Assembly (NCBI GenBank): GCA_945947575.1
Contig: CAMEYM010000024.1
Coordinates: 1-39,331 of the forward strand
Source: Rhizobium sp. Q54
GTDB taxonomy: Bacteria > Pseudomonadota > Alphaproteobacteria > UBA2966 > CAIVPW01
Direction of reading: 5' to 3'
DNA: 39,331 bases
Position 1 is the first letter of the stretch. The number at the start of each line of letters is the position of its first letter. Under the pieces are notes generated by a model, which saw only the letters and a program-made list of their open reading frames with translations, made no database searches and was not told the DNA's origin. This document shows, one piece after another, positions 1-39,331 of the stretch. The translations under genes and the position numbers were made by a program.

Positions 1-1
1 C

Positions 2-706
2 GATCGCGTCCTGGCCGTCGCCGGGCAGGACATCGGCAACGGCACGCGCGGCCAGACCGAGATGATGTCGGCATTCCGCACTGCCGCCGGCGCCGGTCCG
101 GTCGCCATTACGGTGAAGCGCGGGACCGAAAAGCTGTCTTTTGCCGTGACGCCCGAGCCGGCCTGCGACTACGGCTTCGCCCTGCGCCGCTCGGAACGTA
201 TCAATGCGTTCGCCGACGGCTCCAGGGTCGAGGTCACGACCGGCCTGCTGCGCTTCGTCAAGACACCCGACGAACTGGCGCTCATCGTCGGCCACGAGCT
301 TGCCCACAACGTCCTCGGCCATCGCGATTCCGCCACCCAGAATGCGGTGACCGGCGGCCTGATCGGGGCGAGCGGGGCGCTGCTTGCGGCCGGACCGCTG
401 GGGGCAGTGGTCGGCCTCGGCCTTGCCGTTCAGGGCGCCACCTATGGCGCCCGCGCCAACAGCCAGGACTACGAATCGGAGGCGGACTATGTCGGCACGT
501 ACTACGCGGCCCGCGCCGGGTACAACGTCGAGAACGCTGCCGATGTGATCCGGCGCTTCGCTGTGCTCGACCCGGGTGCTATTCATCTCCGGGGCGGCAC
601 GCACCCCTCCACCGCACTGCGGTTCCTGGCCATCGAAGAGACGGCCCGGGAAATCCGCAACAAGCAGGTGGCAGGCAGTGCGGTCGTGCCCAACGTGAGG
701 GACTAG
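2..706 (+). CDS. PDZ-M48 family metalloprotease, 5' end outside the window
   Basis: The reading frame is open from base 2, so the gene starts upstream of the window. An internal ATG at 62 is probably not the start, because the residues before it (DRVLAVAGQDI and onward) already read as the middle of a PDZ domain. The PDZ ends near base 150. An M48 peptidase core follows, with the zinc motif HELAH at bases 293-307 and the third-ligand region SEADYVG near base 480. A Gly/Ala-rich hydrophobic stretch lies between them. M48 enzymes cut misfolded or membrane-associated proteins at the envelope; the PDZ probably recruits substrates. The end HPSTALR resembles the conserved C-terminal HP...R motif of this family. 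It ends 26 bases before tpiA. The substrate is unknown, and any signal peptide lies outside the window. Confidence 0.88.
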   Translation, partial: DRVLAVAGQDIGNGTRGQTEMMSAFRTAAGAGPVAITVKRGTEKLSFAVTPEPACDYGFALRRSERINAFADGSRVEVTTGLLRFVKTPDELALIVGHELAHNVLGHRDSATQNAVTGGLIGASGALLAAGPLGAVVGLGLAVQGATYGARANSQDYESEADYVGTYYAARAGYNVENAADVIRRFAVLDPGAIHLRGGTHPSTALRFLAIEETAREIRNKQVAGSAVVPNVRD

Positions 707-732
707 GCGCACGAGCGGGGAGCATTAGGCGG

Positions 733-1533
733 ATGGCGAACGCACCGATTCCACTGATCGCCGGCAACTGGAAGATGAACCTCTTCCACAACGATGGCCA
801 CTCGTTGGCCAACGACATTGCCGAGAAGATGTTGAACCGCGTCGGACCCTCGGTCGATATCGCCATCTGCCCGCCGCTATCGCTGACGGGCTCGATTTGT
901 GCGTTCCTGTCGGCGACGCCGCTGCGCGTCGGCGCCCAGGACTGCAGCCCGCTGCACAACGGCGCGCACACCGGCGATGTCTCGGCTGAGATGATCGCGA
1001 ACCTGGGGTGCGCCTGTTGCATCGTCGGACACTCCGAGCGGCGCCGCGACCATGGCGAGACCAACCAGGTCGTCCATGCCAAGGCCGAGGCGGTGCACCG
1101 AACTCGTATGACTGCGATCATCTGCATCGGCGAGACCGAAGCAGAGCGCAACGCCGGCAAGACCATCGAGGTCGTCACCAAGCAGCTGCAGGAGTCGGTG
1201 CCGGAAGGCAGCACCTCCGGCAACACGGTGATTGCTTATGAGCCGGTGTGGGCTATCGGCACCGGCCGGACGCCGACCGTTGCCGAGATCGCCGAGGTGC
1301 ATCAGCACATCCGCGACCTGCTGTTCGAGATGTTGGACTACGACGGCTACGCCATTCGCATCCTCTACGGCGGCTCAGTGAACGAGAAGAACGCCAACGA
1401 AATCCTGCGCGTGCCGCACGTCAACGGCGCGCTGGTGGGCGGCGCCAGCCTGAAGATCGATAGCTTCTGGTCGATCGTCGAAGCGGTGCCCAAGCCCTCC
1501 GAGGTGAGCGCGCCGGTTCGGGTCAAGGCGTAA
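733..1533 (+). CDS. tpiA: Triosephosphate isomerase
   Basis: This enzyme interconverts dihydroxyacetone phosphate and glyceraldehyde 3-phosphate in the cytoplasm. The 266-residue length is slightly above the usual 250. The substrate-binding GNWKMN is at residues 11-16 with Lys14, the catalytic His100 lies in VGHSERR, the catalytic Glu170 in AYEPVWAIGTG, and the phosphate-binding GGSV near residue 214. The ATG at 733 is the only start that leaves the N-terminal strand intact. It heads a plus-strand run of housekeeping genes (secG, pyrG, kdsA, eno), an order common in alphaproteobacteria. The next gene begins 5 bases after its stop, so the two are probably co-transcribed. The last 15 or so residues are a variable tail. 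Confidence 0.97.
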   Translation: MANAPIPLIAGNWKMNLFHNDGHSLANDIAEKMLNRVGPSVDIAICPPLSLTGSICAFLSATPLRVGAQDCSPLHNGAHTGDVSAEMIANLGCACCIVGHSERRRDHGETNQVVHAKAEAVHRTRMTAIICIGETEAERNAGKTIEVVTKQLQESVPEGSTSGNTVIAYEPVWAIGTGRTPTVAEIAEVHQHIRDLLFEMLDYDGYAIRILYGGSVNEKNANEILRVPHVNGALVGGASLKIDSFWSIVEAVPKPSEVSAPVRVKA

Positions 1534-1538
1534 GCAGC

Positions 1539-2444
1539 GTGGCGCTGACCGCCGCGGAGTTTCGGCGCCGGTCTTTGGCGCCGTTCACCGACAAGGCGGG
1601 GACGTTCGCGCCGCTCAAGACCGCGACCTTCGCGCTGCTCGCGGCACCGGGCGTGTGGCTCGGCTGGGCCTACGCCACCGACAACCTCGGGGGTTTTCCG
1701 CTCAAGGCGCTGCTCAACGAGACGGGCCTGTGGGGCATCCGCTTCATCGTACTGACGCTGGCCGTGACACCGCTGCGGCGCATCCTGCAGTGGCCGAAGC
1801 TCGTCACCCTGCGCCGCATGATCGGCATCGCCGCGTTCGCCTATTCGGCAGTGCACCTGTGGATCTACGTGCCGTACATGGCCTACGACGTCGGCCGCAT
1901 CGGGTCCGAGATCGTGCTGCGGTTCTACCTGCTGGTCGGCACGCTCGCTGTGCTGGCGATGGTGCCGCTCGCCGTGACCTCGACCGACACGATGGTGAAG
2001 CGCCTGGGCGGCGTACGCTGGCGCCGCCTGCATCAGCTGGTCTACGCGGTCGGCATCCTGGCGATGCTGCACTTCTATCTGCTGCTGGCGAAGTTGCAGA
2101 CGCCGGAGGCACAAATCCTGGCCGGCCTGCTGATCTGGCTGCTGGCCTACCGGCTGCTCTACGCTTGGCGCGGCACCATGCCGACCCCGTGGCTTTTGAT
2201 TCTCTCGATCGGCGCCGCCATCCTGACCATGGGCGCCGAGGCGGCGTTCTACGGCATCAGCTCCGGCGGCCGCATCCCTGTGTCCGCAGTGCTGGGCGCC
2301 AATTTCTCGCTCGAATCCGGCATCCGTCCGGCCTGGGTGATCCTCGGATTCGGCCTGGCCGTCACCTTGGCGGGCTGGGTGCGCGACCGCATGTCGCCCC
2401 CGCGCGAGCGGAGGCGGGGCCCGCAACTTGAAGCCGCCAGCTAG
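1539..2444 (+). CDS. msrQ: MsrQ-like heme-binding membrane subunit with extended C-terminus
   Basis: The protein has 301 residues and belongs to the ferric-reductase-like transmembrane family. Conserved histidines suited to heme ligation are seen at His106 (SAVHLWIY), His165 (RRLHQLVY) and His178 (MLHFYLLL), as in MsrQ/YedZ. In the known system MsrQ passes electrons from quinol or flavin to the periplasmic molybdoprotein MsrP, which repairs oxidised methionines. MsrQ is usually about 200-220 residues; here roughly 90 more follow, with two further hydrophobic segments (near residues 215-235 and 265-285). No msrP is visible in the window. The start is a GTG at 1539, five bases after tpiA, which suggests translation from the same message. 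The partner, and so the exact role, is inferred. Confidence 0.8.
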   Translation: MALTAAEFRRRSLAPFTDKAGTFAPLKTATFALLAAPGVWLGWAYATDNLGGFPLKALLNETGLWGIRFIVLTLAVTPLRRILQWPKLVTLRRMIGIAAFAYSAVHLWIYVPYMAYDVGRIGSEIVLRFYLLVGTLAVLAMVPLAVTSTDTMVKRLGGVRWRRLHQLVYAVGILAMLHFYLLLAKLQTPEAQILAGLLIWLLAYRLLYAWRGTMPTPWLLILSIGAAILTMGAEAAFYGISSGGRIPVSAVLGANFSLESGIRPAWVILGFGLAVTLAGWVRDRMSPPRERRRGPQLEAAS

Positions 2445-2463
2445 TCATCCCAACTTGCTGTGG

Positions 2464-2469
2464 TATAAG
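2464..2469 (+). promoter_or_regulatory. secG: Possible -10 element upstream of secG
   Basis: TATAAG lies 66 bases before the secG start, just after the msrQ-like gene ends. No good -35 hexamer stands 16-18 bases upstream, so this is a weak candidate only. Confidence 0.2.
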
Positions 2470-2534
2470 CCCGCGCGCGGCCCCAAGTGATCCGTAATCC
2501 GGGCCGCCTGTTTCCTCCCGTCAGCTGAGTCGCG

Positions 2535-3023
2535 ATGCAAACGATCGTCCTGGTCATCCACGTCATGTTGGCGATCGCGCTGTGCGGCGTCGTGCTGTTG
2601 CAGCGCAGCGAAGGCGGCGGCCTCGGCATGGGTGGCGGCGGCGCCAGCGGCGGTCTCGGCCTGATGAGCGGCCGCACGACGGCCAACCTGCTCACCCGCA
2701 CCACGGCGATCCTGGCCGGCTCGTTCATGGCCACCAGCATCCTGCTCGCGGTGCTCAGCGGCGGCAGCCAGCGCGGATCGGTCCTCGATCGCGCGCCGGA
2801 GTTGCCGCCGATCAACGTCCCGATGCAGGCGCCGACGCCCAACTTCGGCGCTCCGGCACCGGTAGTCCCGGGTCCCACGACCGTTCCAGGCGCTAATACG
2901 CCCGAGGGTCCGGCCGGGTTCCAGCCGGCGCCGCAGCAAGCGCCCGCCAACCAGAACCCGGTTGTTCCGTTTAATCCGGCTCCGGCCGCACCGGGCGCGC
3001 CCGCGGTTCCGTTCGGCAAGTAA
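2535..3023 (+). CDS. secG: Preprotein translocase subunit SecG
   Basis: SecG is the small accessory subunit of the SecYEG channel in the inner membrane. Two transmembrane helices are visible, at about residues 3-23 and 55-77, with the family signature VVLLQRSEGGGLGMGGG between them. At 162 residues it is longer than the typical 75-130. The extra length is a low-complexity tail rich in Pro, Ala and Asn from about residue 85. Such tails are frequent in alphaproteobacterial SecG and their function is not known. The gene lies between the tpiA/msrQ pair and pyrG. Confidence 0.93.
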   Translation: MQTIVLVIHVMLAIALCGVVLLQRSEGGGLGMGGGGASGGLGLMSGRTTANLLTRTTAILAGSFMATSILLAVLSGGSQRGSVLDRAPELPPINVPMQAPTPNFGAPAPVVPGPTTVPGANTPEGPAGFQPAPQQAPANQNPVVPFNPAPAAPGAPAVPFGK

Positions 3024-3059
3024 TCCCGCGCCCCGAGTTGGGTGTGCGGTTCCAACTAG

Positions 3060-4738
<1,679 letters not shown>

Positions 4739-4739
<1 letters not shown>

Positions 4740-5632
4740 TGGCGTCCGATCGTCGCGCCGGAGGCGCGCATCAAACAGAACGCAATCTTGGGGGCACACG
4801 TCCGCGCACCGTTCAGGTCGGCAACGTCTCGATCGCCAACGATCGTCCGCTCGCGCTCATCGCCGGCCCGTGCGCGATGGAGAGCCGCGCGCACGCGATG
4901 GAGATGGCGAGCGCGCTCAGCGAAATCACCAAGAAGCTCGGCATCGGCCTCATCTACAAGACGTCGTTCGACAAGGCCAACCGCACCAAGAGCGACGCCT
5001 TCCGCGGCGTCGGGCTCGACGCGGCTCTCGAGGTGTTCGCCGAGGTGAAGGCGAAGTTCGGCTGCCCGGTACTCACCGACGTTCACGACGCCGACCAGTG
5101 CGCGCCGGTCGCCAGGGTCGTCGACGTGCTGCAGATCCCGGCGTTCCTGTGCCGCCAGACGGACTTGCTGATCGCTGCCGGCAAGACCGGCGCTGTTATC
5201 AACGTCAAGAAGGGCCAGTTCCTGGCGCCCTGGGACATGAAGAACGTCGCCGCCAAGGTGGCGAGCACGGGGAACGACAAGATTCTGCTGACCGAGCGTG
5301 GCGCTTCGTTCGGCTACAACACGTTGGTTTCCGATTTCCGCGCGCTGCCGGCGATGGCCGAGACCGGGTATCCGGTCGTGTTCGACGCCACGCATTCGGT
5401 GCAGCAGCCGGGCGGGCTCGGGGATCGCACCGGCGGCGAGCGCAAGTACGTGCCGGTGCTGGCGCGCGCGGCCGCCGCGGTCGGCTGCGCGGCGATCTTC
5501 ATGGAAACCCACCAGGATCCGGACAACGCGCCGAGTGACGGACCCAACATGGTGCGCTTGTCGGACTTGCCGGAATTGCTCGAAACCGTTATCGCACTCG
5601 ACCGAGTCACCAAGGCCCGCACCGTCGCGTAG
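4739..5632 (+). CDS. kdsA: 3-deoxy-8-phosphooctulonate synthase (KDO-8-P synthase)
   Basis: This enzyme condenses phosphoenolpyruvate with arabinose 5-phosphate to give KDO 8-phosphate, the precursor of the inner core sugar of lipopolysaccharide, so the organism is Gram-negative. Family motifs include LALIAGPCAMES, YKTSFDKANRTK, FLCRQTDLL, INVKKGQFLAPWDM, VVFDATHSVQQPGG and FMETHQDPDNAPSDGPNM. The ATG at 4739 overlaps the pyrG stop by one base and gives 297 residues, about 20 more than usual. The extra N-terminal residues (rich in Arg and Gly) look non-conserved. The open frame continues upstream to 4442, but that part lies inside pyrG and is not a credible start. Confidence 0.96.
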
Positions 5633-6952
<1,320 letters not shown>

Positions 6953-6983
6953 CCGCACCCTGCATGCGTGATTCGATCCGTTC

Positions 6984-7292
6984 GTGGGTCTGTTCGAGCT
7001 GAGACAGCGATCCCGGACGGCGCTGGCGACCCTGTTGGGCGCCTCGGCCATCGCGTATTTCGGCTACCATGCGGTGCAGGGCGATCGCGGCATCGAGGAG
7101 TGGTTCCGGCTCACCGGACAGCTCGAGGCGCTCGAGAAGCGGCAAGTCCTCAACGCGACGCGCATCGCCACGCTCGAGCGGCGCGTCGGCCTATTGCGCG
7201 AAGAAACTCTCGACCGCGACCTGCTTGATGAGCGCGCGCGTGCGGTGCTCGGCCTCGCCCGCCCGGACGAGGTCATCATTCTCGGGCGCTAG
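6984..7292 (+). CDS. ftsB: FtsB/DivIC-type septum formation initiator
   Basis: This is a small bitopic division protein of 102 residues. A short cytoplasmic N-terminus is followed by a membrane helix (about residues 14-30, TALATLLGASAIAYFGYHAV), a coiled-coil stretch (about 35-68, with a leucine heptad pattern: LEALEKRQVLNATRIATLE) and the C-terminal RAVLGLARPDEVIIL. In known systems FtsB pairs with FtsL and FtsQ in the divisome at the inner membrane. The start is a GTG at 6984. Its place between eno and pdhA is the usual alphaproteobacterial one and supports the call. Confidence 0.9.
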   Translation: MGLFELRQRSRTALATLLGASAIAYFGYHAVQGDRGIEEWFRLTGQLEALEKRQVLNATRIATLERRVGLLREETLDRDLLDERARAVLGLARPDEVIILGR

Positions 7293-7398
7293 CTGCCTCA
7301 GCGATTCGTGTCCGCCAGACGGACTTCGCGGCAATTTCCTTGCGGGCTGCGACGCTTAGCACCCGTATGGGCCGCGCTTTTCGCCCGCCGTTGGCGGT

Positions 7399-8454
7399 AT
7401 GATGCGGTCCTCCATGGTCACCAGGACCACCAAGAGCGCGAAATCCAACGGCGACAACGGCGGTGCCCAGCACAGCCGGGACGACTTGCTGCGCTACTAC
7501 CGCGACATGCTGCTGATCCGCCGCTTCGAGGAGAAGGCGGGCCAGCTGTACGGCATGGGCCTGATCGGCGGATTCTGCCACCTGTACATCGGACAGGAAG
7601 CGGTCGTCGTCGGCATGCAGGCGGCGATCACGCCCGACGACATGGTCATCACCAGCTACCGCGACCATGGCCACATGCTGGCGACTGGCATGGACCCGAA
7701 GGGCGTAATGGCGGAGCTCACGGGGCGCACCGGCGGCTATAGCCGTGGCAAGGGTGGGTCGATGCACATGTTCTCGCGCGAGAAGAACTTCTTCGGCGGC
7801 CACGGCATCGTGGGCACGCCGGCGTCGCTCGGGCTAGGTCTCGCGTTCGCGCAGCGCTATCGCAACACCAAGAACATCGTGCTGGCGTACTTCGGCGACG
7901 GCGCCGCCAACCAGGGCCAGGTCGCCGAGTCGTTCAACATGGCGCAGCTCTGGAAGCTGCCCATCCTGTTCATCATCGAGAACAACCAGTACGCCATGGG
8001 CACGTCCGTCGCGCGCTCGTCCGCGCAGACGCAGCTGTCCAAACGCGGCGAGAGCTTCGGCATCCCGGGCCGCCAAGTAGACGGCATGGACGTGCTGACC
8101 GTGAAGTCGGTCGCCGACGAGGCCGTGGCGCACGCGCGCAGCGAAGGCCCGATGATCCTCGAGATGATGACCTATCGCTACCGCGGGCACTCGATGTCCG
8201 ATCCGGCCAAGTACCGGACGCGCGAAGAGGTCGATAAGGTCAAGAACGAGCGCGATCCCATAGACAACGTGCGCGATCGCCTGCTCAAGGCAGGCGTCGA
8301 CGAGGGTGAGCTCAAGGCCATCGACCGCGAGATCAAGGACCGCATCGCCGGCGCCGCGGAGTTCGCCCAGCAAAGCCCCGAACCTGATCCGGCGGAGCTG
8401 TACACCGACATCTTGGTCTCTCTTGAGGGCGCGCGCGAAGCGCGCGACGCGTAG
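7399..8454 (+). CDS. pdhA: Pyruvate dehydrogenase E1 component, alpha subunit
   Basis: Together with PdhB this forms the thiamine-diphosphate-dependent E1 that decarboxylates pyruvate. The 351 residues show the branched-chain/acetyl-transferring E1 alpha fold: FCHLYIGQEAVVVG, SYRDHGHMLATG, GGSMHMFS, the ThDP and magnesium motif starting FGDGAANQGQ, and YRYRGHSMSDPAKYR (the site regulated by phosphorylation in eukaryotes). An ATG at 7414 is an alternative start and would remove five residues. The 106-base gap before the gene has a TATGAT at 7398-7403 that could be a -10 element, but no convincing -35. The gene abuts pdhB with no spacer. Confidence 0.97.
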   Translation: MMRSSMVTRTTKSAKSNGDNGGAQHSRDDLLRYYRDMLLIRRFEEKAGQLYGMGLIGGFCHLYIGQEAVVVGMQAAITPDDMVITSYRDHGHMLATGMDPKGVMAELTGRTGGYSRGKGGSMHMFSREKNFFGGHGIVGTPASLGLGLAFAQRYRNTKNIVLAYFGDGAANQGQVAESFNMAQLWKLPILFIIENNQYAMGTSVARSSAQTQLSKRGESFGIPGRQVDGMDVLTVKSVADEAVAHARSEGPMILEMMTYRYRGHSMSDPAKYRTREEVDKVKNERDPIDNVRDRLLKAGVDEGELKAIDREIKDRIAGAAEFAQQSPEPDPAELYTDILVSLEGAREARDA

Positions 8455-9855
8455 GTGCCGACAGCCGTCCGCATGCCGGCGCTGTCGCCGACCATGACGC
8501 ATGGGCGCATCGCCCGCTGGCGCAAGACCGTCGGCGAAAAGGTGGCCTCCGGCGATGTCATCGCCGAGATCGAGACAGACAAGGCGACCATGGAGCTGGA
8601 AGCGGCCGACGACGGCATCTTCGGCAGAGTCGTCGTACCGGAGGGGACCAACGACGTCCCGGTCAACGAAGTCATCGCGCTGCTGCTGAACGACGGCGAG
8701 GGCAAGGAAGCGCTCGACAAGGCACCGCCCAAGGGTCCCGCGCCGCAGCCGAAACCCGTGCAGGCGCCGCCCGCGCAGAAGCCGGTGCCGATCAAGGAAC
8801 CGACCAAGCCGTCGGACCAGAGGCCCGGCTCCGGCGGCACGCCGCAGTCGGCGGAACCCGCGGCGAGCGGCGCCATGGTCACGCAGACCGTGCGTGAGGC
8901 GTTGCGCGACGCCATGGCCGAGGAGATGCGGCGCGATCCGGATGTCTTCCTGATGGGCGAAGAGGTCGCGCAGTACGAAGGGGCCTATAAAGTGAGCCAA
9001 GGGCTGCTCGCCGAATTCGGTCCGCGGCGCGTGGTGGACACGCCTATCACCGAGTACGGATTTGCCGGCGTCGGCGTCGGCGCGGCGTATGCGGGGCTCA
9101 AGCCGATCGTCGAGTTCATGACGTTCAACTTCGCCATGCAGGCGATGGATCACATCGTCAATTCGGCCGCCAAGACTCTCTACATGTCGGGTGGCCAGAT
9201 GCCGGTGCCGATCGTGTTCCGCGGGCCGAACGGTCCCGCCTCACGCGTTGCCGCCCAACACTCGCAGGATTTCGCCGCGTGGTACGCGAGCGTGCCGGGC
9301 CTGAAGGTTGTCTCGCCGTACACGGCGGCCGACGCGAAGGGCTTACTCAAGGCGGCCATTCGCGATCCGAACCCGGTCGTGTTCCTGGAGAACGAGTTGC
9401 TCTACGGGCGCTCGTTCGAGGTGCCGACAGGCGACTACGTGATTCCGATCGGCAAGGCGCGCATCGCCCGCGAGGGCAAGCACGTCACCATCGTCGCGCA
9501 CTCGCTCAGCGTCGCGCATTCGCTCGCTGCTGCCGACGAGCTCGCCAAGGAAGGCATCGAGGCGGAGGTCATCGACCTGCGCACACTGCGCCCGCTCGAC
9601 CTCGACACGATCCTCGCGTCGGTGCGCAAGACCAACCGCATCGTCTCGGTCGAGGAAGGCTGGCCGACCGCCGGCATCGGCGCGGAGATCGCGGCGCTCG
9701 TTGTGCAGCACGCATTCGACGATCTCGATGCGCCGCCGACGCGCGTCACCGGCCAGGACGTGCCGCTCCCCTACGCCGCTAACCTCGAGAAGCTCGCGCT
9801 GCCGAAGCCGGAGCACGTCGTCGCGGCGGCGAAGGCCGTGCTGTACCGCCAGTGA
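8455..9855 (+). CDS. pdhB: Pyruvate dehydrogenase E1 component, beta subunit with N-terminal lipoyl domain
   Basis: The protein has 466 residues. The first 75 or so form a biotinyl/lipoyl domain, with the lipoylated lysine in [13 protein letters not shown] Pro/Ala/Lys-rich flexible linker runs to about residue 140. The transketolase-like E1 beta fold follows ([67 protein letters not shown]). A lipoyl-bearing E1 beta is an established feature of alphaproteobacterial complexes. The start is a GTG directly after the pdhA stop, so translation is coupled. The lipoyl domain is very like that at the start of pdhC, which suggests duplication between the two genes. Confidence 0.97.
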
Positions 9856-9866
9856 TCGTTTCGTAG

Positions 9867-11111
9867 ATGCCGATCCCCGTCACCATGCCGGCGCTGTCGC
9901 CGACCATGACCGAAGGCCGCCTGGCGACCTGGCGCAAGCGGGAAGGCGACGCGGTCAAGGCGGGCGAGGTCATCGCCGAGATCGAGACCGACAAAGCGAC
10001 CATGGAACTCGAGGCCGTCGATGACGGCACGCTCGGCCGCATCGTCGTGCCTGCTGGCGCCGCGGGCGTAAAGGTCAACAGCGTCATCGCCATGCTGCTC
10101 GAAGAGGGCGAAGACAAGTCGGCGCTGGATCGCGCACCCAAGGCGGCCGCGCCGGTAGCGGTAGCGAAGCCCGCCGCGTCAGTTGCGCCTGCGCCTGCAC
10201 CTGCGCCGCCCGCTGCTCCCAAGCCGAACGGCTCTGCTCGTGTCCTTGCCAGCCCGCTCGCGCGTAAGCTCGCGAAGGAGCAGAGCATCGATCTCGCTTC
10301 GTTGAAAGGTTCCGGACCCGGCGGCCGCGTCGTGCAGCGCGACCTCGCCAGCGCGTCCAGTGCGCCTGTCGCCGCAAGACCTCCGGTGCTGCCTACGGAA
10401 GCGGGCACGCTGATCCCGCACAACAATATCCGTCGCATCACGGCCGAGCGCCTCACCGAGGCGTGGCGGACGATCCCGCACATCTATCTCAACGTCGATT
10501 GCACCGTCGATCGGCTGATGGAGGCGCGCGCCGAGCTCAACGCGCGGGCGGGCCTCCTGCCGAAGGCGGGCTCTTCGCCCGACGGTACCAAGCTCAGCGT
10601 CAACGACTTCGTCATCCGCGCCGTCGCGTTCGCCTTGCGCAAGGTGCCGGAGATGAACTCGCAGTGGACGTCGGCCGGCACGTTGCGCCTGGCGTCCATC
10701 GATGTCGCCATCGCGGTGGCGCTGCCCAACGGCCTCATCACCCCGATCATCCGCCGCGCCGACACAAAGGGCCTCGCCGAGATCTCCAGCGAGATGCGCT
10801 CGCTTGCCGAGAAGGCGCGCGCCGGCAAGCTGATGCCCGAGGAGTACCAGGGCGGCGGCTTCGCCATCTCCAACCTCGGCATGTACGGCATCAAGGACTT
10901 CGGCGCGATCGTCAATCCGCCCCAGGCCGGTATCCTCGCTGTCGGGGTCGCCGAGAAGCGGCCCATCGTCAAGAACGGCGCGCTCGCCATCGGCTCCGTC
11001 ATGAGTTGCACGCTGTCGTGCGACCATCGCGTCGTCGACGGCGCCATCGGGGCGCAATTCCTGACCGCGGTCAAAGGCTTCCTCGAGGAGCCGATGACCA
11101 TGCTGCTCTAG
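9867..11111 (+). CDS. pdhC: Dihydrolipoamide acetyltransferase (E2) of pyruvate dehydrogenase
   Basis: E2 forms the core of the complex and passes the acetyl group to coenzyme A. The order is one lipoyl domain (residues 1-78, lysine in [12 protein letters not shown]), an Ala/Pro linker, a peripheral subunit-binding domain (about residues 125-160, VLASPLARKLAKEQ...GPGGRVVQRDL) that holds E3 or E1, and the catalytic acyltransferase domain with the active-site motif SCDHRVVDGAIGAQFL near the C-terminus. The length of 414 fits a one-lipoyl E2. The N-terminal [15 protein letters not shown] is typical of the acetyl-transferring type. Eleven bases separate it from pdhB. Confidence 0.97.
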   Translation: MPIPVTMPALSPTMTEGRLATWRKREGDAVKAGEVIAEIETDKATMELEAVDDGTLGRIVVPAGAAGVKVNSVIAMLLEEGEDKSALDRAPKAAAPVAVAKPAASVAPAPAPAPPAAPKPNGSARVLASPLARKLAKEQSIDLASLKGSGPGGRVVQRDLASASSAPVAARPPVLPTEAGTLIPHNNIRRITAERLTEAWRTIPHIYLNVDCTVDRLMEARAELNARAGLLPKAGSSPDGTKLSVNDFVIRAVAFALRKVPEMNSQWTSAGTLRLASIDVAIAVALPNGLITPIIRRADTKGLAEISSEMRSLAEKARAGKLMPEEYQGGGFAISNLGMYGIKDFGAIVNPPQAGILAVGVAEKRPIVKNGALAIGSVMSCTLSCDHRVVDGAIGAQFLTAVKGFLEEPMTMLL

Positions 11112-11121
11112 GGGGGCGAGA

Positions 11122-11904
11122 ATGGGTGCGAAGTACGACAAGCCTACGCAGGCGCTCATGCGCGACTTTGCGAGCAAGCATCTGAGCGCGGGCCAAGTGT
11201 TCGGCAAAGAGCCGGCCGTTCGATGGTTCGCCGAGAACTATCCGAAAATCAATCCAACGACTGTGAAGATTCACATGGAGGCGATGTCCGTGAACTCACG
11301 GAATCGCATGCATTACCCGAACATCAAGCCCACCAGTGGACACGACCTCTTTCTTAAGATCGGAAAGGGCCAATATCGACTCTGGGATCCAACGACGGAC
11401 CCAGCGCCAGTCTATGCGACGACGCTCGCGCAGGCGCCTTCTGTGGAGGTGTCTGAGGACCTTTCCGACGGCGATGCGACAGAAGCGGAGGAACGACGCG
11501 GTTCCGAGACGGAGTTCGCTTTGGAGGCGCACCTTCGCGACTACCTTGCACGCAATCTCGGGTTGCTGGAGCCGGGGCTGCATCTCTACGAGGAAGAAGG
11601 GATTACCGGCATTGAGTTTCCCGTGGGCGGTCGATTCATCGATATCCTCGCGGTTGATCGAGATGGTTCGCTTGTTGCAGTTGAACTGAAAGTGTCGCGT
11701 GGGTACGACCGCACCGTAGGCCAGTTGCTTCGTTACATGGGCTGGCTGGAGAACAACCTTGCGAACGGGAAGCAGATAAGGGGCATCATCGTCGCAAGCC
11801 AGATCACCGATGATCTGCGATTGGCGTGCTCGCGCATCGTCGGAGTGACGCTCGCTGAGTACGAACTCTCGATGAAGCTAAAGCCCGTAATGGTGCGTGC
11901 TTGA
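11122..11904 (+). CDS. Predicted nuclease: DUF7669-like N-terminus plus NucS/DUF91-like PD-(D/E)XK domain
   Basis: The protein has 260 residues. Residues 1-90 (KPTQALMRDFASKHLSAG, YPKINPTTVKIHM, DLFLKIGKGQYRLWDP) resemble the DUF7669 domain found next to nuclease domains. After an acidic linker (about 105-130), residues 130-255 show a NucS/DUF91-like restriction fold: Glu135 in EFALEAHL, Asp174 in GGRFIDILAVD, the E-x-K pair in VAVELK (Glu188, Lys190) and Gln201 in VGQLLRYMGWL. All expected catalytic positions are present, so it may cut DNA; no substrate can be named. It sits 10 bases after pdhC and overlaps the next start. GC is visibly lower: a hand count gives 33/60 at 11281-11340 against 40/60 at 10981-11040. 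That suggests insertion by transfer. Confidence 0.72.
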   Translation: MGAKYDKPTQALMRDFASKHLSAGQVFGKEPAVRWFAENYPKINPTTVKIHMEAMSVNSRNRMHYPNIKPTSGHDLFLKIGKGQYRLWDPTTDPAPVYATTLAQAPSVEVSEDLSDGDATEAEERRGSETEFALEAHLRDYLARNLGLLEPGLHLYEEEGITGIEFPVGGRFIDILAVDRDGSLVAVELKVSRGYDRTVGQLLRYMGWLENNLANGKQIRGIIVASQITDDLRLACSRIVGVTLAEYELSMKLKPVMVRA

Positions 11905-12299
11905 CCAACACCAACGTCAATGTGGCGAAGCAGTATCTGCACGCCATCGCCAGCAACGTCAGCGGCGAAGATCTCGCCAAGTTCTCCAGTCCCGGCATGA
12001 CCATCGAGGAGAGGCCGAACCGCGTCTATCCCAAGGGACAGACGCGCGCCGTGGCGGCGATGCTCCATGGCCTGGATCGCAGCAAGAAGATGCTGCGGTC
12101 CCATCGCTACGAGGTGCTGCGCGCCGCGTCGGAGGGCAGCCGCATCGCCCTTGAGGTGCTGTGGGAGGGCGTGCTCGCCATTCCGCGCAGCACGCTTGGG
12201 GCCGGAGCGACCATGCGCGCCCACTCCGGCATGTTCCTGGAATTCCGGGACGGCAAGATTATCTCTCAGCGCAATTACGACTACTGCGAACAGTTCTGA
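11901..12299 (+). CDS. SnoaL/NTF2-like small protein
   Basis: The protein has 132 residues and the look of an NTF2-like cone fold: an N-terminal helix pattern (NVAKQYLHAIASNVSGEDLAKF), a central RYEVLRAASEGSRIALEVLWEG strand pair, and the typical late MRAHSGMFLEFRDGKIISQRNYDYCEQF. Members are small ligand-binding proteins or enzymes, and the sequence alone gives no reaction. The start is probably a TTG at 11901 whose bases overlap the TGA of the nuclease gene, giving tight coupling. A GTG at 11922 is the alternative. Composition is back to the level of the pdh genes, so it may be older in this place than the gene before it. lpdA follows after 12 bases. Confidence 0.75.
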   Translation: MTNTNVNVAKQYLHAIASNVSGEDLAKFSSPGMTIEERPNRVYPKGQTRAVAAMLHGLDRSKKMLRSHRYEVLRAASEGSRIALEVLWEGVLAIPRSTLGAGATMRAHSGMFLEFRDGKIISQRNYDYCEQF

Positions 12300-12311
12300 G
12301 CGCCCCTGCAC

Positions 12312-13706
12312 ATGGCTGACAAATTCGATCTCGTCGTCGTGGGCGGCGGGCCTGGCGGCTACGTCGCTGCGATCCGCGCCGCGCAACTTGGAATGAGCAC
12401 CGCGCTGGTCGAGTCCGATCACCTCGGCGGCGTCTGCCTCAACTGGGGCTGCATTCCGACCAAGGCGCTCTTGCGCGCCTCCGAAATCCATCACCTGCTG
12501 CATCACCTCGACGAGTTCGGCTTCGCCGCCGACAACATCCGCTTCGACATGGCCAAAGTCGTCGCGCGCAGCCGCAAGGTAGCGCGCCGGCTGTCCATGG
12601 GCGTCAGCGGCCTGCTGAAGAAGAACAAGGTGAAGGTCATCGACGGCCGCGGCCGCCTGAGCGCACCCAACACCATCGCGGTCGAGAAGGACGGCAAGCC
12701 CGTTGCGGAGCTTTCCGCACCGCACATCATCCTCGCCACCGGCGCCCGTGCGCGCCAGCTGCGGGGGCTGGAAGCGGACGGCCAGCGCGTCTGGACCTAC
12801 CGCGAGGCGATGGTCCCGGCGGCGATGCCCAAGTCGCTCTTGGTCGTCGGCTCCGGCGCCATCGGCATCGAGTTCGCCAGCTTCTATCGTCAGATGGGCG
12901 CCGAAGTGACTGTGGTTGAACTGCTCGATCGCATCCTGCCGGTCGAGGACGAGGAAATCTCCGACCTCGCTGCGAAGCAGTTCACGAAGCAGGGTATCGT
13001 CCTGCATACCAAGTCCAAGGTCGGAGTCCTCAAGAAGTCCGCCGACGGCGTCGTTGCGACCATCGAGACTCCGGCCGGCGAGCAGCGCATCGAGGTTGAG
13101 CGCGTTATCTCGGCGGTGGGCATCGTCGGCAACGTCGAGAACATCGGGCTCGAGGCCGCGGGTGTGAAGGTCGACAAGACGCACGTCGTGGTGAACCAGT
13201 GGGGCGAGACGGGCGTCAAAGGCGTCTACGCCATCGGCGACCTGGTCGGCCCGCCGTGGCTTGCCCACAAGGCGAGTCACGAGGGCGTCGTCTGCGTCGA
13301 GCGCATCGCCGGCAAGGACCCGCACCCGATTGACGTTTCATCCATCCCGGGCTGCACCTATTCGATGCCGCAGATCGCCAGCGTCGGCCTGACCGAAGCC
13401 AAGGCCAAGGCAGAGGGCAGGGAGGTCAAGGTCGGCCGCTTCCCGTACCTCGCCAACGGCAAGGCCATCGCCATGGGCGAGGCCGAAGGCCTGGTGAAGA
13501 CCGTTTTCGACGCCAAGACCGGCGAGCTCCTGGGCGCCCACATGATCGGCGCCGAGGTCACCGAGCTCATCCAGGGGTACGTGGTGGCCAAGACCCACGA
13601 GACGACCGCCGCGGCCCTTGCCGAAACCATCTTCCCGCATCCGACGCTGTCCGAGATGATGCACGAGTCCGTGCTTGACGCCCTCGGGCGGCGGATACAC
13701 TTGTGA
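12312..13706 (+). CDS. lpdA: Dihydrolipoyl dehydrogenase (E3)
   Basis: E3 reoxidises the dihydrolipoyl groups of the 2-oxo acid dehydrogenase complexes and passes electrons to NAD. The 464 residues are standard. Motifs in order: FAD-binding [13 protein letters not shown], the redox disulfide in [19 protein letters not shown]-binding [19 protein letters not shown], the second FAD motif [10 protein letters not shown], and the interface His/Glu in [11 protein letters not shown]. The gene completes the pdh cluster but is separated from pdhC by two genes not needed for the complex. Its stop overlaps the GAGG ribosome site of lipA. Confidence 0.97.
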
Positions 13707-13713
13707 GGCAATC

Positions 13714-14631
13714 GTGAGCGAAGCCGAAACCCTCGCTGCCCCTGCGGCCCCGGCACTGCGCAAGCCGGCCTGGATTCGCGTCAAGGCGCCGACCTCCGAG
13801 GGCTACCACCAGACGCGCCGCCTGATGCGCGAGGCCAACCTGCACACCGTGTGCGAGGAGGCCGCGTGCCCCAACATCGGCGAGTGCTGGTCCCATGGCC
13901 ACGCCACTGTGATGATCCTCGGTGACGTCTGCACGCGCGCCTGCTCGTTCTGCAACGTCGCCACCGGCATGCCGAAGCACGTCGATCCGTTCGAGCCCGA
14001 CAACGTCGCCATTTCGGTGAAGAAGCTCGGCCTGGCGCACGTCGTCGTCACGTCCGTCGATCGCGACGATCTCGAGGATGGCGGCTCCGGTCACTTCGTC
14101 AAAGTCATCCAGCGCCTGCGCGCAGAGGCGCCCGAGACCACCATCGAGGTGCTGACGCCCGACTTTCTGCGCAAAGAGGGCGCCATTGCAGCGGTCGCGC
14201 GCGCCAAGCCCGACGTCTACAACCACAACGTCGAGACGGTGCCGCGCCTCTATCCGACCATCCGCCCGGGCGCGCGCTATTTCCACTCGCTGCGCCTGCT
14301 GCAGGAGGTGAAGCAGCACGACCCGATGATCTTCACCAAGTCCGGCCTCATGGTCGGTCTCGGCGAGACCAAGGCCGAGGTGCTGCAGGTCATGGACGAC
14401 ATGCGCTCCGCCGGCGTCGACTTCCTCACCATCGGCCAGTACCTGCAGCCGACGCCGAAGCATGCGCCGGTCGATCGCTTCGTGACGCCCGACGAGTTCG
14501 CCGAACTGCAGCGCTACGCGATGGGGAAGGGCTTTCTCCTTGCCGCGTGCTCGCCGCTGACGCGCTCGTCCTATCACGCGGGAGACGACTTCGCGCGTCT
14601 GAAGGCGGCCCGAGCGGCGGCACTCGCCTGA
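13714..14631 (+). CDS. lipA: Lipoyl synthase
   Basis: This radical-SAM enzyme inserts two sulfur atoms into the octanoyl groups on lipoyl domains, such as those of PdhB and PdhC. The radical-SAM cluster motif is CTRACSFC, the auxiliary cluster is held by cysteines in [12 protein letters not shown], and the C-terminal RSSYHA motif is present. The GTG at 13714 with GAGG six bases upstream gives 305 residues, a normal length; an in-frame ATG at 13675 lies inside lpdA and is not credible. Co-location with lpdA links lipoate synthesis to the complex that uses it. The stop shares one base with the next start. Confidence 0.97.
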
Positions 14632-15113
14632 TGCACCACCACAGGGAATCCCGCGTACTGCCGTACACGCCCACCCAAGTCTTCGACATGGTGGCGGACA
14701 TCGAGAAGTACCCCGACTTCCTGCCGTGGTGCACGAGCGCCAAGATCGTCGAGCGCAAGGAGGGGGAAGCCATCGCCGATCTCCAGATCGGCTACGGACC
14801 TCTGCACGAGACCTACACTTCGCGCGTGACGCTCGATCGGTCCCGCCGCATCGAGGTCGTCGGCATCAAAGGCCCGTTCAAGTTCCTCGACAATGTGTGG
14901 GAATTCTCGCGCGACAAGTCTGGTTGCAAGGTCGACTTCACCATCGATTTCGCCTTCAAGAGCTTCATGCTGCAGACGATGATGGGGGCGGTGTTTCACC
15001 GTGCCGTCCACCACATGGTGGCGTCGTTTGAGAACCGCGCCGCGGCGTTGTATCGAGACGCGAAGCTCAAGCGGACGGCCGTCGCCACGGCCGGGCGACG
15101 CAGCACTTCCTAG
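14631..15113 (+). CDS. RatA/Coq10-family START-domain protein
   Basis: The protein has 160 residues. The N-terminal RVLPYTPTQVFDMVADIEKYPDFLPWC is the hallmark of the polyketide cyclase/Coq10 group. The fold continues through GPLHETYTSRVTLDRSRRIEV, KFLDNVWEF and the C-terminal helix FHRAVHHMVASFENRAAALY. Relatives bind ubiquinone or similar lipids (Coq10) or are named RatA. In alphaproteobacteria this gene commonly follows lipA, as here. The ATG at 14631 overlaps the lipA stop; the open frame before it lies inside lipA. A quinone-related role is inferred from the family, not shown. Confidence 0.87.
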   Translation: MHHHRESRVLPYTPTQVFDMVADIEKYPDFLPWCTSAKIVERKEGEAIADLQIGYGPLHETYTSRVTLDRSRRIEVVGIKGPFKFLDNVWEFSRDKSGCKVDFTIDFAFKSFMLQTMMGAVFHRAVHHMVASFENRAAALYRDAKLKRTAVATAGRRSTS

Positions 15114-15121
15114 CGGCACGC

Positions 15122-15832
15122 TCAGGTCTGTCCGGCCCAAATGGCCAGGTAGATGAACGCGATGCCGACGGCGTTGTTGACGCCGTGCAGAACCATGCTC
15201 GGCCACAGCGAACCCGAGCGCTCGTAGAAGTACGCGAGCGCCAGACCGATCAGAAAGATCAGCGGCGCCGAGCCCGATGCCTGCGGGTGTACCAGCGCGA
15301 AGACCAGCGCGCTGACAAACGCACCTGCCGAGAAACCCCAGCGGTTGCGCAGCCAGCGAAACAGCAGGCCGCGGAAGAGGAACTCCTCCGCGATCGGCAC
15401 GGTGATGGCGCCGAACACGAAGCTGCCGAGGAACCCCAGCACCGAGCGCGGAAACACATCCACGAGCGGGGGTGTGACGCCGAACCACGCGTCGCCGAGG
15501 ACGGTCCGGGCGAGGGTGACAAGAGCGATCGCCGCCGCGTAGATCGCGAGGCTGGTGAGTCCGCCCGCTACCATCCAACCCGGCGAAACTGGGATCCAGC
15601 CGAGGTCGCGCCACGTCAGGCGTCCCGTGCGGACCAAGGCGAAGTAGATGCCGCCAAGGATCGCAACCGTTTCCAGCGCCAGCACGATCGGCAGCGACAT
15701 CACCGACGCGCCCTCGTAGCCGAACACGACCATCACGCCGTAGGCGAACAGCAGCGTGACGCCGAGGCCGATGGTGAGGCCCGCGATCGACAGAATCGCG
15801 CGCAGCACGTCGCTGCCGCCCACGGCGTTCAC
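15122..15832 (-). CDS. CPBP-family intramembrane metalloprotease
   Basis: This is a multi-spanning membrane protein of 236 residues with the four conserved CPBP (Abi/CAAX) motifs: Glu149-Glu150 and Arg154 in IAEEFLFRG, His182 in FALVHPQ, and His216/Asn220 in LHGVNNA. About seven hydrophobic segments are visible. Homologues process prenylated proteins in eukaryotes and serve in bacteriocin immunity or unknown processing in bacteria; the substrate here is unknown. The start is a GTG, 18 bases downstream of the cinA stop on the same strand, so it is the last gene of the ispDF-pgpA-cinA operon. It converges on the RatA/Coq10 gene with only 8 bases between stops. Confidence 0.87.
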   Translation of the reverse strand: MNAVGGSDVLRAILSIAGLTIGLGVTLLFAYGVMVVFGYEGASVMSLPIVLALETVAILGGIYFALVRTGRLTWRDLGWIPVSPGWMVAGGLTSLAIYAAAIALVTLARTVLGDAWFGVTPPLVDVFPRSVLGFLGSFVFGAITVPIAEEFLFRGLLFRWLRNRWGFSAGAFVSALVFALVHPQASGSAPLIFLIGLALAYFYERSGSLWPSMVLHGVNNAVGIAFIYLAIWAGQT

Positions 15833-15850
15833 GTTTTGGGAACTCTTCGG

Positions 15851-16354
15851 TCACGTCGCCTGCAGCAGGCTTTCGAGCATCGCCAGCGCCGCGGCGACCG
15901 ACTCGGCGCGCACCTTGTCGCGGCCGATCGCGCCGAACTGGAATCTCTGCACGCTGGGTTGGCGGCCGCGCCGCACGGCGGCGATGTAGACCAGCCCCAC
16001 AGGCTTCGACGTGTTGTCGCTGAGCGGTCCGGCGATGCCGGTGATGCCGGCCGCCAGGTGCGCGTCCCCCGCAGCGAGCGCTCCTTGCGCCATGGCGAGG
16101 GCGACCTGCGCGCTCACTGCGCCGTGCTCATCGAGGGCATGCCGCGGCACTTTGAGGATGCTTACCTTAGCCTCGTTGGAGTAGGTGACGACGCCGAGCT
16201 TCACCGCCGCCGACGCGCCCGGCACGTCGGTGAGGAGCGCGGACAACAGGCCGCCGGTGCAGGACTCGCCAACTGCCACGGTAAGCTTGGCGCGCGTGCA
16301 CCCCGCGATGAACTCCGCAGCGCGCGCCACCAGCGCCGGCCCGGGCGCGATCAT
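15851..16354 (-). CDS. cinA: CinA C-terminal-type nicotinamide-nucleotide amidohydrolase
   Basis: The protein has 167 residues and consists of the CinA C-terminal (PncC) domain only: KLTVAVGESCTGGLLSALLTDVPGAS, VVTYSNEAKVSIL, DEHGAVSAQVALAMAQGAL, AGITGIAGP and KPVGLVYIA. The family deamidates nicotinamide mononucleotide to the nicotinate form in pyridine-nucleotide recycling. The ATG at 16354 overlaps the pgpA stop (4-base ATGA overlap). The open frame upstream of this ATG is only antisense or shadow sequence. Confidence 0.92.
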   Translation of the reverse strand: MIAPGPALVARAAEFIAGCTRAKLTVAVGESCTGGLLSALLTDVPGASAAVKLGVVTYSNEAKVSILKVPRHALDEHGAVSAQVALAMAQGALAAGDAHLAAGITGIAGPLSDNTSKPVGLVYIAAVRRGRQPSVQRFQFGAIGRDKVRAESVAAALAMLESLLQAT

Positions 16355-16833
16355 CCGCCGATCCAGCGCACGAAGGCCATTACGGCGAGCGCCGCCAGGC
16401 CGGCGACGACGTCGTCGAGCATGACGCCGAGCGGCCCCGGCCAGCGCCGTTCGATCCAGCGGATCGGCCAGGGCTTCACGATGTCGAAGGAACGGAACAG
16501 CACCACCGCGAGCAAGACTCCTTCGAGGGAGATGGGCGCAAGGATCAGCGCGATCCACTGGCCGACGACCTCGTCGATGACGATGTCCTGCGGATCGGTG
16601 CGTCCGGTCGCCTTGACGTAGCGCAAGCTGGCCCACAAGCCGACGAAGAAAAGAAGGAAAGCGGCGCCGGCGATCGCCCACGGCCCGCCCAGCCATTGCA
16701 GCCCCGCGGCGAACGGCACGGCCGCCAGCGAGCCCCACGTGCCCGGAGCGAACGGCAGGCGTCCGGCGCCGAACCACGTCGCCAGCAACGCCCAGGTGGT
16801 ATTGAGGGGCGGGCCGGGGGGCGCGCGTTTCAT
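16351..16833 (-). CDS. pgpA: Phosphatidylglycerophosphatase A
   Basis: The enzyme removes phosphate from phosphatidylglycerophosphate to give phosphatidylglycerol at the inner membrane. Motifs are FGAGRLPFAPGTWGSLAAVP, DPQDIVIDEVVGQW (acidic metal-binding residues), LFRSFDIVKPWPI and MLDDVVAGLAA. Three to four hydrophobic helices are visible. I prefer the start at 16833, giving 160 residues, because its ATG overlaps the ispDF stop by 4 bases; an ATG at 16848 would add five residues. The gene is the second of a tightly coupled minus-strand operon. Confidence 0.94.
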   Translation of the reverse strand: MKRAPPGPPLNTTWALLATWFGAGRLPFAPGTWGSLAAVPFAAGLQWLGGPWAIAGAAFLLFFVGLWASLRYVKATGRTDPQDIVIDEVVGQWIALILAPISLEGVLLAVVLFRSFDIVKPWPIRWIERRWPGPLGVMLDDVVAGLAALAVMAFVRWIGG

Positions 16834-17993
16834 CGGCCGCCGCGCCACGGCAGGCGCACCGTCGCAGTCGCGCTTGCCGCAATGCCCTCGCCGCGGCCGG
16901 TGAACCCCAGCCGCTCAGTCGTTGTCGCCTTGATGCTGACGCGCTCGGCGGCGACGCCCAGGATCTCGGCGATGCGCGCTGTCATCGCCGCGCGATGGGG
17001 CGCGACCTTCGGCGCTTCGCAGATCACTGTCACATCGACGTGCGCGATCATGCCGCCGCGCTCCCGTACCTGGGCCGCCGCGAAGGCGACGAACTGGCTC
17101 GAGTCGGCGTTGCGCCAGCGGGCGTCGCTGGGGCTGAAGTGTTGGCCGATGTCGCCGGCAGCGATGGTCGCCAGCAGTGCGTCGCACAGCGCGTGCAGTC
17201 CCACGTCGGCATCCGAGTGTCCTTCCAGTCCCGCATGGAAAGGGATGCACACGCCGCACAGCATGACGGCGTCGCCCGGCCCGAACCGGTGCACATCGAA
17301 GCCCGAGCCGACGCGCACGTCCGCGCTGGCGGCGGCCAGGATGCTCTCGGCGCGCATCAGATCCTCCGGCGTGGTGATCTTCAGATTGTCCTCCCTGTCG
17401 CGCACCAGAGTTACCGCAAGGCCGGCCTGCTCGGCGACCTGGGCGTCGTCGGTGCATTCGCGACCCACTGCCGAGCGGTGCGCCGCCAGGATCTCGGCAT
17501 ACCGGAATCCCTGGGGTGTCTGCGCACGCCACAAGTCGGCGCGATCGACGGTCGCCGCAATGGTGTCGCCGGCGCCGCGCTTGAGGGTGTCGCGCACCGG
17601 AATCGCGGCGATCGCGCCGGGACGGGTGGCTAGGCCATCGAGCACCGATCCGATTGTCGCCGCGCTGATCAGCGGGCGCGCGCCGTCGTGGATCAGCACG
17701 ACGTCGGGTTTGTATTCCGCCAGGCTCTCCAGCCCGCGCAACACAGACTCCTGACGCTGCGCGCCACCGGTCACCGGCGCCAGCACGTTCATGCCGGCCG
17801 TGGCGGCGTCATACAACGCACGGTCGTCGGCGTGGATGACGGCCCGCGTCGCCGCGATGGCGGGATGGCGCTCGAACGCGCGCAGCGAACGGCGCAGCAC
17901 CGCTTCGCCGGCCAAGGGCAGGTACTGCTTGGGAACGTCGCCCCCCACACGCGATCCGCGGCCGGCGGCGACGATGAGGGCGAAGGCGCGCAT
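16830..17993 (-). CDS. ispDF: Bifunctional IspD/IspF (MEP cytidylyltransferase and MECDP synthase)
   Basis: This fusion carries out two non-adjacent steps of the non-mevalonate isoprenoid pathway. Residues 1 to about 225 are IspD: nucleotide-binding ALIVAAGRGSRVGGDVPKQY, VLIHDGARPL, AQTPQGFRY and ITTPEDL. Residues from about 228 to 387 are IspF: the metal site GSGFDVHRF, then GHSDADVGLHALCDALL, a second zinc-site region GDIGQHFSP, and ATTTERLGFTGRGEGIA. The length of 387 fits the fused form common in alphaproteobacteria. The gene starts a minus-strand operon and shares the 162-base region 17994-18155 with the divergent protease gene, so both promoters should lie there. Confidence 0.97.
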   Translation of the reverse strand: MRAFALIVAAGRGSRVGGDVPKQYLPLAGEAVLRRSLRAFERHPAIAATRAVIHADDRALYDAATAGMNVLAPVTGGAQRQESVLRGLESLAEYKPDVVLIHDGARPLISAATIGSVLDGLATRPGAIAAIPVRDTLKRGAGDTIAATVDRADLWRAQTPQGFRYAEILAAHRSAVGRECTDDAQVAEQAGLAVTLVRDREDNLKITTPEDLMRAESILAAASADVRVGSGFDVHRFGPGDAVMLCGVCIPFHAGLEGHSDADVGLHALCDALLATIAAGDIGQHFSPSDARWRNADSSQFVAFAAAQVRERGGMIAHVDVTVICEAPKVAPHRAAMTARIAEILGVAAERVSIKATTTERLGFTGRGEGIAASATATVRLPWRGGR

Positions 17994-18155
17994 CGCTCGC
18001 GCACCCTATTCCGGGCTACCACCGAATTCCAGCCGGGCGGTCGCGCCGGGTCAGGTCTTTTCGAGGGCTCACCCGGGTTTCACGGGGGTTGGATGGGCCG
18101 CTGTCCGTACTTATCTCAAGGCGCCCATTTCCAACGCACAAGCCTAGGAGACGAC

Positions 18156-19319
18156 ATGCCGGTTCCCAATCTGGCCCTGGTCGGCAAGCACACCCTTGCC
18201 GCCGCCGGTGCCGCGGCACTCGCGGTGTTGCTTGCTACCTCTCCCGTGAGCGCGGCGGGTTTCCCTATCGATGAAGCGCGGGGCGGCATCCCGACCTTGG
18301 CGCCGCTCATCGAGAAGGTGACGCCGGGCGTGGTGAACATCTCCGTCGAGGGAACCGTCCGCCAGCAGCAACAGAACCCGCTGATGCAGGACCCGTTCTT
18401 CCGCCGCTTCTTTCCGGATGGCGCCCAGGGTCAACCGCAGACGCGCCAGCGCCCGTTCCAGTCGGCAGGTTCCGGCGTCGTCGTGGATGCGCGCAACGGC
18501 TATCTCCTGACCAACGCCCATGTCGTGGCGGACGCCGATCGCATCGGTGTCACGCTGACCGACGGCCGCCAGATCGACGCGAAGCTGGTCGGCACCGACC
18601 CGGAGACCGACATCGCTGTACTCAAGGTCGACGCCAATAACCTCACCGCGGTGCCACTCGGCACGTCGGGTAGCCTCAAGGTCGGTGACTTCGTCATCGC
18701 CGTGGGCAACCCGTTCGGCCTCGGCCAGACCGTGACGTCGGGCATCGTCAGCGCCCTCGGCCGCGGCGGCCTCAACATCGAAGGGTACGAAGACTTCATC
18801 CAGACGGACGCGTCGATCAACCCGGGCAACTCGGGCGGCGCGCTTCTGGACCTGAATGGCCGGCTGATCGGCATCAACACCGCCATCCTTGGGACGGGCG
18901 GCAACATCGGCATCGGCTTCGCCGTGTCCATCGACATGGCGCGCGCCGTGATGACCCAGATCATCGAGTTCGGCGAGGTCCAGCGCGGCCGCCTCGGCGT
19001 CGAAGTCGCCGACGTGACCGCGCCGGTAATCCGCGAGCTCAGCCTCGATCGCCCGCCGGGCCGCGGCTCCGTCGTGATGGGCGTCGAACCGGGCTCCAGC
19101 GCCGAGCGCGCCGGACTGAAGCGGGGTGACATCATCACCCGCCTCAACGGCACCGACGTGCGCGACACTCGCGACCTGCGCAACCGCTTGGCTTTGATCC
19201 GGCGGGGCGAGCAGGTCGAGGTCACCTACGCGCGAGGCGACCGCAGCCAGACGGCGCGCCTCCAGCTGGCTGCGGAACCAACCCCTCCGCGCACAACTCC
19301 CGCCGCCAACGGCCGCTAG
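18156..19319 (+). CDS. Periplasmic Do/DegP-type serine protease with one PDZ domain
   Basis: The protein has 387 residues. Residues 1 to about 34 are a Sec signal peptide (ALAVLLATSPVSAAG). The trypsin-like domain has the triad His122 (LLTNAHVVADA), Asp152 (DPETDIAVLKVD) and Ser226 (NPGNSGGALLDL). One PDZ domain follows at about residues 285-370 (GRLGVEVADV, ERAGLKRGDIITRLNG). Members degrade or refold damaged envelope proteins. With one PDZ it is built like DegS or short Do proteases, but a soluble periplasmic form is more likely because the N-terminus looks cleavable. AGGAG stands 5 bases before the ATG at 18156; the open frame upstream is antisense of ispDF. A terminator follows the gene. 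Confidence 0.93.
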   Translation: MPVPNLALVGKHTLAAAGAAALAVLLATSPVSAAGFPIDEARGGIPTLAPLIEKVTPGVVNISVEGTVRQQQQNPLMQDPFFRRFFPDGAQGQPQTRQRPFQSAGSGVVVDARNGYLLTNAHVVADADRIGVTLTDGRQIDAKLVGTDPETDIAVLKVDANNLTAVPLGTSGSLKVGDFVIAVGNPFGLGQTVTSGIVSALGRGGLNIEGYEDFIQTDASINPGNSGGALLDLNGRLIGINTAILGTGGNIGIGFAVSIDMARAVMTQIIEFGEVQRGRLGVEVADVTAPVIRELSLDRPPGRGSVVMGVEPGSSAERAGLKRGDIITRLNGTDVRDTRDLRNRLALIRRGEQVEVTYARGDRSQTARLQLAAEPTPPRTTPAANGR

Positions 19320-19346
19320 ACTGGCGCCGCTGGGGGCTGCGAACGG

Positions 19347-19383
19347 GCGGCCGGCCAAGCAACTGGCCGGCCGCTTCGCTTTG
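19347..19383 (+). terminator. Rho-independent terminator after the Do-type protease
   Basis: A perfect 11-base GC-rich stem (19347-19357 with 19364-19374) with a six-base loop is followed by a short T-containing stretch (TTCGCTTTG). It lies 28 bases past the protease stop and separates this gene from ntrB. Confidence 0.65.
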
Positions 19384-19460
19384 TCGCCCTCGCTCGTGGC
19401 ATTCGAACAACAACGGATGCCCTTGTCCTCCCCGGCCGTCCCGCGTATGCTGCCCAAGGT

Positions 19461-19490
19461 TTGTCTAGTATCCGTCGAGCCGCCTAAATA
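19461..19490 (+). promoter_or_regulatory. ntrB: Possible sigma-70 promoter for ntrBC
   Basis: TTGTCT (19461-19466) and TAAATA (19485-19490) are 18 bases apart in a locally AT-richer stretch. The predicted start of transcription, near 19497, would leave a leader of about 45 bases before the GTG at 19542. It would also exclude the TTG at 19491 as the translation start. Confidence 0.35.
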
Positions 19491-19541
19491 TTGATCAATG
19501 ACCGGTTTGATGGTACGGGTTTTGGGGCGCGCGGTGCCTAC

Positions 19542-20748
19542 GTGACCAGCGAAATCGAAGCTCAGGCAGGTAGTCTGCCCAGAACCACGGCGATCAGCGC
19601 CGACGTGATCCTTGCCGCGCTGCCGGACCCGGTCCTGGTGATCGACGCCGATGACTCGATTCATTGGGTCAACCCGGCGGCCGAGCAGTTCTTCGGCGCC
19701 GGCTCGTCCAGCCTGCGCGGTTCGTCGCTCGCTTCCCTCGTTACCGCTGACAGCCCTTTAGTCGCCCTGGTCGCCATGGTGCGCAAGCACGGCACTGGCC
19801 TCGCCGACCACGGCGTCGAAGTCGCGGGCCCGCGTCTCGGCTCGCATCGTGTCGATGTCCGCGTCTCGCCCGTGCTCGAAGCCCCTGGCAGCTTGGTCGT
19901 CTCCGTGCGGCCGCGGTCCATCGCCGAGAGCATGGACCGCCAACTCAGCTATCGCGGCGCTGCGCGCTCGGTCATGGGGATCGCCCGGCTGCTCGCCCAC
20001 GAGGTGAAGAACCCGCTGTCCGGCATCTCCGGCGCGGCGCAGCTCCTCGAACAGAATTGCAGCGAGCCCGACCGCGAGCTGACGCGCCTCATCCGCCAGG
20101 AAACCGACCGCATCTGCGCCCTCATCGACCAGATGGATCAGTTCGGCGAGGAGGGCACCGTCCAGGTGCGCCCCGTCAACATCCACGAGGTGCTCGGTCA
20201 CGTCCGCAAGCTGGCGCAAGGCGGCTTCGGACGTCACGTGCGCTTCACCGAGCGCTACGACCCATCGCTGCCGCCGGCCGCCGCCGACCGCAATGGCCTC
20301 ATCCAGGTGTTCCTCAACCTAGTCAAGAACGCCTGCGAAGCGGCACCCGAGTCGGGCGGCGACGTCGTTCTCACTACTGCCTATCGCCACGGTGTGCGCG
20401 TCAACGTCCCCGGCACCCGCGAGCGCATGAGTCTGCCGCTCGAGATCAGCGTGGCCGACAACGGTCCGGGCGTGTCCGAGGAGATGCGCGCGCATCTGTT
20501 CGACGCCTTCGTCAGCAGCAAGCCGGGTGGCACCGGTCTTGGCCTGGCGCTCGTTGCCAAGGTTGTGCGCGACCTGCGCGGCGTCGTTGAATTCGAATCG
20601 GAGCCACGCCGGACGATCTTCCGCGTGCGCCTACCGATCTACACCCACGAAGAAGCGCGGCCGAGCCGCGCCAATGACGAAGCGCGCGCGTCCCGCGCGA
20701 CGGACGACTCGCGCGCATACCGCGCGACCCAGGTAGGAGACAACCGTC

Positions 20749-20756
<8 letters not shown>
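19542..20756 (+). CDS. ntrB: Nitrogen regulation sensor kinase NtrB (GlnL)
   Basis: NtrB phosphorylates or dephosphorylates NtrC according to nitrogen status, signalled by PII protein. From the GTG at 19542 it has 404 residues. A PAS domain is at about 20-120 ([29 protein letters not shown]), the phospho-acceptor His153 in [13 protein letters not shown], the N box [10 protein letters not shown], and the G boxes DNGPGVSEE and [13 protein letters not shown] at 19491 in the same frame would add 17 residues. The last 35 residues are an unusual tail with three imperfect nine-residue repeats rich in Arg, Ala and Glu/Asp. The gene overlaps ntrC by 8 bases. Confidence 0.93.
20652..20732 (+). repeat. 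Three 27-base in-frame tandem repeats at the 3' end of ntrB
   Basis: Three adjoining 27-base units (20652-20678, 20679-20705, 20706-20732) code for [10 protein letters not shown]-like copies: [18 protein letters not shown] and DSRAYRATQ. The units are similar but not identical and keep the reading frame, so each added or lost copy would change NtrB by nine residues. They lie between the end of the kinase ATPase domain and the stop codon. Confidence 0.7.
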
Positions 20757-22194
<1,438 letters not shown>

Positions 22195-22420
22195 GGCTTC
22201 TGCCTGTGGCGGGATAACCCTCCGCCACTGTTGCCGGACTGCAACAACGTGCGTAGAGTCGGCTTGTGACCCCTGAAAAGGGGCGGAACGCCTGACGACC
22301 GCCGCGGCTGCCCAAGGCGCAATGAAAGCAAGCTTCCAGGTAATCCCGCTGCCACCAATGGCGCTCGCCCTATCGTTGGAGTGCGCCGTTTTGGCGGCCG
22401 CCCAGGCCGGGCGCTGACCG
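22195..22420 (+). other. ntrC-ntrY spacer with three short inverted repeats
   Basis: This 226-base spacer carries three small hairpins: a 6-base stem 22207-22212 with 22222-22227, a 5-base stem 22230-22234 with 22241-22245, and CCCC/GGGG around TGAAAA near 22269-22282. None is followed by a T run, so termination is not convincing. I see no sigma-54 -24/-12 element and no clear sigma-70 promoter for ntrY. Confidence 0.4.
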
Positions 22421-24676
22421 ATGTCCATCGACTCGCCGGCCCTCGAATCTCTCTCGTTGTCTTCGCGCTTCCTGCGTTGGGCGCGCGGCGCCGAACTCGC
22501 TCGCCGGCTCGCAGTCGCCTTGGCGCTGCTCGCGGTCGGCTCCGGCGTCGCAACCTACATTGCAGTGACGCGTGCAGGCCCGCTCGGGCCCGACCCCGAC
22601 GCGGTGCTTTCCCTGATCATCGCGGACCTGATCGTCGTCCTGGCGCTCGGCGTCGTCGTGTCGCGCCGCCTTGTGCTGTTGTGGATCGAACGGCGGCGCG
22701 GCTCGGTCGGTTCTCGGCTACACAGCCGCCTGGTCGTCCTGTTCGGCCTCCTGGCGGTCGCACCCGCCATCATCGTGGCGATCTTTTCGGCGCTCTTCTT
22801 CAACCTCGGCCTGCAATCGTGGTTCGACGAGCGCGTCAGCACCGCGCTCACGTCATCCGTCGAGGTCGCCGAGGCGTACGTCGCGGAGCACAGCAACCGT
22901 ATCCGCGCCGACGTGCTCGCCATGGCCGCCGAGATCAATCGCCAGGCCGCCATCATCCGCGATGACCCGGTGCGCTTCCGCCAGCTGCTCGACGCCGAGA
23001 CGCGGGCGCGCAACCTGCCCGAAGCGATCGTCTTCGACAGCTACGGCCGCGTCTTGGCGCGCTCGGGACTCAGCTTCAGCATGCAGTTCGACCAGGCGCC
23101 GACCGCAGCATTCGACCGCGCCAAGGGCGGCGAAGTGGTGGTCGCCACGACCGAGGACGAGACGCGCGTGCGCGCCCTGGTGCGCATCGATCGCCTGGTG
23201 GACTCCTACCTGTACGTCGGCCGTTTCGTAGACACGACCTTGCTGCTGCGGGCGGACAATACGCGCAATGCCGTCGCGGAGTACGAGCGCCTCTACAGTG
23301 AGCGCTCCGACTTCCAGGTCCGCTTCGCCCTAGTGTTCATCCTGGTGGCGCTGTTGCTTCTGCTCGCTGCCGTTTGGCTGGCCCTGTTCTTCGCGTCGCG
23401 TCTGATCGCGCCGGTCTCGGCGCTGGTGCAAGCGGCGGAGCGCATCCGTACCGGCGACCTGTCGGCGCGGGTGACGGAAGGTCCCGCCGACGACGAGGTC
23501 GCAAGCCTGAGCCGCGCCTTCAACCGCATGACCAGCCAGCTGGAGAACCAGCGCGGCGAGCTCATCGACGCCAACCAGCAGCTCGACAATCGCCGCCGCT
23601 TCACCGAGGCGGTGCTGTCGGGAGTCTCGTCGGGCGTCGTCGGCCTCGACGCGGACGGCCGCATCAACCTGCCGAACCGCACCGCTGTACAATTGCTCGG
23701 CAGCAGCGCCGAGGTGCTCGCCGGCACCTCCTTTGTCGATGCAGTGCCCGAGCTTGCGGGACTGCTCGCCGAGGCGCGCGAGCGCCCGTGGCGGCTCGCC
23801 CAAGGCCAGGTCGCCATCGTGCGCGGCGGTGTCACCCACGCGCTGCTCGTGCGCATCGCGGCGGAAGGCTCGGCGGGCACCATTCTTGGCTTCGTCGTCA
23901 CCTTCGACGACGTCACCGAGCTGTTGTCCGCTCAGCGCAATGCGGCTTGGGCCGACATCGCCCGGCGCATCGCCCATGAGATCAAGAACCCGCTCACACC
24001 GATCCAGCTTTCCGCCGAGCGCCTGAAGCGCAAGTACGCCCTGGAGGTCAAATCGGACCCTGAGGTCTTCAAGCAGTGCACCGACACGATCATCCGTCAG
24101 GTCGGCGACATCGGGCGGCTGATCGACGAGTTCTCGTCGTTCGCGCGCATGCCCGCGCCGGTGTTCCGCGAGGAAAACTTGAGCGAGCTCGCGCGGCAGG
24201 CCCTGTTCCTGCAGAAGGTCGCCAATCCGAACATCACCTACCGCGTCGAAGCGCCCGACCTGCCGGTCAACGTGCACTGCGACAGCCGGCAGATCGCGCA
24301 AGTGATGACCAACCTCTTGCTCAACGCCACCCAGGCGATCACCGAGCGGCCGGCCACCGACGGCCTGCCGCCCGGCGAGATCGTCGTGCGCGTGACGACC
24401 GAGGCGGACGGCGCCTTGCTCGAGGTGCTCGACAACGGCAAGGGCTTGCCGCACGGTGACCGCGCGCGTCTCACGGAGCCGTACTTCACGACGCGCGAGA
24501 AGGGCACCGGCCTCGGCCTCGCCATCGTCGCCAGGGTCTTGGACGACCACGGCGGCCGTCTCACTCTCGACGACCGGGCAGGGGGCGGCGCTTCCGTCGG
24601 CCTGCACCTCCCGGCCGATCCGCCGATGGCGGCAGCGCCCACGGTCACGCACTTGCCGCTGCGTTCTGCCGTCTAG
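22421..24676 (+). CDS. ntrY: Membrane sensor histidine kinase NtrY
   Basis: NtrY has 751 residues. The N-terminal part has several membrane helices (about residues 30-50, 62-85, 100-125 and 305-330) around an extracytoplasmic sensing region. A HAMP domain follows (RLIAPVSALVQAAERIRTGD), then a PAS domain (about 395-510), the phospho-acceptor His in RRIAHEIKNPLTPIQLSAERL, and the ATPase boxes NLLLNATQAI, DNGKGLP and GTGLGLAIVARVL. In Rhizobiales and relatives NtrYX affects nitrogen, redox and envelope responses. ntrX follows after 33 bases, so the pair is co-transcribed. Confidence 0.95.
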   Translation: MSIDSPALESLSLSSRFLRWARGAELARRLAVALALLAVGSGVATYIAVTRAGPLGPDPDAVLSLIIADLIVVLALGVVVSRRLVLLWIERRRGSVGSRLHSRLVVLFGLLAVAPAIIVAIFSALFFNLGLQSWFDERVSTALTSSVEVAEAYVAEHSNRIRADVLAMAAEINRQAAIIRDDPVRFRQLLDAETRARNLPEAIVFDSYGRVLARSGLSFSMQFDQAPTAAFDRAKGGEVVVATTEDETRVRALVRIDRLVDSYLYVGRFVDTTLLLRADNTRNAVAEYERLYSERSDFQVRFALVFILVALLLLLAAVWLALFFASRLIAPVSALVQAAERIRTGDLSARVTEGPADDEVASLSRAFNRMTSQLENQRGELIDANQQLDNRRRFTEAVLSGVSSGVVGLDADGRINLPNRTAVQLLGSSAEVLAGTSFVDAVPELAGLLAEARERPWRLAQGQVAIVRGGVTHALLVRIAAEGSAGTILGFVVTFDDVTELLSAQRNAAWADIARRIAHEIKNPLTPIQLSAERLKRKYALEVKSDPEVFKQCTDTIIRQVGDIGRLIDEFSSFARMPAPVFREENLSELARQALFLQKVANPNITYRVEAPDLPVNVHCDSRQIAQVMTNLLLNATQAITERPATDGLPPGEIVVRVTTEADGALLEVLDNGKGLPHGDRARLTEPYFTTREKGTGLGLAIVARVLDDHGGRLTLDDRAGGGASVGLHLPADPPMAAAPTVTHLPLRSAV

Positions 24677-24709
24677 CCGCACCCTTTAGGAAACGGGGCC
24701 CCGTCCGCC

Positions 24710-26116
24710 ATGGCGCATGACATCCTGATCGTCGACGACGAAGCCGACATCTGCGACCTCGTGTCGGGCATCCTCCAAGATGAGGGCTACCAGGCGCGCT
24801 CGGCCGCCAGCGCCGAGGCCGGACTCGAAGGCATGCGGGCGCGCCTGCCGACGCTGCTGATTCTCGACATATGGCTGAATGGCAGCGCGATCGACGGATT
24901 CAAGGTGCTCGAGCGCGTGCTCGCCGACGATCCCGACCTGCCGGTGATCATGATTTCCGGCCACGGCAACATCGAGACCGCCGTCGCCGCCATCAAGGCC
25001 GGCGCCTACGACTACATCGAGAAGCCGTTCCAGGCCGATCGCCTCATCACCATGGTGCGGCGCGGCATCGAGGCGGCGCGCCTGCGCCGCGAGAATCGCG
25101 AGTTGCGTCTGCGGGGCGGACCCGAGACGGAGCTGATCGGCAATTCGCCGGCGGTGACCGCCCTGCACAACGCCGTCGATAAGGTCGCGCCGACCGGCAG
25201 CCGCGTGCTCATCTCCGGGCCGCCCGGTTCCGGCAAGGAAGTCGTGGCTCGTATGGTGCACTCCTTGTCGAAGCGCGCCGACGGCCCGTTCGTGGTCGTC
25301 AACGCGGCCGCGATGGCGCCGGAGCGCATGGAAGTCGAGCTGTTCGGCACCGAGGACCCGCAAGGCGGTCGCGCACGCAAGGTCGGCACCTTCGAGCAGG
25401 CCCACGGCGGCACGCTGTTCCTCGACCACGTCGCCGACATGCCGCTCGAGACCCAGGCCAAGATCCTGCGCGTCTTGCAGGACCAGACCTTTGAGCGCGT
25501 CGGCGGCACCACCAAGATCCAGGTCGATGTTCGTGTCATCAGTGCCTCGTCGCGCGACCTGCACGACGACATCGCCCTCGGGCGCTTCCGCGAAGACCTC
25601 TTTCACCGCCTCAACGTCGTGCCGATCCGCGTGCCCGCGTTGCGCGACCGCCGCGAGGATATTCCGATGTTGGCGCGCCACTTCATCCGCCGCACCGCGG
25701 AGAGCACCGGCCTGCCGGGCCGCGAGATCGACGAGGACGCGATGGCGATCCTCCAGGCCTACGAATGGCCCGGCAACGTGCGCGAGCTGCGCAATCTGAT
25801 CGAGCGCCTGCTGATCATGGCGCCCTCGGACGCGCCGGTGATTCAGGCGTCCATGCTGCCCGCCGAGCTCGGCGCCGGCACGATCGCCACCGTGCTGCCG
25901 TCGGGCGCCGAGGACATCATGTCGCTGGCGCTGCGCGAGGCGCGCGAGGTATTCGAGCGCGAATACCTCACCGCGCAAATCACGCGCTTCGGCGGCAACG
26001 TCTCGCGCACCGCAAGCTTCGTCGGCATGGAACGCTCGGCCCTGCACCGCAAGCTCAAGGCGCTTGGAGTCGCCAACGAGCGCGGCGGCCAGGGACTTCC
26101 AGGCGCGCCGAACTGA
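24710..26116 (+). CDS. ntrX: Response regulator NtrX with altered AAA+ motifs
   Basis: The protein has 468 residues. The receiver domain has Asp53 in LLILDIWLNGSAIDG. The AAA+ domain has Walker A GPPGSGKE with Lys176. The sigma-54 contact loop GAFTGA is absent (the position reads FGTEDPQGGRARKVGTFEQAHGG), as is usual for alphaproteobacterial NtrX. Walker B reads LFLDHVADMP: the expected catalytic Glu after Asp239 is His240 (codon CAC at 25427-25429). The C-terminal Fis-type helix-turn-helix NVSRTASFVGMERSALHRKLKAL is intact. So it probably binds DNA and responds to NtrY but may not hydrolyse ATP or activate sigma-54; that conclusion is inference. Confidence 0.94.
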   Translation: MAHDILIVDDEADICDLVSGILQDEGYQARSAASAEAGLEGMRARLPTLLILDIWLNGSAIDGFKVLERVLADDPDLPVIMISGHGNIETAVAAIKAGAYDYIEKPFQADRLITMVRRGIEAARLRRENRELRLRGGPETELIGNSPAVTALHNAVDKVAPTGSRVLISGPPGSGKEVVARMVHSLSKRADGPFVVVNAAAMAPERMEVELFGTEDPQGGRARKVGTFEQAHGGTLFLDHVADMPLETQAKILRVLQDQTFERVGGTTKIQVDVRVISASSRDLHDDIALGRFREDLFHRLNVVPIRVPALRDRREDIPMLARHFIRRTAESTGLPGREIDEDAMAILQAYEWPGNVRELRNLIERLLIMAPSDAPVIQASMLPAELGAGTIATVLPSGAEDIMSLALREAREVFEREYLTAQITRFGGNVSRTASFVGMERSALHRKLKALGVANERGGQGLPGAPN

Positions 26117-26137
26117 AACAGCACCGAGGAGGACCCG

Positions 26138-26209
26138 CGTGGATGCGCGGGTCAAGCCCGCGCATGACGAGTATTGATGTCATGGCCAGGCTCGACCCGG
26201 CCATCCACG
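26138..26209. repeat. Pair of inverted palindromic intergenic repeats
   Basis: Two copies of a 31-32 base GC-rich palindromic element face each other: 26138-26169 on the plus strand (CGTGGATGCGCGGGTCAAGC and onward) and 26179-26209 as its reverse complement with several changes. Each copy can fold on itself and the two can pair with each other. The GTGGATG...CGGGTCAAGCCCG...CATGAC form resembles REP-like elements scattered between genes in many alphaproteobacterial genomes. No other copy was noticed in this window. It fills most of the 101-base gap between ntrX and the aminotransferase gene and may act as an mRNA end or stabiliser. Confidence 0.75.
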
Positions 26210-26217
26210 TCTAACCG

Positions 26218-27129
26218 ATGTCCCGCATTTCCTACGTCAACGGCCAGTACATCCCTCACGGCGTCGCCGGCGTGCATATCGAAGACCGCGGCTATCAGTT
26301 CGCGGACGGCGTCTATGAGGTCATCGCGGTGCGGGAAGGCCAACTCGTCGATTTCGAGCCCCACCTCGACCGCCTCGACCGTTCGCTCGCGGGTCTGGAG
26401 ATCGCAGCACCCATGGCGCGGCCCGCGTTGCGCGTGGTCGTGCGCGAGACGGTGCGGCGCAACCGCGTCACCACCGGCATCGTCTACATGCAGGTGACGC
26501 GCGGCGTCGCCAAGCGCGCCCACGCCTTCCCCAAGAACACCGACCCCGCCCTCGTCGTCACGTCCCGAACCATGGCGCCGCCGAGCGAGGCGGCCGTGCG
26601 CGACGGTGTGAAGGCGATCACGCTGCCGGACATCCGCTGGGGCCGTTGCGACATCAAGTCGATCGCGCTCTTGCCGAACATCCTGGCGCGCCAGCAAGCC
26701 ACGGCCGCCGGCGCCTACGAGGCGTGGCTGATCGACGGCGCCGGCGACGTCACCGAGGGCAGCGCCAGCAATGCCTGGATCGTCGACAAGCAAGGCGACC
26801 TGGTCACCCGCCACCTCGGAACGGCGCTCCTGGGCGGCGTCACGCGCGCCGCGCTGCTCGACGCCTGCCGCGAAGCGGGGGTGCAGGTGGTCGAACGCGC
26901 CTTCGGCCGCGACGAGGCCCTGGCGGCCCGCGAAGCGATGGTCACCAGCACGACCTCCTACGTGCTGCCGGTGGTCGCCATCGACGGCCACGCCATCGGC
27001 CAGGGTGCGGGCAAAGGCAAACCCGGCCCAATCTACGCCCGTATCCGTCCGCTCTACGAAGCGAGGGTTGCTGCGGCGCTAGCGGGAGTGCCCGTTCGCC
27101 CCCTACAAAAACCAGCCAAGGTTGCGTAA
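26218..27129 (+). CDS. dat: D-amino acid aminotransferase (class IV, PLP-dependent)
   Basis: The enzyme moves the amino group between D-amino acids and 2-oxo acids; D-alanine and D-glutamate are the usual substrates and feed cell-wall synthesis. The 303 residues show the class IV fold: YVNGQYIPHGVAGVHIEDRG, FADGVYEV, the PLP lysine Lys147 in CDIKSIALLPN, and the cofactor-contact Glu180 in DVTEGSASNAW. The branched-chain aminotransferase family is the alternative, but the compact length and the place between ntrX and hfq match dat in other alphaproteobacteria. The ATG at 26218 follows the palindromic repeat by 8 bases. Confidence 0.9.
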   Translation: MSRISYVNGQYIPHGVAGVHIEDRGYQFADGVYEVIAVREGQLVDFEPHLDRLDRSLAGLEIAAPMARPALRVVVRETVRRNRVTTGIVYMQVTRGVAKRAHAFPKNTDPALVVTSRTMAPPSEAAVRDGVKAITLPDIRWGRCDIKSIALLPNILARQQATAAGAYEAWLIDGAGDVTEGSASNAWIVDKQGDLVTRHLGTALLGGVTRAALLDACREAGVQVVERAFGRDEALAAREAMVTSTTSYVLPVVAIDGHAIGQGAGKGKPGPIYARIRPLYEARVAAALAGVPVRPLQKPAKVA

Positions 27130-27212
27130 GTTGATCCGACTGTGGGGTCTGAGAACCGGCCAAGCCGGCGGATACAGGCACCTGCACAATCAAGAATAAG
27201 GAGGGTGCCGCT

Positions 27213-27470
27213 ATGGCCGAAAAATCGCAAAACCTCCAGGACGTGTTCCTCAATCATGTGCGCAAGAGCAAGCTCCCAGTGACCGTGTTCCTGGTCAACG
27301 GGGTCAAGCTCCAGGGCGTCATCACCTGGTTCGACAATTTCTCGCTGCTGTTGCGGCGGGAAGGGCACTCCCAGTTGGTCTACAAACACGCGGTATCGAC
27401 AGTGATGCCGTCCCAGGCAGTGCAATTGTTTGAGACAGAAACAGATGGCGCGGAACGCGAAGAAAGCTGA
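27213..27470 (+). CDS. hfq: RNA chaperone Hfq
   Basis: Hfq is a hexameric Sm-like protein that pairs small RNAs with mRNAs. The 85 residues show the Sm1 motif ([20 protein letters not shown]) and the Sm2 region with the RNA-contacting [12 protein letters not shown]; the N-terminal [20 protein letters not shown] is typical. A strong TAAGGAGG site lies 8 bases before the ATG at 27213. An upstream 5-base inverted repeat (27156-27160 with 27164-27168) is in the leader. The 3' end overlaps the hflX start by 26 bases. Confidence 0.98.
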
Positions 27471-28824
27471 CGACGAGCAAGAGCCCGAACGCCGGCGCGA
27501 GAAGGAAGAACCTCCGCGCGTCGGTCCCCAGCACGCGTTCGTCGTTCATCCGCATCAGCGCAAGGGTGCCCACGATCTGCGCCGCACGCCCGAGGCGAGC
27601 CTCGCCGAGGCCGTCGGTCTCGCCGAGGCGATCGGCCTCGAGGTGCGCCACGCCGAGGTCGTGTCCGTGCAGCTGCCGAACCCCAGGACGTTCCTGGGTG
27701 AGGGCCGTGTCACGACCATGAAGGGCCTCGTCGCCGAGGAAGGCATCGACGTCCTCATCTTCGACGGTCCGCTCACCGGCGCGCAGCAGCGCAATCTCGA
27801 GAAGGAGCTCGAGTGCAAGGTCATCGACCGTACCGGTCTGATCTTGGAGATCTTCGGTGCGCGCGCGCGGTCGCGCGAAGGCGCGCTGCAGGTGGAGCTC
27901 GCGGCGCTGCAGTACCAGCGCGGGCGCCTGGTGCGGTCTTGGACGCACTTGGAGCGCCAGCGCGGCGGCTTCGGCTTCCTCGGCGGCCCCGGCGAGACGC
28001 AAATCGAGGCCGACCGGCGCCACATCGACGATCGCATCAAGGTCATCAAGCGCGATCTCGATCGTTCCAAGAAGACGCGCGGCATCCATCGCGACAACCG
28101 CGCCCGCGTACCGTGGCCGGTTATCGCCCTGGTCGGCTACACGAACGCCGGCAAATCGACCCTGTTCAATCGCCTGACCAAGGCCGACGTGCTCGCTGCC
28201 GACATGCTGTTCGCGACCCTCGATCCCACCATGCGAGCCTTGGAACTGCCGAGTGGGCGCAAAGCAATTCTGTCGGACACGGTCGGCTTCATCGCCGACC
28301 TGCCGACCGAACTCGTCGCCGCCTTCCGCGCCACCCTCGAAGAGGTGCTGCAGGCTGACCTGATTCTGCACGTGCGCGACGTCGCCCATCCGGACTCGGA
28401 AGCGCAGCGCGACGACGTGCTTGGCGTTCTCAACGACCTCGGCGTGACCGCGGAGACGCAAGCCCAAGCCCTCGAAGTGCTCAACAAGATCGACCTGCTC
28501 GACAGCGACCAGCGCCGGCACGTCGAGAACTCGGCTGCTCGTCGTGCCGGAGCCGCGCAATCTCACGACGCGCCGCAGCAGGTCGCCGTGTCTGCGACGA
28601 CGGGGGAGGGCACCGATCGCCTGCTCGCGGCCATCGAGGAGAGACTCTCGGCTGGCCGCCAGATCGTCGACATCGACGTGCCGCTCAGCGACGGGCAGAT
28701 GATGGCGTGGATCTATGCCAAAGGCGTCGTGCAGGAACGCACCGACGCCGCCGGCGTTGCGCACCTCAAGGTCGGCCTCAGCACTGCAGACCTCGGTCGC
28801 TTCCGGAAGCGTAAACTGGCGTAG
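27445..28824 (+). CDS. hflX: GTPase HflX
   Basis: HflX is a ribosome-associated GTPase that splits or rescues stalled ribosomes in stress. From the ATG at 27445 it has 459 residues, and a TTG at 27430 in frame is a less likely start. The N-terminal HflX domain includes [13 protein letters not shown] and [19 protein letters not shown], with the linker [13 protein letters not shown]. The G domain has G1 [15 protein letters not shown]3 [10 protein letters not shown] and G4 NKIDLL. Overlap with hfq suggests translational coupling; hfq-hflX pairing is widespread in proteobacteria. Confidence 0.97.
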
Positions 28825-28857
28825 CTAGCACCGCCCCCACGCGGGTCGATTGGCAGT

Positions 28858-28875
28858 GTTGCGCGGTGGCGCAAC
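28858..28875 (+). other. Hairpin immediately upstream of a ribosome site
   Basis: A perfect 7-base stem GTTGCGC/GCGCAAC with a GGTG loop ends one base before the AAAGGAG site of the next gene. There is no T run, so it is not a normal terminator for hflX. It could block or tune ribosome access. Confidence 0.45.
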
Positions 28876-28889
28876 CAAAGGAGCGGATC

Positions 28890-29597
28890 ATGTCGAAGCA
28901 CCGCACGCGTCCTTGGATCGTCGCGCCGCACGACCCGATCGAGAAGCTCGACGACAACGTGTGGGCGGTGCAGGGTTCGGTGCCGGGCCTGCCGCACAAG
29001 CGGCGCATGACCATCGTCAAGCGCGCGGACGGAACGCTGCTGTTCTATCACGCGGTGCCGCTGCGCGACGATGCGCTGGCTGAGGTGCTGGCGTGGGGCA
29101 AGCCCGCGTATCTGGTCATAGCCCACGACAGTCACGGCATCGACGCGCAGCCGTTCCGGGACCGCCTTGGGCTGAAGCTGTTCGGGCCGAAGTCGCAGGT
29201 CGCCAAGATGCGCGCCAAGTTCGATACCGATGGCGCGCTGGAAGACATCCCGCCCGATCCCGCCGTCACGGTCGAGGAAGTCGCGGGCACCAAGAGCGAC
29301 GAGCCGATCGTCATTGCGCGCAGCGGCAACGGCGCGCGCACCAGCCTCGCGTTCTGCGACGCCTTCCAGAACAACGATCCTGCCGTGACGCCGTGGATTC
29401 TCCGCATGATCGGCTTCACGGGGCCCAAGGTCCCGCCGGTCTTCAAGCTGTTCTTCATGCGCGACAAGGAAGCGCTCCGCGCAGAGTTTCAGACGTGGGC
29501 GGCCATCCCCGGCCTCGCGCGCCTCATCCCATGCCACGGCGCCATCGTCCACAGCGATGCGGCGGGGACGCTGCGCCGCGCAGCCCAGGCGCTCTGA
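28890..29597 (+). CDS. DUF4336-like protein of metallo-hydrolase type
   Basis: The protein has 235 residues. The start KLDDNVWAVQG...RRMTIVKRADGTLLFYHAVPL and the later LVIAHDSHGIDAQPF and IPCHGAIVHSD resemble DUF4336 proteins, which have a metallo-beta-lactamase-like fold. Possible metal-binding histidines are seen in these last two motifs, but the full set is not obvious. No substrate can be given. The ATG at 28890, with AAAGGAG six bases upstream, is much better supported than the GTG at 28866, which lies inside the hairpin. The next gene starts one base after its stop. Confidence 0.65.
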   Translation: MSKHRTRPWIVAPHDPIEKLDDNVWAVQGSVPGLPHKRRMTIVKRADGTLLFYHAVPLRDDALAEVLAWGKPAYLVIAHDSHGIDAQPFRDRLGLKLFGPKSQVAKMRAKFDTDGALEDIPPDPAVTVEEVAGTKSDEPIVIARSGNGARTSLAFCDAFQNNDPAVTPWILRMIGFTGPKVPPVFKLFFMRDKEALRAEFQTWAAIPGLARLIPCHGAIVHSDAAGTLRRAAQAL

Positions 29598-29598
29598 C

Positions 29599-30081
29599 AT
29601 GACAAACACGGCGCTCTCTTTGGTCGCCCTGCTGATCGCCATCGCGACTCCCGCCGCCGCCGGCCCCTACGAAGACGCTCTCGCCGCCTATGATCGCGCC
29701 GACTACCCGGCAGCGATGCGGCTCTACCGGACGGCAGCCGAGCAGGGTCACGCGCTGGCGCAGGTGCAGCTCGGGATGATGTACGCCTTCGCCCGCGGCA
29801 CGACGCGCAACTATCCGGAGGCGGTCCGGCTCTACCGGATGGCGGCAGAGCAGGGCGATGCGTTCGCGTTCACGTTGCTCGGCACCATGTACGACCGCGG
29901 TCTCGGCGTTGATGCCGATCCGGTGCGCGCTGGCATGTGGTTGACCCTAGCGGCCGAGCGCAGCCCCGCCCGCATCGTGGATCGCGACGAGGTCGAGGCC
30001 AGGCTGACCTTCGCCCAACGCGAAAAGGTGCGCGAAATGGCGCGCGCCTGCGAGCTGTCGAACTTCAAGGACTGTTTCTAA
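29599..30081 (+). CDS. Exported Sel1-repeat (TPR-like) protein
   Basis: The protein has 160 residues. The N-terminal ALSLVALLIAIATPAAAG is a clear signal peptide with cleavage after about residue 21. Two or three Sel1-like repeats follow, such as AMRLYRTAAEQGHALAQVQLGMMYA and AVRLYRMAAEQGDAFAFTLLGTMYDRGLGV. Such proteins are adaptors in periplasmic complexes. A cysteine pair near the C-terminus (CELSNFKDC) could form a disulfide. The ATG at 29599 stands one base after the previous stop (TGACATG), which suggests coupling. The 3' end overlaps the convergent SGNH-like gene by 17 bases. Confidence 0.82.
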   Translation: MTNTALSLVALLIAIATPAAAGPYEDALAAYDRADYPAAMRLYRTAAEQGHALAQVQLGMMYAFARGTTRNYPEAVRLYRMAAEQGDAFAFTLLGTMYDRGLGVDADPVRAGMWLTLAAERSPARIVDRDEVEARLTFAQREKVREMARACELSNFKDCF

Positions 30082-31156
30082 GCGCGGCGAACACCGCCGC
30101 GGCGAGCATCCGGTTCGGCGCGGCAGCGAAGCGCGCGGGGTCGAACCCGGCGGCGAGCGGATCGGCAACGGCGAGGCGATCGCCATACGTGCTCGCCGTT
30201 TGCGCGGCGAACGCCGCATAGGTCGCGGGTTTGCCCGCCGCATGCAGGCGCAGATCCTCGTCCCTCGGGATGAACAGTAGGACCGGCCGAAACCCGCGCA
30301 CGCGCGCGAGCGACACCAGCTCATCGACGATCGCATCCATCGTCGCCACGGCGCGGGGCTCCTGCCACAGATCCTGCCAGCGCCGCGCACGGATCAGCAG
30401 GTAGTCGATGGTATCCGCCGCGGCCCACAGGTATGGGAACTCGGGCACCGGCCGCGAATCGTTGAAGAGCCGCCAGTAGTCGGGCTGGGTCGCCGCCGCT
30501 GCAACCGCCGCCGCGATCGAATCCCGATCGAGAGCGGCGAGGGGATTCGGCAGCCAGCGTCCGCCGCCCACCTCGAGCATCGGCTTGAACGCCAGCGGCT
30601 CCGTGCGGTCGTACAGGTAGCTCCACGCGTTGACGGCGCGCGCGATGCCGTCGCTGGAAATGCCGAGGATCGCCACGTTGGGCGAGCCTCGCGTCGCCAC
30701 GTCCTGGCGCAGCCGAAGGAACGCCTGGTCGGGCCCGTAGCGCAGCACACCGAAGTTGGCTACGCCCTCGCCGAGCAACTCACCGAGCGCATGTGGCCAG
30801 GTCTCGTCGTCCGCCACATCCGCGCCGAACGTCCGCGAATCCCCGTAGGCGACGAAGCGGCCGGTCCATGGCCGCGAATCGCGCCGCGCGCCGCGCGCGT
30901 CGAATGCCGTGTAGGGAACCGCGGTTGTCGTCGCCTTGAACGTCCAGCCGAGTACCGGGTCGTGCAGTTGCTCCGCGAACGCCGTGATGTGCGCATCATC
31001 GACGGCGGCGACCACGGCGGCGCCGTCGATCTGCCACACGTTCTGCAGCTGATCGCGCAGAGTGAGGGCGAACGCCATCATCGCCATCAGCTCGGCGGCG
31101 ACGAAAACGAGCACTAGGCGCGTAAGGCCGCGACCCAAGACGGCGGCGAAAGACAA
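30065..31156 (-). CDS. Membrane-anchored SGNH/GDSL-hydrolase-like protein
   Basis: From a TTG at 31156 the protein has 363 residues, but the start is uncertain: no ribosome site is clear and other TTG, GTG and ATG codons follow closely. One membrane helix lies near residues 11-32. The core has SGNH blocks: block I FVAYGDSRTFG with Ser107, block II NFGVLRYGPDQAFL, and a block III-like LGISSDGIARAVN. The C-terminal part, where a DxxH pair is expected, reads DPLAAGFDPARFAAAPNRML with no His, so catalysis is doubtful. Family members act on polysaccharide or lipid esters. It overlaps the Sel1 gene tail to tail and diverges from the gene at 31244. Confidence 0.62.
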   Translation of the reverse strand: MSFAAVLGRGLTRLVLVFVAAELMAMMAFALTLRDQLQNVWQIDGAAVVAAVDDAHITAFAEQLHDPVLGWTFKATTTAVPYTAFDARGARRDSRPWTGRFVAYGDSRTFGADVADDETWPHALGELLGEGVANFGVLRYGPDQAFLRLRQDVATRGSPNVAILGISSDGIARAVNAWSYLYDRTEPLAFKPMLEVGGGRWLPNPLAALDRDSIAAAVAAAATQPDYWRLFNDSRPVPEFPYLWAAADTIDYLLIRARRWQDLWQEPRAVATMDAIVDELVSLARVRGFRPVLLFIPRDEDLRLHAAGKPATYAAFAAQTASTYGDRLAVADPLAAGFDPARFAAAPNRMLAAAVFAALRNSP

Positions 31157-31243
31157 GGTCGCTAGCGGTGCGGTGCGCGCATCATCGGCGCAGAGTGTAG
31201 GGTGGGCCCCGGAGCCACGTCGAGCAACGTCGAGCGAGCCTTC

Positions 31244-31888
31244 ATGACAGCACAAACCTTCTGGCTGGCCTACGCCAGCCTCGCCATCGCAGGAGCGGTG
31301 CTGCTGGTCTACGCCAACGGCCTGGTGCGCGCGCGCGCCTGGGTGGGCGTCGCCGCCGTCCTGATGCTGGCCAGCATCGGCACCCTCGCCGGCGGCCTGA
31401 TCGCGTCGCCGCCGCAACCCGAGGAGGCCGCGTTCGCCGCCGCCGCTCTGGCGCCCGCGCGCACACCGTTGCCGGCCAATCCCGTCGCCCAGGTCCTGCA
31501 GCCCGCGCTCCCGTATGTCGAAGGCGCGCGTTTCGAGGGGTCGGTGCCCGCCGACCTCCAGCCGCTCGCAGGTCCCGTGGTGCGCACGATCGCCCTGACG
31601 TTGTCAGCGCGCCTCGGCGACCTGTTGGGCGAGTACCTGACCGAGATTTCCGCCTCGCGCGAGCTCACGCCCGAGGACGCCACCAACCGCCGCGTCCAGC
31701 TCGACGCCGGTCTCGGTCGCGCCTATCGCGCGCGCTTCGACGACGAAGTCTTCCGCGTCGGCCGCGAGATGCAGCGCCGAATGGGCATCGCCAGCGAGAT
31801 CCTCGAGGTCCACCCCGGCAAGCTCAACTGGGGCGACATCGCCGACGTGCAGCATCGCCTCGCGACGGCCGCGGGGTTGCTGCCGTAG
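31244..31888 (+). CDS. Unknown protein with two N-terminal membrane helices
   Basis: I do not recognise this 214-residue protein. Hydrophobic segments at about residues 5-24 and 33-52 form a membrane hairpin. A Pro/Ala stretch follows, then a soluble, mainly helical domain of about 140 residues with many Arg and Glu (TLSARLGDLLGEYLTEI, RFDDEVFRVGREMQRRMG). No enzyme motif is visible. The ATG at 31244 is chosen because the membrane segment begins right after it; the ORF before it is short and runs through the divergent promoter region shared with the SGNH-like gene (31157-31243). GC-rich third codon positions support real coding. Confidence 0.65.
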   Translation: MTAQTFWLAYASLAIAGAVLLVYANGLVRARAWVGVAAVLMLASIGTLAGGLIASPPQPEEAAFAAAALAPARTPLPANPVAQVLQPALPYVEGARFEGSVPADLQPLAGPVVRTIALTLSARLGDLLGEYLTEISASRELTPEDATNRRVQLDAGLGRAYRARFDDEVFRVGREMQRRMGIASEILEVHPGKLNWGDIADVQHRLATAAGLLP

Positions 31889-32009
31889 CCTCCGCCCTTC
31901 CCACGCAACGTACGCGCCGGACCTCTCGTCGGCGCGCGAGCGCGAGCGGCACCGTGCGTGCTACCCTGCCGCGTCACCGATGCGCGGCGAGTCCGGGCAG
32001 GGAGGAGGG

Positions 32010-32591
32010 ATGGCGACCTCGGCGCAGCAAAGCGGTTCCGCACCAGCCGAACAAGGGCGTGCGCCAACCTTCGGAGACGTGTTCGCCTTTCTGTCTACTG
32101 CGGAGGCGCATGCCCTCGACGACGAGGCGGATGAGGCACGTTTCGCCGCGGGCGAGATTCTGGTCGCGGAGGGTTCGCCGCCCCTCGGGATCTATCTGAT
32201 CAAAGAGGGCGTCGTCCGAGTCACGAAGGACGTCGGCGGGCACTCGGTCCTGGTCGAGGATCTACAGGGCGGCGAGATTCTCGGCGAGATGTCATTCGTG
32301 TTGCACAAGCCGACCTCGGCGACGGCATCGGCGCAGACCCCGGTCGTCGCCGCCCGCCTGTCGCTCATGGGCCTCACGCGCTTGATGGCCGCAATGCCGG
32401 GACTCGGCGAAGGACTCTACCGATCGATCGCCGCCGTCATCGCCAGGCGCCTCAACGTCACCACGGCGCGGCTCGCTGCGGTGGTCGCGCCTGCCACCGT
32501 GGCGACCCCCGATCCGGCGCGGATCGCCGCCGCCCGCGCCGCGGCCAAGGACATCGAGGACGAAGCCCTGCGCCGCGTCGGACTCATCTGA
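32010..32591 (+). CDS. Cyclic-nucleotide-binding-fold protein without a DNA-binding domain
   Basis: The protein has 193 residues. A CRP-type beta-roll occupies about 40-150 (ARFAAGEILVAEGSPPLGIYLIKEG, GGEILGEMSFVLHKPTSATA). The phosphate-binding cassette has Gly92-Glu93, but the arginine that normally binds the cyclic phosphate is Thr102. No helix-turn-helix follows, only a helix and an Ala-rich tail (ARIAAARAAAKDIEDEAL). So it may bind another ligand or none. Start choice: the ATG at 32010 follows a GGAGGAGG run at 32001-32008, whose first GGAGG gives about 4 bases of spacing; an ATG at 31980 would add ten residues. Confidence 0.7.
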   Translation: MATSAQQSGSAPAEQGRAPTFGDVFAFLSTAEAHALDDEADEARFAAGEILVAEGSPPLGIYLIKEGVVRVTKDVGGHSVLVEDLQGGEILGEMSFVLHKPTSATASAQTPVVAARLSLMGLTRLMAAMPGLGEGLYRSIAAVIARRLNVTTARLAAVVAPATVATPDPARIAAARAAAKDIEDEALRRVGLI

Positions 32592-32724
32592 AGCGATGCC
32601 CCCGGCGCGGTGATAGGCCGCCGCCACGCAGGCACGGGACTCGAGGATCTGTCGGAGCTCGATGAACGAGGATCGCCGACGAGCGTGCCGTCCAACGCAT
32701 GCGCTCGCCAGCGAGTTCCCCGTG

Positions 32725-33392
32725 CTAGGCCACCTTGTCGGTGGCACGCGCCACAACTGCCGCAGGAATGGTCACGCCGATCGCCAGCGCGGTCTTGAGA
32801 TTGACCCCGAGCGTCATGCCGTCCACCAATTCGACCGGAATGTCGGCGGGCTTGGCACTCTTGAGGATCTTGGCGACTTGGCCAGCTGCCCGGCCGAAGG
32901 CGACGTGCTGGGCAGCCCACTGGTCGACACCAAGCCGCCTGCGCTCATCCAGGCGACGCCTGGGTAAACGGAGACAATTCTGGCTGCGTTGACCGCCGGA
33001 ACGATCTTGTCCTTGTTGACATCGAACGTCGCCGACGGGCTGAGCGCGAACCCCTGGACCCTATGCGCAACCAACGCTGCAACCGCAGCCTCGATGCGCG
33101 CGGCGGCGGGGCCTCGGCATAGACGAGCCGCACGCGCGCGAATGCCGACCCCGCCATCGGCCGCGCCGGTGTCGAGCAGCGCTGGGGCCGAGTTTTGCCA
33201 GCTCGCCGGCGAGCATCCCGTAGTTGGCCGTGACGCCGCCGGGGTCTGCGGATTCAGGAATCCGATGACGGGTCGCTGCGCCTGCGCTCGCGCGCTTCTT
33301 AGTGCTGTCGATGCGAGTGCTCCTGCAGCGCCCAGACCCGTGACAAAAGTCCGGCGGTCCACGCGGACCGGTCCTACTTGGTCTGCCGCCAT
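32725..33392 (-). pseudogene. Decayed ABC-transporter substrate-binding protein (ABC_sub_bind type)
   Basis: The 5' end is intact: AAGGAGG (33398-33404), an ATG at 33392 and a twin-arginine-like exported leader (RRTFVTGLGAAGALASTALRSARAQ), then RPVIGFLNPQTP. The match continues in another frame (GGVTANYGMLAGELAKLGP, near 33180-33245), then returns (IEAAVAALVAHRVQGFALSP, FDVNKDKIVPAVNAARI). It shifts again near 32930 to WAAQHVAFGRAAGQVAKILK and ends with NLKTALAIGVTIPAAVVARA and a TAG at 32725. So there are at least three frame changes. The total of about 220 codons against the usual 320 points to an internal deletion of about 100. The family binds amino acids or similar solutes in the periplasm. 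No permease genes are nearby. Confidence 0.82.
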
Positions 33393-33614
33393 GATTTCCT
33401 CCTTAGTTCCCCGGCCGCCACCCCCCGGCGACGGGCCCGAGCCCGGTTTCGATCCGGGAGCGTTGCACTGCGACACTCCCCTCGGAGGGGATCAATGTGA
33501 GGTTTCCCACGATGCGCTCCGCGGGTTGGTGCAGCCCCGCTCAAGCTAGGAAAACTGCGGTTCTTGTGATCCGCGTTAACGATTCGGCAACCCGGCCGAT
33601 CAAGAGTCGGGTTC

Positions 33615-33911
33615 ATGGAAAAGCACCCGATCGACCAACTCACTGCGTGGATCGTGCGTGATGCTTCGCGCCGATCCGACTTCCGCCAGTACGACATCTC
33701 CGAGGTCGCCCACCTCTGCCGCCGCTACCTGCAGCGTCCAGACCTCCTTGCCCAGGCCCCACGCGAACTCATCGTCGCGGCGGACCTGCACATGTGCGGT
33801 CTGATCCGCCGCGGCGCCGTCGCCTGGGCGCGCAAGGCTGCGGCCACCGCCCGCCGGCCGGGCAAGCGCACGACGATGCACGAGGCGCGACACGTCGTAG
33901 CGGCGGAGTAG
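33615..33911 (+). CDS. Small protein of unknown function
   Basis: This is a 98-residue ORF without recognised domains. It begins MEKHPIDQLTAWIVRDASRR, then has a helical, cysteine-containing middle (ISEVAHLCRRYLQRPDLLAQ) and a basic C-terminus (KAAATARRPGKRTTMHEARH). GC-rich third codon positions favour real coding. No clear ribosome site precedes the ATG. It stands alone between the pseudogene and the groES promoter. A stem-loop at 33929-33952, just after its stop, may end its message. Confidence 0.5.
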   Translation: MEKHPIDQLTAWIVRDASRRSDFRQYDISEVAHLCRRYLQRPDLLAQAPRELIVAADLHMCGLIRRGAVAWARKAAATARRPGKRTTMHEARHVVAAE

Positions 33912-33928
33912 GGGCCGCCAAAGCTTGA

Positions 33929-33952
33929 ACTTGGGGCATCGCACCCCCAAGT
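33929..33952 (+). terminator. Possible weak terminator after the small ORF
   Basis: An 8-base stem ACTTGGGG/CCCCAAGT with an 8-base loop stands 18 bases after the stop at 33911. It has no T run. Between it and the groES promoter (33953-34132) I see nothing else. Confidence 0.35.
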
Positions 33953-34132
33953 CCTTGCTGGTGCGAGTGACTGGCGGTGTCGCACGGGTTTCGGGCGCCC
34001 AGGCTTCTCGGACACCGTAGATTGCCCGTGCCCCCGGTGGGGAGGCGTCGGCCCTCACCCCGCCGTGATCTGCATATCCGGCGCATATTAAATGCGGCTC
34101 GTTCTCTATTCGCCGCTGGTCAACCGGCCGCG

Positions 34133-34161
34133 TTGACAGGCCCGAGAGCCACCCCTATATC
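34133..34161 (+). promoter_or_regulatory. groES: Sigma-70 promoter of groESL
   Basis: A perfect -35 TTGACA (34133-34138) and a -10 TATATC (34156-34161) stand exactly 17 bases apart. The transcription start should fall near 34168, inside the CIRCE operator, leaving a leader of about 110 bases. Confidence 0.85.
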
Positions 34162-34162
34162 A

Positions 34163-34189
34163 CTGGCACTCTCAACGAGGGAGTGCTAG
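34163..34189 (+). promoter_or_regulatory. groES: CIRCE operator (HrcA binding site)
   Basis: CTGGCACTC, a 9-base spacer and GAGTGCTAG match the CIRCE consensus TTAGCACTC-N9-GAGTGCTAA closely; the arms pair at 8 of 9 positions. It begins two bases after the -10 hexamer, so bound HrcA repressor would block transcription until heat or protein stress releases it. hrcA itself is not in the window. Confidence 0.92.
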
Positions 34190-36235
<2,046 letters not shown>

Positions 36236-36258
36236 GCCGTCCGGCGCACAACGAACGA

Positions 36259-36290
36259 AGAAAGGGCCGGTCGAAGGACCGGCCCTTTCT
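36259..36290. terminator. Strong bidirectional rho-independent terminator
   Basis: A perfect 14-base stem (36259-36272 with 36277-36290) with a GAAG loop ends in CCCTTTCT, and the complementary strand gives the same form. It can end groESL on the plus strand and the mazG-SDR operon on the minus strand, whose stop is at 36295. Confidence 0.92.
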
Positions 36291-36294
36291 GATT

Positions 36295-37047
36295 CTATGG
36301 GGTGCGATTCACCGCGAACGGACCGAATGCCTGCTGGGTCGGCATCATCTCGATGAGGTTGATGTTCATGTGCGCGGGCAGGCTGGCGACCCAGAAGATG
36401 GTCTCCGCCACGTCCTCGGCGCTGATCGGCTTGACGCCGCGGTAGACCGCGTCCGCCTTGGCCTTGTCCTTCAGGCGCACGAGCGAGAACTCGGTCTCTG
36501 CCAATCCCGGCTCGATGCAGGTGACGCGCACGTTCTTGTCCACCAGGTCGGCACGCAGGTTGAGCGAGAACTGGTGCACGAACGCCTTGGTCGCCCCGTA
36601 GACGTTGCCGCCGGGGTAGGGGTAGGTCGCCGCGACCGAGCCGATGTTGACGACCAATCCATGCCGGCGCGCGACCATGCCGGGCAGCACCGCGCGTGTC
36701 AGCACCGCCAGGCCGCGCACGTTGGTCTCGATCATGCCGAGCCAATCGTCGAGCTTCGCCTCATGGGCCGGATCGAGCCCGAGCGCGCCGCCGGCGTTGT
36801 TGACCAGGATGCTGACCTCCGCGAACGGCTTCGGCAGACCTTGCGCCGCCGCGAGCAGCGCATCGGTGTCGCGCATGTCGAGCACGATCGGGTGCAGGCG
36901 ATCGCCGAGCTCCTTGCCCAGCGCATCCAGGCGCTCCTTGCGCCGCCCGGTAACGATGACGCGCGCACCCGCCTGAATGAAGCGGCGCGCGGTCGCCCGG
37001 CCGAAGCCCGAGGTCGCGCCGGTGACGAGGACGACCTCGTTGTTCAT
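36295..37047 (-). CDS. Short-chain dehydrogenase/reductase, YdfG-like
   Basis: This is an NAD(P)-dependent oxidoreductase of 250 residues. The cofactor motif TGATSGFGRATA is at the N-terminus, with RRKERL after the second strand suggesting NADP preference. NNAGGALG follows, and the catalytic Ser-Tyr-Lys set is in NIGSVAATYPYPGGNVYGATKAF. The C-terminal part (PAHMNINLIEMMPTQQ) is typical of YdfG-type 3-hydroxy acid dehydrogenases, which act on serine or malonic semialdehyde; the substrate here is not shown. Its ATG overlaps the mazG stop by 4 bases, so the two are translated together. Confidence 0.9.
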   Translation of the reverse strand: MNNEVVLVTGATSGFGRATARRFIQAGARVIVTGRRKERLDALGKELGDRLHPIVLDMRDTDALLAAAQGLPKPFAEVSILVNNAGGALGLDPAHEAKLDDWLGMIETNVRGLAVLTRAVLPGMVARRHGLVVNIGSVAATYPYPGGNVYGATKAFVHQFSLNLRADLVDKNVRVTCIEPGLAETEFSLVRLKDKAKADAVYRGVKPISAEDVAETIFWVASLPAHMNINLIEMMPTQQAFGPFAVNRTP

Positions 37048-37913
37048 CGGGCGCGGACCATGGGGTTCTGGGGTCGTGCGCGCTCCTCGGCCTTGGCCTG
37101 CTGCCACAGCGCCTCCATTTCGGCGAGGGTCGATTCCTGCGGGGTCTTGCCGCGCTCCTTCAACAGCGCCTCGATGCGGCGGAAGCGGCGCTCGAACTTC
37201 TGGTTGGTGCCGCGCAGCGCATCTTCCGAGTCGACCCCGTGCACGCGGGCCAGGTTCACCCAGGAGAACAAGACGTCGCCAAGCTCGTCGGTGATGCGCG
37301 ACTTGTCGCCGCCGCGAACCTCCTCGCGCAGCTCGTCGAACTCCTCCTGCAGCTTGTCGAGAATCTGGTCCGCCTGCGGCCAGTCGAAGCCGACGCGGGC
37401 GGCGCGCTTGGTCAGCTTCTCGGCGCGGGTGAGCGCGGGCAGGGGAGTCGGCACGCCGTCGAGGGCCGAGGGCAACAGACCCTTGGCGGCGGCCTTCTCG
37501 GTGCGCTCGCGCTTCTTGGTCGCCTCCCAGGCCTCGACCTGGGCATCGGCGGACTCAACCGAGGCGTCCCCGAACACGTGGGGGTGGCGGCGGACCATCT
37601 TGTCGCTGATACCGCGGGCGATGTCGGCGAAGTTGAACCAGCCGCGCTCCGACGCCATCTGGGCGTAGAAGACGACCTGGAACAGCAGGTCGCCAAGCTC
37701 CTCGCGCAGCGCCTCACGATCGCCGGACCCGATCGCCTCCGCAACCTCATAGGCCTCCTCGATGGTGTACGGCGCGATGGTGGCGAAGGACTGTTCGCGA
37801 TCCCAAGGACAGCCGGTCTCCGGATCGCGCAGCCGCGCCATGATGCCAAGCAGGCGCTCGGTTTCCTGGGCGGTCTCGGGCGGAGCGGGGGGTGTCGCTG
37901 CGGCGTCGTCCAT
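37044..37913 (-). CDS. mazG: Nucleoside triphosphate pyrophosphohydrolase MazG
   Basis: MazG cleaves (d)NTPs to the monophosphate, cleaning the nucleotide pool and affecting alarmone levels. The 289 residues have two MazG domains: the first with CPWDREQSFATIAPYTIEEAYE and EELGDLLFQVVFYAQMA, the second with EEFDELREEV and RITDELGDVLFSWVNLAR. The EExxE and ExxD metal motifs are present in both. The ATG at 37913 has AAGGGA upstream; the longer frame is antisense of the divergent small genes. hflX is often close to mazG in alphaproteobacteria; here about 8 kb lies between them. Confidence 0.96.
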   Translation of the reverse strand: MDDAAATPPAPPETAQETERLLGIMARLRDPETGCPWDREQSFATIAPYTIEEAYEVAEAIGSGDREALREELGDLLFQVVFYAQMASERGWFNFADIARGISDKMVRRHPHVFGDASVESADAQVEAWEATKKRERTEKAAAKGLLPSALDGVPTPLPALTRAEKLTKRAARVGFDWPQADQILDKLQEEFDELREEVRGGDKSRITDELGDVLFSWVNLARVHGVDSEDALRGTNQKFERRFRRIEALLKERGKTPQESTLAEMEALWQQAKAEERARPQNPMVRAR

Positions 37914-37967
37914 GGTCGGTTCCCTTGAGGCTTCCTCCCGCCTGGGCGCCAACCTACCATCTCCACC

Positions 37968-38171
37968 GTGATCGGATTCCTGCTCGTTCTCGCGCTGCTG
38001 GCGGTGCTGTTCGCCCGGGTACCCGTGATCCGCCTGTACGAGGAGCGGATGGGCCGGCTCGGTTATCAGCTCGACAACGTGCGGCGCACGCCGGCGTACC
38101 GGAAGCACGTGCACGCGACGCTGCACGGCATCGGCCTCGTCTCCGTCACCGACGACGAGACCGAGCAATGA
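37968..38171 (+). CDS. Small membrane protein of unknown function
   Basis: I do not recognise this 67-residue protein. One N-terminal membrane helix (IGFLLVLALLAVLFARVPVI) is followed by a basic cytoplasmic tail (YEERMGRLGYQLDNVRRTP) ending in acidic residues. The start is a GTG at 37968, 54 bases from the divergent mazG start. Its TGA overlaps the ATG of the next gene by 3 bases (ATGA), which strongly suggests that both are real and coupled. Confidence 0.6.
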   Translation: MIGFLLVLALLAVLFARVPVIRLYEERMGRLGYQLDNVRRTPAYRKHVHATLHGIGLVSVTDDETEQ

Positions 38172-38668
38172 TCGACCCGGCCGCAGCGCCATACGTCCTG
38201 GTGGCCTTCCTGGCCGCCATCCTGATCGTGCGAGATTTGCGCTCGATCAGGAACTTAGAGGCGTTTTTTAACGCTGCAGACAAGGTCATCGAGCAGGCGC
38301 CCAACGTCGCCCGCATCGTCGATGACGTGGGCGATATGAGCCGCAGCCTCCTGAGTGCGCGGCTGGCGCGGCAGATGGCGGTGATGGCGTTCCGCGGCAC
38401 GCTGCGCCGCGAGCTGCGCCAACCAAGCCCACGTGCGCGCGCATTCATCGACCGTTGGCGGGTGCCCGCCAACGGTTCGGCTCGCGCACTGGAGGATCTG
38501 CCGCGCCGGTTCGTCTGGGAGCTGACCCGCACCAGCCTAGTCTTCGGATCGCTGTTCGGTCTTTGGCTGCTGTGGCGTGGCGCGCAGCACTGGGGGCACG
38601 AGAGCGCGGGCCAATGGACGGTGCTCGCAGCGGTCGCAGTGACTGTCCGCGCGTCGGAGCGAAGCTAA
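38168..38668 (+). CDS. Membrane protein of unknown function
   Basis: The 166-residue protein has a membrane helix near each end: about residues 8-23 (PYVLVAFLAAILIV) and 128-145 (SLVFGSLFGLWLLW). Between them is a charged helical part (RNLEAFFNAADKVIEQAPNV, RLARQMAVMAFRGTLRREL). No domain is recognised. The ATG at 38168 overlaps the previous gene, so the pair may form a membrane complex. It is unrelated in sequence to the mazG product on the other strand. Confidence 0.6.
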   Translation: MIDPAAAPYVLVAFLAAILIVRDLRSIRNLEAFFNAADKVIEQAPNVARIVDDVGDMSRSLLSARLARQMAVMAFRGTLRRELRQPSPRARAFIDRWRVPANGSARALEDLPRRFVWELTRTSLVFGSLFGLWLLWRGAQHWGHESAGQWTVLAAVAVTVRASERS

Positions 38669-38869
38669 TGCCGAGGTTCCGTAGATCGTATAAGATACAT
38701 TATCGGAAATTTTTGAGCATCCCGGATATGCCGCGCGCCGCCTTGATCAGCGGCCCGGTTCAACTACATTGAGGATGCTTCGTGGCGAGGAGTTCTGAGC
38801 CCATGGGCCACTATCCTTGGGGACCTTGGTTGCCGTCGGTCCCGGCACGCAAACCACGCAACTAGCGCG
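38669..38869 (+). other. Spacer with AT-rich stretch and a 20-codon ORF
   Basis: The first half (about 38685-38715, with TATAAGATACATTATCGG) is strikingly AT-rich for this genome and promoter-like, but I could not fix a -35/-10 pair. The second half has an ORF at 38803-38865 coding MGHYPWGPWLPSVPARKPRN, with GAGGAG 11 bases before its ATG. It ends 4 bases before the next gene. Confidence 0.3.
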
Positions 38870-39196
38870 ATGCTGAAGATCACGCGCCGCCATTGGATCG
38901 CCGGTGCCGCCGCCGGTGTTACGGTGTCCACCGTGGCGCCGTCGCTCGCGCTTGCTGCCGGCCCGACCCTGAAGATGCCGGACCTCTACGCCGGAAACGG
39001 TGCCCTTTCCCAGACGGCGCTCGACCTGAAGGGCAAGGAAGTGACCTTCCAGGGTTTCATGGCGCCGCCGCTGAAACCGGACTCCAAGTTCTTCGTGCTG
39101 ACCACCGAGCCGATGGCGGTTTGTCCGTTCTGCGCGGCCATAACCGAATGGCCGGAGGACATCGTCGTCATCTACACGAAGCGCTCGCCAAAATGA
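38870..39196 (+). pseudogene. Tat-exported DUF3299-like protein, probably C-terminally truncated
   Basis: The 108-residue product begins with a twin-arginine leader (ITRRHWIAGAAAGVTVSTVA...LALAAG, cleavage near residue 30). The mature part has [49 protein letters not shown], which resembles the DUF3299 family, where a Cys-x-x-Cys (CPFC here) follows a beta strand. Family members usually continue well past this point; here the protein ends in TKRSPK. The last 25 bases overlap the stop of a minus-strand gene remnant, so the 3' part was probably lost in a rearrangement. Whether the short form still works is unknown. Confidence 0.6.
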
Positions 39197-39330
39197 TCGG
39201 GAAATCGGCGTTCGACGAGCGCGATCACCTCGCGCGTCGAGGCGTCGGGCAAAAACCGTCGCCTCGCAGGTGGAGCAGCACCTGCAGCAAGCCTCTTGCG
39301 GTTTTCCCGGTCATAGTTCCATTCGCCGCC
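39172..39330 (-). pseudogene. Fragment of a photolyase-related (FeS-BCP/PhrB-type) gene, 5' part outside the window
   Basis: On the minus strand the frame open from the window edge gives [12 protein letters not shown], then [26 protein letters not shown], and ends with ERFV and a TAG. This matches the segment after the N-terminal antenna domain of bacterial photolyase-related proteins such as Agrobacterium PhrB (GGRWNLDAENRQ ... ITKDVIDTVERLFPDNFG, from memory). Normal members continue for some 300 more residues that bind FAD and the iron-sulfur cluster. Here these are replaced by antisense of the DUF3299-like gene, so the product would lack the catalytic part. Confidence 0.65.
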
Positions 39331-39331
39331 G

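Follow-up and report, generated by a model that had tools for sequence, protein, structure and literature searches.

Results

A predicted nuclease gene lies within a pyruvate dehydrogenase operon

The window, by which we mean the whole stretch of 39,331 nucleotides from Rhizobium sp. Q54 that was analysed, contains a pyruvate dehydrogenase operon that carries an inserted gene of foreign origin. A first-pass annotation, made from the letters alone, had described an intact gene within this operon, and the ORF at 11122–11904 on the + strand is indeed intact and encodes a product of 260 residues. The same annotation had placed the gene between pdhC and lpdA, which holds for the pdhC side but not for adjacency to lpdA, as a SnoaL-like ORF intervenes. 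The features are as follows, each with its basis in brackets.

9867–11111, + strand: pdhC, dihydrolipoamide acetyltransferase, intact, upstream of the nuclease gene (Pfam 2-oxoacid_dh, lipoyl and E3-binding domains)
11111–11121, + strand: purine-rich, Shine-Dalgarno-like stretch GGGGGGCGAGA, directly 5' of the nuclease ATG (sequence reading)
11122–11904, + strand: DUF7669-NucS_C nuclease gene, inserted and foreign (ORF call, Pfam, GC, codon usage, relatives)
11146–11382, + strand: DUF7669 domain, residues 9–87, a winged helix in the AlphaFold model and a probable DNA reader (Pfam, structure)
11524–11817, + strand: NucS/EndoMS-type PD-(D/E)XK nuclease domain, residues 135–232 (Pfam, fold comparison)
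11524–11526, + strand: codon of catalytic Glu135 (invariant wherever the region is present in alignments)
11641–11643, + strand: codon of catalytic Asp174 (invariant in alignments)
11683–11691, + strand: codons of Glu188-Leu189-Lys190, the (D/E)XK motif (Glu188 and Lys190 invariant)
11722–11724, + strand: codon of Gln201 (invariant in alignments)
11901–12299, + strand: SnoaL-like ORF, the target site of the insertion, between the nuclease gene and lpdA (ORF list, Pfam, relatives)
12312–13706, + strand: lpdA, dihydrolipoamide dehydrogenase, intact, downstream (Pfam Pyr_redox domains)

The stretch GGGGGGCGAGA is a plausible ribosome-binding site for the nuclease gene. At the other end, the nuclease stop codon TGA (11902–11904) overlaps, as TTGA, the TTG start of the SnoaL-like ORF (11901–11903), so that the overlap with the next start noted earlier is borne out with this TTG, which we assigned from the reading frame and from relatives; the start codon is ATG in most relatives and TTG in the window. 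The Pfam SnoaL_2 match to this ORF (E 1e-4) falls under the cut-off for that family. The nuclease gene is present in a single copy in its genome, and there is no cognate methyltransferase between pdhC and lpdA, consistent with the earlier remark that a methylase partner is absent.

The base composition of the gene sets it apart from its surroundings. With a GC content of 57.4%, it is the lowest 780-base stretch of the window, which has a mean of 67.3 ± 2.2% (s.d.) and a lowest value elsewhere of 62.2%. The neighbouring pdh, lpd and lip genes range from 65.5 to 68.3%, and the SnoaL-like gene stands at 63.4%. The low GC reported in the first pass was thus real, although its hand-counted value of about 55%, set against about 67% next to the gene, was somewhat off. 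Third-position GC is 0.685 in the nuclease gene, compared with 0.86–0.90 in its neighbours, and the codon-usage log-likelihood is −1.38, compared with −0.72 to −0.90. Together with the absence of the gene from close relatives (see below), the low GC and deviant codon usage support the proposal of an insertion of foreign origin.

The product joins a winged-helix domain to a NucS-type nuclease domain

Pfam assigned residues 9–87 to DUF7669 (E 3e-16) and residues 135–232 to NucS_C (E 4.8e-13), each over its curated cut-off, as expected from the earlier reading of a DUF7669-like N-terminus followed by a NucS/DUF91-like domain. Both domains were over their cut-offs in the window protein and in seven of nine relatives scanned whole, and DUF7669 was present in all 13 aligned N-termini. 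The five catalytic positions picked out in the first pass, E135, D174, E188, K190 and Q201, are all present and are invariant in two alignments of relatives, one of ten sequences and one of fourteen, the latter including a single fragment without the E135 region.

A full-length AlphaFold model made from 14 sequences (mean pLDDT 79.6) consists of two folded domains and a disordered linker at about residues 100–128. The best Foldseek match to the nuclease domain was NucS/EndoMS (E 7e-8). Comparison of this domain with 2vld gave a VIA Z of 15.4 and an rmsd of 1.8 Å over 108 residues at 26% identity, and comparison with the DNA-bound 5gke gave Z 15.4 over 115 residues; the matches ranking after the NucS/EndoMS entries had Z scores of 10.8 and lower. 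The structure search of the product therefore found a NucS-like nuclease fold, and not a non-nuclease one.

The N-terminal domain, when predicted alone (pLDDT 85), had winged-helix topology, and nearly all of its near structural matches were winged helices. Among the best were Fur at Z 7.4, MCM at Z 6.8 and DpnI at Z 6.9 over 67 residues; resting on a predicted model, these three matches are tied and lie under the level at which kinship could be claimed. A Foldseek search with the DUF7669 domain gave no match under E 0.5, and a PDB profile search with DUF7669 alone found no relative.

The gene entered a decaying slot of the operon

To place the insertion, we compared the pdhC-lpdA interval with that of close relatives. 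Within the reach of their contigs, all seven same-genus and same-family genomes show pdhA-pdhB-pdhC-lpdA-lipA in this order. No full relative of the nuclease was found in four same-genus, three same-family and 53 other same-order or same-class genomes, so the gene is not a universal occupant of this position with matching GC. One genome, G007, has an intact SnoaL gene immediately 3' of pdhC without the nuclease, and SnoaL remnants follow pdhC in three same-genus genomes (G001, G002 and G004), which points to pdhC-SnoaL-lpdA as the ancestral order; in G003, G005 and G006 there was no SnoaL trace after pdhC. The SnoaL-like slot itself (window 11901–12299; L018, L020, L021 and L022) offers a small case of repeated, independent decay of one operon member.

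Judged from these comparisons, the nuclease entered the window lineage almost exactly at the SnoaL start codon, in this repeatedly decaying slot. The junctions read ...GGCGAGA-ATG-GGTGCG and GTGCGT-GCT-TGACCAACACC and have only TG in common; no further recombination features were seen there. Because the ends share so little, the insert has the appearance of a single bare ORF gained illegitimately and almost without a seam, with a good purine-rich stretch for ribosome binding ahead of it. Misassembly seems unlikely, because the operon genes are intact at both junctions and the end of the insert coincides with a start codon. Loss from all of the relatives is a less simple alternative to gain, and one that the base composition opposes. 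That composition, the absence from relatives and the empty sites after pdhC all support a recent acquisition. Since no other copy of the family was found in a pdh operon, the landing in this operon is a curiosity of the insertion event.

Two broken copies of the family were seen elsewhere, one in G013 of the same order (L025:7416-7939), split over two reading frames, and one in a Leptolinea MAG (L007:5001-5741), with one internal TGA. Given these copies, the gene family is lost as well as gained.

The family is rare, scattered and found on mobile elements

Relatives of the nuclease are 39–54% identical to it and rare, occurring in about 1% of genomes: 6 of 385 genomes from the class, 3 of 398 from the phylum and 1 of 369 from a second class, with the query or an already known carrier among those counted each time. 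For the DUF7669 domain the counts were 4 of 240 class genomes and none of 14 control genomes. Members are scattered, turning up in three phyla and on plasmids and prophages, usually as lone genes and with neighbours that vary; carriers include Gammaproteobacteria, Chloroflexota and Planctomycetota and a betaproteobacterial plasmid. An alignment query of IMG/VR recovered relatives on eight viral or proviral contigs; phage records and PHROGs gave no match to the family, viral scans that used single relatives as query added nothing new, and E. coli genomes, searched at the DNA level, contained no member.

The family tree mixes taxa: the alphaproteobacterial copy G629, for instance, falls in with copies from Hydrogenophaga, a phage and a P. 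aeruginosa plasmid. Between Alcanivorax and Microbulbifer the DNA is 79% identical across precisely the length of the gene (5000–5747), and the flanks are unrelated. Pairwise dN/dS within the family is 0.04–0.14, with dS near saturation for the first pair, and by this measure the family is under strong purifying selection. It behaves like accessory cargo, varying among close relatives. The window protein belongs to the annotated group 'endonuclease NucS domain-containing protein', whose function is predicted.

Neighbourhoods of other copies

Several copies adjoin genes linked to defence: an MmeI-type IIG enzyme (L026), an Abi protein (L027), PDC-S20 and NucC-like genes (L056) and an McrB-like AAA gene (L009). 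The 928-residue neighbour in the last case (L009:1703-4489) combines its McrB-like AAA domain with a region that matches PDC-S02 in its N-terminal part, from which it would seem that the same defence parts recur in varied combinations. Most chromosomal copies, the window copy included, lie outside defence islands. Methylases are mostly absent beside relatives, the exceptions being L026, where the type IIG gene is self-contained, and the phage L057, with a phage methylase.

The phage copies occupy accessory positions. In L057 the nuclease gene has a ParB-like/DNA methylase gene on one side and the gene of the terminase small subunit on the other, and in L052 it lies 3' of tail-fibre assembly and Com genes. 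Two related prophage copies, L054 and L055, have downstream sequence in common by descent only.

More distant relatives were found in two plasmid settings. On an Acinetobacter plasmid, a NucS-domain protein of 311 residues (L059:4524-5459) is encoded inside a type I restriction operon with the order S-M-S-NucS-Abi-R, which places this distant relative firmly in a defence context. On a Cupriavidus plasmid, a divergent DUF7669-NucS protein (L060:4908-5612) is encoded between an error-prone DNA polymerase and LigD/Ku genes, which suggests a repair role for that branch.

Comparison with known nuclease systems

The nuclease domain most closely resembles NucS/EndoMS (2vld, 5gke), with which the protein shares the C-terminal PD-(D/E)XK fold, the D-ExK-Q catalytic set and about 26% identity. 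The protein differs in having a DUF7669 winged helix in place of the NucS N-terminal DNA-binding domain, and in that its family is scattered and accessory and its host has MutS. Against the NucS equivalog model it scored 59.5 bits, compared with a cut-off of 216, over the C-terminal region only.

PADLOC's PDC-S02, like the window gene, is a single gene, and its C-terminal nuclease domain matches ours (E 3.5e-22). However, the match covers only profile positions 170–306 of 308, the first 170 being replaced by DUF7669. PDC-S02 is a candidate defence family, and we found no experimental validation of it in the literature that we checked.

Shedu is a one-protein defence that couples a sensor to a PD-(D/E)XK nuclease and has exchangeable N-terminal domains (PMC12137116). 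Our protein shares with SduA the layout of reader plus PD-(D/E)XK nuclease, with a structural match of Z 7.5, but its nuclease is NucS_C and it has no DUF4263 signature: DUF4263/SduA_C was absent among its Pfam matches up to E 1. In three related proteins SduA_C appeared at E 0.01–0.03, scoring 15.0–16.6 bits against a cut-off of 27. By these profile tests, the window protein is neither a functional NucS nor a member of Shedu or PDC-S02.

Winged-helix fusion nucleases are methyl-dependent restriction enzymes that usually occur without a methylase, one of them being virus-borne (PMC11037411, PMC10101028). The N6-methyladenine-dependent type IV enzymes among them, DpnI, FcyTI, HhiV4I/HHPV4I and the wH-GIY-YIG proteins, resemble our gene in fusing a winged helix to a nuclease in a stand-alone gene, usually without a methylase; they differ in that our nuclease is NucS-type, an architecture that the survey in PMC11037411 does not mention. 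The DpnI match to the N-terminal domain is noteworthy because the DpnI winged helix reads N6-methyladenine and the fusion nucleases are methyl-dependent. We found, however, no support for it at the level of profiles, with an hhalign probability of 0.2% for DUF7669 against DpnI_C, both profiles being shallow. In a hand alignment in which the pairing of the two helices is our own and a 3-residue numbering offset is assumed to locate the DpnI residues, K229 and R231 of the KIR motif of DpnI_C pair with T48 and K50, both of which vary in the family. Dam was over its cut-off in none of 11 carrier genomes and in 24 of 200 background genomes, a difference that is not significant with so few carriers. 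We hypothesize that DUF7669 reads modified DNA and, more weakly, that it reads methyladenine. Residues N58, R62 and R86 of the domain are conserved and may line a pocket for such reading.

In the open-licence literature we found no description of a DUF7669-NucS fusion, no use of the name DUF7669 and no paper covering both Shedu and NucS. Isolated NucS C-terminal domains are already known in other architectures (PMC5290159), and DUF7669-NucS_C is apparently an undescribed kind of reader-nuclease fusion.

Discussion

A putative single-gene restriction nuclease

The reading that we favour, and hold to be somewhat probable, is that the gene encodes a horizontally acquired, single-gene conditional restriction nuclease against foreign DNA. 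A nuclease without a methylase or antidote that is apparently tolerated in a housekeeping operon must be inactive on host DNA. This expectation, the accessory-cargo behaviour of the family, the nuclease half in common with PDC-S02 and the Shedu-like layout together lead us to favour conditional restriction, which the defence-gene neighbours in several cases (L026, L027, L056 and L009) also support. The DUF7669 winged helix would recognise a feature of incoming DNA, whether a base modification or a DNA structure, that is missing from the host chromosome, and the NucS-type domain would then cut that DNA, perhaps as a dimer as in NucS. Recognition of foreign DNA only would explain both the missing methylase partner and the tolerance of the gene inside a housekeeping operon. 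The gene probably entered by illegitimate recombination, between flanks with only TG in common, at a position now being lost in many relatives, and would use the pdh operon promoter.

Several observations count against defence. PDC-S02 is only a candidate, and the nuclease half is the sole part that matches it; most chromosomal copies lie outside defence islands; DUF7669 showed no similarity to the DpnI reader in a comparison of shallow profiles, and K229/R231 are not apparently conserved; and the Cupriavidus plasmid relative has error-prone polymerase, LigD and Ku genes as its neighbours.

Should the defence reading prove true, a new sensor and the NucS nuclease core would join the list of one-gene immune nucleases, and the mixing of reader and cutter would parallel that in Shedu and the winged-helix fusion enzymes. 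It would also mean that a restriction gene can move as a bare ORF and live on a housekeeping promoter, at a location outside defence islands where guilt-by-association searches would miss such genes. A bolder version is possible, though we hold it only tentatively: DUF7669 would be an unrecognised class of winged helix that reads modified phage DNA, and when fused to NucS it would make a new self-contained type IV enzyme, mobile as a bare gene among phages, plasmids and chromosomes and drivable from a housekeeping operon. The protein is small, single and intact, which makes the question easy to test.

Alternative explanations

The family may be functional elsewhere while the window copy is a recent, neutral or slightly costly gain without a selected role in the operon. 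The base composition, still unadjusted to the host, the repeated loss of the landing-site gene in sister species and the degraded copies seen in G013 and Leptolinea would all fit such a passenger; against it speaks that the ORF is intact, has every catalytic residue and is preceded by a plausible ribosome-binding site, and we think it unlikely.

Slightly less probable still is an extra DNA-repair gene, recruited for NucS/EndoMS-like incision of mismatches, flaps or damaged DNA, even though the nuclease domain is closest, in sequence and in structure, to the mismatch endonuclease NucS/EndoMS and the distant Cupriavidus plasmid protein, the strongest pointer to repair, lies beside a polymerase gene and the NHEJ genes LigD and Ku. 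Against mismatch repair stand the lack of the NucS N-terminal domain, whose place DUF7669 takes, a score far under the NucS equivalog cut-off (59.5 against 216 bits) and the presence of MutS in the host genome. Moreover, a gene present in about 1% of genomes and varying among close relatives is unlike a housekeeping repair gene, and NucS C-terminal domains are known in isolation from the rest of NucS (PMC5290159). Where the first-pass annotation had left the choice between a defence and a repair enzyme without a methylase, the balance tips towards the former.

It had also raised a selfish insertion, which in the sense of homing is not supported, as relatives occupy different places. A homing-type nuclease would be copied into empty sites after cutting, with the pdhC-SnoaL junction as its target, and the clean insertion of a lone nuclease gene at a start codon, the Alcanivorax/Microbulbifer similarity that stops exactly at the gene ends and the L057 copy next to a terminase small-subunit gene, a frequent location of homing nucleases, would suit it; we consider it very improbable, because no two separate lineages have an insertion site in common and no other pdh-operon copy was found, because the window junctions have only TG in common with no further recombination features seen, and because PD-(D/E)XK homing enzymes are rare.

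Sequence features beside two other copies

A small PDDEXK_5/HEase-like gene lies 5' of the Alcanivorax copy (L005:4440-5001); after it come a perfect hairpin, CCATGCACGC...GCGTGCATGG, and GTTGGGC, a motif similar to the end of an integron attC site. We considered an integron cassette here and rejected it, as a pattern scan upstream of this copy found no complete attC site. In phage L053, two similar intergenic repeats (5860–6000 and 6757–6846) flank the nuclease gene with the pattern TGACGTTTCG...CTGCGCAT.CACG.TGCGCA...CGAAGCGCCA...TTCACAACAA, as though the ORFs were modules that each bring their own hairpin.
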